64,000 nucleotides of DNA from Pedococcus sp. 5OH_020 (lineage in GTDB: Bacteria; Actinomycetota; Actinomycetes; Actinomycetales; Dermatophilaceae): NCBI RefSeq assembly GCF_027812955.1, contig NZ_JAPYZV010000006.1, positions 186,001 to 250,000 on the forward strand, in the 5' to 3' direction. The notes below the pieces were generated by a model. It was not told where the DNA came from. It saw only the letters and a program-made list of their open reading frames with translations, and made no database searches. This document shows, one piece after another, positions 1-64,000 of the stretch; positions within the stretch are counted from its first letter, which is position 1, and each line of letters starts with the position of its first letter. Made by a program: the position numbers and the translations under genes.

Positions 1-462
1 GCCACCGGAACCGTGTCGTTCAAGGACAACGGCACAGTGGTGCGGACCGTCGCGGTGAGCGGTGGCAAGGCGGTGTGGACGGTAACGGGGCAGACCCGCG
101 GCACGCACACCATGACGGCGACGTACAACGGTGACGCCAGCACGCTGACCAGCACCTCGCCGGGCGTCAGGGTGACGGTGGCGGGCCTGGCCAGCAAGAG
201 CACGCTGGCAGTCAACGACCGGGACTACGGCTACGGGTACCGCCCCACGCTGACGGCCACGGTGACCCCCTCGGGGGCTACCGGCACCGCCACGTTCCGC
301 GACGGCGCACGGGTCCTGGGAACGGTCCCGCTGAGCAGCGGGAAGGCCGTCTACCGGGCACCGGTGCTCGCGCGAGGCACCCACTACCTGACGGCGACGT
401 ACAACGGGTCCAGCAAGTACAACCCCGCTGGGTCGGCCAAGGTCTCCGTGGTCGTGCGCTGA
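1..462 (+). CDS. Ig-like repeat surface/secreted protein, 3' end only
   Basis: This is the last ~153 residues of a larger protein; the frame is open from the first base, so the start lies upstream of the window. Two repeats of a bacterial Ig-like fold are visible (about residues 1-60 and 65-150), each carrying the pattern TATYNG near its end and a G-T-[AV]-[ST]-F start, typical of Ig-like domain group 3/5 repeats in secreted or cell-wall proteins. No membrane anchor or sorting signal follows the last repeat, so the protein probably ends as a free or non-covalently attached exoprotein. The function of the whole protein cannot be told from this fragment. Two strong hairpins lie directly downstream. 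Confidence 0.75.
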   Translation, partial: ATGTVSFKDNGTVVRTVAVSGGKAVWTVTGQTRGTHTMTATYNGDASTLTSTSPGVRVTVAGLASKSTLAVNDRDYGYGYRPTLTATVTPSGATGTATFRDGARVLGTVPLSSGKAVYRAPVLARGTHYLTATYNGSSKYNPAGSAKVSVVVR

Positions 463-466
463 CCCC

Positions 467-522
467 CCTCGACCGACTGGACGGTCGAGGCTCGGGCCCC
501 CCACCGCACGGTGGGGGGCCCG
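467..522. terminator. tandem hairpin terminator between convergent genes
   Basis: Two hairpins follow the Ig-repeat gene: a 9-bp stem (467-475 with 482-490) and a perfect 14-bp GC stem with a 2-nt loop (493-506 with 509-522). They separate two convergent genes and could stop transcription from either side. There is no clear U-tract, as is common in high-GC actinobacteria. Confidence 0.7.
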
Positions 523-541
523 ACGCCGTGGTGTCGCCGGC

Positions 542-1741
542 TCAGAGCCAGGCGCCCCGGCGCATGACCGCCTGAAGCGCGAGCTGCTCGTCCACGACGA
601 GGACGTCTGCCTGCATTCCGAGCGCGAGCTCGCCGACACCCTCCAGCGCCAGCGCGCGGGCCGGCGTCCGGGTGGCAGCCGTGACGACCTCGCGGAGGTC
701 CAGGCCGAGCTCCTGCACGCACCACCGGACCTGGTCCAGCAGGGTGGAGACCCCGCCTGCCAGAGAGCCGCCGTCGAGCAGCCGAGCCTCGCGACCCCGG
801 ACCTGGACGGCACGGCCGCCCAGGGTGTAGTCCCCGGACGGCAGGCCGCTGGCCGCCATGGCGTCGCTGACGAGGGCCACCTGCCCACCGCCCACCGCGT
901 CGAAGACCATGCGCACGGTCCCGCCATCGAGGTGCACGCCGTCGGCGATGACCTCGACCACGGCGTCCCCCCGGGCTGCCGCCGCGAGCGCCGCTGCGAC
1001 CGGACCCGGAGCGCGATGGTGCATCGGCGGCATACCGTTGAAGAGGTGCGTCGCCAACGGCCGGGCTCCGCGCGCCCCGGCGCCGGCGATGGCCTCCAGG
1101 GCGGCTGCGACGGTGGCGTATTCGGCGTCGGTATGACCGATCGCACCCAGGGCGCCTCCCGTCGCGAGCAGCGCGGGGACCTCCGCGCCACCGCCACGCT
1201 CGGGCGCGAACGTCATCTGCGCGAACGCCTGCGGGGCGGCCTCGAACACGCGGTCGAGCAGGTCGCGGTCGAGGTCTGTGAGGGTCGCGGGGTCCTGGGC
1301 ACCGCAGCGCGCCGTGGACAGGAAGGGGCCCTCGAGATGGATGCCCGCGAGCTCGCCGCAAGCCACCGCCGTGGCCAGCACGCGGGTCGAAGCGACGAGC
1401 TCGGATGGCGGTGCCGAGACCAGCGACGCCACCACAGACGTGCTCCCGGCGCGGTGGTGGTGGCCGGCCGCGACGAAGGCTGCGCCAGGGTCCGCCCCGA
1501 ACTCGGCGCCTCCGCCGCCGTGGCAGTGGACGTCGACGAGTCCTGGGAGCAGAGTGAGACCGCTGCGCCAGTCCGGCGGAGCCGGCGCCTGCGCCCACTG
1601 TGCGGGGATCGACCGGAGCTCGCCGACCCAGGCGATCCGGCCGCCCGCGACCGCGACGGCTCCGTCCGGCACGAGCCGCCCGGGCGTGAGCACCCGACCC
1701 GTCAGGAGCTGGCCATGGTCGGGCGCCGGGTCCGTGGTCAC
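542..1741 (-). CDS. nagA: N-acetylglucosamine/galactosamine-6-phosphate deacetylase
   Basis: A 399-aa amidohydrolase that removes acetate from N-acetyl-hexosamine 6-phosphate in the cytoplasm. The N-terminal metal motif VDVHCHGGG (HxH), the metal-ligand Glu in HLEGPF, the histidines of IGHTDAEY and ADGVHLD and the catalytic Asp in LVSDAMAASG are all present, and the length fits the family (~380-400 aa). Its start overlaps the stop of the upstream SIS-domain gene by ATGA, so the two are translationally coupled. Because its neighbours include an AgaS-type isomerase, a PfkB kinase and a class II aldolase, the physiological substrate is more likely N-acetylgalactosamine 6-phosphate (AgaA role) than GlcNAc-6-P; sequence alone cannot decide this. 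Confidence 0.9.
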   Translation of the reverse strand: MTTDPAPDHGQLLTGRVLTPGRLVPDGAVAVAGGRIAWVGELRSIPAQWAQAPAPPDWRSGLTLLPGLVDVHCHGGGGAEFGADPGAAFVAAGHHHRAGSTSVVASLVSAPPSELVASTRVLATAVACGELAGIHLEGPFLSTARCGAQDPATLTDLDRDLLDRVFEAAPQAFAQMTFAPERGGGAEVPALLATGGALGAIGHTDAEYATVAAALEAIAGAGARGARPLATHLFNGMPPMHHRAPGPVAAALAAAARGDAVVEVIADGVHLDGGTVRMVFDAVGGGQVALVSDAMAASGLPSGDYTLGGRAVQVRGREARLLDGGSLAGGVSTLLDQVRWCVQELGLDLREVVTAATRTPARALALEGVGELALGMQADVLVVDEQLALQAVMRRGAWL

Positions 1742-2634
1742 GACAAGATGATGGACCGGGACAGGTGGCGGGGTCGATCGGGGTCCACACCGGCCTGGTC
1801 GGCCTTGTGCAGGCAGAGGCGGTGGACGCGGACCAGCTCTGCCAGGGGGTCGAGGTCCCGGTGCTCGAAGTGCGCCCCCGTCGCGCGGACGTCGTCGGCC
1901 AGACCTTCAGGGACCTCGCCGAACGCCCAGGTGGCCCGACCGTGCGTGGCGATGCTGATCGGTCCATGGCGGTACTCCATGGCGGGGTAGGCCTCCGTCC
2001 AGAACTGGGCGGACTCGCGCAGCTTGAGGGCGGCCTCGTAGGCCAGGCCGACGGTCCAGCCGCGACCCACGAAGGTGAGCTGGCCGGCGTCCCCGACCGC
2101 GGCGAGGGCGGTCGCGGGCTCCTCCGTCAGGACGGCCTCGGCGTCCTGGATGGCAGCGCTCAGGTCCTCGCCCAGGGTGGCTCGCAGCAGCGCCAGGGTC
2201 GTGGTCGCGAAGCGGGTCTGCACCACCGACCGCTCGTCCACCTCGCTGAGCATGAGCTGCTTCGTCGCCAGGTCCGGGATGCGCGTACCTTCGGTGGCGA
2301 CGACCGCGGTGGTCACCCGGTCACGGGAGGCGAGCGCCTCGAGCAGCTCGATCACCTCCGTCGTCGTGCCGGACCGGGAGATCGCCACCACGTGGTCGTA
2401 GTCCCGGTCCACCGGGAACTCGCTGGACGCGAAGGCGTCGGTCAGGCCCTCGCCGGCCGACTCGCGCAGCGCGGCATACGCCTGCGCCATGTAGAACGAC
2501 GTCCCGCAGCCGGTCACGGCCACGCGCTGCCCCGGGCGAGGTAGGACGTCCTTCGCCTCGGCGACGCGGCGCAGCACCGCCCGCCAGTCGTCCGGCTGGG
2601 TGGCGATCTCGGCGGAAAGGTACCTCGCGGCCAC
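1738..2634 (-). CDS. agaS: SIS-domain sugar isomerase/deaminase (AgaS-type)
   Basis: A 298-aa cytoplasmic protein with two SIS phosphosugar-binding domains; VAVTGCGTSFYMA (around residue 40) and AISRSGTTTEV (around residue 87) are the typical ligand loops. AgaS proteins convert galactosamine 6-phosphate to tagatose 6-phosphate plus ammonia. The GTG at 2634 is chosen because AGGAGGG (2641-2647 on the minus strand) sits 6 nt upstream; an ATG at 2688 in the same frame has no such site and would place the ribosome site inside the gene. It is the first gene of a two-gene unit with the deacetylase, divergent from the ABC transporter operon. A GlmS-like or fructosamine-deglycase activity is the main alternative. 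Confidence 0.8.
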   Translation of the reverse strand: MAARYLSAEIATQPDDWRAVLRRVAEAKDVLPRPGQRVAVTGCGTSFYMAQAYAALRESAGEGLTDAFASSEFPVDRDYDHVVAISRSGTTTEVIELLEALASRDRVTTAVVATEGTRIPDLATKQLMLSEVDERSVVQTRFATTTLALLRATLGEDLSAAIQDAEAVLTEEPATALAAVGDAGQLTFVGRGWTVGLAYEAALKLRESAQFWTEAYPAMEYRHGPISIATHGRATWAFGEVPEGLADDVRATGAHFEHRDLDPLAELVRVHRLCLHKADQAGVDPDRPRHLSRSIILS

Positions 2635-2649
2635 GGCTGGCCCTCCTAA

Positions 2650-2868
2650 CGTGAGTGAACGAGACTGAACTGATTGTGGAACCATCACGATCGGTCAGTC
2701 AAGCCGTCAAGAAAATGGCGTGTCATCCCTTGACGACAGGTGTTCTGCGGAGTCATGGTGTCTGTCACACATCGTGAATGTGAGCGATGAGCGTCCTTAT
2801 CGCTACGAAACGATCAACGGGTGAGCCGTGATCGCAGCGACGTCGAACACGAGAGATTGAGGTATCAG
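2650..2868. promoter_or_regulatory. divergent promoter/operator region of amino-sugar locus
   Basis: About 230 bp separate the divergent agaS-nagA and transporter operons. A plausible plus-strand promoter is TTGACG (2730-2735), 18-nt spacer, CATGGT (2754-2759). Just downstream lie repeated TGA-type half sites (around 2774-2793), and a similar set of TGA half sites occurs near 2650-2670 next to the agaS start. Directly repeated half sites fit a DeoR-family operator, and the DeoR gene at 6040 is in the same operon, but the exact operator is not certain. Confidence 0.4.
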
Positions 2869-4152
2869 GTGAGCAGCAAGCGACATCTGCCCGCGACGGG
2901 GCTCCTCGCGGGAACCACGGCCGTCGTGCTGGGTCTGGCCGCGTGCTCCGGTGGCACGGGTGCCGGCTCGGCCGGTGGAGGCGGCGGGGGCGGCTCCTCC
3001 GCGACCAAGGGAGCCACCACGATCAAGCTGGTGGCGGCGGAGTACTCCAAGAACCACACCAAGGCGTTCTGGGACCAGTTCGCCCAAGCGTACAAGTCGA
3101 AGACGGGCAACACCCTGCAGGTCCAGATCGTCAGCTGGGACGACATCGACCAGCAGAGCTCGACGATGGTGCAGAACAACAACCCGCCGGACATCCTCAA
3201 CCTCAACGCCTACGCGAGCTACGCCAAGGACGGCCTGCTCTACAGCGCCGACGAGGTCCTGTCGGACACGGTGAAGTCCGACCTGCTCGACGCCTTCGTC
3301 AAGTCCGGCAGCTACCAGGGCAAGATGTACGGGATGCCGGACCTCAGCTCCGCCCGGGCGATGTTCTACAACAAGACGCTCTTCCAGAAGGCCGGCATCT
3401 CCGCCCCGCCCAAGACCTGGGCCGAGTTCCAGGCCGACGCGACGAAGATCGCTGGCCTCGGGAACGGCGCCATCGGCTACGGCCTCCCGCTCGGTCCGGA
3501 GGAGTCCCAGGGCGAGTTCTCGATCTGGATGTTCAACAACGGAGGGGACTGGAAGAAGGACGGCAAGTGGACCATCAACAGCCCTGAGAACGTCGAGACC
3601 CTGACCTTCCTGAAGTCCCTCGCCACCAAGAAGCTGACCCAGAACAACCCGGGCAAGACCAACCGGCAGGACGCCTTCGACCTCTTCGCGTCCGGCAAGG
3701 TCGGGATGGTCGTCGGGTTCTCACCGTTGGCGGGCAAGCTCGACGCGGACAAGAAGGTGCAGTACGGCGTGGCACCGATGCCGACGAAGGCGGACGGCGG
3801 AACCCCGCAGACCTTCGGCGTCACGGACTACCTCATGGCCTTCAAGAAGAAGGGGAACCAGGATGCCGTCAAGGCGTTCTACGACCTCTACTACCAGAAG
3901 GACCAGGTCAACAGCTTCATCAAGGCCGAGGGCTTCCTGCCGGTGACGAAGTCCGGCATCCAGGAGTTCTCCGGCGACCCCAAGCTGAAGACCTACCTCG
4001 AGACCCTGCCGAACGCGCACCTGACGCCCACCGACGACCCCACCTGGGACAAGGTGAAGCTCGCCGTGCAGCAGAACCTCGGCACAGCCATCACCGGTGA
4101 CCCCAAGGCGGTCCTGGACAAGCTGCAGAAGTCCGCCGAGGCGGGCGGCTGA
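2869..4152 (+). CDS. ABC sugar-binding lipoprotein
   Basis: A 427-aa family 1 extracellular solute-binding protein. The N-terminus has positive charges, a hydrophobic stretch and the lipobox LAAC, so it is an exported lipoprotein anchored outside the membrane; a Gly/Ser linker follows. The GTG at 2869 has GAGG 6 nt upstream and gives a proper signal peptide; an in-frame GTG at 2821 would add a charged extension. It is followed after 2 nt by two CUT1-type permeases. Given the downstream catabolic enzymes the ligand is probably GalNAc or a GalNAc-containing oligosaccharide (inference). Confidence 0.88.
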   Translation: MSSKRHLPATGLLAGTTAVVLGLAACSGGTGAGSAGGGGGGGSSATKGATTIKLVAAEYSKNHTKAFWDQFAQAYKSKTGNTLQVQIVSWDDIDQQSSTMVQNNNPPDILNLNAYASYAKDGLLYSADEVLSDTVKSDLLDAFVKSGSYQGKMYGMPDLSSARAMFYNKTLFQKAGISAPPKTWAEFQADATKIAGLGNGAIGYGLPLGPEESQGEFSIWMFNNGGDWKKDGKWTINSPENVETLTFLKSLATKKLTQNNPGKTNRQDAFDLFASGKVGMVVGFSPLAGKLDADKKVQYGVAPMPTKADGGTPQTFGVTDYLMAFKKKGNQDAVKAFYDLYYQKDQVNSFIKAEGFLPVTKSGIQEFSGDPKLKTYLETLPNAHLTPTDDPTWDKVKLAVQQNLGTAITGDPKAVLDKLQKSAEAGG

Positions 4153-4154
4153 GC

Positions 4155-5144
4155 GTGGTCCAGCCAGCTGGCCCTGGAGTGGGTGCGGTCGGGGCACCGG
4201 CCGCACCCGCTCCTCCCCTCGGCCGCAGACGCAGAGGCCGTCGGCCCCGGACGGCCGGCGGAGGCCGCGCCTCGGGCTGGGTGGCGCTGCTGTGGCTCGC
4301 CCCGGCCCTGCTGCTCATCCTCGGCGTGGTCGTCTGGCCGGCGGTCGAGCTCGTCCGGGCGTCGCTCGCTCGGTTCTCCATCACCGGCCTCAACAAGGGC
4401 AGCGCGGGACTGGACAACTACCGCAACGTGCTGGCGAACGAGAGCCTCGGCACCGTCCTGGCGAACACCGTGGTTTGGGTGGTGGCGGTGGTCGCCCTGA
4501 CCATCCTCATCAGCCTCGGGTTGGCGCAGTTCCTGACCAAGGACTTCTGGGGCCGCCGGTTCGTCCGGTGGGCGGTCATCGTGCCGTGGGCGGCGTCGCT
4601 GGTCATCACCGCCCGGCTGTTCAGCCTCATCTACAGCTACTACTACGGCACGCTCAACGCCGTGCTGCTCAAGCTCCATCTCGTGCACACACCGGTGGAC
4701 TTCCTGGGCAACGACCGGTGGATCATGCCCTCGATGGTCGCCGTGGGGGTCTTCGTCTCGATCCCCTTCACGGCGTACGTGTTCGTGGCCGGCCTCAACG
4801 CCATCCCCACCGACGTGTACGAGGCGGCCCGGATCGACGGGGCCTCCCCGTGGAAGATCTGGCGGCTCATCACGCTGCCCCTGCTCCGCCCCGCGATCCT
4901 CGTGGCGACGGTCCTGAACATGATCTACGTGTTCAACAGCTTTCCCATCATCTACACGCTCAACGAGTCGAACCCCGGGTTCGCCCACGACACGACGATC
5001 ACGTTCATGTACAAGCTCGCCTTCAAGAGCGCGGAGAAGGACGTGGGCCAGTCCGCCGCCGCGGGCCTGTTCAACGTCTGCCTGATCCTCGTCGCGGTGC
5101 TGGTGTACCTGCGGGTGTCGCGTTGGCGCGAGGAGGAGTCCTGA
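4155..5144 (+). CDS. ABC sugar transporter permease (MalF type)
   Basis: A 329-aa inner-membrane permease of the CUT1 carbohydrate ABC family. About six hydrophobic segments are seen after a ~40-residue Pro/Arg-rich cytoplasmic N-terminus. The EAA loop that contacts the ATPase reads YEAARIDGASPWKIWRLITL (about residue 225). The GTG start lies 2 nt after the binding-protein stop and the stop overlaps the next permease by ATGA, so all three are co-translated. No ATP-binding subunit is encoded in the locus. Confidence 0.9.
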   Translation: MVQPAGPGVGAVGAPAAPAPPLGRRRRGRRPRTAGGGRASGWVALLWLAPALLLILGVVVWPAVELVRASLARFSITGLNKGSAGLDNYRNVLANESLGTVLANTVVWVVAVVALTILISLGLAQFLTKDFWGRRFVRWAVIVPWAASLVITARLFSLIYSYYYGTLNAVLLKLHLVHTPVDFLGNDRWIMPSMVAVGVFVSIPFTAYVFVAGLNAIPTDVYEAARIDGASPWKIWRLITLPLLRPAILVATVLNMIYVFNSFPIIYTLNESNPGFAHDTTITFMYKLAFKSAEKDVGQSAAAGLFNVCLILVAVLVYLRVSRWREEES

Positions 5145-6043
5145 TGGCCACGGCAACGCCGGCGTTGACCGGCACCTCAGCGAGCGCCGATACGGCAACG
5201 ACCTCCGCGACGCCGGGTGGGTGGCGACGGGCGCGGCCCTGGGCCATGCCGCTGATCGGACTGGGGGTCTCGCTCGCCTTCCTCTGGCCGTACCTCGTCA
5301 TGCTCCTGGGCGCCTTCCGGCCGAGCAGCGACGTCGTGCAGACCCCCGCCTCGGTCCTGCCCCGGGTCTGGAAGTGGACGACCTTCCCGGAGGTCCTCGG
5401 CGACGAGCGGTTCCTGGCCTGGCTGAGGACGTCGGTCGTCGTGGCGCTCGCCTCCACTGCCATCGTCGTGGTGGTCGCCATTCCGGCGGCGTACTTCACC
5501 GCCCGGTTCCGCTTTCGCGGCAGGATGGCGTTCCTGTTCCTCGTGCTGGTGACGCAGATGTTCTCCCCGACGTCGCTGGTCGTCGGGATCTACCGCGAGT
5601 TCTTCACGGTGAACCTCGTCAACACCTACCTCGCCCTGATCCTCACCAACGCCGCCTTCAACCTGGCGTTCGCGATCTGGATCCTGCACGGCTTCTTCGC
5701 CTCGATCCCGCGTGAGCTGGAGGAGGCCTCTGAGCTGGACGGATGCGGCAGGGTCGGGACGCTGTGGCGGGTGATGCTCCCCCTGACCCTGCCGGGGCTG
5801 GTCACGGCGACGATCTTCACGTTCATCGCCGCGTGGAACGAGTACGTCGTCGCCCTGACGCTCATGCTGGACGACAGCCGCAAGCCGCTGACGGTGGGCA
5901 TCAACTCCTACGTCACCGGCTATGAGCAGAACTGGGACCAGCTGTTCGGGGCGTCGCTGATCGCCATCGTGCCTGTGGTGATCCTCTTCGCCCTCATCGA
6001 GAAGCACCTGGTCGGCGGGCTGACCTCCGGTGCGGTCAAGTGA
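5144..6043 (+). CDS. ABC sugar transporter permease (MalG type)
   Basis: A 299-aa partner permease of the CUT1 family with about six membrane segments. The EAA motif is ELEEASELDGCGRVGTLWRV (around residue 192). The ATG overlaps the previous gene's TGA and its own TGA overlaps the GTG of the DeoR gene. As usual for actinobacterial CUT1 systems, the missing ATPase is probably supplied by a shared MsiK-like protein encoded elsewhere (known for the family, inferred here). Confidence 0.9.
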   Translation: MATATPALTGTSASADTATTSATPGGWRRARPWAMPLIGLGVSLAFLWPYLVMLLGAFRPSSDVVQTPASVLPRVWKWTTFPEVLGDERFLAWLRTSVVVALASTAIVVVVAIPAAYFTARFRFRGRMAFLFLVLVTQMFSPTSLVVGIYREFFTVNLVNTYLALILTNAAFNLAFAIWILHGFFASIPRELEEASELDGCGRVGTLWRVMLPLTLPGLVTATIFTFIAAWNEYVVALTLMLDDSRKPLTVGINSYVTGYEQNWDQLFGASLIAIVPVVILFALIEKHLVGGLTSGAVK

Positions 6044-6849
6044 CCCAGGTCGAGAGCCGTGCGATGGACCGGGGCGCCCGATGGAGCGCCCTGCTCTCGC
6101 TGCTCGCCGAGCACGGCAGGCTGACGGTCGCAGAGACCGTGGAGGCCCTCGGCGTCTCCGAGGCCACCGTCCGGCGCGACTTCGGCGAGCTGGCCGCACA
6201 GCAGCTGGTGACGCGGACGCACGGTGGCATCGTGTCGGCGGCCGTGGCGTACGACCTGCCCGCCCGCTACCGGCAGGCCGGGAGCGACTCCGCCAAGGAG
6301 CGCATCGCAGCTCGGGCTGCGGAGCTCGTCCGGGAGGGGTCGGTGGTGGGCTTCAACGGCGGGACGACCACCAGCGCCACGGCGCGACGACTGGCGGCTC
6401 GGGCGGACCTCGCCGCCTCCTCGCGTCGCCCGTCCGTGACCGTGGTGACGAACGCCCTGAACATCGCCACGGAGATGGTCCTGCGTCCTTTCGTGCGCTG
6501 CGTCTCCCTCGGAGGGGTGGCGCGCCCGGAGTCCTATGAGCTGTCCGGCCCGCTGGCCTCCATGGTGCTCGGCGAGCTCTGGCTCGACACGGTCGTTCTC
6601 GGGGTCGATGCCGTCTCCGCCGCTGGTGGCGCAGCCTGCGAGCACGAGGGGGAGGCAGGCATCAACTCGCTGATGGTCGAGCGTGCGGAGCGGGTCGTCG
6701 TCGTGGCGACCGGTCCCAAGGTCGGGCGTCGCGCCTTCGCGCGGATCTGCCCCGCGCCGACGGTCGACCTCCTGGTCACCGACGGCTCCGCAGACCCCGA
6801 CGCTCTGGCGGAGCTTGGCGCAGCCGGCGTGACGGTCGAGGTGGTCTAA
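6040..6849 (+). CDS. DeoR-family transcriptional regulator of the locus
   Basis: A 269-aa repressor with an N-terminal winged helix (LTVAETVEALGVSEATVRRD, residues ~28-47) and a DeoR C-terminal sensor domain that binds a phosphosugar (motifs VGFNGGTTTSA and TNALNIA). The GTG start overlaps the permease stop; an in-frame ATG at 6064 is an alternative. Being inside the transporter-catabolism operon, it most likely autoregulates and controls both divergent units in response to an intermediate such as galactosamine 6-phosphate or tagatose 6-phosphate. Confidence 0.85.
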   Translation: MTQVESRAMDRGARWSALLSLLAEHGRLTVAETVEALGVSEATVRRDFGELAAQQLVTRTHGGIVSAAVAYDLPARYRQAGSDSAKERIAARAAELVREGSVVGFNGGTTTSATARRLAARADLAASSRRPSVTVVTNALNIATEMVLRPFVRCVSLGGVARPESYELSGPLASMVLGELWLDTVVLGVDAVSAAGGAACEHEGEAGINSLMVERAERVVVVATGPKVGRRAFARICPAPTVDLLVTDGSADPDALAELGAAGVTVEVV

Positions 6850-6851
6850 GG

Positions 6852-7796
6852 GTGGAGCACCCGGTCGTCGCGGCCGTCGACGTGGGCGGCACGCGGGTCA
6901 AGGCTGCCCTCGTGGACCGGGCCGGCGAGGAGGTCGTCTCCCTGACGCGTCCCACCCCGCCCCGCCTAGACGCGCCGGGCGCGTTGGTGGCACTCCTGCG
7001 TACGACGGTGGAGGACCTGCGGGCAGCGGCCGCCAGCCAGGGCCGGGGCGACACGATCGCCGCGTGCGGCGTCGTGGTCCCTGGCCTGGTCGACGACCTC
7101 TCCGGGGTGGCGGTGTGGTCGGCGAACCTACACTGGCGCGACGTACCGGTGGCGACGCCACTGAGCGAGGCGCTCGAGGTGCCGGTGGCGCTCGGCCACG
7201 ACGTCCGGGCCGGGCTCCTCGCCGAGGCGCGCTTCGGTGCGGCTCGCGGGCACCGACACGTGCTCTTCATGCCGGTGGGTACGGGTATCGCGGGTGCGAT
7301 GATGCTCGACGGGCATGTGGTCGTCGCGGACGGGCGAGCCGGTGAGCTGGGGCACGTCGTCGTCGAGCCGGGCGGTCCGCTCTGCGGCTGTGGAGCCCGT
7401 GGCTGCCTGGAGGCAGTCGCCTCCGCGGCCGCGGTGGAGCGCCGGTATGCGGCGCGCGCCGCGGTGGCGACGCTGCCGGCAGCAGGTCCGTCGAGGCTGG
7501 GGGCCGACCGCATCGCCGACCTCGTCCGCAGCGAAGACCCTGTGGCGACGCAGGTCTGGGACGACACGGTCACCGCGCTCGCGCGGGCCGTCGTCATGGT
7601 GGTCACGCTGACGGGGGTGGAGCTCGTGCTCGTAGGGGGCGGGCTGGCCCAGTGCGGTGAGCTGCTCCTGCAACCGTTGCGGCGCAAGGTGGAGCAGGAC
7701 CTCACCTTCCAGCGCCGGCCCGAGGTGGAGCGCCCGCTGCTCGGGGACCGGGCCGGGTGTCTCGGGGCGGCGTGCCTGGCGTGGGACCTCACGTGA
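6852..7796 (+). CDS. ROK-family sugar kinase (candidate GalNAc kinase)
   Basis: A 314-aa cytoplasmic kinase. DVGGTRVKAAL near the N-terminus is the ROK ATP-binding loop, LGHDVRAGLLAEARFG contains the catalytic Asp, and CGCGARGCLEAVAS is the zinc-binding ROK signature CxCGxxGCxE. The GTG start is 2 nt after the DeoR stop and its stop overlaps the PfkB start by GTGA. Most such genes are annotated as glucokinase, but in this operon the expected role is phosphorylation of imported N-acetylgalactosamine at C6 (inference from context). Confidence 0.85.
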   Translation: MEHPVVAAVDVGGTRVKAALVDRAGEEVVSLTRPTPPRLDAPGALVALLRTTVEDLRAAAASQGRGDTIAACGVVVPGLVDDLSGVAVWSANLHWRDVPVATPLSEALEVPVALGHDVRAGLLAEARFGAARGHRHVLFMPVGTGIAGAMMLDGHVVVADGRAGELGHVVVEPGGPLCGCGARGCLEAVASAAAVERRYAARAAVATLPAAGPSRLGADRIADLVRSEDPVATQVWDDTVTALARAVVMVVTLTGVELVLVGGGLAQCGELLLQPLRRKVEQDLTFQRRPEVERPLLGDRAGCLGAACLAWDLT

Positions 7797-8716
7797 TCCT
7801 CACTGTCACGCCGAACCCCGCGCTGGACGTGACGTACGAGGTGCAGCGGCTGGTGCCCCACACCAGCCATCGCGTCCTGTCCGTGCGTGAGCTCGCTGGA
7901 GGCAAAGGCGTCAACGTGGCGGCGGTCGCCAGCCTCCGGGGCCAGTCCGTCGTGGCGACCGGGCTCCTCGGTGGTGCCACCGGCGGACGGCTGCGGCGCG
8001 ACCTGGACGAGCGCCGGATCCGGCACGACTTCGCGGAGTGCTCACACGAGACCCGGCGAACCGTCACGGTCGTCAGCCGGAGTGACGGTGACGCGACCGC
8101 CTTCAACGAGCCGGGTGAGGACTGGCGGGACGAGGACTGGCGGCTGCTGGTCCAGCACCTGCAGGGGCTGCTGCGACGTTACGCGCCACGCGTGCTGGTC
8201 GCGTCCGGGAGCGTCCCCGCCGGCTTCCCCGCCGACGGGTATGCCCGCCTTGTGCGGCTCGGCCACGACGCCGGGTGCCGAGTCGTCGTGGACGCGTCGC
8301 GTGACGCGCTGCTCGAGGCAGTGGCCGCCGGGCCCGACGTGGTCAAGCCCAACCGGGAGGAGCTGCTGGGGGTGACCGGCGCGACGGACCCCGTGGTGGG
8401 CGCCAAGCTGCTGCAGGACAAGGGCGCCCGCGAGGTTGTGGTGTCCCTGGGACCGGACGGGATAGTCTCCGTCGCCCCCGACGGACGGGTCTGCAGAGCC
8501 ATACCTCCTGGGGCCCTGAAGGGGAACCCCACGGGCGCCGGGGACAGCGCCGTGGCGGCGATCGCCTCGGGGCTGTGCTCCGGTCAGCCGTGGCCGGAGG
8601 TGCTCGCCGACGCGGTCGCCTGGTCGGGGGCTGCCGTCCTGCAGCCCACAGCGGGGACGGTCGACCCCCACGACATCCACCGACTGCGTGCGGCCGTGCG
8701 CGTGGAGAGGGAGTAG
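7793..8716 (+). CDS. PfkB-family kinase (tagatose-6-P/1-phosphofructokinase type)
   Basis: A 307-aa PfkB/ribokinase fold kinase of the LacC/FruK group. MILTVTPNPALDVTY at the start, ELAGGKGVNVA (substrate loop) and NPTGAGDSAVAA with the catalytic Asp near residue 250 are the family signatures. The GTG start overlaps the ROK stop. In the GalNAc pathway this step makes tagatose 1,6-bisphosphate from tagatose 6-phosphate; a fructose 1-phosphate kinase cannot be excluded, but no fructose PTS gene is nearby and an aldolase gene follows after 7 nt. Confidence 0.82.
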   Translation: MILTVTPNPALDVTYEVQRLVPHTSHRVLSVRELAGGKGVNVAAVASLRGQSVVATGLLGGATGGRLRRDLDERRIRHDFAECSHETRRTVTVVSRSDGDATAFNEPGEDWRDEDWRLLVQHLQGLLRRYAPRVLVASGSVPAGFPADGYARLVRLGHDAGCRVVVDASRDALLEAVAAGPDVVKPNREELLGVTGATDPVVGAKLLQDKGAREVVVSLGPDGIVSVAPDGRVCRAIPPGALKGNPTGAGDSAVAAIASGLCSGQPWPEVLADAVAWSGAAVLQPTAGTVDPHDIHRLRAAVRVERE

Positions 8717-8723
8717 GAGCGAG

Positions 8724-9566
8724 ATGCTGGTTGCCCTGACGTCGGCGCTGCGGGAGGCCGAGGCCGTACGAGGCGGCCTTGCCGCTTTCAACGTGGTCCA
8801 CCTGGAGCACGCGGAGGCGCTGGTCGGGGCGGGGGAGGACGCCGGCCTTCCGGTCGTTCTCCAGATCAGCGAGAACACCGTCGCCTTCCATCGCGGGCTG
8901 GCCGCGCTCGCCACCGCCACCAGGGTGCTCGCGGAGCGTGCGACCGTACCGGTGGTGCTCCACCTGGACCACGCGGTGTCGGTCGCGCTGGTGCACGAGG
9001 CGCTCGAGCTGGGGTTCACCTCGGTGATGTTCGACGGGTCCACCCTGGATGACGCCGAGAACCGCCGGACCACGCGAGACGTGGTGCGCCGGTGCCACGA
9101 CGCGGGCGTCAGCGTGGAGGCGGAGCTCGGCGAGATCGGCGGCAAGGACGGCGTCCATGCTCCCGGCGTCCGCACCCGCCCCGAGGAGGCCGCGGCCTTC
9201 GCGGCCGACACGGGAGTGGACGCCCTGGCCGTAGCGGTGGGGTCCTCGCATGCCATGACGCAACGGACCGCTGCGCTCGACCTCGAGCTCATCGCCCGGA
9301 TCCACGAAGTCGTCCGCGTGCCTCTGGTACTGCACGGCTCCTCCGGGGTCCCGGACGAGGGGATCGCCGCTGCCGTCCGGGCCGGGATGACGAAGATCAA
9401 CATCGCGACCCACCTCGCCGGTGTCTTCACCGCCACCGTGCGCGAGCGCCTGGGCGACGACCCTGGGCTGGTGGACAGCCGGAAGTACCTCGGCCCGGCT
9501 CGGGACTCCATGCGCGCTGAGGCCGCGCGGCTGATTCGCCTCGTGGCTCTTCGGCAGGAGCGGTAG
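8724..9566 (+). CDS. class II ketose-bisphosphate aldolase (tagatose-bisP type)
   Basis: A 280-aa zinc-dependent aldolase. The zinc ligands are visible in HLDHA (~residue 83), the Glu of EAELGEIGGK (~135), SSHAM (~175) and LHGSSGVPD (~208). The length (~285) fits the KbaY/GatY/AgaY branch rather than the ~345-aa fructose-bisphosphate aldolases. The ATG at 8724 follows AGGAG; the upstream frame to 8688 overlaps the kinase and is not needed. Its reaction would split tagatose 1,6-bisphosphate into dihydroxyacetone phosphate and glyceraldehyde 3-phosphate, ending the pathway. Confidence 0.85.
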   Translation: MLVALTSALREAEAVRGGLAAFNVVHLEHAEALVGAGEDAGLPVVLQISENTVAFHRGLAALATATRVLAERATVPVVLHLDHAVSVALVHEALELGFTSVMFDGSTLDDAENRRTTRDVVRRCHDAGVSVEAELGEIGGKDGVHAPGVRTRPEEAAAFAADTGVDALAVAVGSSHAMTQRTAALDLELIARIHEVVRVPLVLHGSSGVPDEGIAAAVRAGMTKINIATHLAGVFTATVRERLGDDPGLVDSRKYLGPARDSMRAEAARLIRLVALRQER

Positions 9567-9582
9567 GCCGCCCGGTCCTCCT

Positions 9583-9597
9583 GACGCCTTCGGCGTC
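9583..9597 (+). terminator. weak hairpin after aldolase gene
   Basis: GACGCC-TTC-GGCGTC forms a 6-bp stem 16 nt after the aldolase stop, flanked by CCGCCC and GGGCGG arms. No U-tract follows, so it is only a candidate terminator of the amino-sugar operon. Confidence 0.4.
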
Positions 9598-9661
9598 CAG
9601 GGCGGGAAGCATTGACGACGGTCGGTGCCGGAGTAGGGGCGCGCGGCATACGCTCAATGCC

Positions 9662-10285
9662 ATGAGCGACCTGCACTGCCCGGCGACGCTGTTGCTCGCG
9701 CGCCATGGTGACGCGGAGTACGGGCACGTGTCGGAGCTCTCCGACGAGGGTGGGTGGCTGACCGACCAGGGTGTCGCGCAGGTACGCGAGCTCGCTGAGT
9801 CGCTGCGCACGCGAAACGTCGCAGCGGTGTACTCGAGCACGATGCAGCGCGCCATCGCCTCGGCCGCCCTCGCGGCCGAGGTGCTGGGCCTGGACCCCCG
9901 AGCCGTGGGCGGCCTGGAGGAGCTCTCCGTCGGCGCTCTCGCCGGCCGTCCGCACGACGACCCCGAGCTGGCCTCGGTGTTCCGGGCGTGGGAGCACGGC
10001 GACCTGGCGCGCCGGGTCCCCGGCGGCGAGACCGGGCAGCAGCTGCTGGATCGCTTCCGGGAGGGGCTGCAGTCGATCGCCGACCTGCACCGTGGCGAGT
10101 CGGTGCTCGTCTTCTCGCACGGCGGGGTGATGTCCTTCGCCGTGCCCCGCCTGGCCGGGGTGGCACGCCAGGACCTCGTCAAAGCGCGGTTCCTGCCGAA
10201 CTGCGCGATCGCGCAGGTGGAGGTCGACGGCGACGGCTTCCGGGTGACCAGCTGGCCGGGGACGCAGGACCGGGCGGTCGTCTGA
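9662..10285 (+). CDS. histidine phosphatase family protein
   Basis: A 207-aa phosphoglycerate-mutase-like phosphatase. LLARHGDAEY near residue 12 is the RHG catalytic motif, VYSSTMQRAIASA carries the second Arg, a Glu in LEELSVG and the second catalytic His in FSHGGVMSF complete the site. The substrate is unknown; the family covers phosphoglycerate mutases, cobalamin phosphatases and broad phosphatases. TACGCT at 9649-9654 lies 7 nt before the ATG, which suggests a leaderless transcript. It is convergent with nucS. Confidence 0.85.
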   Translation: MSDLHCPATLLLARHGDAEYGHVSELSDEGGWLTDQGVAQVRELAESLRTRNVAAVYSSTMQRAIASAALAAEVLGLDPRAVGGLEELSVGALAGRPHDDPELASVFRAWEHGDLARRVPGGETGQQLLDRFREGLQSIADLHRGESVLVFSHGGVMSFAVPRLAGVARQDLVKARFLPNCAIAQVEVDGDGFRVTSWPGTQDRAVV

Positions 10286-10331
10286 GGGCTGCTTCGAGTG
10301 GGCTGGAGGCCGGTTCTGCGACCGATGAGCC

Positions 10332-11027
10332 TCAGAAGAGGCGGTGCTCGCTGTTGTCGATGCCCTTGAGCTCGTCGTAGTCGAGGGTCACGCACCGGAT
10401 CCCACGGTCGAGAGCCAGCGTTCGGGCCTGCGGCTTGATCTCCTGAGCCGCGAAGACCCCCGTCACCGGGGCGAGGTGCGGGTCGCGGTTCATCAGCTCC
10501 AGGTAGCGCGTGAGCTGCTCGACCCCGTCGATGTCGCCGCGACGCTTGATCTCGACCGCCACCGACGCACCGCCCGGGTCCTTGCACAGGATGTCGACGG
10601 GCCCGATCGCCGTCATGTACTCGCGGCGCACGAGGGTGTACCCGGACCCGAGCGTATGGATGTGCTCGGCCAGCAGCTTCTGCAGGTGGGCCTCCACGCC
10701 GTCCTTGACCAGCCCAGGATCCACCCCGAGGGCGTGGCTCGAGTCATGGAGGACGTCGTGGATGAGGACCCTGAGCCGGTCCTCCGACCTGGTGTGCTGC
10801 ACCTGCCACACGGCCGTCACCCCCAGCTCGACCTCATGCTCCCGCGGGGCCAGCTCGGCCATCGCGCAGGGAGGGGACATCCAGTTGAGCGGCTTGTAGG
10901 AGCCGCCGTCGCTGTGGACGAGGACGGAGCCGTCCGCCTTGACCATCAGGAGCCGCGTGGCTAGCGGCAGGTGGGCCGAGAGGCGCCCGTCGTAGTCCAC
11001 CGAGCACGTCGCAATGACCAGTCGCAC
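10332..11027 (-). CDS. nucS: mismatch-specific endonuclease NucS/EndoMS
   Basis: A 231-aa homodimeric nuclease that cuts both strands at mismatched base pairs; it replaces MutS/MutL repair in most actinobacteria. The N-terminal DNA-binding domain (to ~110) and C-terminal RecB-like nuclease domain are clear; catalytic residues are in GPVDILCKD (Asp) and [17 protein letters not shown] (Glu-x-Lys). The C-terminus ends in HRLF, consistent with the beta-clamp-binding tail known for the family. The GTG at 11027 is preceded by TAGAGT (11036-11041, minus strand) at 8 nt, so the mRNA is probably leaderless. Confidence 0.95.
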
Positions 11028-11149
11028 GAGGCGTCACTCTACGTGGCGCGTCGAGGCGCAGGACACGGTCGGGTGACAGCGACGAGGCTCACGTTGCGCT
11101 GGTCGCCCCGCCCGGCGCACACTCGAAGCCTGAGGTGAGGTGAGCACGC

Positions 11150-11554
11150 ATGCCGCTCCTGCTGGGCAATGTCGCCGGGTTCGCAGTCTTCGTCGCAACC
11201 GGTGTCAGCGTGCTGCGCTGGATCAACTCCGGGCAGCCGCCCCGCGTGGTGCGCCCGGCGCTGGGGTGGGCACGGGTCAGGCTGGAGGCACGCCGTCCCC
11301 GTCCTGAGCCGCTGCCCCCGGTCCTTCTGGCGCTGGAGCTGAGCCGCCTGGCCGACCACATCCGGCGGGTCGAGGAGTCGAACCTTCCTCGCAAGGCCGA
11401 GCGCCTCATGGCCGCGCGGCTGGCCTACGACCACGCCCTGCGGGACTACTGCCGAGCCGTGGACATTCCCGTGCCGACGGCCATCCGGGGTCTGTCCCGG
11501 GAGCAGCGCTTCCACATGGAGTCGGCGCTCATCGGGGCGGGCCACGAGTGGTGA
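11150..11554 (+). CDS. conserved membrane-anchored hypothetical protein
   Basis: A 134-aa protein that I do not recognise by function. It starts with one hydrophobic segment (residues 2-22), continues with a Pro/Arg-rich stretch and ends in a helical region around residues 60-115 with many Leu, Ala and Arg. It is divergent from nucS with about 120 bp between. GAGGTGAG lies upstream of the ATG. It is probably a small single-pass membrane protein with its bulk in the cytoplasm. Confidence 0.65.
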   Translation: MPLLLGNVAGFAVFVATGVSVLRWINSGQPPRVVRPALGWARVRLEARRPRPEPLPPVLLALELSRLADHIRRVEESNLPRKAERLMAARLAYDHALRDYCRAVDIPVPTAIRGLSREQRFHMESALIGAGHEW

Positions 11555-11666
11555 CCTGCCCAGGCTGAGCCGCTGAGCGCAGCGGCGCCGACGGCAACGG
11601 CGTCCGTGGCGACCGTCACGCCGGCAGGGGGTCCACCGGGCGTGACGGCTCTGGAAGACTCCGGGC

Positions 11667-13445
11667 ATGGCTCGTGAGTTCAGCAAGGTCGCAGTGGTCG
11701 GTCTCGGCACCATGGGCGCGGGCATCGTGGAGGTCTTCGCCCGTAACGGGATCGACGTGGTCGCCGTCGAGGTCGACGAGGCTGCGGTGGATAGGGGTCG
11801 TGGCGTGCTCCAGCACTCGACCGCGCGGGCCGTGGCCCGCGGCAAGCTGTCCGAGCAGGACCAGCAGGCGCTCCACGCCCGGGTCCGCTTCACCTCCAGC
11901 CTGGACGAGCTCGCCGACTGTCAGCTGGTGGTCGAGGCGGTGCCGGAGCACCTGGACCTGAAGAGGGAGATCTTCGGCAAGCTGGACGCCATCGTGGGTC
12001 CGGAGGCGATCCTGGCCACCAACACCTCGTCGCTGTCCGTCACCGAGATCGCGGTCGCAACGAGCAACCCCAAGCGCGTCGTGGGCATGCACTTCTTCAA
12101 CCCCGCGCCCGTCCTTCAGTTCGTGGAGGTCATCCGCACCGTCCTCACCGAGGACGAGGTGTTCGAGGACGTCAAGGCGCTGGCGCTGCGCCTGGGCAAG
12201 CAGCCCGTCATCGTGGGCGACAAGGCGGGGTTCATCGCCAACGCCCTCCTCTTCGGCTACCTCAACCACGCCGTCTCGATGTTCGAGAGCCGGTATGCCA
12301 GCCGCGAGGACATCGACGCGGCGATGAGGCTGGGCTGCGGCTACCCGATGGGCCCGCTGGCGCTGATGGACCTCATCGGCCTGGACACGGCGTACGAGAT
12401 CCTCGACACGATGTACAAGCAGGGCCGCAACCGCCTGCACGCGCCGAGCCCGGTCATCAAGCAGCTGGTCAGTGCCGGTCTCAAGGGACGCAAGAGCGGT
12501 CGAGGCTTCTATACCTATGCGGAGCCGGGCTCGTCCCAGGTCGTCGAGGACGCGCTCACGCCGCGGCCGGCCGCAGACAGTGACCGGTCCCTGCCTGAGG
12601 TTCGCAGGGTGGGGGTCGTCGGCTCCGGCACCATGGCCACGGGCATCATCGAGGTCTTCGCCAAGGCTGGACTGGACGTCGTCTACGTCACCCGCGGCCA
12701 GCCGAAGGTGGACGCCGTGACGGCGGCGGTCGGCACCTCCCTGGAGAAGGCGGTCCAGCGGGGCAGGCTGGACCAGGTGGCCCGTGACCAGGCCCTTGCC
12801 CACCTCGCGGGCACCACGGCGCTGGATGCCCTGTCGGACGTCGACCTGGTCGTCGAGGCGGTGGTCGAGGACCTGGCCGTCAAGCGTGCGCTCTTCGAGA
12901 ACCTCGACGAGATCTGCCGGCCGGGCGCGATCCTCGCGACGACGACGTCCTCCCTGCCGGTGGTGGAGTGCGCCGCCGCCACGTCCCGTCCGCAGGACGT
13001 CGTCGGCATGCACTTCTTCAACCCCGCCCAGGTCATGAGGCTCGTGGAGGTCGTTCACACCGTCTCCACCAGCGCCGACGTCGTGGCCACAATTCAGGAC
13101 CTCTGCACGGCCGTGGGCAAGCACCCGGTGACCTGTGGCGACCGTTCGGGCTTCATCGTGAACGCCCTGCTCTTTCCCTATCTCAACGACGCGGTCAAGA
13201 TGCTGGAGGCGAACTACGCCACAGCGGACGCCATCGACACCGCCATGAAGACGGGCTGTGGACTGCCGATGGGACCGTTCGAGCTGCTGGACGTGGTGGG
13301 GCTCGATGTGGCGCTGGCCATCCAGCGGGAGCTGTACCTGGAGTTCCGGGAGCCCGGCTTCGCACCGGCGCCCCTGCTGGAGCACCTCGTCACCGCCGGT
13401 TACCTCGGCCGCAAGACAGGTCGCGGCTTCCGCACGTACGCGTAG
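11667..13445 (+). CDS. tandem (double) 3-hydroxyacyl-CoA dehydrogenase
   Basis: A 592-aa protein made of two complete 3-hydroxyacyl-CoA dehydrogenase units in a row. Unit 1 (residues ~5-290) has GLGTMGAG, EAVPEHLDLK, NTSSLSVTE, GMHFFNP, GFIANALL and GRKSGRGFYTY; unit 2 (~312-592) has GSGTMATG, EAVVEDLAVK, TTSSLPVVE, GMHFFNP, GFIVNALL and GRKTGRGFRTY. Each retains the catalytic His of HFFNP and the NAD-binding Rossmann loop. Single-unit relatives are ~290 aa. It oxidises 3-hydroxyacyl-CoA (probably 3-hydroxybutyryl-CoA) or runs in reverse to feed crotonyl-CoA. AAGACT sits 6 nt before the ATG. It may serve fatty-acid oxidation or the ethylmalonyl-CoA route with the nearby ccrA. Confidence 0.9.
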   Translation: MAREFSKVAVVGLGTMGAGIVEVFARNGIDVVAVEVDEAAVDRGRGVLQHSTARAVARGKLSEQDQQALHARVRFTSSLDELADCQLVVEAVPEHLDLKREIFGKLDAIVGPEAILATNTSSLSVTEIAVATSNPKRVVGMHFFNPAPVLQFVEVIRTVLTEDEVFEDVKALALRLGKQPVIVGDKAGFIANALLFGYLNHAVSMFESRYASREDIDAAMRLGCGYPMGPLALMDLIGLDTAYEILDTMYKQGRNRLHAPSPVIKQLVSAGLKGRKSGRGFYTYAEPGSSQVVEDALTPRPAADSDRSLPEVRRVGVVGSGTMATGIIEVFAKAGLDVVYVTRGQPKVDAVTAAVGTSLEKAVQRGRLDQVARDQALAHLAGTTALDALSDVDLVVEAVVEDLAVKRALFENLDEICRPGAILATTTSSLPVVECAAATSRPQDVVGMHFFNPAQVMRLVEVVHTVSTSADVVATIQDLCTAVGKHPVTCGDRSGFIVNALLFPYLNDAVKMLEANYATADAIDTAMKTGCGLPMGPFELLDVVGLDVALAIQRELYLEFREPGFAPAPLLEHLVTAGYLGRKTGRGFRTYA

Positions 13446-13490
13446 TCGCCTCGGCCGGGCGCCGCCTCCGCGCTCTGCGAGAATGGCGCC

Positions 13491-13790
13491 ATGCCCCGCG
13501 CCAACCGTCGCCGGCGCGACGACGCGCCGCTGAACCTCGACCGCACGGCCGGCGGGCTGGTGACGAGGCAGCGGTATGGCGCGGAAGAGTGGTTCGTGCG
13601 GAGGGTCACCGGTGCCGGAGCGGGCCGCGACTACCTGTGCCCGGGATGTCAGCAGTCGATCCCACCCGGCATGCCGCACGTCGTGGTGTGGCCGGCCGAA
13701 GGCATCGGCGGGATCGACGACCGCAGGCACTGGCACACGCCATGCTGGGACGCTCGCGAGCGCCGCCACACCACCGGCGCCATCCGCTGA
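13491..13790 (+). CDS. small conserved zinc-ribbon-like protein
   Basis: A 99-aa basic protein conserved in actinobacteria, in some genomes labelled ATP/GTP-binding without proof. It carries YLCPGCQQSI (CxxC), PHVVVW and HWHTPCW, so two Cys, His and a further Cys could bind one zinc ion. The first 12 residues are rich in Arg. GAGAAT ends 6 nt before the ATG. No function is assigned. Confidence 0.7.
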   Translation: MPRANRRRRDDAPLNLDRTAGGLVTRQRYGAEEWFVRRVTGAGAGRDYLCPGCQQSIPPGMPHVVVWPAEGIGGIDDRRHWHTPCWDARERRHTTGAIR

Positions 13791-13832
13791 GCGCGGGCGG
13801 CCCGGCGCCCCGCGCCATACCGCTAGGGACGT

Positions 13833-13911
13833 CCCCGACCGGACTCACGTTGTCGTGAGTGTTGGCGCCGCCCAGCCCGCGACACGCACAAAACTGTGAG
13901 TCCGGTCGGGG
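13833..13911. repeat. dispersed intergenic palindromic repeat, copy 1
   Basis: A perfect 16-bp inverted repeat (CCCCGACCGGACTCAC at 13833-13848, complement at 13896-13911) encloses a 47-nt loop with the core GCGACACGCACAA (13879-13891). The reverse complement of the element at 28188-28282 matches along nearly its whole length. It sits between two convergent genes and could also end their transcripts. Confidence 0.75.
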
Positions 13912-13938
13912 AAAGGCCGGGCCGACGCGGGGAGGGGG

Positions 13939-15282
13939 TCAGTGGCGGCGCTGACGCGGTAGCAGGACCTCTTCGTAGAGGAGCAGCAGCCCCGCCGCCA
14001 CCGGGATGGCCAGCAGCGCTCCGATCACCCCGAGGAGGGTGCCGCCGGCCAGCGCCGCCACCACCGTCACGGCGCCGGGCACGGACACGGTGCGCTGCAT
14101 GATCCGCGGGGCGACGACGTAGTTCTCCAGCTGCTGGTAGACCACGTAGTAGACCGCCGCGATCACCGCTTTGCGCGGCTCGTCGAACACTGCCACCAGG
14201 CACACCACCGACGCCCCGACGGAGGCGCCCACCATCGGGATGAGCCCCAGGAACCCCACCGCCACGGCCAGGACCGCGGCGTACGGGATGCCGACGACCA
14301 GCATCATGATCCACGAGCAGAACGCGTTGATCGTCGCGATGGCGACCTGACCGATGGCGTAGGAGCCGGTCCGCCGCATGATCTCCTCGGACAGCGAGAT
14401 CACTCTGGCGCGCCGCGAGACCGGGACGATGGCGTATGCCGCCTGCTTGACCCGGGGCAGGGAGGCAAGGAGGAAGAGCGTGAGCACCAGCACGGTGAAG
14501 CCCTGGAAGACCCCGCCGATGACGGCCGCGCCGACACCCAGGACACCACCGAAGACCTGCCCGACGAAGGTGCCGTCGGACATGCGCTTTGTCACCTCCG
14601 CCTGGATCCGGTCGACGACGTTGTAGTGCCGGTCAAGGTCGGTCACCAGGCGGCTCTTGAGGATCCCGTCCAGGTACTCGGGGGCCTTCTGGGCGAGGTC
14701 GGTGCCCTGCGCGATGACGGGTGGCACCACGAGCAGCCCGAGCAGGGTGAAGACGGTGACGACCCCGGCGAAGACGAGCGCGACGCCGAAGGGCCTCCTC
14801 ACGCCGTGGTTGGTGAGGGCCTCGACGATCGGGTTCAGCGCGAGGGTGAGGAAGAATGCGACGACGACCAGGGTCATCACGGTGGTGAGCCGTCCGATCG
14901 TCTGCCAGAGCAGGACCGCCGTGAGGACGCCGATCGCCCCGGTGAACCCCATGTAGAACGGGGACTGCCGGTTGATGGGGCGACCGGCGCGGCCGTAGGG
15001 GTTGGGCCCCTCCTTCGCCCGGGCGTTGGCGCGCTCCATCACTGCCTCGATGTCGTCCGGCTTCGCCGTCTCCTCGTCGGCGAGCTCCCTCTGGAGCCGG
15101 CCGGCCTCGGCCTCCTCCCGCGGGGTCGCCCCGTCCGGTGCTCCCCAGCCGTCCTCTGGGAACAGCACGCCGACCGGACCCTCGGAAGGACCGTCACCCT
15201 CGGTGTGGACCGGGTGGTTGCTGGCACGCAGGTACTCGCGTTGGGTCCGGCGGTACTGCTTCCAGCGGTCGAGCAGCGACAT
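13939..15282 (-). CDS. AI-2E family transporter (PerM-type membrane protein)
   Basis: A 447-aa membrane protein. The first ~105 residues are hydrophilic and charged, unusually long for the family; then about eight membrane segments follow, with the family-typical C-terminal GGTLLGVIGALLAIPVAA. Members export or exchange small compounds or ions; the substrate is unknown here. The ATG at 15282 is chosen because TAGGCT (15290-15295, minus strand) lies 7 nt upstream, suggesting a leaderless start; a GTG at 15300 is the alternative. Confidence 0.85.
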   Translation of the reverse strand: MSLLDRWKQYRRTQREYLRASNHPVHTEGDGPSEGPVGVLFPEDGWGAPDGATPREEAEAGRLQRELADEETAKPDDIEAVMERANARAKEGPNPYGRAGRPINRQSPFYMGFTGAIGVLTAVLLWQTIGRLTTVMTLVVVAFFLTLALNPIVEALTNHGVRRPFGVALVFAGVVTVFTLLGLLVVPPVIAQGTDLAQKAPEYLDGILKSRLVTDLDRHYNVVDRIQAEVTKRMSDGTFVGQVFGGVLGVGAAVIGGVFQGFTVLVLTLFLLASLPRVKQAAYAIVPVSRRARVISLSEEIMRRTGSYAIGQVAIATINAFCSWIMMLVVGIPYAAVLAVAVGFLGLIPMVGASVGASVVCLVAVFDEPRKAVIAAVYYVVYQQLENYVVAPRIMQRTVSVPGAVTVVAALAGGTLLGVIGALLAIPVAAGLLLLYEEVLLPRQRRH

Positions 15283-15342
15283 GGCGGCGAGCCTATCCAC
15301 TGACGTGCGGCACCCAGCCTGTGACCGGGGGCCGTTTTCCCC

Positions 15343-16680
15343 TCAGGCGTTGCGGAAGCGGTTGATCGCCTCGAGGTGCCGTGTCCGCTTCTCCTCGTCG
15401 CGCACGCCGAGACCCTCCTGCGGCGACAGCGTGAGAACCCCGACCTTGCCCTGGTGCAGGTTCTTGTGGACGTCGTAGGCCGCCTGGCCGACCTCCTCCA
15501 TGGCGTACGTCCTGCTGAGCGTCGGATGGATCAGGCCGCGGTTGATGAGGTCGTTCGCCTCCCAGGCCTCGCGGTAGTTGGCGAAGTGCGACCCGATGAC
15601 CCGCTTGAGGTTCATCCACAGGTAACGGTTGTCGTACTCGTGCAGGTAGCCGCTCGTCGACGCGCACGTGACGATGGTGCCGCCCTTGCGAGCCACGAAG
15701 GTGGACGCGCCGAAGGTCTCGCGACCGGGGTGTTCGAACACGATGTCCGGGTCCTTCCCGCCCGTCAGCTCGCGGATCCTGGCTCCGAGCCGCTTCCACT
15801 CCCGGGGGTCCTGGGTGCTCTCGTCCTTCCAGAACCGGTACCCCTCGGCGTTGCGGTCGATCACCAGGTCCGCGCCCATCGAACGGCAGATGTGCGCCTT
15901 GTCGGCGGAGGAGACGACGCAGACCGGAGTGGCACCGCCCGCGAGAGCCATCTGCGTGGCGTAGGAGCCGAGGCCGCCGCTGGCCCCCCACACGAGCACG
16001 ACGTCGCCGAGCTTCATCCCGGCACCGTTGCGTGACACGAGCTGTCGGTATGCCGTGGAGTTCACCAGGCCCGGGGAGGCGGCCTCCTCCCACGTGAGAT
16101 GGCCGGGCTTGGGCATGAGCTGGTTGGTCTTGACGACCGCCAGCTCCGCGAGGCCACCGAAGTTGGTCTCGAAACCCCAGATCCGCTGCTCCGGGTCGAG
16201 CATCGTGTCGTTGTGGCCGTCGGCGCTCTCGAGCTCGACGGAGAGGCAGTGCGCGACGACCTCCTCGCCGGGCTTCCACTTCTGCACACCTGGGCCGACC
16301 CTCAGGACGACCCCGGCCAGGTCCGAGCCGACCACGTGGTACGGCAGGTCGTGGCGCCTGGCGTACTCCGACGTGCGGCCGTAGCGCTCCAGGAAGCCGA
16401 ACGTCGACATGGGCTCGAAGATCGACGTCCACACCGTGTTGTAGTTGATGGCGCTCGCCATCACCGCCACGAGGGCCTCGCCGGGAGCCAGCTCCGGCAC
16501 CGCCACGTCGTCCACATGCAGCGACTTGCGGGGGTCCTTGTCACGGCTGGCCAGCCCATCGAACAGGTCGACCTCGTCCTTGTGCACCGTCACGGCACGG
16601 TACGACTCGGGGACGGTCAGTCCGGCATACGTCTCCACAGAGCGGTCTCCGGCGAGGATGGCGTCGCGGATGTCCTGCAT
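15343..16680 (-). CDS. ccrA: crotonyl-CoA carboxylase/reductase
   Basis: A 445-aa NADPH-dependent MDR-family enzyme that reduces and carboxylates crotonyl-CoA to (2S)-ethylmalonyl-CoA. The CO2-binding residues known from enoyl-CoA carboxylases/reductases are all there: Asn in INYNTVW, Phe-Glu in GFETNFGG and His in GSHFANYREA, which separates it from plain reductases. The nucleotide-binding loop is WGASGGLGSYA. The ATG at 16680 has GAGGAG 8 nt upstream. With the epimerase gene next door and the double dehydrogenase nearby it fits the ethylmalonyl-CoA pathway of acetate assimilation, or supply of ethylmalonyl-CoA for polyketides. Confidence 0.95.
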   Translation of the reverse strand: MQDIRDAILAGDRSVETYAGLTVPESYRAVTVHKDEVDLFDGLASRDKDPRKSLHVDDVAVPELAPGEALVAVMASAINYNTVWTSIFEPMSTFGFLERYGRTSEYARRHDLPYHVVGSDLAGVVLRVGPGVQKWKPGEEVVAHCLSVELESADGHNDTMLDPEQRIWGFETNFGGLAELAVVKTNQLMPKPGHLTWEEAASPGLVNSTAYRQLVSRNGAGMKLGDVVLVWGASGGLGSYATQMALAGGATPVCVVSSADKAHICRSMGADLVIDRNAEGYRFWKDESTQDPREWKRLGARIRELTGGKDPDIVFEHPGRETFGASTFVARKGGTIVTCASTSGYLHEYDNRYLWMNLKRVIGSHFANYREAWEANDLINRGLIHPTLSRTYAMEEVGQAAYDVHKNLHQGKVGVLTLSPQEGLGVRDEEKRTRHLEAINRFRNA

Positions 16681-16810
16681 GGGAGTGGCTCCTCGGCGTC
16701 GGGGGAGGGCGGGGCAAGGCTGTGGCCGAAACTAGTGCGGCCCAAGGCGCCCCGGAGCACCGGTGAGACTCCGGTCACGCGGTGACCTGGCTCACGGCAA
16801 CCGGGGACTT

Positions 16811-17251
16811 TCAGTGCGTCTCGTACGCGGGCTCGACGAGCTCGACCAACACGCCGCCAGCGTCCTTCGGGTGGATGAAGTTGACCCTCGAGTTCGACGT
16901 GCCGCGGCGCGGCTCGTCGTAGAGCAGCCGCAGCCCGCGCTCGCGAAGCACCTGGCTCACGGCCTCGACGTCCTCGACCCGGTAGGCCACCTGCTGCACT
17001 CCCGGCCCCGACTTGTCGAGGAACCTGGCGATCGTGGACTCGGGAGTCAGCGGAGCGAGCAGCTGGATGTGCGAACCACTGCCCCCCACGTCCATCATCG
17101 CCTCGCGGACGCCCTGCTCCTCGTTGACCTCCTCGTGGGCCAGAGTCATGCCATAGGTGTCGCGGTAGAAGGCGACCGCCTCGTCGAGGTCGCGCACCGC
17201 CACCCCGACGTGGTCGATGGCCGTGAAGAGCTCGTGCGGAAGGGCGTTCAT
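16811..17251 (-). CDS. mce: methylmalonyl/ethylmalonyl-CoA epimerase
   Basis: A 146-aa vicinal-oxygen-chelate protein that interconverts (2R)- and (2S)-methylmalonyl-CoA; the same enzyme type acts on ethylmalonyl-CoA. Metal ligands are seen as His in AIDHVGVAV, Gln in SHIQLLAP and Glu in VLVELVEP. The position where many homologues have a third His (VHH-type) reads GVQQVAYRV, a variant I also associate with mycobacterial-type homologues. TAAGGT (17259-17264, minus strand) is 7 nt before the ATG, indicating a leaderless mRNA. It lies just upstream of ccrA on the same strand with a 130-nt gap. Confidence 0.92.
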   Translation of the reverse strand: MNALPHELFTAIDHVGVAVRDLDEAVAFYRDTYGMTLAHEEVNEEQGVREAMMDVGGSGSHIQLLAPLTPESTIARFLDKSGPGVQQVAYRVEDVEAVSQVLRERGLRLLYDEPRRGTSNSRVNFIHPKDAGGVLVELVEPAYETH

Positions 17252-17347
17252 GTCGTTCACCTTAGGACCCGTCCGGGTGCTTCCACCTGAGTCCTGCGTC
17301 ACGGGCGCCGGTCCTCGGCAGGGTTGTCCGCCCCTAGACTGACGCGC

Positions 17348-17644
17348 ATGTCCGCCCTGTCCAGGGACGACGTCGCGCACCTCGCCGGCCTCGCCCGCAT
17401 CGACCTGTCCGACGCCGAGCTCGACCGAATGGTCGGAGAGCTCGGTGTCATCCTCGAGTCCGTCGCGAAGGTCCAGGAGGTGGCGGCCCAGGACATCGAG
17501 CCGATGTCCCACCCGCTGCCGCTGACCAACGTGACACGCCCGGACGAGGTGCGGCCGTCTCTGGGCGCAGAGGCGGCACTGGCCGGTGCGCCTGCGCAGG
17601 AGCAGCAGCGGTTCTCGGTGCCGCGGATCCTCGCCGAAGACTGA
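17348..17644 (+). CDS. gatC: Asp/Glu-tRNA amidotransferase subunit C
   Basis: A 98-aa subunit that wraps around GatA and stabilises the GatCAB complex, which turns Glu-tRNA(Gln) into Gln-tRNA(Gln). The typical start (SRDDVAHLAGLARIDLSD) and end (FSVPRILAED) are present. TAGACT at 17335-17340 is 7 nt before the ATG, a clean leaderless arrangement. It is the first gene of gatCAB and divergent from the epimerase gene; the two -10 boxes are about 70 bp apart. Confidence 0.95.
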   Translation: MSALSRDDVAHLAGLARIDLSDAELDRMVGELGVILESVAKVQEVAAQDIEPMSHPLPLTNVTRPDEVRPSLGAEAALAGAPAQEQQRFSVPRILAED

Positions 17645-17661
17645 CCCGCGGCAGCCGTTGA

Positions 17662-17706
17662 GCCGGTAGAGAGCCCGGTAGAGAGCCCGTAGAGAACCAG
17701 CAGAGA
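17662..17706 (+). repeat. short tandem repeat in gatC-gatA spacer
   Basis: Four imperfect 11-12 nt units of the form GCC(C)GGTAGAGA fill most of the 75-nt spacer between gatC and gatA. They are untranslated. They could change in copy number by slippage and so alter the distance between the two genes. Confidence 0.7.
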
Positions 17707-17719
17707 ACCAGGACCACTC

Positions 17720-19237
17720 GTGAACTCCGACATCACCCGCTCCAGCGCAGCCGAGCTCGCTCACGCGCTCGACTCGCGCGAGGTCAGCTCCGTCGAGGTC
17801 GTGCAGGCCCACCTGGACCGCATCGCGGCCGTCGACGCCGACGTGCACGCCTACCTCCATGTCGACGCCCAGGGTGCGCTGGAGGCGGCGCGCGAGGTCG
17901 ACCAGCGGCGTGCCGCGGGGGAGGAGCTCCACGTCCTCGCGGGGGTCCCCATCGCGGTGAAGGACGTCATGGTGACCAAGGGCATGCCGACGACGTGCGG
18001 CTCGAAGATCCTGCAGGGCTGGATGCCGCCCTACGACTCCACCGTGGTGGCCCGGCTGCGGGCCACCGGCATGCCGATGCTCGGCAAGACCAACATGGAC
18101 GAGTTCGCCATGGGCTCGTCCACCGAGCACTCCGCATACGGCCCGACGCACAACCCGTGGGACCTTTCCCGGATCCCCGGTGGCTCGGGCGGTGGTTCGT
18201 CAGCGGTCGTGGCGGCGTACGAGGCACCCCTGGCGATCGGTACGGACACCGGTGGCTCGATCCGCCAGCCGGCGGCCGTCACGGGCACCGTCGGAGTGAA
18301 GCCCACGTATGGCGGCGTCTCCCGGTACGGCCTGGTCGCGCTGGCCTCCAGCCTGGACCAGGCAGGCCCGGTGACGCGCACCGTCCTGGACGCTGCGCTG
18401 CTGCACTCGGTCATCGGCGGCCACGACCCGATGGACTCCACCTCCATCGACGCCCCCGTGCCGGCTGTCGTCGAGGCGGCCCGGCGAGCGGAGGTGCGGG
18501 GCCTGCGGGTCGGGATCATCAAGGAGCTGGGCGGGCAGGGGTACCAGGCGGGGGTGCAGGCGCGCTTCGAGGAGTCGGTGCAGCTCCTGCAGGACGCGGG
18601 CGCGGAGGTCGTGGAGGTCTCCTGTCCGAGCTTCGACTACGCCCTGGCCGCCTACTACCTGATCCTGCCCAGCGAGGCGTCGTCCAACCTGGCCAAGTTC
18701 GACGCCATGCGCTACGGCCTGCGCGTGCTCCCCGAAGGCGTGCGGGACCCAAGTGCCGAGGAGGTCATGGCAGCCACCCGCGACGCGGGCTTCGGCGACG
18801 AGGTCAAGCGCCGCATCATCCTGGGCACCTACGCGCTGTCCAGCGGGTACTACGACGCGTACTACGGCCAGGCGCAGAAGGTCCGGCGCCTCATCGCCGA
18901 CGACTTCGTCACAGCGTTCGGCCAGGCCGACGTGCTCCTGAGCCCCACCTCTCCGACGACGGCCTTCAAGCTCGGCGACAAGCTGGACGACCCGATGTCC
19001 ATGTACCTGCAGGATGTCGCCACCATCCCGGCCAACCTCGCCGGCGTACCGGGAATGTCGCTGCCCAGTGGGCTGGCCGACGAGGACGGTCTGCCGACCG
19101 GCATCCAGATCCTTGCTCCGGCGACCCAGGACCAGCGGCTGTACGGCGTGGGCGCGGCGCTGGAGAAGATGCTCACCGAACGCTGGGGTGGCCCGCTGCT
19201 GAGCAGGGCCCCCGAGCTGACCGCGAAGGGAGCGTGA
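17720..19237 (+). CDS. gatA: Asp/Glu-tRNA amidotransferase subunit A (amidase)
   Basis: A 505-aa amidase-signature enzyme that frees ammonia from glutamine for GatB. The catalytic triad is visible as Lys in [11 protein letters not shown] (~residue 81), the cis-Ser in GGSGGGSSA and the nucleophilic Ser in [12 protein letters not shown]. The GTG start has AGGA 7 nt upstream. The stop overlaps a possible GTG of gatB. The length is slightly above the usual ~490. Confidence 0.95.
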
Positions 19238-19242
19238 CCCGC

Positions 19243-20787
19243 ATGGCGACCGCTGTCACCGAGGACGTCGTCGACTACGACGAGGCCCTGGAACGGTACG
19301 ACCCCGTCATGGGCCTGGAGGTCCATGTCGAGCTCAACACCGCCACGAAGATGTTCTGCGGCTGCGCGACCGAGTTCGGGGCAGAGCCCAACAGCCAGGT
19401 GTGTCCGGTCTGCCTCGGGCTGCCCGGCGCGCTGCCTGTGGTCAACGCCAAGGCGGTGGAGTCAGCCATCAGGATCGGACTGGCCCTCAGCTGCCAGATC
19501 GCCCCGTGGTGCCGCTTCGCGCGGAAGAACTACTTCTACCCGGACATGCCGAAGAACTTCCAGACCAGCCAGTACGACGAGCCCATCGCCTTCGAGGGGC
19601 ATCTCGACGTGGAGGTCCCGGCGGCCATCGGAGACGGCACCGAGATCTTCCGGGTGGAGATCGAGCGGGCCCACATGGAGGAGGACACCGGCAAGTCGCT
19701 CCACGTGGGAGGCGCGACGGGTCGCATCCACGGCGCCGAGTACTCGCTCGTCGACTACAACCGGGCCGGCATCCCCCTCATCGAGATCGTCACCAAGCCC
19801 TTGACCGGTGCAGGCAAGCGCGCTCCCGAAGTGGCCAAGGCGTACGTCGCGGCGCTGCGCGACCTGCTGCGGGCCCTCGGGGTGTCGGACGTGAAGATGG
19901 AGCAGGGGTCGCTGCGCTGCGACGCCAACGTGTCCCTGCGTCCCAGAGCCGCGGCGGGCAGCGAACAGGAGACGGTCCCGCTGGGTACCCGCACGGAGAC
20001 CAAGAACGTCAACTCCCTGCGTAGCGTCGAACGTGCCGTCCGCTACGAGATCAGCCGGCAGGCGGCGGTCCTGGACCGGGGCGACAGGGTCACGCAGGAG
20101 ACGCGGCACTGGCACGAGGACACGGGCGTCACGACGTCCGGCCGTGAGAAGTCCGACGCGGAGGACTACCGCTACTTCCCCGAGCCGGACCTCGTCCCCG
20201 TGGCGCCGACCCCAGAGACGGTGGAACGGCTTCGGGCCACCCTGCCGGAGCCACCGTCGCAGCGTCGCAGGCGGCTGCAGCAGGACTGGGGCTACAGCGA
20301 CCTGGAGATGCGCGACGTGATGAACGCCGGGGCGGTCGAGCTCATCGAGGAGACCGTGGCTGCCGGTGCGACACCCGCAGCGGCCCGCAAGTGGTGGACC
20401 GGCGAGCTGGCCAGACGTGCGAACGCCGAGGGTCGGGCAGTCGAGGACTTCGGGGTCACCCCTGCCCACATCGCGGAGCTGGACGGGCTCGTGCGGTCCG
20501 GACGGCTGAACGACTCGATGGCGCGTCAGGTCCTCGACGGGGTGGTGGCCGGGGAGGGCGGCCCCACGGAGGTGGCGGACGCTCGTGGGCTGGAGCTCGT
20601 CCAGGACGACGGAGCCCTGGAGGCCGCCGTGGACAAGGTGATCGCCGCCAACGCGGACGTCGCCCAGAAGGTTCGGGACGGCAAGGTGCAGGCTGCCGGT
20701 GCCCTCATCGGACAGGTCATGAAGGAGCTGAGGGGCCAGGCCGACGCAGGCAGGGCGCGCGAGCTCATCCTGGCCAAGCTGGGCTGA
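19243..20787 (+). CDS. gatB: Asp/Glu-tRNA amidotransferase subunit B
   Basis: A 514-aa kinase/tRNA-binding subunit that phosphorylates the Glu or Asp on misacylated tRNA and transfers ammonia. The zinc knuckle is seen in MFCGCATEF and [12 protein letters not shown]; the C-terminal YqeY/tail domain (about 365-514) recognises the tRNA. The ATG at 19243 is preferred (GGGAG upstream); a GTG at 19234 overlapping the gatA stop would add three residues. With tRNA-Gln and gltX in the same window, this supports indirect Gln-tRNA synthesis. Confidence 0.95.
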
Positions 20788-20844
20788 GCCGGGCCGCCGC
20801 CGACAGGCTGGCGTGGACGGGGTCAGGTCCCTTCTCGGCCCGGC
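20788..20844. terminator. inverted repeat between convergent gatB and dehydrogenase
   Basis: GCCGGGCCG (20788-20796) pairs with CGGCCCGGC (20836-20844) around a 39-nt loop in the 66-bp space between two convergent genes. No U-tract is present. It is a candidate bidirectional terminator only. Confidence 0.4.
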
Positions 20845-20853
20845 GGGAGTCGT

Positions 20854-22065
20854 TCAACGCACGGCCGACAGGGGCAGCGCCAGGACGTGGTCGTCCCCCG
20901 GTCGCGGGTCGCCGCGGAACGTGTTGCTCGTCAGGAGCCACAGCCGGTGGTCCGGCCCCAGCACGACGTCCCGCAGCCGGCCGTACCTGCCGTGGAGAAG
21001 GCGTTCGGGTCTACCTACGCCGTTGCCCTGCAAGGGCACTCGCCACAGCGACTCACCTCGAAGTGCCGCGAGGTAGACCGCCCCGCCGGCCACCGCGACT
21101 CCGCTCGGTGACGCCTCCGACGTGGGCCACTGGACCAGAGGGTCGACCAGACCCACTCTCCCAGCCCGGCCCTCCACGGTCGGCCAGCCGTAGTTGCGAC
21201 CCGGCTGGATGAGGTTCAGCTCGTCCCAGGTGTCCTGTCCGAACTCGCTGGCGTACATCCTGCCGTCCGGAGCCCAGGCGATGCCTTGGACGTTGCGGTG
21301 ACCGTACGTCCAGACCGGCGAGTCACCGAACGGGTTGCCCGGCGCCGGTCTGCCTTCTTGCGTGACTCGGAGGATCTTTCCTCCGAGCGAACCGCGGTCC
21401 TGCGCGTGTGCCGTCTCACCGGCGTCTCCGGTGGTGACGTAGAGGTAGCCGTCCGGGCCGAACGCCAGCCGCCCGCCGTTGTGGCGGCCCGCCTTCGGAA
21501 TCCCCGTGAGGATGGCCCGGGAGTCGGTCAGCCGGTCGCCGTCCAGGGTGACGCGCAGCACCCGGTTGTCCCCGGCGGCGGTGAGGTAGACGAACAGGTG
21601 ATGGTCTCGCGCGAAGGTGGGGGAGACTGCAAGCCCCAGCAGCCCGCCCTCGCCTCCGGGCGTGACGCCCGGCACCCTGCCCAGTGAACGCCCAGCCTGC
21701 CCACCGGTGAGCCGGACCACCTCGCCGCGGTCCCGAAGGGTCGCCAGGGCAGTGCCGTCGGGGAGGAACGCGATCGCCCACGGCACCTCCAGCCCCGTCG
21801 CCACAGTGGAGGACGTGGTGACCGACGTCGTCCCGGGTGTTGAGGGAAGGGAGGTCGTGGACGCCCGCTCCGACGTGGCCGTCCCGGTGGAGGGCTGTTC
21901 AGAGGTGGCCGTCGCTGCGTCGGACGGCCCTCCCGACGTGGCCGTCGCAGCGTCGGACGCCGGTCCGCCGGAGGTCGTGCAGGCGGCGACCATCAGCAGC
22001 GGCGCGACGAGGAAGGCCCAACATGTTCTGACGGGGCGTCGGCCTGCGCTCGTCGGCTGCGTCAT
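20854..22065 (-). CDS. PQQ-type sugar dehydrogenase-like lipoprotein
   Basis: A 403-aa exported beta-propeller of the glucose/sorbosone dehydrogenase family. The signal peptide ends in the lipobox VAAC, so it should be a lipoprotein. Residues ~30-85 form a Ser/Thr/Ala-rich linker made of near-repeats (SDAATATSGGP, SDAATATSEQP) that are also direct DNA repeats. The propeller then shows VPWAIAFLPDG, GGEGGLLGLA, RHNGGRLAFGPDGYLY and YGHRNVQGIAW, the last with the conserved catalytic-type His. The family oxidises aldoses with PQQ, but many actinobacterial members have no known substrate. Confidence 0.85.
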   Translation of the reverse strand: MTQPTSAGRRPVRTCWAFLVAPLLMVAACTTSGGPASDAATATSGGPSDAATATSEQPSTGTATSERASTTSLPSTPGTTSVTTSSTVATGLEVPWAIAFLPDGTALATLRDRGEVVRLTGGQAGRSLGRVPGVTPGGEGGLLGLAVSPTFARDHHLFVYLTAAGDNRVLRVTLDGDRLTDSRAILTGIPKAGRHNGGRLAFGPDGYLYVTTGDAGETAHAQDRGSLGGKILRVTQEGRPAPGNPFGDSPVWTYGHRNVQGIAWAPDGRMYASEFGQDTWDELNLIQPGRNYGWPTVEGRAGRVGLVDPLVQWPTSEASPSGVAVAGGAVYLAALRGESLWRVPLQGNGVGRPERLLHGRYGRLRDVVLGPDHRLWLLTSNTFRGDPRPGDDHVLALPLSAVR

Positions 22066-22146
22066 ACCCCATTGTGCTTCAGCGGTGGGTCACCAGCAGG
22101 TGGGCCGGAGTCTCGGCGCTGCCACCTCGCGGCTACCTTGGGGTCC

Positions 22147-23067
22147 ATGACTCTCGTGACGCTTCCGGGGCAGGAGTGGGTGGATGCCGTCGGTCCGGTG
22201 TCGGGCCTGGAGCTTGCCGTCTGGGAGCTCGACGGCCCGCCCGACCGAGCGGAGGAGGTCAAGGTCGTCGTGCCGCCCTACATCGGGGGCGGCGGCCGGA
22301 TCCCGGCTCTGCGCCACACGCCGGGCGTCGACCTGGTGCAGCTGCTGACGGCCGGCTACGAGGACGTCCTGGCCGCGCTCCCGGACGGCCTGCGGCTGGC
22401 CAACGCCGCCGGCGTGCACGACGCGTCGACCGCCGAGCTCGCGGTCGGGCTCACGCTGGCGTCCCTGCGCGGGTTCCCCGAGCTGGTCACGGCTCAGAGC
22501 GAGCGGACCTGGTTGCCCACGACCATCCGGCCGGCGCTGGCGGACCGCCGAGTGCTGGTCCTCGGCTACGGGTCCATCGGGCGTGCGGTCGCCGCCAGGC
22601 TCGCGCCCTTCGAGGTGACCCTGACCGCGGTGGCCAGCCGTGCCAGAGCCGGCGACGACCTCGTGCCTTCCGTGCACGGTGTCAACGAGCTGCGGGAGCT
22701 CCTGCCGGACCACGACGTCGTTGTCGTCATCGTGCCCCTCGGTCCCGCCACCGCCAGGCTGGTCGACGACGCGTTCCTGCGCTCCATGCCCGACGGGTCC
22801 CTCCTGGTGAACGTCGCTCGGGGTGGGGTGGTGGACACCGACGCCCTCGTCGAGCACACCCGGTTCGGGCGGATCCGCGCCGCCCTCGACGTGACCGACC
22901 CTGAGCCGCTGCCGCCGGAACACCCGCTGTGGGCGTCGCCCGCCGTGATGATCACCCCGCACGTGGGCGGCGCCTCGACCGCGTTCATGCCAAGGGCCGT
23001 ACGACTCCTGCAGGAGCAGCTCAGCGCGTATGCCGCCGGGCGGCCCCTGCGAAATCTCGTCACCTGA
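22147..23067 (+). CDS. D-isomer-specific 2-hydroxyacid dehydrogenase
   Basis: A 306-aa NAD(P)-dependent dehydrogenase. The Rossmann loop is LGYGSIGRAVAARL (~residue 139), and the catalytic Arg, Glu and His are in VNVARGGVVD, DVTDPEPLPPEHPLW and TPHVGGAS. The exact hydroxyacid is unknown (glyoxylate, hydroxypyruvate or other). The ATG at 22147 follows TACCTT by 7 nt, so a leaderless start is likely; the frame is open further upstream but has no better start. Confidence 0.88.
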   Translation: MTLVTLPGQEWVDAVGPVSGLELAVWELDGPPDRAEEVKVVVPPYIGGGGRIPALRHTPGVDLVQLLTAGYEDVLAALPDGLRLANAAGVHDASTAELAVGLTLASLRGFPELVTAQSERTWLPTTIRPALADRRVLVLGYGSIGRAVAARLAPFEVTLTAVASRARAGDDLVPSVHGVNELRELLPDHDVVVVIVPLGPATARLVDDAFLRSMPDGSLLVNVARGGVVDTDALVEHTRFGRIRAALDVTDPEPLPPEHPLWASPAVMITPHVGGASTAFMPRAVRLLQEQLSAYAAGRPLRNLVT

Positions 23068-23106
23068 GCGGACCCCACTGTCGGCGGGCGGTGCCACTAT
23101 GGCCCT

Positions 23107-24192
23107 ATGAGGCAGACCATCGTGGGTATCGGGACGCGCAAGGGGCTCTGGCTGGCGCGCAGCGAGGACCGGCAGTCATGGCAGCTGGACGGGCCGCACT
23201 TCCTCATGAGCGAGGTGCTCTCCCTGCTCTTCGACACCCGAAGCGACCCACCGCGGCTGCTCGTCGGTTTCCGCTCCTCGCACTGGGGCCCGTCGCTCCA
23301 GCACTCCGACGACCTGGGCGCGAGCTGGGTCGAGCACCCCGAGGGCTCCATCCGGTTCCCGCCGGACACCGATACGGCGCTGAAGGCGACCTGGCAGCTG
23401 GTGGCGGACCCGCACGACCCCGACGTCGTGTGGGCCGGCACGGAGCCGCAAGGCCTGTGGCGCAGTGAGGACAGGGGCGAGACCTTCGAGCTGAACCGGG
23501 GGCTGTGGGAGCATCCTCACCGGCCGCAGTGGGGCGAGGGCTACGGCGGCGGGGCCATCCACACCGTCCTACCGAACCCCCAGGATCCCGAGTCGATGCT
23601 GGTCGCGATGAGCACCGGCGGCGTCTACAACACCCGCGACGGCGGGTCCTCGTGGGCACCTGGCAACACCGGGATCCACGCCTACTTCATGCCTCACGAC
23701 GAGTGGCCCGAGTTCGGCCAGTGCGTCCACAAGGTGGCTCGCGACGCCGTGGTAGCGACGCGGCTGTACGCCCAGAACCACCGAGGCGTCTACCGGTCGG
23801 ACGACGACGGGGTGACGTGGGTGTCGATCGAGGAGGGCCTGCCGACGAACTTCGGCATGACGGCCGTAGCGCACCCACGCGAGGGAGACACGCTCTGGCT
23901 GGTCCCGATCGCCTCTGACGGCGAGCGCATCCCACCTGGGGCCCAGCTGCAGGTGCAGAGAACCGACGACGCAGGCAAGAGCTGGCGGACCCAGCAGCAG
24001 GGACTGCCGTCTCCGAGCTACACCAACGTCCTTCGCGACGCTGCGGGCACCGACACCCATCAGGACACCGGGCTCTACGTCGGCACGCGCAACGGCGAGG
24101 TCTACGCCTCCACGGACGGCGGCGAGTCGTTCTCCCTCGTGGCGCAGCAGCTGCCCGACGTCCTGTGCGTCCGGGCCGTCACCCTGTCATGA
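23107..24192 (+). CDS. six-Asp-box beta-propeller protein (sialidase/BNR-like)
   Basis: A 361-aa protein with no signal peptide, so it is predicted to be cytoplasmic. Six Asp-box motifs (S-x-D-x-G-x-[ST]-[WF]) are spaced through it: SDDLGASW, SEDRGETF, TRDGGSSW, SDDDGVTW, TDDAGKSW and STDGGESF, as in BNR/sialidase or VPS10-like propellers. The three Arg residues and Tyr/Glu pair of true sialidases are not evident, so glycosidase activity is doubtful. Its stop overlaps the start of a MoaD/ThiS-like gene by ATGA, so the two proteins are made together. CACTAT lies 6 nt before the ATG. Function unknown. Confidence 0.8.
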   Translation: MRQTIVGIGTRKGLWLARSEDRQSWQLDGPHFLMSEVLSLLFDTRSDPPRLLVGFRSSHWGPSLQHSDDLGASWVEHPEGSIRFPPDTDTALKATWQLVADPHDPDVVWAGTEPQGLWRSEDRGETFELNRGLWEHPHRPQWGEGYGGGAIHTVLPNPQDPESMLVAMSTGGVYNTRDGGSSWAPGNTGIHAYFMPHDEWPEFGQCVHKVARDAVVATRLYAQNHRGVYRSDDDGVTWVSIEEGLPTNFGMTAVAHPREGDTLWLVPIASDGERIPPGAQLQVQRTDDAGKSWRTQQQGLPSPSYTNVLRDAAGTDTHQDTGLYVGTRNGEVYASTDGGESFSLVAQQLPDVLCVRAVTLS

Positions 24193-24473
24193 CGGCCAAG
24201 GTGGTCCTGCCGGGACTGCTGCGGGACCTGGCCGACGGGGCCGCCGAGCTGCCGGTGGAGCTGCAGTCGCAGGCGTCCCTGGGTGAGCTCCTCGATGCCG
24301 CCTTCGCGCCCTGGCCCATCCTGGCGACCAGGGTCAGGGACGAGCGCGGTGAGATCCGGCGTCACGTCAACGTGTTCGTCGACGGAGAGGACGCCAAGAG
24401 GGCTCAGGGGGTGCTCACGCCGGTCACTCCCAGCTCGACCGTGCACGTCGTCAACGCTGTGTCGGGCGGCTGA
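24189..24473 (+). CDS. MoaD/ThiS-like ubiquitin-fold protein ending in Gly-Gly
   Basis: A 94-aa beta-grasp protein ending in SGG, the C-terminal tail that E1-like enzymes adenylate and thiocarboxylate in sulfur carriers. Motifs fit MoaD/ThiS (HVNVFVDGEDA in the middle, VHVVNAVSGG at the end). It is translationally coupled to the propeller gene and not to molybdopterin or thiamine genes. The next gene, convergent, is a cysteine-desulfhydrase-like PLP enzyme. By analogy with CysO it could carry sulfide, but no MoeB/ThiF or Mec+ gene is in view, so this is speculation. Confidence 0.82.
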   Translation: MTAKVVLPGLLRDLADGAAELPVELQSQASLGELLDAAFAPWPILATRVRDERGEIRRHVNVFVDGEDAKRAQGVLTPVTPSSTVHVVNAVSGG

Positions 24474-24536
24474 GGTCCAAAGGGACGACGGTCGCCGGGG
24501 CCCGCCTGGGTCCTTGGGACGGCGCTGTGCGTGGGG

Positions 24537-25646
24537 TCAGCCGGCCCAGACCCCGCTGTCCCACGCCCGCGCCAGAGTGTCCAGGTGCGGCCCGAGGTCC
24601 CAGCCGCGCTCGGCGAGCCAGCCGTCGTCCCGGTAGCTCGCGGCATACCGCTCCGCACCGTCGCACAACAAGGAGACGACGCTGCCGCCCTCGCCGGCCT
24701 GCGCCAGCTCGCAGGCCAGCCGAAGCGCGCCGTAGAGGTTCGTACCGGTGGACGCCCCGGCGCGCAGACCGGTCCGGTCCGACAGGAAACGCATCGCAGC
24801 GACCGAGGCGGCGTCCGGGACGAGCATCATGCGGTCCACGACCGACGGCACGAAGCTGGGCTCCACCCGGGGCCGCCCGATCCCCTCGATCCGCGACCCG
24901 CAGGCTGCCCGCACTCCCTGATCGTCCTCGAGGAAGGCCGGCAGGAAGGCGGAGTTCTCCGGGTCCACGACGCACAGCCGGCTGGCCAGCCCCCGGTACC
25001 GCACGTACCGGCCGATGGTCGCGCTGGTGCCACCGGTCCCGGCGCCCACCACCACCCAGGACGGCACGGGGTGACGTTCGCGGCCCATCTGGTCGAAGAT
25101 CGACTCTGCGATGTTGTTGTTGCCTCGCCAGTCGGTGGCCCGTTCGGCGTAGGTGAACTGGTCCAGGTAGTGACCGCCCAGCTCCTGCTCGAGCTGACGG
25201 GCGACCTCGTAGACCTCACCCGCGTCCTGGACCAGATGACAGCGCCCACCCTCGCGCTCGATCAGCGCGATCTTCTCGGCGCTGGTGGACCTCGCCATGA
25301 CGGCGATGAACGGCAGCTCGAGCATGCGCGCGAAGTACGCCTCGCTCACCGCAGTGGAGCCGCTGGAAGCCTCGATCACGGTCGTGCCCTGGCGGAGCTG
25401 GCCGTTGCAGAGGGCGTAGAGGAAGAGCGACCGGGCCAGCCGGTGTTTCAGGCTGCCCGTCGGGTGAGTGGACTCGTCCTTGAGATAGAGGTCGACGCCG
25501 GGAATGCCGGGGACCGGTACGTGCACCAGGTGTGTGTCGGCGCTGCGGTTGGCGTCCGCCTGGATCCGGCGCACGGCCTCGTCCAGCCAGGCGCGGTCGG
25601 TGGGTACGCCCGCGAGCACGTCGACGAAGCCTGGAGCCTGTTCCAT
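24537..25646 (-). CDS. cds1: PLP-dependent L-cysteine desulfhydrase, Cds1-like
   Basis: A 369-aa fold-type II PLP enzyme of the cysteine synthase superfamily. The PLP lysine is in [14 protein letters not shown] (~residue 69), the substrate loop is [12 protein letters not shown], and [14 protein letters not shown] is the phosphate-binding glycine loop. The long N-terminal part and the HPTGSLKHR wording match mycobacterial Cds1, which breaks cysteine to pyruvate, ammonia and sulfide, rather than CysK or CysM. AGGAAGGA precedes the ATG closely. It is convergent with the MoaD-like gene. Confidence 0.82.
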
Positions 25647-25861
25647 GGGTCCTTCCTGGGTGAGTGAGGGCGCCTGTAGCTGTCAGTACCTGTAGCCGGC
25701 TTGGGGCTGTCGAGGCTATCGCCCGGTATCGAGCGCCGTGAGGGCAGTGATGCCGAGCAGCGGGGCGGTGGCTCGGGACGTCGCGCCGGCGACGCATCCC
25801 GGGCCCGATGGCAGCCGGTCCAAGACTGGTCTGCATCCGTGAACGGGTCCATGCTCGATGT

Positions 25862-26386
25862 ATGACGCACGCGGGCGACGACAAGGTGCTGATCCTTCTG
25901 CGCCACGCCAAGGCGGAGCAGGCTCCGGGTAAGCCGGACCACGAGCGGGAGCTGACGGGGCGTGGTCGGCGCGATGCCGAGGCGGCGGGGTCGTGGCTGC
26001 ACGAGCACGGCCTCGGTCCCGAGCTTGTGCTGTGCTCCACAGCGATCCGCACCCGTCAGACCTGGGCGGCCGCGGTGGACGGTGGCGCCTGTGGCGAGAG
26101 CGTCGAGTATGACGACGGCCTCTACTCCGGCGGTGCCGAGCGGGTGCTGCGGACCGTCCGGGAGTCGGCCGCGCAGGCGCAGGTGGTCCTCGTGGTCGGC
26201 CACAACCCCACCATGGCAGCTCTGGCGAGCAGGCTCTCCGACGGTGACGGCTCGCGGGCGGCGCACGACTGCCTGGCTGCCGGCTTCCCCACCTGCTCCC
26301 TCGCGGTGCTCCGGTATGCAGGGCCGTGGCGGGACCTCGACTTCGGCACCGCGCTGCTGGAGCGCTGCCACGTGGCCCGCGACTGA
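25862..26386 (+). CDS. SixA-type phosphohistidine phosphatase
   Basis: A 174-aa member of the histidine phosphatase family. LILLRHAKAEQ is the RHG motif, ELTGRGRRDAEAAG and CSTAIRTRQTW carry the remaining conserved residues and VVGHNPTM holds the second catalytic His. The small size and lack of the extra alpha domain point to the SixA branch, which dephosphorylates histidine-containing phosphotransfer proteins in E. coli; the substrate here is unknown. CATGCT is 6 nt before the chosen ATG. The frame extends to 25808 upstream without a better start. The preceding 215 bp hold no gene. Confidence 0.8.
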   Translation: MTHAGDDKVLILLRHAKAEQAPGKPDHERELTGRGRRDAEAAGSWLHEHGLGPELVLCSTAIRTRQTWAAAVDGGACGESVEYDDGLYSGGAERVLRTVRESAAQAQVVLVVGHNPTMAALASRLSDGDGSRAAHDCLAAGFPTCSLAVLRYAGPWRDLDFGTALLERCHVARD

Positions 26387-26444
26387 GCTCGGCGGGTGAG
26401 ACCCGCGTCCCACCTCGTGGACCACCGGCCTAGACTCTCGCACC

Positions 26445-28163
26445 ATGACGACCACCGAGCCAGGTACCCGCGACGGCGTCGACATCAAGCCCCGCTCCCG
26501 TGACGTCACGGATGGTCTGGAGAGGGCGGCCGCGCGCGGCATGCTGCGCGCCGTCGGTCTCGGCGACGACGACTTCGCCAAGCCGCAGATCGGCGTCGCG
26601 AGCTCCTGGAACGAGATCACGCCCTGCAACCTCTCGCTCGACCGCCTTGCCAAGGCGGTGAAGGACGGAGTCCATGCCGCCGGCGGCTTCCCGCTCGAGT
26701 TCGGCACGATCTCGGTCAGCGACGGCATCTCCATGGGCCACGAGGGGATGCACTTCTCCCTCGTCAGCCGGGAGATCATCGCCGACTCCGTGGAGACCGT
26801 GATGAACGCCGAACGGCTCGACGGGTCGGTCCTGCTCGCCGGCTGTGACAAGTCCCTTCCGGGGATGCTCATGGCCGCGGCGCGTCTGGACCTCTCCTCC
26901 GTGTTCCTGTATGGCGGGTCCATCCTGCCGGGCGTCGCCAAGCTGTCGGACGGGTCGGAGAGGACCGTGACCATCATCGACGCCTTCGAGGCGGTGGGCG
27001 CCTGCGCTCGCGGCCTGATGTCACGGGAGGACGTCGACGCCATCGAGCGGGCGATCTGCCCTGGGGAGGGCGCGTGCGGCGGCATGTACACCGCGAACAC
27101 CATGGCGTCGGTCGCCGAGGCGATCGGGATGTCCCTGCCCGGGTCGGCCGCGCCCCCCGCGACGGACCGGCGGCGCGACGGCTTCGCTCGGAAGTCCGGC
27201 GAGGCGGTCGTGGAGCTCTTGCGTCGCGGCATCACCGCACGCGACATCATGACCAAAGAGGCGTTCGAGAACGCCATCGCCGTGGTGATGGCCTTCGGAG
27301 GCTCCACGAACGCCGTCCTGCATCTTCTCGCGATCGCGCACGAGGCGGAGGTCGACCTGACGCTCGACGACTTCGTCCGGGTCGGCGCGAAGGTGCCGCA
27401 CCTGGCTGACGTGAAGCCGTTCGGCCAGTACGTCATGACCGACGTCGACCGGGTCGGCGGCGTACCGGTGGTCATGCGCGCCCTGCTCGACGCCGGCCTC
27501 ATGCACGGTGACTGTCTGACCGTCACCGGCCGCACCATGGCGGAGAACCTCGCGCACATCTCCCCGCCGGACGTCGACGGCAAGGTGGTCCGCGCCATGC
27601 AGGAGCCGATCCACCAGACGGGTGGCATCACCATCCTCAAGGGCACGCTGGCGCCGGAGGGTGCCGTGGTGAAGTCGGCCGGCTTCGACTCCGACGTCTT
27701 CGAGGGGACCGCTCGGGTGTTCGACGGCGAGCGCGCCGCGATGGACGCGGTCGAGGAGGGCACCCTCACGGCCGGTGACGTGGTCGTCATCCGGTACGAG
27801 GGCCCCAAGGGCGGCCCCGGCATGCGCGAGATGCTCGCCGTCACGGGTGCCATCAAGGGCGCCGGCCTCGGCAAAGAGGTGCTGCTGCTCACCGACGGGC
27901 GCTTCTCCGGGGGCACCACGGGGCTGTGTGTCGGGCACGTCGCTCCGGAGGCCGTGGATGCCGGGCCCATCGCGTTCGTGCGCGACGGTGACCGGATCAC
28001 CCTCGACGTGGCCAACGGCGTGCTCGACCTGCACGTCGACCCGCAGGAGCTGGCGCGTCGGGCGGAAGGGTTCGAGCCGCCGCAGCCGAAGTACCCCAAG
28101 GGCGTGCTCGCCAAGTACCGCAAGCTCGTGGGCAGCGCCAGCGGCGGGGCCGTGTGTGGCTGA
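26445..28163 (+). CDS. ilvD: dihydroxy-acid dehydratase
   Basis: A 572-aa Fe-S enzyme that dehydrates 2,3-dihydroxy-isovalerate and -3-methylvalerate, the third common step of valine, isoleucine and leucine synthesis. Cluster cysteines are in AGCDKSLPG and [14 protein letters not shown]; a third conserved Cys lies in NEITPCN. TAGACT at 26431-26436 is 8 nt before the ATG, a leaderless arrangement. It is followed by a 344-bp gap with a palindromic repeat and the ilvB attenuator. Confidence 0.95.
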
Positions 28164-28187
28164 CCCCACTCGGGCCGACGACGTTTG

Positions 28188-28282
28188 CCAACCGACTCGA
28201 CCGGACTCGTGATCTTGTGCGTGTCGCCCCCTCGAGGGCGTGGACACTCACAACTTCGTGAGTCTGGTCGAGGAACGGTTGG
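28188..28282. repeat. dispersed intergenic palindromic repeat, copy 2
   Basis: Nested inverted repeats: CCAACCG/CGGTTGG (28188-28194, 28276-28282) outside and CTCGACCGGACTC with GAGTCTGGTCGAG (28196-28208, 28260-28272) inside. The minus strand matches copy 1 at 13833-13911 closely, including the 13-nt core GCGACACGCACAA (complement at 28215-28227). It may also end the ilvD transcript. Confidence 0.75.
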
Positions 28283-28335
28283 GGCATCGAGTGCTGAGAC
28301 GCGGGTCCGGATCGTGGGACCGACTGTCTGGCGCG

Positions 28336-28365
28336 TTGACACCTCGGCGGCGGCGGCGGGAGAGT
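28336..28365 (+). promoter_or_regulatory. ilvBNC promoter
   Basis: A consensus TTGACA (28336-28341), an 18-nt spacer and GAGAGT (28360-28365). The expected transcript start, 6-7 nt later, falls on the GTG of the leader peptide, so the leader mRNA would itself be leaderless. Confidence 0.7.
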
Positions 28366-28371
28366 GCAGGG

Positions 28372-28398
28372 GTGGCACGAATTCTCGTACTTCCCTAG
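28372..28398 (+). CDS. ilvB operon leader peptide MARILVLP
   Basis: An 8-codon open frame, GTG start and TAG stop, encoding M-A-R-I-L-V-L-P: one Ile, two Leu and one Val codon in a row of four. It begins 6 nt after the -10 box and ends inside the first arm of a hairpin. Streptomyces and Corynebacterium ilvB operons are known to have similar leader peptides; the R-I-L-V-L wording is like the Streptomyces type. Stalling of the ribosome at these codons would signal branched-chain amino acid starvation. Confidence 0.8.
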   Translation: MARILVLP

Positions 28399-28467
28399 CG
28401 CGCAGGCTCTCCCCAGAGCCAGCGCGCTGCCCTCCGTCGTCCCGGCCCGGGACTGGAGGGTTTTTTT
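28397..28467 (+). terminator. ilvB transcription attenuator (pause hairpin plus terminator)
   Basis: First hairpin: 14-bp arms 28397-28410 and 28415-28428 with one A-A mismatch and a 4-nt loop, starting in the leader stop codon. Second hairpin: CCCTCC (28430-28435) with GGAGGG (28455-28460) and an inner GTCCCG/CGGGAC stem, followed by seven T (28461-28467). This is the only long perfect T-run seen in the window and makes a classical intrinsic terminator 40 nt before ilvB. Confidence 0.85.
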
Positions 28468-28507
28468 GTGGCCAGACACCAGCGAGAACCGAAAGCGGTA
28501 GACGACA

Positions 28508-30391
28508 GTGAGCGACGCGAAACCGGGACCGACGCCGGCGCCCAGTCCCAGCCAGATGGCCCAGCAGGCCCGAGCCAAGGCTCCGGCGGGGGTCACGGGC
28601 GCCCAGAGCCTCGTGCTGGCCCTCGAGGCCATGGACGTCGACACCGTCTTCGGCATCCCCGGTGGCGCGATCCTGCCCGCGTACGACCCGTTGCTCGACT
28701 CCGTGAAGGTGCGCCACATCCTCGTACGCCACGAGCAGGGTGCCGGCCACGCGGCCGAGGGCTACGCCAGCGCCACCGGCAAGGTGGGCGTCTGTATGGC
28801 GACGTCCGGGCCGGGGGCGACCAACCTCGTCACGGCGATCGCCGACGCCTACATGGACTCCGTGCCGATCGTCGCCATCACGGGCCAGGTCAGCTCCGCC
28901 GCCATCGGCACGGACGCCTTCCAGGAGGCGGACATCCGCGGCATCACCATGCCGATCACCAAGCACAACTACCTCGTCACCGACGCCTCCCAGATCCCGC
29001 GCGTCGTGGCGGAGGCCTTCCACATCGCCTCCACGGGACGGCCGGGGCCGGTCCTGGTGGACATCTCCAAGGACGCACTGCAGGCCCGGACCACCTTCTC
29101 CTGGCCACCGAAGTTCGACCTGCCGGGCTACCGCCCGGTCGCGCGCCCCCACAACAAGCAGATCCGCGAGGCGGCGCGGCTCATCGCGCAGGCCCGCCGA
29201 CCGGTGTTCTACGTCGGCGGGGGAGTCATCCGTGCCGGCGCGTCACAGGCCCTGCGCGAGTTCGTGGACCTCACCCAGATCCCCGTCGTCACGACCCTGA
29301 TGGCCCGGGGCGCGGTGCCGGACAGCCATCCGCTGCACCTCGGCATGCCCGGGATGCACGGCTCGGTCGCGGCCGTGACGGCCCTGCAGAAGGCCGACCT
29401 GCTGATCACCCTGGGCGCTCGCTTCGACGACCGGGTGACCGGTCAGCTGTCGACCTTCGCCCCGGAGGCGAAGGTCATCCACGCCGACGTCGACCCCGCT
29501 GAGATCTCCAAGAACCGCACGGCCGACGTTCCGATCGTCGGCGACGTCCTGGACGTCATCCAGGAGCTGAAGGGCGCGGTGGCTGCGGACCAGGCAGCCG
29601 GTCATTCGGGGGACTACGGGGCCTGGCAGGACCTGACGGCAGGATGGAAGTCGACGTTCCCCCTCGGGTACTCCACGCCCGAGGGTGGGGACACGGTCGC
29701 GCCGCAGCACGTCATCGAGCGCATCGGCGCCATCAGCGGTCCGGAGTCGGTGTACGTGGCAGGGGTGGGGCAGCACCAGATGTGGGCGGCGCAGTTCGTC
29801 CAGTACGAGCGTCCCAACGCCTGGCTTAACTCGGGGGGTCTGGGCACCATGGGGTATGCCGTGCCCGCCGCCATGGGCGCCAAGGTCGCCCAACCCGACC
29901 GCACGGTGTGGGCCATCGACGGGGACGGCTGCTTCCAGATGACCAACCAGGAGCTGGCGACCTGTGTCATCAACAACATCCCGATCAAGGTCGCGATCAT
30001 CAACAACAGCAGTCTCGGCATGGTGAGGCAGTGGCAGTCGCTCTTCTACAACGAGCGCTACTCGAACACCGACCTGCACACCTCGGTAGGCTCCCGGATC
30101 CCTGACTTCGTCAAGCTGGCAGAGGCGTACGGCTGCGTGGGGCTGCGGTGTGAACGACCGGAGGACGTCGACGCCACGATCAAGAAGGCCATGGAGATCA
30201 ACGACGTCCCGGTGGTCGTCGACTTCGTCGTCCATCGGGACGCCATGGTGTGGCCGATGGTCCCCGCGGGCGTGAGCAACGACGCGATCCAGGTGGCCAA
30301 GGACACCGCGCCACAGTGGGACCGCGAGGACGACGAGGCGGACGAGCAGGGTGTGGTCGACCAGCTCGAGGCCGGCCGGGAGGGGAGGTAG
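28508..30391 (+). CDS. ilvB: acetolactate synthase large subunit
   Basis: A 627-aa thiamine-diphosphate enzyme that makes acetolactate from pyruvate (valine/leucine) and acetohydroxybutyrate (isoleucine). [13 protein letters not shown] holds the catalytic Glu, [14 protein letters not shown] the N-terminal signature, and [14 protein letters not shown] the TPP/Mg motif. The C-terminal ~25 residues are very acidic. The GTG start at 28508 is 40 nt after the attenuator. ilvN follows after 5 nt and ilvC after a further 88 nt. Confidence 0.96.
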
Positions 30392-30396
30392 CAGCC

Positions 30397-32026
<1,630 letters not shown>

Positions 32027-32051
32027 CGGGGCGCCGCGACGACCCCGTCCT

Positions 32052-32198
32052 CGGGCGCCGAAGTCTGGGACTTCGGCGCCCGACGCGGCGTGTCCCTCCG
32101 AAGTCCCAGACTTCGCAACAGGAGTCACCCGGGTCCTTGCCGAAGTCCGGGACCTCGGCGCCCGGCCCGGCGTGTCGCTCCGAAGTCCCGGACTTCGG
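32052..32198. repeat. four spaced CGAAGTC palindromes, incl. ilvC terminator
   Basis: Four hairpins of the form CGAAGTC-NNN-GACTTCG are centred at 32067, 32107, 32149 and 32189, about 40 bp apart. The first extends to a perfect 14-bp stem (32052-32065/32069-32082) and probably ends ilvBNC. The array is two copies of a ~60-bp unit sharing GGCGTGTC between palindromes. Loop bases differ (TGG, CCA, CGG, CCG) while arms are kept; only the third has an arm mismatch. No gene lies here. The rest of the 327-bp gap holds the serA upstream region with a possible TATGCT -10 box at 32289. Confidence 0.8.
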
Positions 32199-32353
32199 AA
32201 GCGCGGGGGAGGGGGACGAGCGGGGTGGGTGGGATGTGTGCGGGCGTGTCACATAGCGAGCAGACCATCCACATACTGGGCGTCGCCTTATGCTTGCCCC
32301 GGACACTCCGTCGTGCCGACCCTCATTCTCGTGACCTACCGAAGGACTGACAC

Positions 32354-33940
32354 GTGAGCAAGCCGATCGTCCTCCTTGCTGAAGAGCTGTCGCCGGCGAC
32401 CATCGACGCCCTCGGGCCGGACTTCGAGACCAGGACGGTGGACGGGGCGTCCCGCGAGGCACTGCTCCCAGCCCTCGCGGACGTCGACGCCGTGCTGATC
32501 CGGTCAGCGACCAAGATGGACGCCGAGGCCATCGCCGCGGCGAAGAACCTCAAGGTCATCGCCCGCGCCGGCGTCGGTCTGGACAACGTCGACGTGCCGG
32601 CCGCGACCCGGGCAGGGGTCATGGTGGTCAACGCCCCGACGTCCAACATCACCTCGGCCGCGGAGCTGGCCGTCGGACTGCTGCTCGCCACGGCCCGCAA
32701 CATCGCCCCGGCGAACCAGGCTCTCAAGGCCGGCGCCTGGAAGCGAAGCAAGTATGGCGGCGTGGAGCTGCTCGACAAGAAGGTCGGCGTGGTCGGCTTC
32801 GGTCGGATCGGGCAGCTGGTGGCCGAGCGGCTCAAGGGCTTCGGTATGGAGATCCTCGCGTACGACCCCTACGTGTCGGCCCAGCGCGCGGGGCAGCTCG
32901 GCGCCCGGCTGGTCAGCCTCGACGAGCTGCTGGAGCAGAGCGACTTCATCACCGTCCACCTTCCCAAGAGCCCGGAGACGCTCGGGCTCATCGGCAAGGA
33001 GGCGCTGACCAAGGTCAAGCCCAGCGTGCGCATCATCAACGCGGCGCGGGGCGGCATCGTGGACGAGGCGGCGCTCGCCGAGGCCCTGCGGGAAGGACGC
33101 GTCGCCGGGGCCGGCATCGACGTGTTCGCGACCGAGCCCACCACCGAGAGCCCCCTGTTCGAGCACGAGTCCGTCGTCGTCACGCCTCACCTCGGTGCAT
33201 CCACCGAGGAGGCGCAGGAGAAGGCCGGCGTCGCGGTCGCGCGGTCCGTGCGGCTGGCCCTCGGCGGCGACCTCGTCCCAGACGCGGTCAACGTCTCCGG
33301 GGGTGCCGTCCCGGAGGAGGTCCGCCCCGGAATCGCGCTGGTGGAGAAGCTGGGCAGGATCTTCACCGCTCTTGCGGGGTCCGTCCCCGTGCAGCTCGAC
33401 GTCGACGTCAAGGGCGAGATCACCGAGCACGACGTCTCGATCTGGAAGCTCGCCGCCCTCAAGGGCCTGTTCACGGACGTCACCGAGGACCCGGTCACCT
33501 ACGTCAACGCGCCCCTGATCGCCGAGCAGCGTGGTTGCGAGGTGCGGCTGCTGACGGACCCCGCGACGCCGGACTTCCGCAACGTGACGACGCTCCGCGG
33601 CACGCTGGCCGACGGCAGCACCGTGTCGGTCGCCGGCACCCTGACCGGGCCCCGCCTGGTCGAGAAGGTGGTAGGGGTCAACGGGTTCGATCTCGAGGTC
33701 CCACTGTCGGAGCACCTCGCGTTCTTCACCTACGTCGACCGTCCGGGCGTGATCGGCACCGTGGGGCGCCTGCTCGGCGACGCGCAGGTCAACATCGACA
33801 GCATGCAGGTGGCCCGCAACGAGAAGGGCGGCCAGGCCCTCGTCGCCCTGACGGTCGACAGCGTCATCCCGGCGGACGTGCTGAGCGCCATCGTGAACGA
33901 GGTGGGCGCGCAGGTCACCGTGGTGGACCTCGCCGACTGA
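32354..33940 (+). CDS. serA: D-3-phosphoglycerate dehydrogenase
   Basis: A 528-aa long-type (type I) enzyme catalysing the first step of serine synthesis. The substrate/NAD part has GFGRIGQLVAERL (~residue 150), catalytic Arg in NAARGGIVD, Glu in DVFATEP and His in TPHLGAS; it is followed by the allosteric intervening domain (~310-450) and a C-terminal ACT domain (THVDRPGVIG-like, here TYVDRPGVIGTVG) for serine inhibition. GAAGGA lies 7 nt before the GTG. A strong hairpin terminator follows. Confidence 0.95.
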   Translation: MSKPIVLLAEELSPATIDALGPDFETRTVDGASREALLPALADVDAVLIRSATKMDAEAIAAAKNLKVIARAGVGLDNVDVPAATRAGVMVVNAPTSNITSAAELAVGLLLATARNIAPANQALKAGAWKRSKYGGVELLDKKVGVVGFGRIGQLVAERLKGFGMEILAYDPYVSAQRAGQLGARLVSLDELLEQSDFITVHLPKSPETLGLIGKEALTKVKPSVRIINAARGGIVDEAALAEALREGRVAGAGIDVFATEPTTESPLFEHESVVVTPHLGASTEEAQEKAGVAVARSVRLALGGDLVPDAVNVSGGAVPEEVRPGIALVEKLGRIFTALAGSVPVQLDVDVKGEITEHDVSIWKLAALKGLFTDVTEDPVTYVNAPLIAEQRGCEVRLLTDPATPDFRNVTTLRGTLADGSTVSVAGTLTGPRLVEKVVGVNGFDLEVPLSEHLAFFTYVDRPGVIGTVGRLLGDAQVNIDSMQVARNEKGGQALVALTVDSVIPADVLSAIVNEVGAQVTVVDLAD

Positions 33941-33966
33941 CGCCGTACCCGTCCAGCGCCACCCGC

Positions 33967-34000
33967 CTGCCGGTGGGTCCCCCCGGGGGCCAACCGGCAG
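33967..34000 (+). terminator. serA terminator
   Basis: CTGCCGGT (33967-33974) and ACCGGCAG (33993-34000) form an 8-bp stem with further GC pairing inside the 18-nt loop, 27 nt after the serA stop. No T-run follows. Confidence 0.65.
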
Positions 34001-34120
34001 TGTCGTTGATCGGCCCGCGCTGCCCCGGGCAGCGTCGTAGGCCCATGCCCGGTGCCTGGGCCGCCGTCCAGAGGCGTCTCACGACGTGGGAAACGGCTGT
34101 CGGATAGTTGGACGTCCACG

Positions 34121-34126
34121 TAATCT
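34121..34126 (+). promoter_or_regulatory. -10 box of the serA-leuB leader unit
   Basis: TAATCT, the best -10 hexamer in this gap, ends 6 nt before the ATG of a 15-codon leader frame, so the transcript would be leaderless. No clear -35 element is seen. Confidence 0.6.
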
Positions 34127-34132
34127 CGAAGC

Positions 34133-34180
34133 ATGGCGCGGCAGCTGGTGATTCTTAGCCGCCGCGGCGAGTTCCGGTAG
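34133..34180 (+). CDS. candidate branched-chain leader peptide (15 aa)
   Basis: An ATG-to-TAG frame encoding M-A-R-Q-L-V-I-L-S-R-R-G-E-F-R, with four consecutive Leu/Val/Ile/Leu codons. The start MAR and the run of branched-chain codons are like the ilvB leader in this window. The frame's 3' end and stop are covered by a perfect hairpin: CCGCGGCGAGT (34162-34172) with ACTCGCCGCGG (34188-34198), 15-nt loop. No U-tract terminator follows. The gene it regulates is unclear: the next frames are a 26-aa peptide at 34310 and leuB at 34515. Confidence 0.6.
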   Translation: MARQLVILSRRGEFR

Positions 34181-34198
34181 TCAGCCCACTCGCCGCGG
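34162..34198 (+). promoter_or_regulatory. hairpin over the stop codon of the 34133 leader
   Basis: Perfect 11-bp stem (34162-34172 with 34188-34198) whose loop contains the leader stop codon. A ribosome finishing or stalling on the leader would open or block this hairpin, the expected geometry for attenuation or translational control. Confidence 0.6.
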
Positions 34199-34309
34199 AG
34201 ATCCCGCGTGCGTGGCTGGCTGGGCGCCCCGCATCCGGCGAGTGCCCCGAGAACCTTTCCGAACGTCAGATTTCCTGTTGCGGCAGGCAGTTTCCAAGGA
34301 CTGAGCATC

Positions 34310-34390
34310 ATGAGCGAAGAAGCACAGAAGGCCCGTCAGGCCCTGCAGGAGTCGATGGACCTGCGCGAGCAGGGTCACTCCGACGACTGA
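34310..34390 (+). CDS. candidate 26-aa small protein
   Basis: ATG at 34310 with AAGGA 9 nt upstream, ending TGA at 34390. The product MSEEAQKARQALQESM... is a charged, probably helical peptide ending in two Asp. The surrounding frame is open from 34208, but only this start has a ribosome site. It is followed by a strong hairpin terminator, which supports a short independent transcript. Function unknown; it may be a spurious frame. Confidence 0.4.
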   Translation: MSEEAQKARQALQESMDLREQGHSDD

Positions 34391-34428
34391 CCCACGGCTT
34401 TTCCATGGCCTCCAGCACGGCCAGCGCG

Positions 34429-34460
34429 ACGACCTCATCGGCCAAGGCCGTTGAGGTCGT
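34429..34460 (+). terminator. terminator of the leader/small-protein unit
   Basis: ACGACCTCA (34429-34437) with TGAGGTCGT (34452-34460) and an inner CGGCC-AA-GGCCG stem form a 14-bp hairpin with one T-T mismatch and a 2-nt loop. It ends the unit at 34133-34390 and isolates the leuB promoter. Confidence 0.7.
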
Positions 34461-34468
34461 TCGTCATG

Positions 34469-34485
34469 TGAGACGCAGATATCAG
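34469..34485 (+). promoter_or_regulatory. candidate NdgR/LtbR box upstream of leuB
   Basis: TGAGACG-CAG-ATATCAG. The same two blocks with the same 3-nt spacing occur on the minus strand at the ndgR start (53797-53813). Here the box covers the -35 region of the leuB promoter (-10 TAGGGT at 34502-34507), a position suited to repression. Confidence 0.6.
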
Positions 34486-34514
34486 AGTGCAAGACGGTCC
34501 GTAGGGTGAGGACC

Positions 34515-35582
34515 ATGGCTGCCCAGACCCTCAGCACCGAGACCGTGAGCCTCGCCGTGATCGGGGGAGACGGCATCGGCCCGGAGGTGGTGGCGGAGGG
34601 GCTCAAGGTCCTCGAGGCCGTTACGCAGGGCAGCGGCACCAAGTTCCACGCCACCGAGTACGACCTCGGTGCCCGGCGGTGGCATGCGACGGGGGAGACC
34701 CTCCCGGAGTCGGTCCTGGAGGAGCTTCGGGGCCACGACGCCATCCTGCTGGGCGCGATCGGCGACCCGACCGTCCCCAGTGGCGTCCTGGAACGAGGGG
34801 TGCTCCTACCCCTGCGCTTCGCCCTCGAGCACTACGTCAACCTGCGCCCGGCCAAGCTCTACCCCGGCGTCCAGAGCCCGTTGGCAGTCGAGCGGGTCGC
34901 TCCCGACGGCATCGACTTCGTCGTGGTCCGAGAGGGCACCGAGGGACCGTACGTCGGCAACGGCGGCTCCCTGCGTACCGGCACGCCGCACGAGATCGCC
35001 ACCGAGGTCAGCGTCAACACCCGCTTCGGTGTGGAGCGGGTGGTGCGGGACGCGTTCGCGCGTGCGCAGGCACGGCCGCGTCGTCACCTCACGCTCGTGC
35101 ACAAGCACAACGTCCTGACCCATGCCGGTCACCTCTGGCGTCGTACGGTCGAGGCGGTAGGGCAGGAGTTCCCCGACGTGACGACGGCCTACCAGCACGT
35201 CGACGCCGCCACGATCTTCCTGGCGACCGACCCAAGCCGCTTCGACGTCATCGTCACGGACAACCTCTTCGGCGACATCATCACCGACATCGCTGCGGCC
35301 ATCGCCGGCGGCATCGGCCTGGCTGCCAGCGGCAACATCAACCCCCAACGCACCACCCCGAGCATGTTCGAGCCGGTGCACGGCTCAGCCCCGGACATCG
35401 CCGGTCAGGCGAAGGCCGACCCGACCGCGACCATCCTCTCGGTCGCCATGCTGCTGGAGCACCTCGGACGCCATGACGAGGCCCGTCAGGTGGAGGCGGC
35501 TGTCGCCGCCGACCTCGCGGAGCGAGGAACCGCCGTACGGTCCACCCCGCAGGTCGGCGACGCCATCGCCGGTCGGCTCTAG
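34515..35582 (+). CDS. leuB: 3-isopropylmalate dehydrogenase
   Basis: A 355-aa NAD-dependent decarboxylating dehydrogenase of leucine synthesis (and of the citramalate route to isoleucine). [11 protein letters not shown] at the start, [12 protein letters not shown], and [13 protein letters not shown] with the metal-binding Asp residues identify it; it is the Mycobacterium-like short form. The ATG at 34515 has TAGGGT 7 nt upstream and is probably leaderless; an in-frame GTG at 34506 is the alternative. Confidence 0.94.
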
Positions 35583-35603
35583 ACCCCCCGCGGCGCTCCC
35601 GAC

Positions 35604-35621
35604 TCCTGCCCGACGGCAGGA
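35604..35621 (+). terminator. short hairpin between leuB and ilvE
   Basis: TCCTGCC-CGAC-GGCAGGA, a 7-bp stem with a 4-nt loop, 22 nt after the leuB stop. TAACCT (35631-35636) just downstream could be the -10 box of ilvE. Confidence 0.5.
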
Positions 35622-35670
35622 TGGGGCAGGTAACCTCGGCAGGAGACCCGCATCGACGCAGGAGGACTCC

Positions 35671-36780
35671 ATGAGCCAGACCGCCGCACCGCTGACCTTC
35701 GAGGTCACCCGCCGCACCGACCCCCGGTCGCACGCGGAACGCGAGGCGGTACTGGCGGACCCCGGCTTCGGCATGACCTTCACCGACCACATGCTCACCG
35801 CGACCTGGACCAAGGGCCAGGGCTGGCACTCCGGGAGGATCGCTGCCTACGGGCCCATCTCGCTGATGCCCTCGGCGGCGGTCCTGCACTACGCGCAGGA
35901 GATCTTCGAAGGGATGAAGGCATACCGGCACGAGGACAGCTCCGTCTGGACCTTCCGTCCGGAGGCCAACGCCCAGCGGATGATCCGCAGCGCCCGACGG
36001 ATGGCGCTCCCAGAGCTGCCCGAGGAGGACTTCCTCGCCTCCCTGCGCGCCTTCGTCGAGGTCGACCAGGCCTGGGTCCCCGCCTACGGGACCGGTGAGA
36101 CGAGCCTCTACCTGCGCCCGTTCATGTACGCCTCGGAAGCGTTCCTGGGGGTCCGTCCTGCCGCGGAGGTGACCTACTCGGTTATCGCCTCGCCCGCCGG
36201 CGCCTACTTCAGCGGGGGCATCAGGCCGGTGACGATCTGGCTCTCGCAGCACTATGCCCGTGCCGGCGAGGGCGGCACCGGGGCAGCCAAGACAGGTGGC
36301 AACTACGCCTCGAGCCTGGCCGGGCAGCTCGAGGGCATCGAGAACGGCTGCGACCAGGCCGTCTTCCTCGACTCCTCTACGCACACCAACGTCGAGGAGC
36401 TCGGCGGCATGAACCTGTTCTTCGTCACCAAGGACAACCGGCTCGTCACTCCGGAGCTGACCGGCTCGATCCTGGAGGGGGTCACGCGTTCCTCGGTGCT
36501 CCAGCTGGCCAAGGAGATGGGGCTGCAGCCGGAGGAGCGCAAGGTCCCGATCCAGGAGTGGAAGGACGGTGCGGCCAGCGGCGACATCGTCGAGGTCTTC
36601 GCGTGTGGCACGGCGGCGGTGATCACCCCGGTCGGCGAGCTGCGCTGGGAAGGCGGCTCCTGCGACCACCGACGCGGCGTCGACTACGGCGAGGTGACCA
36701 GGAGCATCCGCGAGCGGCTGCTGGACATCCAGTACGGACGCGCCGAGGACCCCTTCGGGTGGATGACGAGGCTCGTGTAA
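35671..36780 (+). CDS. ilvE: branched-chain amino acid aminotransferase
   Basis: A 369-aa fold-type IV PLP enzyme for the last step of leucine, isoleucine and valine synthesis. The PLP lysine is in GAAKTGGNYASS (~residue 208); EIFEGMKAYRHED, YLRPFMYASE and FACGTAAVITPVGEL are class signatures. AGGAGG lies 5 nt before the ATG. A 24-bp palindrome follows the stop, before an unrelated amine cluster. Confidence 0.94.
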   Translation: MSQTAAPLTFEVTRRTDPRSHAEREAVLADPGFGMTFTDHMLTATWTKGQGWHSGRIAAYGPISLMPSAAVLHYAQEIFEGMKAYRHEDSSVWTFRPEANAQRMIRSARRMALPELPEEDFLASLRAFVEVDQAWVPAYGTGETSLYLRPFMYASEAFLGVRPAAEVTYSVIASPAGAYFSGGIRPVTIWLSQHYARAGEGGTGAAKTGGNYASSLAGQLEGIENGCDQAVFLDSSTHTNVEELGGMNLFFVTKDNRLVTPELTGSILEGVTRSSVLQLAKEMGLQPEERKVPIQEWKDGAASGDIVEVFACGTAAVITPVGELRWEGGSCDHRRGVDYGEVTRSIRERLLDIQYGRAEDPFGWMTRLV

Positions 36781-36794
36781 GGGACCCCTGGCCT

Positions 36795-36828
36795 GGCGTC
36801 AATGGTCTATGCGCAGACCATTGACGCC
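36795..36828. promoter_or_regulatory. long palindrome, candidate GntR/FCD operator
   Basis: GGCGTCAATGGTCT (36795-36808) and its perfect complement (36815-36828) flank ATGCGC. The central part CAATGGTC...GACCATTG resembles operators of FCD-type GntR regulators (GGTC-N-GACC like). A second partial copy CAATGGTC (36875-36882) within GGACAATGGTCC lies 28 nt before the permease start. A regulator of that type is encoded at 38438. It may also act as the ilvE terminator. Confidence 0.6.
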
Positions 36829-36909
36829 ACGCTGCTGATGGGTGAATGATCCGGTCACGCCTTTGTCCGCCGGACAATGGTCCGCTGCCAGACGTATTCG
36901 AGGTGACCC

Positions 36910-38433
36910 ATGAGCGTTCCTCCAGACACGTCCACCATCGACGACGACGCCGCACGACTGGCGGAGCTCGGCTACAAGCAGGAGCTCCACCGTGGGATGA
37001 GCGGCTTCTCCAACTTCGCCGTCTCGTTCTCGATCATCTCCATCCTGGCCGGCTGCATCACGACGTACTACCTGGCCATGGATGCCGGAGGACCCGTGGC
37101 CATCACCATCGGGTGGCCGCTGGTCGGCGTCTTCGTCCTGTGCGTGGCGCTGGCCATGGCGGAGATCTGCTCGGCGTACCCGACCGCCGGTGGGCTGTAC
37201 TTCTGGGCCGGCCGGCTGGCCCGCACCAACAAGCGGGCCTGGGCCTGGTATGTCGGGTGGTTCAACTTCCTCGGCGAGGTGGCCGTCACCGCGGCGATCG
37301 ACTACGGCGCCGCCATCACCTGGACGGCCCTGCTCAACCTCGTCTTCGGGGCGCCCGTCTCCGCCACCTCGACCTTCGTCGCGTTCCTGGTGATCATCGT
37401 GCTGCACGGGCTGCTGAACACCTTCGGCGTCAACCTGGTCAGGCTGCTCTCCAACGTGAGCGCGTGGTGGCACCTGGCCGGCGTCGCCATCATCGTGGCG
37501 GTGCTGGCCTTCGTCCCGGACCGCCACCAGTCCCTGTCCTGGACGTTCACCGAGTTCCGCAACCAGACGGGGTTCAGCAACGGGCTCTACGCCTTCCTGA
37601 TCGGCCTGCTCATGGCGCAGTACACCTACACCGGGTACGACGCCTCGGCCCACGTCGCCGAGGAGACCAAGAGTGCGGCCACCGAGGCGCCGAAGGGCAT
37701 CGTCCGCAGCGTCTGGGTCTCGATCGTGGCGGGCTGGGTCCTGCTCATCGCGGTGACAGCGTCGATCCAGAACTATGCCGCCGAACGCACCTCCGAGACC
37801 GGCCTGCCGCCGGCGCAGATCTTCATCGACGCGGCGGGCGCCACCCTCGGCAAGCTGCTGCTGTTCATCTGCGCCGTGGCCCAGTTCTTCTGCGGGATGG
37901 CGTCCGTGACGGCGAACTCCCGGATGTCGTACGCCTTCTCCCGTGACAACGCGCTGCCGGGCTCCCAGCTGTGGTCGAAGGTGAACCCGCGCAGCGGCAC
38001 GCCGACAAACTCGATCTGGCTGTGTGTGGCGGGGTCCATCGTCCTGACCCTTCCGGCGCTCAAGAGCCTGACCGCCTACTTCGCCGTCACCTCCATCGCC
38101 GTGATCGGCCTCTACATCGCGTACGCCGCCCCGGTGCTCCTACGGCGGGTCAACCCGGACTTCCGGGAGGGCCCCTGGTCGCTGGGCCGGTGGAGCCCGG
38201 TGATCGGGTGGGTCGCCGTGGTGTGGGTGGGCTTCATCGTCATCCTCTTCATGCTTCCGCAGTACGCACCCGGGACGTTGGGCGACAGCACCTTCAACTA
38301 CGCCCCCGTCGCGGTGGTCGTGGTGTTCGCCTTCGCCACCGTGTCGTGGCTGGTGGGGGGCCGCCACCACTTCATGCGCGACGTGCCAGAGGGCCACGAC
38401 ACCAAGCCGGCCCGTGAGCTGCTGCGTGACTGA
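36910..38433 (+). CDS. APC-family amino acid/amine permease
   Basis: A 507-aa inner-membrane transporter with about 12 membrane segments. GYKQELHRGMSGFSNFAVSF at the N-terminus is typical of the APC subgroup that includes GABA, choline and ethanolamine permeases; AEICSAYPTAGGLYFWAG follows. It heads a cluster for gamma-glutamylation of an amine, so it should import that amine (ethanolamine, putrescine or similar; inference). GAGGTG precedes the ATG. Confidence 0.88.
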   Translation: MSVPPDTSTIDDDAARLAELGYKQELHRGMSGFSNFAVSFSIISILAGCITTYYLAMDAGGPVAITIGWPLVGVFVLCVALAMAEICSAYPTAGGLYFWAGRLARTNKRAWAWYVGWFNFLGEVAVTAAIDYGAAITWTALLNLVFGAPVSATSTFVAFLVIIVLHGLLNTFGVNLVRLLSNVSAWWHLAGVAIIVAVLAFVPDRHQSLSWTFTEFRNQTGFSNGLYAFLIGLLMAQYTYTGYDASAHVAEETKSAATEAPKGIVRSVWVSIVAGWVLLIAVTASIQNYAAERTSETGLPPAQIFIDAAGATLGKLLLFICAVAQFFCGMASVTANSRMSYAFSRDNALPGSQLWSKVNPRSGTPTNSIWLCVAGSIVLTLPALKSLTAYFAVTSIAVIGLYIAYAAPVLLRRVNPDFREGPWSLGRWSPVIGWVAVVWVGFIVILFMLPQYAPGTLGDSTFNYAPVAVVVVFAFATVSWLVGGRHHFMRDVPEGHDTKPARELLRD

Positions 38434-38437
38434 GGCC

Positions 38438-39166
38438 ATGTCGCCCCTGCATGAGCGGCGGCTCCCGGACGCGGTGCTGCGACCTGCCGCCGTGAACGCG
38501 TTCGAGTCGACGGTGGAGCAGCTCGCCACCGCGGTCCGGCTGGGGGTCTTCGCCCACGGCGAGCAGCTGCCGCCGGAGCGCGAGCTCGCCGAGCGGCTGG
38601 GCGTCAGCCGGGTGACGCTGCGAGAGGCCATCGCGGCCCTGCGCGACAGCGGGCTGGTGACGACGACGCGCGGGCGCGGCGGGGGCACGGTCGTCGTCTA
38701 CCGCGGGCCTGACCTGCCCCGGGACTCCGAGCCCGTTGCCGGACGCCGCGGTGCCGACCTGTCCGACGCGCTGGAGTTCCGGCGCGTGGTCGAGCCGGGC
38801 GCGGCCGCCCTGGCGGCGCGCCGGTCGCTGTCGGCAGACCAGCGGTCCTGGCTGGCGCAGGCCTGCCAGGAGGTCCGCGACGCGCCGGACTCCAAGGGCC
38901 ACCGCGTCGCGGACTCCCGGCTGCACCTGGCCGTCGCCACGCTGTCGGGGTCACCGATGCTCATCGAGGCGGTCACGCGGGCGCAGGCCGCCCTGCACGA
39001 GCTGCTCACTGCCATCCCGGTGCTGCCGACCAACATCGCCCACTCCAGCGCCCAGCACGACTGCATCGTCACCGCCATCCTCGCCGGGGACGCCGACGCC
39101 GCCCGGACCGCGATGGAGGAACACTGCGACGCCACGGCCGCCCTGCTGCGAGGACTGCTCGGATGA
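38438..39166 (+). CDS. GntR-family regulator, FCD type
   Basis: A 242-aa regulator with a winged helix (LPPERELAERLGVSRVTLREA, split as QLPPERELAERL and GVSRVTLREAI, ~residues 40-65) and a C-terminal all-helical FCD ligand domain with His/Asp metal-binding residues (SRLHLAV, HDCIVTAI). The ATG is 4 nt after the permease stop; GTG codons at 38414 and 38426 are alternatives. It probably controls the cluster through the palindrome at 36795. Confidence 0.82.
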   Translation: MSPLHERRLPDAVLRPAAVNAFESTVEQLATAVRLGVFAHGEQLPPERELAERLGVSRVTLREAIAALRDSGLVTTTRGRGGGTVVVYRGPDLPRDSEPVAGRRGADLSDALEFRRVVEPGAAALAARRSLSADQRSWLAQACQEVRDAPDSKGHRVADSRLHLAVATLSGSPMLIEAVTRAQAALHELLTAIPVLPTNIAHSSAQHDCIVTAILAGDADAARTAMEEHCDATAALLRGLLG

Positions 39167-39182
39167 CCAACCAGGAGAACAC

Positions 39183-40550
39183 ATGACGACCCCACCTCGG
39201 CTCACGGTGGAGCAGCTGCGCGCGGACATCTCCTCGGGTGCCGTGGACACCGTCGTCGTGGCCTTCACCGACATGCAGGGCCGGCTCCAAGGCAAGCGGA
39301 TCCACGGCCAGTTCTTCCTCGACAGCGTGCTCCGCCATGGGACCGAGGGCTGCAACTACCTGCTCGCTGTCGATGTCGACATGAACACGGTCGACGGGTA
39401 CGCGATCAGCTCGTGGGAGCGCGGCTACGGGGACATGATGTTCGACCTCGACCTCACCACCCTGCGTCGTACGCCGGGCCAGCCGTACTCCGCCACCGTG
39501 CAGTGCGACCTGTCGTGGCTCGACGGCAGCGGCCCCGTGCGGCCGTCACCCCGCTCCGTCCTCAAGGCGCAGGTCGACGCCGCCGCTGAGCTCGGCTTCG
39601 TGGCGCTGGCCGGGACGGAGCTGGAGTTCATCGTGTTCGAGGAGTCCTACGAGCAGGCCTGGGACCGCCGGTACCACGGACTGGTCGGTGCGAACCGGTA
39701 CAACGTCGACTACTCGATCCTGGGCGGCACGAAGGTGGAGCCGCTGCTGCGCGACATCCGCAACCAGATGTATGCCGGCGGCGTCACGGTGGAGTCGGCG
39801 AAGGGGGAGTGCAACCTCGGCCAGCATGAGATCGCCTTCCTGTACGACACCGTCGTGCGGACCTGCGACAACCACGTCGTGTACAAGAACGCCGCCAAGG
39901 AGATCGCCGCCACCCACGGGCAGTCGCTGACGTTCATGGCGAAGTTCGACGAGCGTGAGGGCAACTCGTGCCACATCCACCTGTCGCTGCGGGGAGGCGA
40001 CGGTGAGGCGGTCTTCGCGGACGACTCGCGGGAGGGCGGTCGCAGTGCGCTGTTCGAGCACTTCGTGGCAGGCGTCCAGGCAACCCTGCGCGAGTTCACC
40101 CTCCTCTACGCGCCGAACGTCAACTCCTACAAGCGGTTCCAGCCCGGCTCCTTCGCCCCCACCGCCGTCGCGTGGGGTACCGACAACCGCACCTGCGCCT
40201 TGCGGGTGGTCGGCCACGGCGCCGGGCTCAGGGTCGAGAACCGGGTCCCGGGAGGCGACGTGAACCCCTACCTCGCGGTCGCGGGGATGCTCGCCGGTGG
40301 GCTGCACGGCATCAGGCAGGAGCTGCCGCTGGAGCCCGCGTTCACCGGTAACGCCTACGCCTCGGACAAGGCGCGCGTCCCGGCGCTCCTGAGCCAAGGG
40401 CGTGACCTCTTCGCAGGCTCGGCCATCGCCCGCCACTGCTTCGGGGACGACGTCGTCGACCACTACGTCCACGCCGCCCAGGTCGAGCTCGACGCGTTCA
40501 GCTCGGCGGTCACCGACTGGGAGCGGATCAGGGGGTTCGAGAGGCTATGA
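39183..40550 (+). CDS. glutamine-synthetase-like gamma-glutamyl-amine ligase
   Basis: A 455-aa member of the glutamine synthetase superfamily that is not a housekeeping GlnA: it is short, lacks the adenylylation Tyr region and sits in a catabolic cluster. ELEFIVFE, KGECNLGQHEIAF and EGNSCHIHLSL carry the metal and ATP ligands, and ENRVPGGDVNPYLA the glutamate site. Such enzymes (PuuA, GlnA3, GlnA4, IpuC) join glutamate to the amino group of an amine. AGGAG is 5 nt before the ATG; the stop overlaps the aldehyde dehydrogenase start. Confidence 0.88.
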   Translation: MTTPPRLTVEQLRADISSGAVDTVVVAFTDMQGRLQGKRIHGQFFLDSVLRHGTEGCNYLLAVDVDMNTVDGYAISSWERGYGDMMFDLDLTTLRRTPGQPYSATVQCDLSWLDGSGPVRPSPRSVLKAQVDAAAELGFVALAGTELEFIVFEESYEQAWDRRYHGLVGANRYNVDYSILGGTKVEPLLRDIRNQMYAGGVTVESAKGECNLGQHEIAFLYDTVVRTCDNHVVYKNAAKEIAATHGQSLTFMAKFDEREGNSCHIHLSLRGGDGEAVFADDSREGGRSALFEHFVAGVQATLREFTLLYAPNVNSYKRFQPGSFAPTAVAWGTDNRTCALRVVGHGAGLRVENRVPGGDVNPYLAVAGMLAGGLHGIRQELPLEPAFTGNAYASDKARVPALLSQGRDLFAGSAIARHCFGDDVVDHYVHAAQVELDAFSSAVTDWERIRGFERL

Positions 40551-41920
40551 CCGTCCACGACGTTCTGAACCCGGCGACCGAGCAGGTCGTCACCACGGTG
40601 CCGCTCGCCGGCCTCGACCAGGCCGACGCAGCCATCGCGGCCGCGGAGTCGGCCGGTCCCGCCTGGCGCGCGGTCACACCGGCCGACCGAGGGCTGCTGC
40701 TGCGACGGTTCGCCGAACAGGTCGACTCACATTCCGAGGAGCTGGCCCAGCTCGAGGTGGCGAACGCCGGACACACCATCGGCAACGCCCGCTGGGAGGC
40801 GGGGAACGTCCGGGACGTGCTGACGTACTACTCGGCCGCCCCTGAGCGGCTGTTCGGCCGGCAGATCCCGGTCGCCGGAGGAATCGACGTGACGTTCAAG
40901 GAGCCCTTGGGGACGGTCGGCGTCATCGTCCCCTGGAACTTCCCGATGCCCATCGCGGCATGGGGCTTCGCGCCCGCCCTGGCGGCCGGGAACACGGTCG
41001 TGCTCAAGCCCGCCGAGCTCACGCCGCTCACGGCGATCCGGCTGGGGGAGCTGGCCCTTGACGCCGGCCTGCCCGAGGGCGTCTTCACCGTGGTGCCGGG
41101 GCGGGGCTCCGTGGTGGGCGAGCGGTTCGTCACCCATCCGGCGGTGCGGAAGGTGTGCTTCACGGGGTCGACCGCGGTCGGCCAGCGCATCATGCGGGGA
41201 GCGGCCGACCAGGTGAAGCGCGTGACCCTCGAGCTCGGTGGCAAGAGTGCCAACCTCGTGTTCGAGGACAGTGACCTCGAGCGTGCCGCCGCGACCGCGC
41301 CGTACGGCGTGTTCGACAACGCCGGTCAGGACTGCTGCGCGCGAAGCCGGATCCTGGTGCAGCGCAGCGTCTTCGACCGCTTCATGGAGCTCTTCGAGCC
41401 GGCCGTCAAGAACGTCGTCGTGGCGGACCCGGCAGCCGAGTCGACGGAGATGGGGCCGCTCATCAGCGATGCCCAGCGGCAGGCGGTGCGCTCGTACGTC
41501 GAGGACGCGCAGGAGCCTGTCGAGGTCGCCTTCCGAGGCCAGGCACCCCAGGGAGACGGGTACTGGTACCCCGCGACCGTCGTCCTTCCCGGCTCGACCA
41601 GCGACCGCGTCTGGCAGGAGGAGGTGTTCGGGCCCGTCGTGGCCGTCATGCCGTTCGAGGACGAGGCCGACGCAGTGGCCAAGGCCAACGACACGGCGTA
41701 CGGGCTGTCAGGCTCCATCTGGACCCGCGACGTCGGCCGTGCGATGCGGGTGGCCCGCGCTGTGGAGGCCGGCAACCTCTCGGTCAACTCGCACAGCAGC
41801 GTCCGCTACTCCACTCCCTTCGGCGGCTTCAAGCACTCCGGTCTCGGCCGGGAGCTCGGGCCTGACGCGCTCGACGCCTTCAGCGAGCTCAAGAACGTCT
41901 TCATCTCCACGGACTCCTGA
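40547..41920 (+). CDS. aldehyde dehydrogenase (gamma-glutamyl-aldehyde type)
   Basis: A 457-aa NAD(P)-dependent dehydrogenase. PWNFPMPIAAW, VTLELGGKSANLVF (catalytic Glu) and FDNAGQDCCARSR (catalytic Cys, here a Cys-Cys pair) are the class signatures. It overlaps the ligase stop by ATGA. In the Puu-like pathway it oxidises the gamma-glutamyl-amino-aldehyde to the acid (PuuC role). Confidence 0.88.
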   Translation: MTVHDVLNPATEQVVTTVPLAGLDQADAAIAAAESAGPAWRAVTPADRGLLLRRFAEQVDSHSEELAQLEVANAGHTIGNARWEAGNVRDVLTYYSAAPERLFGRQIPVAGGIDVTFKEPLGTVGVIVPWNFPMPIAAWGFAPALAAGNTVVLKPAELTPLTAIRLGELALDAGLPEGVFTVVPGRGSVVGERFVTHPAVRKVCFTGSTAVGQRIMRGAADQVKRVTLELGGKSANLVFEDSDLERAAATAPYGVFDNAGQDCCARSRILVQRSVFDRFMELFEPAVKNVVVADPAAESTEMGPLISDAQRQAVRSYVEDAQEPVEVAFRGQAPQGDGYWYPATVVLPGSTSDRVWQEEVFGPVVAVMPFEDEADAVAKANDTAYGLSGSIWTRDVGRAMRVARAVEAGNLSVNSHSSVRYSTPFGGFKHSGLGRELGPDALDAFSELKNVFISTDS

Positions 41921-41932
41921 GAGGACCACACC

Positions 41933-42700
41933 ATGGCAGGCAGGCTCGACGGCAGGGTTGCCGTCGTCACGGGCGGCTGCAGCGGCATCGGTCTGGCGAC
42001 CGTGCGCCGGTTCGCCGAGGAAGGCGCGAGCGTCGTCGTCGGCGATCTCGACGACGAGTCCGGCGAGACTGTGGCGAAGGAGGTCGACGGTGCGTACGTG
42101 CACTGTGACGTTACCGACGCCGGACAGGTGGAGGCGCTCTTCGCCGCGGCGAAGGAACGGTTCGGCTCGGTGGACGTGGCGTTCAACAATGCCGGGATCT
42201 CACCGCCGGAGGACGACTCCATCCTGACAACGGACCTCGGCGCCTGGCGCCGGGTCCAGGAGGTCAACCTCACCAGCGTGTACCTCTGCTGCAAGGCTGC
42301 GCTGCCCTACATGCTGGAGCAGAAGCGCGGGTCGATCATCAACACGGCCTCGTTCGTGGCCGTCATGGGCGCGGCCACGAGCCAGATCTCGTACACCGCC
42401 AGCAAGGGTGGGGTGCTGTCGATGTCGCGCGAGCTGGGAGTGCAGTTCGCGCGTGAGGGCATACGCGTCAACGCGCTCTGTCCGGGTCCGGTCAACACGC
42501 CGCTGCTGCGGGAGCTGTTCGCCAAGGACCCGGAGCGGGCGGCCCGGCGGCTCGTGCACATCCCGCTCGGGAGGTTCGCCGAGCCGGAGGAGATCGCCAA
42601 CGCGGTGCTCTTCCTGGCCAGCGACGAGTCCAGCTTCATCACCGCCTCGCAGTTCCTCGTCGACGGGGGAATCGCGGGCGCCTACGTCACGCCCCTCTGA
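41933..42700 (+). CDS. short-chain dehydrogenase/reductase
   Basis: A 255-aa classical SDR. TGGCSGIGLA is the NAD loop, NNAGISPPE follows, Ser-Tyr-Lys catalytic residues are in INTASFVAV and SYTASKGGV, and the Asp at the end of the second strand (VVGDLDD) suggests NAD preference. It lies between the aldehyde dehydrogenase and the hydrolase, where Puu-type clusters would have an amine oxidase. Oxidation of a gamma-glutamyl-amino-alcohol is the simplest role (inference). Confidence 0.85.
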   Translation: MAGRLDGRVAVVTGGCSGIGLATVRRFAEEGASVVVGDLDDESGETVAKEVDGAYVHCDVTDAGQVEALFAAAKERFGSVDVAFNNAGISPPEDDSILTTDLGAWRRVQEVNLTSVYLCCKAALPYMLEQKRGSIINTASFVAVMGAATSQISYTASKGGVLSMSRELGVQFAREGIRVNALCPGPVNTPLLRELFAKDPERAARRLVHIPLGRFAEPEEIANAVLFLASDESSFITASQFLVDGGIAGAYVTPL

Positions 42701-43473
42701 TGGCGACGGCTCGGATGGACTCCGCTGCGATGGACTCCGCTGCGATGGACTCCGCTCGCATGGTCAGGGCCCGGCCTGTCATCGGGATCACCTGCTACGT
42801 CGAGCCGGCGTCGCGAGGCGACTGGACCGACGTGCCGAGCTCCGTGCTGCCGCAGGCCTACGTCACCAAGGTCGAGGAGGCCGGCGGCCTCGCCGTGATC
42901 ATCCCGCCGAGGGCCGACGCCGACGAGGAGCTCGCGACGCAGGTCCTGTCCCGTCTCGACGGGCTCGTCATCGCTGGAGGCCCCGACATCGACCCCGACC
43001 GGTACTCGCAGGCACGCCACCCACACGCGCAGGACCACCGAGCGGACCGCGACGACATGGAGCTCGCCCTGGCGACCGCCGCGGCGGCCACGGACACGCC
43101 GCTGCTCGGCATCTGCCGTGGCATGCAGGTCATGGCGGTCGCCGCCGGGGGCACCCTGGAGCAGCACGTGCCTGACCGCGTCGGCCATGTCGACCACTCT
43201 CCGGCCCTGGCGGTCTACGGTCGGCACCCGGTCCGGACGGTCCCCGGAACCAGCCTCGGCCGGCTGCTGGGTCGGCAGACCGCGGTGCCGTCGTACCACC
43301 ACCAGTCCGTCCTGACCCACCCTGGCTTCGTGCCGGCGGCCTGGGCCGAAGACGGGACGCTCGAGGCGATGGAGGATCCGAACGCAAGGTTCAGGGTCGG
43401 GGTGCAGTGGCATCCGGAGGAGGGCGACGACCCGCGCCTCTTCGAGGCGCTCGTGAGCGCTGCTGCGTCCTGA
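42700..43473 (+). CDS. gamma-glutamyl-amide hydrolase (peptidase C26, PuuD-like)
   Basis: A 257-aa class I glutamine-amidotransferase-like hydrolase. The nucleophile is in GICRGMQVMAVA (~residue 148), the His-x-Glu pair in VQWHPEEGDD. It releases glutamate from the oxidised gamma-glutamyl product. The ATG overlaps the SDR stop. Residues 6-20 are three repeats of MDSA(A/R), encoded by three 15-bp DNA repeats (42715-42759), so there are five in-frame ATG codons (42700, 42715, 42730, 42745, 42760); the last is the one nearest the conserved domain and could be the true start. Confidence 0.85.
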   Translation: MATARMDSAAMDSAAMDSARMVRARPVIGITCYVEPASRGDWTDVPSSVLPQAYVTKVEEAGGLAVIIPPRADADEELATQVLSRLDGLVIAGGPDIDPDRYSQARHPHAQDHRADRDDMELALATAAAATDTPLLGICRGMQVMAVAAGGTLEQHVPDRVGHVDHSPALAVYGRHPVRTVPGTSLGRLLGRQTAVPSYHHQSVLTHPGFVPAAWAEDGTLEAMEDPNARFRVGVQWHPEEGDDPRLFEALVSAAAS

Positions 43474-43542
43474 CCACCATGCGGACCGTGGCTTGGGTGG
43501 CGACGTGAGCCGTGGGACAGTGAGCCCGTGACATCCTGGCAC

Positions 43543-43572
43543 ATGGCTACCACCATGGTGATTATCGACTAG
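43543..43572 (+). CDS. cimA leader peptide MATTMVIID
   Basis: A 9-codon frame ATG to TAG encoding M-A-T-T-M-V-I-I-D, with Val-Ile-Ile codons just before the end. CATCCT (43532-43537) lies 5 nt upstream as a possible -10 box. It is followed directly by two hairpins and a U-tract, and the downstream gene makes an isoleucine precursor, so the codons fit sensing of isoleucine/valine. Confidence 0.75.
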   Translation: MATTMVIID

Positions 43573-43628
43573 CGCGACGAGACCTCCTCGTCGCGCAGAC
43601 CTCCCGCACCCGGGGGGTCTTTTGCTTT
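43572..43628 (+). terminator. cimA transcription attenuator
   Basis: Hairpin 1: GCGCGACGAG (43572-43581) with CTCGTCGCGC (43587-43596), a perfect 10-bp stem starting at the leader stop codon. Hairpin 2: AGACCTCCC (43597-43605) with GGGGGGTCT (43612-43620), one G-U pair, then TTTTGCTTT. The octamer AGACCTCC also occurs at 43580-43587 inside hairpin 1, so two upstream strands could compete for the GGGGGGTCT arm. The remaining ~100 nt up to cimA hold no gene. Confidence 0.8.
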
Positions 43629-43729
43629 GTACGGCAACGGTGCCGGCCACACCCCGGCAGGTACCGAGCGACAGGGAGACCGCACCACCAGGACCGGCAA
43701 GACGACGCTGAGCTGACGGGAAGACCGCG

Positions 43730-45310
43730 ATGAGCGACCTGCAGGTATACGACACGACCCTGCGCGACGGCGCGCAGCAGGAGGGCCTGAACCTCTCGGT
43801 GTCCGACAAGCTCGCCATTGCCTCACACCTGGACGAGCTCGGCGTCGGCTTCATCGAGGGCGGCTGGCCGGGCGCGAACCCCAAGGACACCGAGTTCTTC
43901 GCCCGTGCCCGGACCGAGCTGCGGCTGCATAACGCGACCCTGGCCGCGTTCGGCGCCACGAGGCGGGTCGGCGGCCGCGCAGCCGACGACCCGCTCGTGC
44001 GCGCGCTGGTGGACTCCGGCGCCTCGGTGGTGACCCTCGTGGCGAAGTCCCACGTCCGCCACGTCGAGTCGGCGCTGCGGACCACGCTCGAGGAGAACCT
44101 CGAGATGGTCCGGGACACGGTGTCGTTCCTGCGGGGTGAGGGCCGGCGGGTCTTCCTCGACGCCGAGCACTTCTTCGACGGGTATGCCGCGGACCGCGGC
44201 TACGCGCTGGAGGTCGTGCGCGTCGCGATGGAGTCGGGGGCCGAAGTGGTGGCCCTGTGCGACACCAACGGAGGAATGCTGCCGAACCAGGTCGCGGACG
44301 TCGTCGCCGACGCCGTGGCCGCGACCTCCGCCCGACTCGGCATCCACTGCCACAACGACACGGGGTGCGCCGTGGCCAACTCCATGGCAGCGGTCGACGC
44401 CGGGGCCACGCACGTCCAGGGGACCATCAACGGGTACGGCGAGCGGACCGGCAACGCGGACCTCCTCACGGTGGTGAGCAACCTGCAGATCAAGCGCGGG
44501 CTTCCCCTCCTGGAGACCGACCGGCTGCGTGAGGCGACGAGGATCGCGCACTCGATCAGCGAGATCACCAACGTGCCGCCCTACTCCCGCCAGCCGTACG
44601 TGGGTGCCAGCGCGTTCGCGCACAAGGCCGGCCTGCATGCCAGCGCCATCCGCGTCGACCCGGACCTGTACCAGCACACCGACCCCCAGCACGTCGGCAA
44701 CGACATGCGCATGCTCGTCTCGGACATGGCGGGGCGAGCCAGCATCGAGCTGAAGGGGCGCGAGCTCGGGTACGACCTGTCGGGCAACGACGTGCTGCTG
44801 AGCCGGGTGCTCGCCAAGGTCAAGGAGCTGGAGCTGCGCGGCTACACGTTCGACGCGGCCGACGCCTCCTTCGAGCTCCTGCTGCGCCGTGAGGTGGAGG
44901 ACGACAGCTACACGTTCTTCGAGGTGGAGTCCTGGCGCGTCATCACCGATGCCCGCGGCGACGAGAGTGCGCTGTCCGAGGCGACGGTCAAGGTGGTCGC
45001 CGGGGGCGAGAGGGTCGTGGCGACCGGGGAGGGCAACGGCCCGGTCAACGCGCTCGACCACGCGCTGCGGCGCGCCCTGGCACCTGCCTACCCCGAGCTG
45101 GACAAGCTCGAGCTCATCGACTTCCGCGTGCGCATCCTGGACGCGGCGCACGGCACCGACGCAGTCACCCGGGTTCTCATCGAGACCTCCGACGGCGAGA
45201 CGTCCTGGGAGACCATCGGCGTCGCCGGCAATATCGTCGAGGCCTCCTGGCACGCCCTCGTGGAGGGCGTGACCTACGGCCTGGTCCGGGCCGGCGTACC
45301 CGTCCGCTGA
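43730..45310 (+). CDS. cimA: citramalate synthase
   Basis: A 526-aa DRE-TIM metallolyase that condenses pyruvate and acetyl-CoA to (R)-citramalate, opening a threonine-independent route to isoleucine. [17 protein letters not shown] is the family start, [13 protein letters not shown] holds the metal His residues and [16 protein letters not shown] follows; the C-terminal LeuA allosteric domain (~390-526) allows isoleucine feedback. The wording fits CimA rather than LeuA or homocitrate synthase. The ATG has a weak GGGAAG upstream. It is convergent with argG. Confidence 0.93.
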
Positions 45311-45334
45311 GGAGAGCTCAGTCGGTTGCCGGGC

Positions 45335-46765
<1,431 letters not shown>

Positions 46766-46770
46766 TCAGC

Positions 46771-47694
46771 CTACGGGCCGGCCTGGGGCGCCGCGCACGG
46801 GTCCGGGCGCCGGGTCGGCGACCGTTGGGCGGCAGTGCCTCCGGCGTGGAGCTCCAGCGCCTCGATCGCCCTCAGCAGCCGAAGGCGCAGCGCCTGTCCG
46901 CGCGCCGCGAAGCCGCGCTGGGCGGCGGCATACTCCGCACGTCCGCTCGGCCTCTCGATGCAGACCGGGGAGTAGCCCAGCTCGCTGAGGTCGTACGGAG
47001 AGGCGCGCATGTCGAGCTCGCGGATCTCGCGTGCCAGGTCGAAGCAGTCCAGCAGCAGCTCGCCCGGTATGGCCGGGCCCAGCTTGAAAGCCCACTTGTA
47101 CAGGTCCATCCCGGCATGCAGGCACCCCGGCTGTTCCAGCGACACCTGGGAGTCCCGGCTCGGCTGCACGAGGTTGAGCGAGCGCGCCGGCGGCGTGTAG
47201 AAGCGGAAGGCGTCGTAGTGGGTGCAACGGAGGGGCAGGCCTTCCACGACGGCGTCGGTGCCCGCCCGACCCAGCCGCAGCGGCCAGCCGCGGTGTCTGG
47301 TCCGGTCCTCGTCCAGGCGGTAGACCATGGCCCACTCGTGGAGCCCGAAGCAGCCCAGCTGAGGAGCCCGGCCCTGCGTTGCTGACACGAGCCGACGGAC
47401 GAGCTCGACGGTGTCTGCCCGCTCCGCGAGGTATGCCGTCACGTCGAGCTCCACGGTGTCACCCACGGTGCGGTAGTACCGCCACCGCGCTCTAGCGAGC
47501 GGCGCGGCGCCCTCGAGCGGGACCCCTGGACCCGGGTGCCAGCGGCGCAGCTGCGCCGGCCGGAACGGGTAGTAGGTGAAGAGGAAGTCCTCAACGGGGT
47601 GCGGCCGACCGGACTGGCGGCGCTCGCGGTGGGCCCGGGTGGCGCGGTCGGCGCGGGCGACGTGGTCCGCCTCGAGTGCCTGCCATCGCTCCAC
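46771..47694 (-). CDS. conserved actinobacterial protein, function unproven
   Basis: A 307-aa protein conserved in actinobacteria; similar proteins are sometimes labelled 3-methyladenine DNA glycosylase, but no helix-hairpin-helix or known glycosylase motif is evident. Typical segments are HPVEDFLFTYYPFRPAQL (~residue 33), LHEWAMVYRL, LRCTHYDAFRFYT and CLHAGMDLYKWAFKLGP. It has many aromatic residues and no membrane segment. TACCCT (47701-47706, minus strand) lies 6 nt before the GTG. It is upstream of argG on the same strand with only 11 nt between. Confidence 0.6.
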   Translation of the reverse strand: MERWQALEADHVARADRATRAHRERRQSGRPHPVEDFLFTYYPFRPAQLRRWHPGPGVPLEGAAPLARARWRYYRTVGDTVELDVTAYLAERADTVELVRRLVSATQGRAPQLGCFGLHEWAMVYRLDEDRTRHRGWPLRLGRAGTDAVVEGLPLRCTHYDAFRFYTPPARSLNLVQPSRDSQVSLEQPGCLHAGMDLYKWAFKLGPAIPGELLLDCFDLAREIRELDMRASPYDLSELGYSPVCIERPSGRAEYAAAQRGFAARGQALRLRLLRAIEALELHAGGTAAQRSPTRRPDPCAAPQAGP

Positions 47695-47818
47695 GGCTGG
47701 AGGGTACCCAGGTTGGGGCAGTACCCGCCCGGGATCGCGTTCCAGGCGGACGCGCGGCGGCTCTCCGGCGTGTTCACCTCGAACCAGGTGGACGAGTGGA
47801 GGGAGGCGGGGCTGTACG

Positions 47819-47995
47819 TCAGCGCCGAGCGTCGGCGTCGTGAAGGACGCGGTCCCAGTCGTGGTCGAGGTCGGTGAAGGCGATGGTGGAGTCGGCGCCG
47901 TGCGGGGCGTGCGGCAGGTTCCACGTGTGCCGGTGGTGCCGCTCGAGCGCGGCGACGAGAGCGGTGACGAACGCCAGGAGCAGGATGATGGTCAT
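47819..47995 (-). CDS. 58-aa membrane-anchored His/Asp-rich peptide
   Basis: A 58-aa frame starting MTIILLLAFVTALVAALE, a single membrane helix, followed by a tail with seven His and eight Asp. CATGAT lies 7 nt before the ATG, so it may be leaderless. It is divergent from the GlxA/AraC regulator, with the shared 82-bp region holding an inverted repeat, so the regulator may control it. The function is unknown; the tail could bind metal. Confidence 0.55.
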   Translation of the reverse strand: MTIILLLAFVTALVAALERHHRHTWNLPHAPHGADSTIAFTDLDHDWDRVLHDADARR

Positions 47996-48032
47996 GACTG
48001 AAATCATGCGCTGGCATATATTCCGCCACCAG

Positions 48033-48067
48033 TGGCAGAAGTGACGCCAAAGGCAAGTTTTCTGCCA
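48033..48067. promoter_or_regulatory. candidate operator of the GlxA/AraC regulator
   Basis: TGGCAGAA (48033-48040) and TTCTGCCA (48060-48067) form an 8-bp inverted repeat with a 19-nt spacer in the intergenic region; the right arm overlaps the -10 box CATACT (48066-48071) of the regulator gene. TGGCATATAT at 48012 is a related half site. Confidence 0.5.
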
Positions 48068-48077
48068 TACTGCCGGT

Positions 48078-49031
48078 ATGGCGCTCTCCAAGGTCGCTGC
48101 CCTGGTGACCAACCCGATGGCGATGTTCGAGATGTCGGTCGCCTGCGAGGTCTTCGGGATCGACCGCACCGATGACGGCGTGCCGCCGTTCACCTTCCTC
48201 ACCTGCGGGGAGAGCCCCGGTGTCCCCGTCCCGACGACCAGCGGCGGGCAGTACGTCGCTTCGCACCCGTGGTCCGACGCCGTGGGTGCCGACCTCGTCG
48301 TCATCCCGGCCGGAGGTGTCCGCGAGGAGTACCCGCCCGAGCTGCTGCAGACCATCCGGGACGCGCACGCGCAGGGCGCCACGATCCTGTCCATCTGCAC
48401 CGGCTCCTTCCTGCTCGGCGCTACCGGCCTGCTCGACGGCCGCTCTGCGGTCACCCACTGGCGGTATGCCGAGGAGCTGGCTCGGCGGTTCCCGAGGACG
48501 AGGGTGTCCATGGACGTGCTCTACATCGACGAGGGGTCGATCATCACCGGAGCGGGTACCGCGGCAGGGATCGACGCGTGCCTTCACCTGGTACGTCGTG
48601 AGCTGGGATCGGCGGTTGCGACCCGCATCGCCCGGCGGATGGTCGTCCCGCCGCAGCGCGACGGGGGTCAGCGCCAGTACGTCGAGGCCCCGCTGCCGCA
48701 GACGGACTGCGAGAGCATCCAACCGGTGCTGGACCACATCGCGGAGAACCTCGACGCCCCGCATACCGTCCCCGACCTCGCCCGGCTGGCGATGATGTCG
48801 GAGCGCACGTTCGCCCGCCGCTTCGTCGCCGAGACCGGGACGACGCCGCACAAGTGGCTGGTCCAGCAGCGGGTGCTGCGCGCCAGGGAGCTTCTGGAGC
48901 AGACCGACCTGCCGGTCGAGTCGGTGGCCTCCCACAGCGGCTTCGGCTCGGCTGCCCTCCTGCGCAGCCATTTCCAGAGCGTGGTCGGGACCTCGCCGCA
49001 GCGCTACCGCCGGGAGTTCTCCGCCCGCTGA
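48078..49031 (+). CDS. GlxA-type AraC regulator with DJ-1/PfpI domain
   Basis: A 317-aa regulator: residues ~5-175 are a DJ-1/PfpI-like amidotransferase fold with the elbow Cys in SICTGSFLLG, and residues ~215-315 an AraC double helix-turn-helix (VPDLARLAMMSERTFARRF and PVESVASHSGFGSAALLR). Members often control amine, amino acid or choline catabolism genes, but the ligand here is unknown. The ATG is 6 nt after CATACT. Confidence 0.87.
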   Translation: MALSKVAALVTNPMAMFEMSVACEVFGIDRTDDGVPPFTFLTCGESPGVPVPTTSGGQYVASHPWSDAVGADLVVIPAGGVREEYPPELLQTIRDAHAQGATILSICTGSFLLGATGLLDGRSAVTHWRYAEELARRFPRTRVSMDVLYIDEGSIITGAGTAAGIDACLHLVRRELGSAVATRIARRMVVPPQRDGGQRQYVEAPLPQTDCESIQPVLDHIAENLDAPHTVPDLARLAMMSERTFARRFVAETGTTPHKWLVQQRVLRARELLEQTDLPVESVASHSGFGSAALLRSHFQSVVGTSPQRYRREFSAR

Positions 49032-49073
49032 CGTCCCGGGCGGCCGCACGAGAGCCCCGATAGGCTCGGGGGC

Positions 49074-49850
49074 GTGCGCATCGCGAGATACACCACCGGT
49101 GAGGACCCGTCCTACGGCGTCGTCGAGGGCGACCCGGGGCAGGAGGTCGTGGCGCAGGTCCAGGGCGACCCGCTCTACCAGCCGATCGTCTTCACCGGAG
49201 AGCGCGTGCCGTTGGAGCAGGTCCGCCTGCTGGCGCCAGTGATCCCGCGCAGCAAGGTGATCGGCATCGGCCGCAACTATGCGGACCACGCCCGAGAGAT
49301 GGGCGGCGAGCCGCCGGCCCGGCCGATGATGTTCCTGGTCCCTAACACCGCCGTCGTCGGCCCTGGGGACCCCATCGTCCTGCCGGCCGGGTCGAGCGAG
49401 GTGTCGTACGAGGCCGAGCTCGCCGTGGTGATCGGCCGGATCGCCAAGGACGTGCCGCCCGAGCGGGTGCCCGAGGTCGTCTACGGCTATACCTGCGCGA
49501 ACGACGTCACCGCTCGGGACTGGCAGCGCGACGACGGGCAGTGGGCGCGGGCGAAGGGCTTCGACACGTCCAAGCCCCTCGGCCCGTGGATCGTCACCGA
49601 CCTCGACGTGGCCGACCTGGCGGTCCGCAGCACGCTCGACGGCGAGACCCGCCAGGACGGCACGACGGCCGACATGGTCTTCGACGTCCCGACCCTGGTC
49701 TCGTACGCCAGCGCCGCGTTCACCCTCCTGCCGGGCGACGTCATCCTCACCGGGACGCCCGCCGGCGTGGGTCTCGTCGAGGCCGGCCAGCGCGTCGAGG
49801 TCGAGGTCGAGGGGATCGGCACGCTGACCAACACCTTCGTGCGCCGCTGA
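49074..49850 (+). CDS. fumarylacetoacetate hydrolase family protein
   Basis: A 258-aa metal-dependent hydrolase/decarboxylase of the FAH superfamily. GIGRNYADHAREMG, YEAELAVVIGR (metal Glu pair) and GYTCANDVTARDWQ are the class motifs; ILTGTPAGVG closes the site. The same gene lies before gltX in M. tuberculosis (Rv2993c). Substrate unknown (acylpyruvate or oxaloacetate type). TAGGCT (49061-49066) is 7 nt before the GTG, a leaderless arrangement. Confidence 0.88.
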   Translation: MRIARYTTGEDPSYGVVEGDPGQEVVAQVQGDPLYQPIVFTGERVPLEQVRLLAPVIPRSKVIGIGRNYADHAREMGGEPPARPMMFLVPNTAVVGPGDPIVLPAGSSEVSYEAELAVVIGRIAKDVPPERVPEVVYGYTCANDVTARDWQRDDGQWARAKGFDTSKPLGPWIVTDLDVADLAVRSTLDGETRQDGTTADMVFDVPTLVSYASAAFTLLPGDVILTGTPAGVGLVEAGQRVEVEVEGIGTLTNTFVRR

Positions 49851-49870
49851 GGACGACGGCGGCCGAGGGT

Positions 49871-49900
49871 CGGTCTGGGACGGTCTGGGAGCGGTCTGGG
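49871..49900 (+). repeat. three 10-bp direct repeats before gltX
   Basis: CGGTCTGGGA at 49871-49880 and 49881-49890 and CGGTCTGGG at 49892-49900, lying 30-70 nt upstream of the gltX -10 box. Untranslated; a regulator site or slippage product. Confidence 0.6.
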
Positions 49901-49943
49901 CGCCCCTGTGGGTGAGGCATGGGGTCACTAGGATCGGGGAACC

Positions 49944-51473
49944 ATGAGCGACCACGCCCCCACCGCCCCACGGCTGCGCGTTGCGCCGTCACCCACCGGT
50001 GACCCGCACGTCGGCACCGCCTACATGTCCCTGTTCAACCTCGCCTTCGCGCGCCAGCAGGGTGGCAGGTTCGTGCTTCGGATCGAGGACACCGACCGGG
50101 CGCGCTTCCGCGAGGACAGCGAGCAGCAGGTCTTCGACACGCTGCACTGGCTGGGGCTGCAGTGGGACGAGGGGCCTGACGTCGGCGGCCCGTACGCCCC
50201 CTACCGGCAGTCCGAGCGGCTGGAGACCTACCGGCCGTACGTCGAGCGACTGCTGGCCGACGGGAAGGCGTACCACTGCTGGTGCTCCACCGAGCGGCTG
50301 GCGCAGATGCGCGAGGTCCAGCAGAAGTCGAAGCAGCCCACCGGCTACGACCGTCTGTGCCACGGCAGGACGCAGGCTGAGCGGGCCGAGCTGCCCGGCT
50401 ACACCCCGACCCCGGTGGTACGGATGCTCGTCCCCGACGACGTCGAGCTCTCCTTCGACGACCTGATCAGGGGGCGCGTGTCGGCGCCGAGGCCTGACGA
50501 CCAGGTCATCCTCAAGGCGGACGGCTTCCCGACCTACCACCTGGCTGTCGTGGTCGACGACCACGAGATGGGCATCACCCATGTGGTCCGTGGTGAGGAG
50601 TGGATCTCCAGCACCCCCAAGCACATCCTGCTCTACCGCTGGCTCCGCCTGGAGCCGCCGCAGTGGGCGCACATGCCGTTGCTGCGCAACCCGGACAAGT
50701 CCAAGATCTCCAAGCGCAAGAATCCCGCAGCCCGGCTGACCTGGTTCCAGGAGCAGGGATACCTGCCCGAGGCTCTGGTGAACTTCCTCGCCCTGCTGGC
50801 CTACCCGCCGAAGGCCGGAGAGGACGGCGAGGACGTCGAGGTGTTCAGCTTCGAGGAGTTCAGCAAGGACTTCGACTGGCGCAAGGTCAACCCCGTCGGT
50901 CCGATCTTCGACCTCAAGAAGCTCGACTGGCTCAACGGCGTCTACCTTCGCCGGCTCGAGGTCGGACAGCTCGCGTCGCGGCTGCTTCCCTACCTGCAGC
51001 GGGACGGCGTACTGCCCGCGCAGCCGAGCCTGGGCCAGCTCGCGCGGCTGGGCAGGGTGGCCGAGCTGATCCAGACGAGGATGGTGCTCCTGTCCGAGGC
51101 GACGGCCCTGGTCGCGCCCTTCTACTCCGCTGACGACGAGATCGAGGTCGCCGACGACGCCCGGGCCCAGCTCAAGGAGGACTCCGGTGCGGTCCTGGGC
51201 GCCGCGCTCGAGGCCTTGTCGGACCTGGACGACTCGCGGGAGGGGCTGCTCGCATCGGGCTCCCGCTGGAACGCGGAGGCGATCGAGGCATCCTTGAGGT
51301 CTGCCATCGTCGAAGGGATGGGCATCAAGCCCAAGCTCGCGTTCGGGCCGCTGCGCACGGCCGTCTCCGGGCAGCGCATCAGCCCGCCGTTGTTCGAGTC
51401 GATGGAGATCCTGGGGAAGACGTCCACCCTCGCCCGGTTGAGCAGGTTGCGGGACGCGCTGGCCGAGAGGTAG
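49944..51473 (+). CDS. gltX: glutamyl-tRNA synthetase
   Basis: A 509-aa class I synthetase. The HIGH motif appears as PSPTGDPHVGTAY and the KMSKS motif as DKSKISKRKNP. With GatCAB present, it probably also charges tRNA-Gln with glutamate. TAGGAT (49929-49934) is 9 nt before the ATG, suggesting a leaderless mRNA. The C-terminal anticodon-binding part is complete. Confidence 0.95.
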   Translation: MSDHAPTAPRLRVAPSPTGDPHVGTAYMSLFNLAFARQQGGRFVLRIEDTDRARFREDSEQQVFDTLHWLGLQWDEGPDVGGPYAPYRQSERLETYRPYVERLLADGKAYHCWCSTERLAQMREVQQKSKQPTGYDRLCHGRTQAERAELPGYTPTPVVRMLVPDDVELSFDDLIRGRVSAPRPDDQVILKADGFPTYHLAVVVDDHEMGITHVVRGEEWISSTPKHILLYRWLRLEPPQWAHMPLLRNPDKSKISKRKNPAARLTWFQEQGYLPEALVNFLALLAYPPKAGEDGEDVEVFSFEEFSKDFDWRKVNPVGPIFDLKKLDWLNGVYLRRLEVGQLASRLLPYLQRDGVLPAQPSLGQLARLGRVAELIQTRMVLLSEATALVAPFYSADDEIEVADDARAQLKEDSGAVLGAALEALSDLDDSREGLLASGSRWNAEAIEASLRSAIVEGMGIKPKLAFGPLRTAVSGQRISPPLFESMEILGKTSTLARLSRLRDALAER

Positions 51474-51543
51474 TCCTTCCAGCCGTTGCCATGGCCCCTG
51501 CGTTGCCGCCATCGTGGTCTCCTACGCATGGAAGGGGGGCCTC

Positions 51544-51981
51544 ATGGCCCAACGGACGCTCTCGGACGTGCTGGCGGACATCGACCTCTTCTCGGGGCTG
51601 CCCGAGACGCTCATCTCCGACCTCATCCAGGCCGGAGCGACGATCCATACCCCCGGCGGTCACCGGGCGGTGTGCCAGGGCAGCGACGACGCCGGGCTCC
51701 AGGTGATACTCAGAGGCTCCGCCACCGTGACGGTCAACGGGGTGGAGCGCGGTCCCGAGCTGGGGCAGGGGGACTACTTCGGTGAGATCTCCGTGATCGA
51801 CGGCCTCGGCCGCAGTGCCACGCTGACGGCCGGGGAGCAGGGGCTGGACACCTTCACGATCTCGCCACTCAACTTCTGGTCACTGGTGGACCGGCACCCC
51901 AGCATGGCGCACTCGCTCTTGCGGGCGCTCTGCGCCAGGATCCGCACGCTGGACGCGGGGGAGGCAGCGGTCGCCCGCTGA
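51544..51981 (+). CDS. stand-alone cyclic-nucleotide-binding-domain protein
   Basis: A 145-aa protein consisting of one cNMP-binding beta-roll (residues ~8-125) with GDYFGEISVIDGLGRSATLTA, which includes the Glu and Arg used to bind cAMP. There is no helix-turn-helix, so it is not a CRP regulator. It may be a sensor that acts on a partner. AAGGGGGG lies just upstream of the ATG. It is followed by the tRNA genes. Confidence 0.8.
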   Translation: MAQRTLSDVLADIDLFSGLPETLISDLIQAGATIHTPGGHRAVCQGSDDAGLQVILRGSATVTVNGVERGPELGQGDYFGEISVIDGLGRSATLTAGEQGLDTFTISPLNFWSLVDRHPSMAHSLLRALCARIRTLDAGEAAVAR

Positions 51982-51990
51982 AGCGCCGAT

Positions 51991-52020
51991 TTGGGAACGT
52001 GCTCGCGCGACCGGTAGTAT
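51991..52020 (+). promoter_or_regulatory. tRNA-Gln promoter
   Basis: TTGGGA (51991-51996), 18-nt spacer, TAGTAT (52015-52020), about 50 nt upstream of the tRNA. Confidence 0.6.
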
Positions 52021-52073
52021 CGGCTCTCGGTTCACGTCCTCAAGGCCTCCGGGCGCGGGAAGTGATACCCCCT

Positions 52074-52145
52074 TGGGGTATGGTGTAATTGGCAACACTA
52101 CGGTTTCTGGTACCGTCATTCTAGGTTCGAGTCCTGGTACCCCAG
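52074..52145 (+). tRNA. tRNA-Gln (anticodon CTG)
   Basis: Acceptor TGGGGTA (52074-52080) pairs with TACCCCA (52138-52144), discriminator G at 52145, CCA not encoded. The anticodon loop TTCTGGT sits between ACGGT and ACCGT and shows CTG. The T-arm is CTAGGTTCGAGTCCTGG-like with the standard TTCGAGT loop. Confidence 0.92.
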
Positions 52146-52176
52146 CTCAGGCGCACGTCCTTGTGACAGACGCCGA

Positions 52177-52206
52177 TTCGGAGATCCAGTCACCTTTCGG
52201 TATGGT
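52177..52206 (+). promoter_or_regulatory. tRNA-Glu promoter
   Basis: TTCGGA (52177-52182), 18-nt spacer, TATGGT (52201-52206), in the 107-bp gap between the two tRNA genes, indicating separate transcription. Confidence 0.5.
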
Positions 52207-52252
52207 TTCCTCCGCTGCCCGGGAGCCGTACGGCACCGAGTGGACCAGCTAG

Positions 52253-52325
52253 GGCCCCGTTGTGTAGCGGCCTAGCACGCCGCCCTCTCAAGGCGGTAGC
52301 GCGGGTTCGAATCCCGTCGGGGCTA
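52253..52325 (+). tRNA. tRNA-Glu (anticodon CTC)
   Basis: Acceptor GGCCCCG (52253-52259) pairs with CGGGGCT (52318-52324) including a G-U pair, discriminator A at 52325. The anticodon stem CCGCC/GGCGG encloses CTCTCAA, giving anticodon CTC. The T-arm has GGTTCGAATCC. CCA is not encoded. Confidence 0.93.
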
Positions 52326-52333
52326 CGTTGTGG

Positions 52334-52366
52334 AAAGGTCCCCGTCCGATCCGGACGGGGACCTTT
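52334..52366. terminator. tRNA terminator
   Basis: AAAGGTCCCCGTCCG (52334-52348), loop ATC, and its perfect complement (52352-52366) ending in TTT: a 15-bp stem that works in both directions and also separates the convergent MerR gene. Confidence 0.85.
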
Positions 52367-52407
52367 GCGCGTTCGCGACCTCTTCGCCGTGTCCGGCCGC
52401 GCCTCCG

Positions 52408-53001
52408 TCAGCCGGTGCCGCTGAAGTGCTCCTGCGCCAGCCGTCGCAGAGAGGCGAGCACCGGGTCGACGAGGACCGTCCCGGCGACGACCCGGTGCAG
52501 CGCGGAGGCCAGGTCGTCGGTGGGGACGCTCGCCAGGTCCACGCGGGCGATCTCCTCGGTGGCCCGCGCATACGAGCGCAGGGTCGTGGGGGACACGGGC
52601 ACCCCGGCCGCCCGGGCCGCCTCGACGGCCCCGGTCAAGGAGTGCAGAGCGGGGGCGTCAGGGGAGACGCTCCAGCCCAGGTCCACCAGCAGACTGCGGA
52701 CCTCCGGGCTGACCTCCACGTCGGCATGGGGGGCGGGAAGGGCGTACTGGGCCTTGCCGAGGAGGTCGTGGCGAGAGGTCGGCGGCGAGTCCAGTGCCTC
52801 CATGACGCGCCTGGCCTGCGCCACCGAGACGCCCGCCTCGACGAGCGCCCGGACGAGGCGCAGGCGCGCCAGATGGGTCTCGTCGTACTCCGCCCGCGTG
52901 GCTCCGACGCTGCGTCCCGCGGGGAGGAGCCCCTCGCGCAGGTAGTACTTGACGGTGGCCACCGCGACGCCGCTGCGTTCGGACAGCTCGGAGATCCGCA
53001 T
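52408..53001 (-). CDS. MerR-family transcriptional regulator
   Basis: A 197-aa regulator. RISELSERSGVAVATVKYYL is the MerR helix-turn-helix at the very N-terminus, followed by a wing and a helix that holds no metal-binding Cys; the C-terminal ~120 residues are an unknown ligand domain. The ATG at 53001 is chosen: TAGTGT lies 8 nt upstream and the domain starts here; a GTG at 53013 would add four residues. It neighbours the ndgR gene on the same strand with 48 nt between. Target unknown. Confidence 0.82.
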   Translation of the reverse strand: MRISELSERSGVAVATVKYYLREGLLPAGRSVGATRAEYDETHLARLRLVRALVEAGVSVAQARRVMEALDSPPTSRHDLLGKAQYALPAPHADVEVSPEVRSLLVDLGWSVSPDAPALHSLTGAVEAARAAGVPVSPTTLRSYARATEEIARVDLASVPTDDLASALHRVVAGTVLVDPVLASLRRLAQEHFSGTG

Positions 53002-53049
53002 GGGTAGTGACACTATCCACGGGCCGACCCGCGGTCGGCCAGGGTGGGG

Positions 53050-53793
53050 TCAGGCGTGGTTCTGCTGCTGCTGCTGGGCGTGGTGTCGCGCCAGCACCTC
53101 GGTGAGCTTGTTGGCGCCTGCGATGACGGTCGCGGCGTGCAGTCGCCCCGGCTGGCGGGAGAGCCGCTCGATCGGGCCGGAGATCGAGACAGCGGCCACC
53201 ACGCGCCCTGAGGGCCCCCGCACGGGGGCGGAGACGGAGGCCACCCCGGCCTCGCGCTCACCGACGCTCTGGGCCCATCCGCGCCGGCGGACGCCGGACA
53301 GCGTCGTCGCGGTGAACTTGGCACCGTGCAGCCCGCGGTGCAGGCGGTCCGGCTCCTCCCAGGCGAGCAGCACCTGGGCGGCCGACCCGGCCAGCATGGA
53401 CAGGGTGGCGCCGATCGGGATGGAGTCGCGAAGGCCCACCGGACGCTCGGCGGCCGACACGCAGATGCGATGGTCCCCCTGGCGCCGGAACAGCTGGGCG
53501 CTCTCGTTCGTGTGGTCGCGCAGCGCCCCGAGCACCGGACCCGCCGCGGCGAGCAGCCGGTCCTCGCCCGCTGCCGCCGCGAGCTCCGCCAGACGAGGCC
53601 CGAGCACGAAGCGGCCCTGCAGGTCTCGGGTGACGAGGCGGTGGTGCTCCAGGGCGACCGCGAGGCGATGCGCCGTCGGACGGGCCAGTCCGGTGGCGGA
53701 GACGAGCTGCGCCAGCGTCGAGGGGCCGGCCTCGAGCGCGCCGAGCACGATGGCCGCCTTGTCGAGAACTCCGACCCCACTCGTGATGTCCAT
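53050..53793 (-). CDS. ndgR: IclR-type regulator of leucine genes (NdgR/LtbR)
   Basis: A 247-aa IclR-family protein: winged helix at ~10-65 ([20 protein letters not shown]) and a C-terminal effector domain (~80-240). Its place divergent from leuCD matches NdgR of Streptomyces and LtbR of Corynebacterium, which control leuCD, leuB and related genes. The C-terminus carries a run of five Gln. The ATG at 53793 has CAATAT 6 nt upstream; the frame is open far upstream on that strand, but this is antisense to leuC. Confidence 0.88.
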
Positions 53794-53796
53794 GCA

Positions 53797-53825
53797 CTGA
53801 TATTGACGTCTCATTGCCTGAGACG
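53797..53825. promoter_or_regulatory. leuCD/ndgR operator
   Basis: CGTCTCA (53807-53813) and TGAGACG (53819-53825) make a perfect 7-bp inverted repeat with a 5-nt spacer. On the minus strand TGAGACG-TCA-ATATCAG (53797-53813) repeats the box before leuB. The site covers the ndgR -10 box (53800-53805), so autorepression is likely together with control of leuC. Confidence 0.65.
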
Positions 53826-53913
53826 CAAATCCGTGGGCGTGTCCCGCGTGCGAACCTCGGGGGACGGCGCAGTGTCGCGCGCGCCCGAGTCGAATGCGGA
53901 GGAAGTGGGAGAC

Positions 53914-55365
53914 GTGTCCGGAACGTTGGCGGAGAAGGTCTGGGAGTCGCATGTCGTGCGACGCGCCGAGGGCGAGCCGGACCTGCTCTACATCGACCTC
54001 CACCTCATCCACGAAGTGACCTCCCCTCAGGCTTTCGACGGTCTGCGGCTGGCGGGACGGAAGGTGCGCCGGCCTGACCTGACCCTCGCCACGGAGGACC
54101 ACAACGTCCCCACCACGCCGGGACCCATCACCGACCTCGTCAGCCGGACCCAGGTGGAGACCCTGCGCCGCAACTGCGAGGAGTTCGGCGTGCGGCTGTT
54201 CCCGATGGGCGACGCAGAGCAGGGCATCGTGCACGTCGTCGGACCCCAGCGGGGCCTGACGCAGCCTGGGATGACCATCGTCTGTGGTGACTCGCACACC
54301 TCCACGCACGGCGCGTTCGGCGCGCTCGCCTTCGGCATCGGGACCTCCGAGGTCGAGCACGTCCTGGCCACCCAGACCCTGCCGCTCAAGCCCTTCAAGA
54401 CCATGGCGATCAACGTCGACGGCACCCTGCAGCCGGGGGTGACCGCCAAGGACATCGTGCTGGCCGTCATCGCCAGGATCGGCACAGGCGGCGGCCAGGG
54501 CTACGTCCTGGAGTATCGCGGCAGCGCCATCCGGGCCCTGTCCATGGAAGCTCGCATGACCGTCTGCAACATGTCGATCGAGGCGGGTGCGCGGGCCGGC
54601 ATGATCGCCCCCGACGAGACGACGTTCGACTACCTGCGCGGTCGCGAGCACGCGCCCGAGGGTGAGCAGTGGGACGGCGCCGTGCAGGACTGGAAGCTGC
54701 TGCGCACGGACGAGGACGCGGTGTTCGACGAGGAGATCCACCTCGACGCAGACACGTTGACGCCGTTCGTCACCTGGGGCACGAACCCGGCTCAGGGCCT
54801 GCCCCTCGGTGACTCCGTCCCGGACCCCGAGGCCCTCGGCGACGACAACGAGAAGGCCGCGGCGCGTCACGCCCTCGAGTACATGGGCCTCACCGCGGGC
54901 ACACCGCTGCGCGACATCAGGGTCGACACGGTGTTCGTCGGCTCCTGCACCAACGGGCGCATCGAGGACCTTCGCGCCGCAGCCGGGGTCGTGAAGGGCC
55001 GCCAGGTCGCCCAGGGCGTGAGGATGCTCGTGGTGCCCGGCTCGGCGCGCGTCCGGCTCCAGGCGGAGGAGGAGGGGCTCGACGAGATCTTCACCGCCGC
55101 GGGGGCGGAGTGGCGCCTGCCCGGGTGCTCCATGTGCCTGGGCATGAACCCGGACCAGCTCGCCCCGGGTGAGCGCAGCGCCTCGACGTCCAACCGCAAC
55201 TTCGAGGGCAGGCAGGGAAAGGGCGGCCGCACCCACCTCGTCAGCCCGCTCGTCGCGGCGGCCACTGCACTGCGCGGAACCCTGTCCAGCCCGGCAGACC
55301 TGGCCGACGAGGGTGTCGACGCGGACGTCGACGCCGGCGTCGGCGCGAGCAAGGAGCGCAGCTGA
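53914..55365 (+). CDS. leuC: isopropylmalate isomerase large subunit
   Basis: A 483-aa aconitase-family subunit. The 4Fe-4S cysteines are in [10 protein letters not shown] and [23 protein letters not shown] and DHNVPTTPG are N-terminal signatures. The GTG at 53914 has GGAGGAA 9 nt upstream; the frame is open from 53326 but that part is antisense to ndgR. It acts with LeuD in leucine synthesis and in the citramalate-to-isoleucine route. The stop overlaps leuD. Confidence 0.95.
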
Positions 55366-55958
55366 TGGAGGCCTTCACCACCCACACGGGCATCGGTGTT
55401 CCGCTGCGCCGCAGCAACGTCGACACCGACCAGATCATCCCGGCGGTCTACCTGAAGCGGGTGACCCGCACGGGCTTCGAGGACGGGCTCTTCGCCGCCT
55501 GGCGCAAGGACGAGACGTTCATCCTGAACCACCCCGCGTATGCCGCCGGCTCGGTCCTCGTGGCCGGCGCGGACTTCGGGACCGGCTCCTCCCGCGAGCA
55601 CGCCGTGTGGGCCCTGATGAACTACGGCTTCCGCGTCGTGCTGTCGTCCCGGTTCGCGGACATCTTCCGCGGCAACAGTGGCAAGCAGGGGCTGCTCACA
55701 GCGCAGGTGGCCCAGGACGACATCGAGCTCATCTGGAAGTACCTGGAGAACGAGCCCGGTTCGTCGGTCACCGTGGACCTGGTGTCCCGAACCGTCACGG
55801 CCGGCGACATCGTGGCGCCGTTCGAGGTCGACGACTACACCCGTTGGCGGCTCCTCGAGGGCCTGGACGACATCAGCCTGACCCTGCGCCACGAGCAGGA
55901 CGTGACGGACTTCGAGGGCCGCCGCCCGGCGTACAAGCCCTCCACCACCGTCGGCTGA
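55365..55958 (+). CDS. leuD: isopropylmalate isomerase small subunit
   Basis: A 197-aa swivel-domain subunit. [19 protein letters not shown] and [13 protein letters not shown] are family signatures; the latter is usually GCGSSREHAPWAL, so a Cys is Thr here. It overlaps leuC by ATGA. The following 391 bp hold no gene. Confidence 0.95.
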
Positions 55959-56349
55959 CGCGCCGCTCGCCGTCTCGGGTGGCCGCGACACGCACGAAAT
56001 GCCCCTGACGGCACGGGAAGTCGCGTTCTGGTCGCCTGGGGACCCGTGACGGGTCGGACGTCCGCCTCGTTGGCGGACGTAGCGCATCGAGATCCGTTGT
56101 CCTGCAAGGGATTCCAATCCCAAGCGGATCGTCTCGCGGCGGCCGATGGTCGCGCTCGACAGTGTGGCGGGCTGCCCATCGCGCTGCGCGGAGGCCTGAA
56201 TCCGTTGCGACACAATGGATCAAGGTGCCCGGATGGTGGACTCGCACGCTCTTGCGCCCTAACGTCGGTCTCAAGTCGGGCATCGGCTCGGCCGCTCACC
56301 TCGTCGGGCTCAGGGGCCCGGCGTCACCAGACCCTTCGGAGGGGTAGAC
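55959..56349. other. non-coding gap leuD-hup with hairpins
   Basis: Contains GCGACACGCAC (55985-55995), the core of the dispersed repeat, without the flanking arms; hairpin GACCCG-TGA-CGGGTC (56041-56055); and hairpin ACGTCCGCC/GGCGGACGT (56058-56066, 56072-56080), together a likely leuCD terminator. The rest is the upstream region of hup with no confident promoter and no coding potential that I trust. Confidence 0.55.
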
Positions 56350-57096
56350 GTGAACAAGGCAGAACTCATCAAGGAGCTCGAGTCGCGGCTCGGCAGCCGC
56401 AAGGCCGCCAGCGACGCTCTCACCGCGGTCGTCGACGTGGTCATCCGCGAGGTCGCCAAGGGCGGCAGTGTGGCCATCACCGGTTTCGGCACCTTCGAGC
56501 AGGCCGCTCGTGCAGCCCGCACCGGGCGCAACCCTCGCACCGGCGCCTCCGTCAAGATCAAGAAGACCGTCGTCCCCAAGTTCAGGGCAGGGTCGGCCTT
56601 CAAGGAGGTCGTGAAGAACCCGCGGTCGCTGCCCAAGGCTGCCGTCGCGGGGGCACGCGCGGCCGCCGGGTCGGCGAGCAAGACCGCCTCGGCCGGCACG
56701 AGGAAGACCGCCACCGCGTCCAAGGCCACGACGGCCAGCACCGCCACCAAGGCCGCGCCGGCGAAGAAGTCCGCTGCCACGACGGCGAAGACCGCCACCA
56801 AGTCGGCGCCGGCGAAGGCGACGACGGCGAAGGCGACGACGGCGAAGGCGACGACGGCCAAGTCGGCTCCCGCGAAGAAGACGACGGCCAAGTCGGCCGC
56901 CCAGGCGACGCCCGCCACGAAGACGGCAGCCAGGACGACGACGGCCAAGACGACCGCCACGAAGTCCACGGCGAAGTCGGCAACCGCGAAGACCGCCTCG
57001 AAGGCAGCGCCGGCGAAGAGGACGGCAGCCAGGACGACCCCCGCCAAGTCGGCCACCGGCAGGACCGCCAGCAAGCGCACGGCCAAGAAGGCCTGA
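56350..57096 (+). CDS. hup: HU-family nucleoid protein with long basic tail
   Basis: A 248-aa DNA-binding protein. Residues 1-90 are a full HU domain (MNKAELIKELESRLGSRKAA, GFGTFEQAARAARTGRNP with the DNA-arm RNP). Residues ~100-248 are a low-complexity Lys/Ala/Thr tail with KATTA and KSA repeats, like mycobacterial HupB but without clear PAKKA order. Three 15-bp DNA repeats (56815-56859) encode three KATTA units. GGAGGGG lies 6-7 nt before the GTG. It compacts DNA and may be modified on its lysines. Confidence 0.93.
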   Translation: MNKAELIKELESRLGSRKAASDALTAVVDVVIREVAKGGSVAITGFGTFEQAARAARTGRNPRTGASVKIKKTVVPKFRAGSAFKEVVKNPRSLPKAAVAGARAAAGSASKTASAGTRKTATASKATTASTATKAAPAKKSAATTAKTATKSAPAKATTAKATTAKATTAKSAPAKKTTAKSAAQATPATKTAARTTTAKTTATKSTAKSATAKTASKAAPAKRTAARTTPAKSATGRTASKRTAKKA

Positions 57097-57111
57097 CTCC
57101 GCAGCGCCTCG

Positions 57112-57141
57112 GAGGCCGGCACCCCTCGGGGTGTCGGCCTC
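57112..57141 (+). terminator. hup terminator
   Basis: GAGGCCGGCACCC pairs with GGGTGTCGGCCTC (one G-U pair) around a short loop, 15 nt after the hup stop. Confidence 0.7.
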
Positions 57142-57166
57142 TGACGTCGTTTGGGATGCTTGCGCC

Positions 57167-58483
57167 ATGACGAACATCCTCACCGTGAACGGCGGCGCCC
57201 CTCTGGTCGGAGACCTCGAGGTCCGCGGGGCGAAGAACCTGGTCTCCAAGGCCATGGTCGCGGCGCTGCTGGCTGAGGGTCCGTGCAGGCTGCGCGGGGT
57301 GCCGGAGATCTCGGACGTCAAGATCGTGTCCGGGCTCCTCGAGCTGCACGGCGTCCGCATCGACTCCACCGAGCGGGACGGAGAGCTGGTCCTCGACCCG
57401 ACCAACGTCGAGCAGGCGCACGTCGCCGACATCGACGCGCACGCCGGGTCCTCGAGGGTGCCGGTGCTGCTCTGTGGGCCGTTGCTGCACCGGCTCGGCG
57501 AGGCGTTCATCCCCGACCTCGGCGGCTGCCGCATCGGCGAGCGCCCGATCAACTACCACCTCGACGTGCTGCGCCAGTTCGGTGCCGACGTCCAGAAGCG
57601 TCCTGAGGGCCTGCGGCTCACCGCCCCTGAGGGCCTCAAGGGGACGCGCATCCAGCTCCCGTACCCCAGCGTCGGCGCCACCGAACAGGTGCTGCTGACC
57701 TCCGTGCGCGCCCAGGGCGTCACCGAGCTGCGCAACGCCGCCGTCGAGCCCGAGATCCTCGACCTGATCGCGGTCCTCCAGAAGATGGGGGCGGTCATCA
57801 GTGTGGAGACCGACCGCGTCATCAAGATCGAGGGCGTCGACCGGCTCGGCGGCTACGACCACCTCGCCATCCCGGACCGCATCGAGGCCGGCTCATGGGC
57901 GTGTGCCGCCCTGGCCACCAAGGGCGACATCTACGTCCGGGGCGCTCAGCAGCAGGCCATGATGCCGTTCCTCAACGTGTTCCGGAAGATCGGGGGGGAC
58001 TTCGACATCGACGACGAGGGGATCCGGTTCTGGCACGGCGGTCGCCCGCTGAGCTCGCTCGTCCTGGAGACCGACGTCCACCCCGGGTTCATGACCGACT
58101 GGCAGCAGCCGCTCATCGTGGCCCTCACCCAGACCAGCGGCCTGTCGATCGTCCACGAGACGGTGTACGAGAACCGGCTCGGCTTCACCGACGCGCTCGA
58201 GGAGATGGGCGCCGTGATCCAGCTCTACCGCGAGTGCCTCGGCGGGTCGCCGTGCCGCTTCGGCAGGGCCAACTTCCGGCACAGCGCGGTCGTGTCCGGA
58301 CCGACGCCCCTCAAAGGCGCCGAGATCACCGTGCCGGACCTGCGCGGGGGTTTCAGCTACCTCATCGCCGCGCTCGCGGCGGAAGGGCAGTCGAAGGTCC
58401 ACGGCATCGAGCTGATCTACCGCGGCTACGAGCGCTTCTCGGAGAAGCTCGACGCCCTGGGGGCGGACTACCAGGTCGGCTGA
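57167..58483 (+). CDS. murA: UDP-GlcNAc 1-carboxyvinyltransferase
   Basis: A 438-aa enol transferase for the first committed step of peptidoglycan synthesis. LRGAKNLVSKAM-type substrate loop (VRGAKNLVSKAM), and GGCRIGERPINYHL with Cys121 at the fosfomycin-target position. M. tuberculosis has Asp at that place and is resistant; here the Cys form predicts sensitivity of the enzyme. GATGCT is 6 nt before the ATG. Convergent with the next gene. Confidence 0.94.
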   Translation: MTNILTVNGGAPLVGDLEVRGAKNLVSKAMVAALLAEGPCRLRGVPEISDVKIVSGLLELHGVRIDSTERDGELVLDPTNVEQAHVADIDAHAGSSRVPVLLCGPLLHRLGEAFIPDLGGCRIGERPINYHLDVLRQFGADVQKRPEGLRLTAPEGLKGTRIQLPYPSVGATEQVLLTSVRAQGVTELRNAAVEPEILDLIAVLQKMGAVISVETDRVIKIEGVDRLGGYDHLAIPDRIEAGSWACAALATKGDIYVRGAQQQAMMPFLNVFRKIGGDFDIDDEGIRFWHGGRPLSSLVLETDVHPGFMTDWQQPLIVALTQTSGLSIVHETVYENRLGFTDALEEMGAVIQLYRECLGGSPCRFGRANFRHSAVVSGPTPLKGAEITVPDLRGGFSYLIAALAAEGQSKVHGIELIYRGYERFSEKLDALGADYQVG

Positions 58484-58503
58484 GCCGCGGCGGCCCGGCG
58501 GGG

Positions 58504-59415
58504 CTACGCGATGACCTGGTCGTCCCCGATGCCCACGATCCACAGCGCTGACACGGAGTCGTCGCCTGCCGTGGTCGTGATGCTCAACCGCTGTCCTGGA
58601 CGCACGCCACGCAGGGCGCTGGTCGCGAAGACCTCTGCACTGAACGGGACCTCGCGCCCGTCGTCGAGCAGCACCGAGCCCGCCCCGGTGGTGCTGTCGA
58701 AGCGGTGGACGGTGCCTTGCATGGCGGCCAGCGTAGCTGGACCCGACTGCAGCACTGCTCGGGTCGCCGCCCCGACCCCGAGCCGGATCGCGGCGGCCAG
58801 CGCCACGTCGTCGTCCACGTCGGTGCGCAGCCGCGGCAGGTCCAGCTCGAGGCGCACGTGCCCGTATGCCGCGTGACGTGCCGCCGACCCGGGGCCGAAG
58901 CGGGGGACGAGGCGTCTGCCGTCCTTGGCGCTGAGCACCACCGTGCCCTCACCCGAGGCGTCGGGGACGACCGCACGATCGTGGGCCGCGGCCGCCGTCA
59001 GCGCCTGCACGACGTCGTCCGGGCGAACCGAGGGGAGATCTGCCAGCAGGACGGCGACGGGTGTCGGCTCACCGAGGCCGGCGACCGCCGCGAGCCCCGC
59101 TGGTGCGGCGGCCGCCCCACGGGTCGCCCCCGCAGTGCCCGCAGCGGCCACGCCTGCCGTCACCGCGGCGTTGAGGCCTGCACCGGGATCCGCCACGAGG
59201 ACGGCACCATACTTTCCCGCCAGTGCCCGGACTTGCCGGTCCGAGCTGACGACGAAGACGTGACCTGGAGGAAGGGCGGCGGTGCACGCAGCCAGGCAGT
59301 CGGCGGCGATGGCGAGGGCCAGGTCCACGCGCGCGACTCCCGACGGTGGGTGAAGGCGGGACTTCGCCGCCCTTCCCCCTTTCACCGGCAGGACCAGCCG
59401 CCATGACGTGGACAC
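58504..59415 (-). CDS. CofC/FbiD guanylyltransferase fused to OB/cold-shock domain
   Basis: A 303-aa protein. Residues 1-~225 are a CofC/FbiD-type nucleotidyltransferase that activates phospholactate or phosphoenolpyruvate with GTP for coenzyme F420: LPVKGGRAAKSRL near the start, LLADLPSVRPDDV with the metal Asp, and FGPGSAARHAA. Residues 232-303 are a small beta-barrel of cold-shock type (QGTVHRFDSTTGAGSVLLDD), joined in frame. The GTG at 59415 (CACGAT 6 nt upstream) starts at the conserved domain; the frame is open to 59481. An internal ATG at 58722 has its own TACGCT box, so the 72-aa OB part may also be made alone. Confidence 0.82.
   Translation of the reverse strand: MSTSWRLVLPVKGGRAAKSRLHPPSGVARVDLALAIAADCLAACTAALPPGHVFVVSSDRQVRALAGKYGAVLVADPGAGLNAAVTAGVAAAGTAGATRGAAAAPAGLAAVAGLGEPTPVAVLLADLPSVRPDDVVQALTAAAAHDRAVVPDASGEGTVVLSAKDGRRLVPRFGPGSAARHAAYGHVRLELDLPRLRTDVDDDVALAAAIRLGVGAATRAVLQSGPATLAAMQGTVHRFDSTTGAGSVLLDDGREVPFSAEVFATSALRGVRPGQRLSITTTAGDDSVSALWIVGIGDDQVIA
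58723..58735 (-). promoter_or_regulatory. internal leaderless start signal for the OB domain
   Basis: On the minus strand TACGCT (58735-58730) is followed after 7 nt by an in-frame ATG at 58722. This is the same arrangement as at the start of many genes in the window and would give a separate 72-aa cold-shock-like protein (58504-58722). Confidence 0.5.
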
Positions 59416-59532
59416 GACCCGATCGTGCCAGCGATGGCGAGGTGCCTCGACACCGCCCCCAGGAGCCGGGAAGATGCTCATTCACATGGCCAGACCGACC
59501 CGTTTCGCCGTCCTCGCCGCATTGGAGCCCTC

Positions 59533-60297
59533 GTGACCGCCCGTGGCACCCGCCGCAGCCTGCCGTTCGCCTACCGGTTCGTCGTGGCGATCGTCCGGCC
59601 GTTGCTCATGGTCCTGACCAAGCGCGACTGGCGCGGGGCGGAGAACCTGCCGGCGACGGGCGGGTTCGTCGTCGCGCCGAACCACCTGTCCCACGTCGAC
59701 CCGCTGGCGTTCGGGCACTTCCTCGTGGACAACGGACGCCCTCCGTTCTTCCTCGGCAAGGAGGGAGTGTTCCGTGTGCCGGTGGTCGGAGCGATCCTGC
59801 GCGGTGCCCAGCAGATTCCCGTGTACCGCAACACCGGCCAGGCGGCGGATGCCTTCCGGGCAGCCGTCGCGGCGGTCAACGAGGGCAAGTGCGTGGGGGT
59901 GTACCCGGAGGGCACCCTGACGCGTGACCCGGCGATGTGGCCGATGGTGGGCAAGACCGGCGCCGCACGCATCGCCCTCGCGACCCGCTGCCCGGTGGTC
60001 CCGGTGGCCCAGTGGGGCCCGCAGGAGCTCCTCGAGCCGTATGCGAAGAGTCCGCGGCTGTTCCCCCGCAAGACGATGCAGGTCAGTGCTGGACCGCCGG
60101 TGGATCTGAGCGACCTGTACGACCGCCCGCTGACGGGCGCCGTGCTGCGCGAGGCCACCGACCGGATCATGGCTGCGATCACCACCGAGCTGGAGAAGCT
60201 CCGTGGCGAGAAGGCGCCGCTCGAACGGTTCGACTCCCGCCGTCACGGGTTGCCCGAGACGGGGAAGTTCCGACGACAGCAGGGAGAGAGCGCATGA
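59533..60297 (+). CDS. plsC: 1-acylglycerol-3-phosphate acyltransferase
   Basis: A 254-aa membrane-associated acyltransferase of phospholipid synthesis. NHLSHVDPLAF is the H(x)4D active-site motif and YPEGTLTRD the EGT phosphate-binding motif. One hydrophobic N-terminal segment (~12-30) anchors it. GGAG is 5 nt before the GTG. The stop overlaps gpsA by ATGA, coupling two steps that supply and use glycerol 3-phosphate. Confidence 0.92.
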   Translation: MTARGTRRSLPFAYRFVVAIVRPLLMVLTKRDWRGAENLPATGGFVVAPNHLSHVDPLAFGHFLVDNGRPPFFLGKEGVFRVPVVGAILRGAQQIPVYRNTGQAADAFRAAVAAVNEGKCVGVYPEGTLTRDPAMWPMVGKTGAARIALATRCPVVPVAQWGPQELLEPYAKSPRLFPRKTMQVSAGPPVDLSDLYDRPLTGAVLREATDRIMAAITTELEKLRGEKAPLERFDSRRHGLPETGKFRRQQGESA

Positions 60298-61288
60298 CGA
60301 CCGCGGCGGTCTTCGGCACCGGCAGCTGGGGCACGGCGTACGCCGCGGTGCTGGCCGACGGGGGGACCTCCGTGCGGATGTGGGGACGGCGTCAGGAGGT
60401 CGTGGACCAGGTCAACGCTGGGAGCAACGACGACTACCTGCCCGGCATCGAGCTCCCGCGCACCATCTCGGCGACCACCGACCCACAGGAAGCCTGCGCC
60501 GGCGCCGACATCGTCGTGCTGGCCGTGCCCTCGCAGACGCTGCGGGAGAACTTGGCGACGTGGCGTGAGGTGCTGCCCAGGCGGGCCGCAGTCGTCTCGC
60601 TCATGAAGGGCGTGGAGCTGGGGACCACCAAGCGGATGAGCGAGGTGATCGCCGAGGTCGGCGACGTCGAGTACGAGCGGATAGTGGTCGTGTCAGGCCC
60701 CAACCTGGCCAAGGAGATCGCGATGAGGCAGCCCGCGGCGAGCGTCGTCGCGTGCATCGACGAGGACGTGGCGGAGATGGTCGCGCAGGCCTCCAACCCC
60801 CCGTACTTCCGTCCTTACACCAACACCGACGTCGTCGGTACCGAGCTGAGCGGTGCCGTCAAGAACGTCATCGCACTGGCGGTGGGCATGGCGGAGGGCT
60901 TGGGGATGGGCGACAACTCCAAGGCCTCGATCATCACCCGAGGCCTGGCCGAGACCACACGGCTGGGCCTGGCCCTGGGCGCCGACCCGATGACCTTCGC
61001 CGGGCTTGCCGGGGTGGGCGACCTGATCGCGACGTGCATGTCGCCGCTGTCGCGGAACCGCACCTTCGGGCTGAACCTCGGCCGCGGGATGACCGTCCAG
61101 GAGGTCGTGGCGGTGACGCGCCAGACGGCGGAGGGCGTGAAGTCGTGCGAGTCGATCCTCCAGCTGGCCGACAAGAACGGCGTCCAGGTGCCGATCATCG
61201 AGCAGGTGGCAGCCGTGGTGCACGACGGGCGGCCACCGTCGGAGGTCGTCGGCGCGCTGATGCTGCGGGCGCTGAAGAACGAGACGGA

Positions 61289-61292
<4 letters not shown>
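60294..61292 (+). CDS. gpsA: glycerol-3-phosphate dehydrogenase [NAD(P)+]
   Basis: A 332-aa enzyme making sn-glycerol 3-phosphate from dihydroxyacetone phosphate. GTGSWGTAYA is the nucleotide loop, GPNLAKEIA and the catalytic Lys in GAVKNVIALAVG follow, and GMGDNSKASIITRGLAE closes the substrate site. The ATG overlaps the plsC stop. Its TAG overlaps the stop of the convergent PLP gene within the four bases CTAG (61289-61292). Confidence 0.95.
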
Positions 61293-62362
<1,070 letters not shown>

Positions 62363-62436
62363 GCGGTCAGCGTAGGCGGGTGGTGCAGCGTGCCGCGCGC
62401 CCTGCCCGCCGAGCGGTCGGGATACGCTCGGCCGCG

Positions 62437-63567
62437 ATGACTACGGACCAGCCCGCACCTCGCAGACCGCGCGTCGCCATCGTCTTCGGCGGCCGCTCCT
62501 CGGAGCACGCGGTCTCCTGTGCCACCGCGGCGGGCGTGATGGGCGCCATCGACCGTGAGGCGTACGACGTCATCCCGGTCGGGATCTCGCGGGACGGCCA
62601 CTGGGTGCTGGCAGACGCGGACCCCGAGCTGCTGAGCCTGACGCCCGAACGCAGTCCCGAGGTGGCCGGGCACGGTGCCGGCGTCGTGGTGCCGCTGGCG
62701 ACAACGGACCGGACGCTGACCGCCCTCGAGCCGCAGCAGGTGCCCCGGAGCCTCGGCGAGGTCGACGTGGTGTTCCCCTTGCTGCACGGCCCGTTCGGGG
62801 AGGATGGCACCATCCAGGGAATGCTCGAGCTGGCCGACATCCGGTATGTCGGGTCCGGCGTGTTCGCGTCAGCGGCGGGCATGGACAAGCACTTCATGAA
62901 GGTGCTGTTCGCAGGCGCCGGGCTGCCCGTCGGACCGTACGCCGTCATCACGGACGCCCAGTGGACGCGGGACAGAGCAGCGGCCCTGGACGCCGTCTCC
63001 GCGCTGTCGTTCCCGGTGTTCGTCAAGCCTGCGCGCGCCGGCTCCAGCATGGGGATCTCGAAGGTCTCGACGCCGCAGGCGCTCGAGGCAGCCGTCGAGC
63101 TCGCCCGCGAGCACGACCCGAAGGTCATCGTGGAGCAGGGGATCGTCGGGCGCGAGATCGAGTGCGCGGTCCTGCAGGGGCGCGGCACGGACGGCCCTCG
63201 GGTGTCGCTCGTCGGGGAGATCGAGGTGACGGCCGCCGGTGGGCACGAGTTCTACGACTTCGAGGCGAAGTACCTCGACGACGGTGCCGTACTCTCCTGC
63301 CCCGCCAAGGTGCCGGACGCCGTGGCGGCGGAGGTACAGCGACTCGCCGGTGCGGCCTTCGATGCGCTCGGGTGCGAGGGGCTGGCACGGGTGGACTGCT
63401 TCTACACCGACGACGGCCGGGTGCTGATCAACGAGATCAACACCATGCCGGGGTTCACCCCACACTCGATGTACCCACAGATGTGGGAGGCGACCGGGTT
63501 GTCGTACCGCGACCTCATCGACGAGCTGATCCAGCTGGCGCTGACCCGGCCTGTCGGGCTGCGCTAG
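62437..63567 (+). CDS. ddl: D-alanine--D-alanine ligase
   Basis: A 376-aa ATP-grasp ligase for peptidoglycan precursors. FGGRSSEHAVSCATA at the N-terminus, PLLHGPFGEDGTIQG, KPARAGSSMGISKV and NEINTMPGFTPHSMYP are the diagnostic motifs. TACGCT (62423-62428) is 8 nt before the ATG. It is divergent from the PLP enzyme gene and convergent with the DUF3515 gene. Confidence 0.95.
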   Translation: MTTDQPAPRRPRVAIVFGGRSSEHAVSCATAAGVMGAIDREAYDVIPVGISRDGHWVLADADPELLSLTPERSPEVAGHGAGVVVPLATTDRTLTALEPQQVPRSLGEVDVVFPLLHGPFGEDGTIQGMLELADIRYVGSGVFASAAGMDKHFMKVLFAGAGLPVGPYAVITDAQWTRDRAAALDAVSALSFPVFVKPARAGSSMGISKVSTPQALEAAVELAREHDPKVIVEQGIVGREIECAVLQGRGTDGPRVSLVGEIEVTAAGGHEFYDFEAKYLDDGAVLSCPAKVPDAVAAEVQRLAGAAFDALGCEGLARVDCFYTDDGRVLINEINTMPGFTPHSMYPQMWEATGLSYRDLIDELIQLALTRPVGLR

Positions 63568-63608
63568 GCCCACTCGTCCACAGCGGCAGCGTCAACCTCA
63601 GCGGCGAG

Positions 63609-63668
63609 GTCAGTGGCAAGATCAGTGGCACGATCAGTGGCACGATCAGTGGCACGGTCAGCTGCAAC
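63609..63668. repeat. 12-bp tandem repeat at the ddl/DUF3515 junction
   Basis: Five units of ATCAGTGGCACG type: three perfect (63621-63656) flanked by one variant on each side (63609-63620, 63657-63668). The last unit covers the stop codon and final codons of the DUF3515 gene, so copy changes could alter that gene's end. Confidence 0.8.
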
Positions 63669-64000
63669 GACGTCCGTTCCCGGGCAGCGCCTCCGCGACG
63701 GCTCGGAACGCCGGCAGCAGCAACGGCTCCGGTTTGTAGGCATCGGGCACGAGCACCTCGAGGGCGGGGGTGCGGCCGAAGGTCGTGAACCTCACCCCGT
63801 CGCTCAGCGGCTCGGCGACCCAGTCGACGCCGTCTACCGCCAGGCACTCCTGCTCGGTGGGCCCCAGGGCCGGCCAGCCGCAGGTCGCGATGATCGCCGG
63901 GTCGCCCCAGGCGGCGGCGTCGGTCCGCACCGCGGGAGCCTTGACGGTGACCGGGCGAGCAGCACGGCCCCCGACCGTGGCAGGCCACTTCGCCGTGGCG
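63658..64000 (-). CDS. DUF3515 protein, 5' end beyond window
   Basis: At least 113 residues of a protein whose start lies beyond the right edge; the frame is open to base 64000. AAAWGDPAIIATCGW, DGVDWVAEPLSDGVRFTTFG and a C-terminal Cys-Ser match the DUF3515 family, found as a likely secreted or lipoprotein next to ddl and thiL in actinobacteria (Rv2980 region in M. tuberculosis). Two conserved Cys could form a disulfide. Function unknown. Confidence 0.8.
   Translation of the reverse strand, partial: ATAKWPATVGGRAARPVTVKAPAVRTDAAAWGDPAIIATCGWPALGPTEQECLAVDGVDWVAEPLSDGVRFTTFGRTPALEVLVPDAYKPEPLLLPAFRAVAEALPGNGRRCS

Follow-up and report, generated by a model that had tools for sequence, protein, structure and literature searches.

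A predicted isoleucine-reading leader-peptide attenuator before the citramalate synthase gene cimA of an actinobacterium

The citramalate synthase gene cimA is preceded, in the 64,000-nucleotide stretch of DNA analyzed here (the window), by a short open reading frame (ORF) and two hairpins that probably act together as a leader-peptide attenuator reading isoleucine supply. An earlier note on this DNA had proposed an isoleucine-sensing attenuator, and this core claim is strongly supported: the Ile-codon frame is conserved, the hairpins covary, and the codons match the downstream gene. The cimA leader itself is a real observation, confirmed far above chance. Its transcription start and its translation, like ribosome stalling and the polarity of the switch, are inferred from the analogy to ilvB leaders. 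Leaders of this kind are already known in actinobacteria; cimA is a new predicted target, so that the actinobacterial genes with predicted leader-peptide control now include the one that opens the pyruvate route to isoleucine.

Anatomy of the cimA Leader

All features described here lie on the forward (+) strand of the window. The leader ORF, in its favored reading, runs from GTG to TAG over 14 codons (43528..43572) and encodes the peptide MTSWHMATTMVIID. A −10-like hexamer, GACAGT (43517..43522), is found 6 nt 5′ of GTG 43528, the predicted leaderless start. The putative regulatory codons are ATT ATC (Ile-Ile; 43561..43566), with GTG (Val; 43558–43560) directly before them. The first hairpin, H1 (43572..43596), identified by covariation and geometry, is formed by the arms GCGCGACGAG (43572–43581) and CTCGTCGCGC (43587–43596); it is the perfect 10-bp hairpin that the earlier note had placed on the stop codon, and it begins on the G of TAG. 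The second, H2 (43597..43623), also supported by covariation, follows H1 at 0 nt and is a predicted intrinsic terminator consisting of AGACCTCCC..GGGGGGTCT, then the U tract (TTTT, 43620–43623), then GCTTT. From the end of H2 to cimA (43730..45310) there are 106 nt, in agreement with the terminator and T run previously placed about 100 nt before the gene, and the identity proposed for that gene is upheld by a score of 631.5 bits against TIGR00977 (cut-off 450). Two hallmarks of an attenuator are therefore found in cimA leaders, i.e., a short ORF with codons for the operon’s amino acid and, by sequence and covariation, a predicted intrinsic terminator between ORF and gene. A further hairpin, H0 (43542..43557), for which there is also covariation, lies within the leader ORF just 5′ of the Val-Ile-Ile codons.

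Several observations concern the surroundings of the leader. The interval between the terminator and cimA contains GCCGGCCACACCCCGGC (43642–43658), and the motif CAC[AC]{0,3}CCC occurs in this interval at 30 of 41 family loci, counting near-identical relatives, versus 6.7 expected from shuffling, possibly as a second control site. In one relative (L052), about four tandem copies of a ~21-base unit are seen by eye in the same interval. The genes upstream of cimA (window 38414–43473) appear to encode a GntR-like regulator, a glutamine-synthetase-like protein, an aldehyde dehydrogenase, and a short-chain dehydrogenase, and resemble a polyamine-breakdown cluster; the last of them matches gamma-glutamyl-GABA hydrolase below the cut-off (83.5 versus 266 bits). 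Elsewhere, the genome encodes a threonine deaminase (TIGR01127, above cut-off; G000:C11:220412-221548), so both routes to 2-ketobutyrate are present and cimA is not the sole one.

The Start of the Leader ORF

The earlier note read the leader as the nine-codon peptide MATTMVIID, from ATG 43543 GCT ACC ACC ATG GTG ATT ATC GAC to TAG 43572. The Val-Ile-Ile codons can be read directly and stand; the length and the ATG start probably do not. The frame can be extended without interruption to GTG 43528, 15 nt upstream of ATG 43543. Relatives keep a GTG or ATG at the upstream position, 6–7 nt after a −10-like hexamer, and several of them vary at the downstream one, where GTG, CTG, or another codon is found. 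Thus, the true start is most likely GTG 43528, which gives the peptide named above. A weak hexamer, CATCCT, lies 5 nt before ATG 43543; this ATG is an alternative start that we do not favor, and it is an internal codon in the favored reading.

The same signal recurs across the cimA-labelled leaders, a set that in this count and in those of geometry, sequestration, H0, and loop pairing below includes two leuA leaders (L156, L219). A hexamer is found 5–8 nt before an in-frame start in 72 of these 82 leaders, compared with 6/82 and 8/82 in the other two frames, the control frames being read over 75 nt and the true frame to the next in-frame stop, at most ~90 nt. The spacing is 6 or 7 nt in 68 of the 72, a pattern that reads as the sequence signature of a leaderless ORF. 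In this test, the start picked automatically is an implausible inner one in some rows (e.g., L081, L110), and for the window it is ATG 43543.

Conservation and Covariation of the Leader

We sought cimA in 11 genomes of the genus, 59 of the family, and a GTDB collection, and scanned the DNA upstream of 88 cimA loci (39 + 49). Family matches without a locus were left out of the scan, as were 31 of the 80 GTDB-collection loci, those of lower identity (L113–L143), so that 49 were covered. The layout, i.e., Ile codons, a stop or a run-on into H1, H1 itself, H2, and a T tract, is kept at 72 of the 88 loci, with a conserved GCGC/GCGC base in H1. The element is absent at the other 16 (L075, L076, L079, L080, L084–L087, L089, L091, L093–L096, L098, L100), and at least seven of these (L075, L076, L079, L080, L091, L093, L094) have a cimA that, by eye, nearly abuts the upstream frame.

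Both hairpins covary. In alignment A1, which holds 67 distinct leaders (five identical ones of the 72 were omitted), H1 and H2 together show 97.3% standard pairs, and 10 of their 17 pairs have changes on both sides. Taken singly, 97.0% of cells are paired in H1 (double changes in 5/9 pairs) and 97.6% in H2 (5/8 pairs). The two hairpins have 88 double-change cells versus 28.5 in shuffles, and sliding the partners out of register lowers pairing to 39–62%. The earlier note’s expectation of a short Ile-codon frame and covarying hairpins in the upstream regions of related cimA genes is thus borne out. Searching Rfam at the gathering score, with the T-box included, returned two tRNAs only in the window, no hit even close to that score in the leader region, and no match in 20 relatives.

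H0 is mainly a feature of the host’s bacterial family. Its cells are paired at 83.2%, with 29 double-change cells versus 10.3 shuffled, and it reaches z < −1.5 in 21/37 family leaders, 5/45 other cimA-labelled leaders, and 3/47 ilvB leaders. In the family leaders (alignment A3), the loop reads NACC, and two of the five covariation measures show no clear excess over shuffles. A covarying inverted repeat near the start invites the idea that a DNA- or RNA-binding protein regulates the gene from H0 or H1, the ORF being secondary. However, H0 is rare in other lineages that keep the ORF, H1, and H2, and a protein site needs no codons matching the pathway, so we regard regulation by such a protein as very unlikely.

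One Leader Type before Several Genes

The element is not confined to cimA; judged by sequence, the same architecture is found at ilvB, in this window, and at leuA and leuB. A covariance model built on cimA leaders, Ile codons included (R1), gave two matches in the host’s own genome at E ≤ 10, with 150 of 9577 first-look candidates scored: the cimA leader (E 4.2e-22) and an ilvB leader (E 1.5e-5). In the window, the latter match spans 28380–28472 (E 2.1e-07) and ends 35 nt before ilvB, which encodes the large subunit of acetolactate synthase (28508..30391). The ilvB leader ORF (28372..28398) encodes MARILVLP and reads GTG 28372 GCA CGA ATT CTC GTA CTT CCC TAG, its stop falling on the first base of H1; H1 and the terminator occupy 28398..28472. 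A −10-like GAGAGT is found six nt before its GTG.

Across 296 genomes of the phylum, R1 at E ≤ 0.01 gave at least 77 matches in at least 68 genomes, a lower bound because 15 candidates per genome were scored under strict filters; among these candidates, no match was seen in 228 of the 296. The nearest downstream gene is a branched-chain amino acid (BCAA) gene in 66 of the 77, namely ilvB in 46, cimA in 15, leuA in three, and leuB in two. The other 11 precede prephenate dehydratase (L162), isocitrate lyase twice (L191, L221), glnA (L209), and a RibD_C protein (L216), or have no gene assigned (L176, which is near the end of its contig, and L198, L202, L212, L217, and L218); several weak matches outside BCAA genes are probably due to chance. 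The isocitrate lyase matches (L191:1601-1685, L221:1601-1674) are weaker and come from different genomes, the former with a frame reading FVAIA before TAG.

The codons in the frame follow the gene. Two or more consecutive Ile codons stand before the stop or H1 in 77 of 80 cimA leaders (exceptions L051, L056, L078; the leuA leaders L156 and L219 are not part of this n), in 0/47 ilvB leaders, and in 2/2 leuB leaders, counts that represent related sequences rather than independent events. Leu-Leu-Leu is found in all three leuA leaders and also in 2/47 ilvB leaders, and LV, VL, or VV in 46/47 ilvB leaders, which have a Leu/Val/Ile mix. In six genomes, both leaders were seen, and these combine Ile-Ile before cimA with an I/L/V mix before ilvB. 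For all genes alike, the leader frame was taken to be the one whose final codons held the most I/L/V, and the ilvB and leuA leaders were recovered although R1 was built on Ile-codon cimA leaders. The fit between codons and pathway, another part of the original proposal, is thereby supported. LeuB serves the leucine route as well as the citramalate route, so Ile codons before its gene make sense; the two leuB (3-isopropylmalate dehydrogenase) leaders observed (L179:1601-1681 and L203:1601-1682) read VIII and VVII, which suggests that leuB is under isoleucine control in some lineages. It appears that one leader design has been re-used across the BCAA pathway, with the codons swapped for each branch. 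Since the codons swap with the downstream gene, there is natural evidence that codon identity matters.

These comparisons also bear on the simplest alternative, in which the two hairpins serve solely to terminate the upstream operon and the ORF is fortuitous. The element does lie between two genes that run in the same direction. However, the same layout recurs before ilvB, leuA, leuB, and cimA, its codons track the gene downstream, and a promoter-like signal separates the upstream gene from the element, all of which make this the least probable of the alternatives weighed here, and scarcely credible.

Geometry of the Ribosome and the Hairpins

The geometry could be resolved for 122 of 130 leaders. 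The last BCAA codon begins 8 nt before H1 in 59/81 cimA-labelled and 30/40 ilvB leaders, and this spacing holds wherever the stop is, whether it overlaps H1 by one base (51/81) or lies 10–16 nt inside (23/81). In E. coli, the front edge of the ribosome is 15 nt past the first base of the P-site codon; computed from this assumed edge, a ribosome at the last BCAA codon covers ~5 bases of H1. Residual H1 is below −3 kcal/mol in 78/81 cimA-labelled leaders when the A site holds the last BCAA codon, and in 13/81 when it holds the stop. For the window, the H1 energy is −18.9 kcal/mol free, −14.8 and −4.5 kcal/mol at the two Ile codons, and 0 kcal/mol at the stop. The linker between H1 and H2 is 0 nt in 69/81 cimA-labelled leaders and ≤2 nt in 80/81. 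The ilvB leaders obey this rule less strictly: H1 is below −3 kcal/mol in 39/40 at the last BCAA codon and in 24/40 at the stop, i.e., less fully masked there, and linkers are 0–5 nt.

A conventional relay was sought in transcripts truncated ahead of the terminator’s 3′ arm, by scoring sequestration of its 5′ arm. The E. coli controls were recovered: trpL scored 0.06 when the stop occupied the A site and 0.36 and 0.69 at its two Trp codons, and thrL scored 0.27 at the stop, 0.61 unbound, and 0.99–1.0 at seven of the eight sense codons tried, the last giving 0.35. The medians for the 81 cimA-labelled leaders were 0.18 with no ribosome, 0.01 and 0.10 with one at either of the last two BCAA codons, and 0.32 with one at the stop; sequestration exceeded 0.5 in 6, 4, 10, and 24 of them, respectively. 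For the 40 ilvB leaders, the corresponding medians were 0.24, 0.28, 0.37, and 0.43, a slight rise. In the 81 cimA-labelled leaders, this test found no antiterminator that replaces H2 on stalling; as modelled, the leaders lack the classical trp-type 2:3 antiterminator, and the sign of the change is opposite to the classical case. A second calculation, an equilibrium fold with the ribosome footprint masked, was discarded. Nearly every leader keeps its terminator formed, with clear exceptions in L039, L045, and L099 and partial ones in L082 and L097, and the fold is without power because E. coli trpL and thrL behave alike in it.

Covariation points the same way as the truncated transcripts. In the search for alternative helices, no H1 column was paired with an H2 column among the 40 top covarying pairs. 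Those that pair well over distance are H1, H2, and their extensions (29-65, 85-94), and two other pairs at a distance, 17-96 and 29-113, touch neighboring columns.

Proposed Mechanism and Alternatives

The regulation we propose, in which the supply of charged isoleucine tRNA is the signal, would run as follows. (i) Start: transcription would begin at GTG 43528 or immediately beside it, with a ribosome translating the leaderless ORF. (ii) Isoleucine ample: the ribosome would pass ATT ATC, reach TAG, and cover the whole 5′ arm of H1; H2 would then form, and transcription would end before cimA. (iii) Isoleucine short: the ribosome would halt at ATT or ATC, its front edge reaching only the base of H1, so that H1, or its upper part, could form against H2; termination would drop and cimA would be transcribed. 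Given such starvation-on polarity, H1 is the proposed read-through (ON) structure, because a stalled ribosome largely leaves it and a terminating one removes it. A helix that directly abuts the base of H2 might hinder the closing of H2 inside the polymerase. H1 and H2 share no bases, and this hindrance by adjacency is the weakest step, which we hold to be possible, with our judgment leaning against it. Its extension to a modular attenuator used throughout the phylum, with the codon run swapped for each gene and an ON-structure that acts by standing against the terminator, is tentative and in our view rather doubtful.

A different route to read-through would be a decoy in the loop, whereby the opened loop of H1 (AGACCTCC) pairs with the 3′ arm of H2, GGGGGGTCT; in the window, nine contiguous pairs can form if G-U is allowed. 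The earlier note had already seen that the octamer occurs twice (43580–43587 and 43597–43604) and offers two partners for the terminator arm. The repeat is indeed present in the window, but it is not generally conserved, being exact in 3/36 distinct family leaders. The looser complementarity between the interior of H1 and the terminator 3′ arm has a longest run of 7.0 on average in the family versus 5.0 shuffled, and p < 0.05 is reached in 15/36 family leaders, which are related and hence not independent, as opposed to 0/45 other cimA-labelled and 3/40 ilvB leaders. Since the enrichment is limited to the family, a second pairing partner is at best a local refinement, and the octamer repeat is rejected as a general switch. 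Moreover, the U tract would still follow directly on the alternative hairpin, and the covariation analysis above gave no link between H1 and H2 columns. A similar loop pairing has been modelled for the Corynebacterium ilvB-II motif (in the extracts of PMC10272879). On balance, we consider the loop decoy unlikely.

Alternatively, H1 could be a pause hairpin that holds RNA polymerase for the ribosome, the switch itself residing in some other pairing or in coupling. The near-constant position of H1 and its short gap to H2 would suit a pause ahead of synthesis of the H2 3′ arm; a pause alone, however, is no switch, and neither covariation nor the truncated transcripts yielded a conserved alternative pairing. 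We regard a pausing role of this kind as distinctly improbable. With no classical antiterminator found, the means by which these leaders would avoid termination can be put to a direct test, and the leader may matter for engineering isoleucine supply in actinobacteria.

Comparison with Known Systems

The literature was consulted partly in extracts, and statements on individual papers refer to these. Seliverstov et al. (2005; PMC1262725) described trp, cys, ilvB, leuS, leuA, and ileS elements in Actinobacteria and, in the extracted text, reported no conserved structures before genes of other amino acid pathways; cimA does not occur in that text. Similarly, the extracts of PMC8079986 list S. lividans leader peptides, one of which is the leaderless ilvL MRTRILVLGKRVG, with no occurrence of cimA or citramalate. 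Citramalate is also absent from the extracts of PMC4833913, PMC2965389, and PMC8269248, and no cimA leader was seen in titles or abstracts among the matches listed for the open-access literature. Thus, cimA as a target and the phylum-wide, gene-by-gene swap of codons appear undescribed in the papers searched, which treat ilvB. According to the extracts of PMC1262725, altering codons of the ilvB leader in S. coelicolor was without effect, and the codon swap reported here bears on the point that these negative results left open.

Compared with E. coli, the cimA leaders resemble the trp and thr attenuators in having regulatory codons, a terminator, and, as proposed, the ribosome as sensor. Unlike trpL and thrL, which sequester the 5′ arm of the terminator on stalling, they do not do so on the whole. 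In M. tuberculosis, attenuation at ilvB1 has been examined experimentally (PMC13236596, in extracts): a ribosome at the stop was proposed to mask an anti-terminator, and changing LVVI to AAAA in a reporter gave low expression regardless of inhibitor dose. The cimA leader likewise places BCAA codons ahead of a structure open to masking by a ribosome at the stop. By contrast, the ilvB1 codons are LVVI, and its terminator and anti-terminator are described as mutually exclusive, whereas the cimA stems share no base.

The ilvB-II motif of Corynebacterium, as given in the extracts of PMC10272879, consists of a stem P1 with an upstream ORF (uORF) and a terminator stem P2 with a U run; in the model, pairing is possible between the P1 loop and the right shoulder of P2. 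The cimA leader also has a uORF-linked stem followed by a terminator stem with a U run. A counterpart of the loop pairing is enriched in the 36 family leaders, but not in the 45 other cimA-labelled ones. Unlike the ilvB-II uORF, which spans most of P1, the cimA ORF overlaps H1 by one base in the window, and the window element precedes cimA instead of ilvB.

The closest relatives are the actinobacterial ilvB leaders, which, in the extracts of PMC1262725 and PMC8079986, have a short ORF with BCAA codons (leaderless in S. lividans) and then a terminator. R1 finds ilvB leaders of this architecture, four of which carry the peptide MRTRILVLGKRVG, identical to S. lividans ilvL. The window leader shares this plan; it differs in that it precedes cimA and presents Ile-Ile rather than an I/L/V mix.
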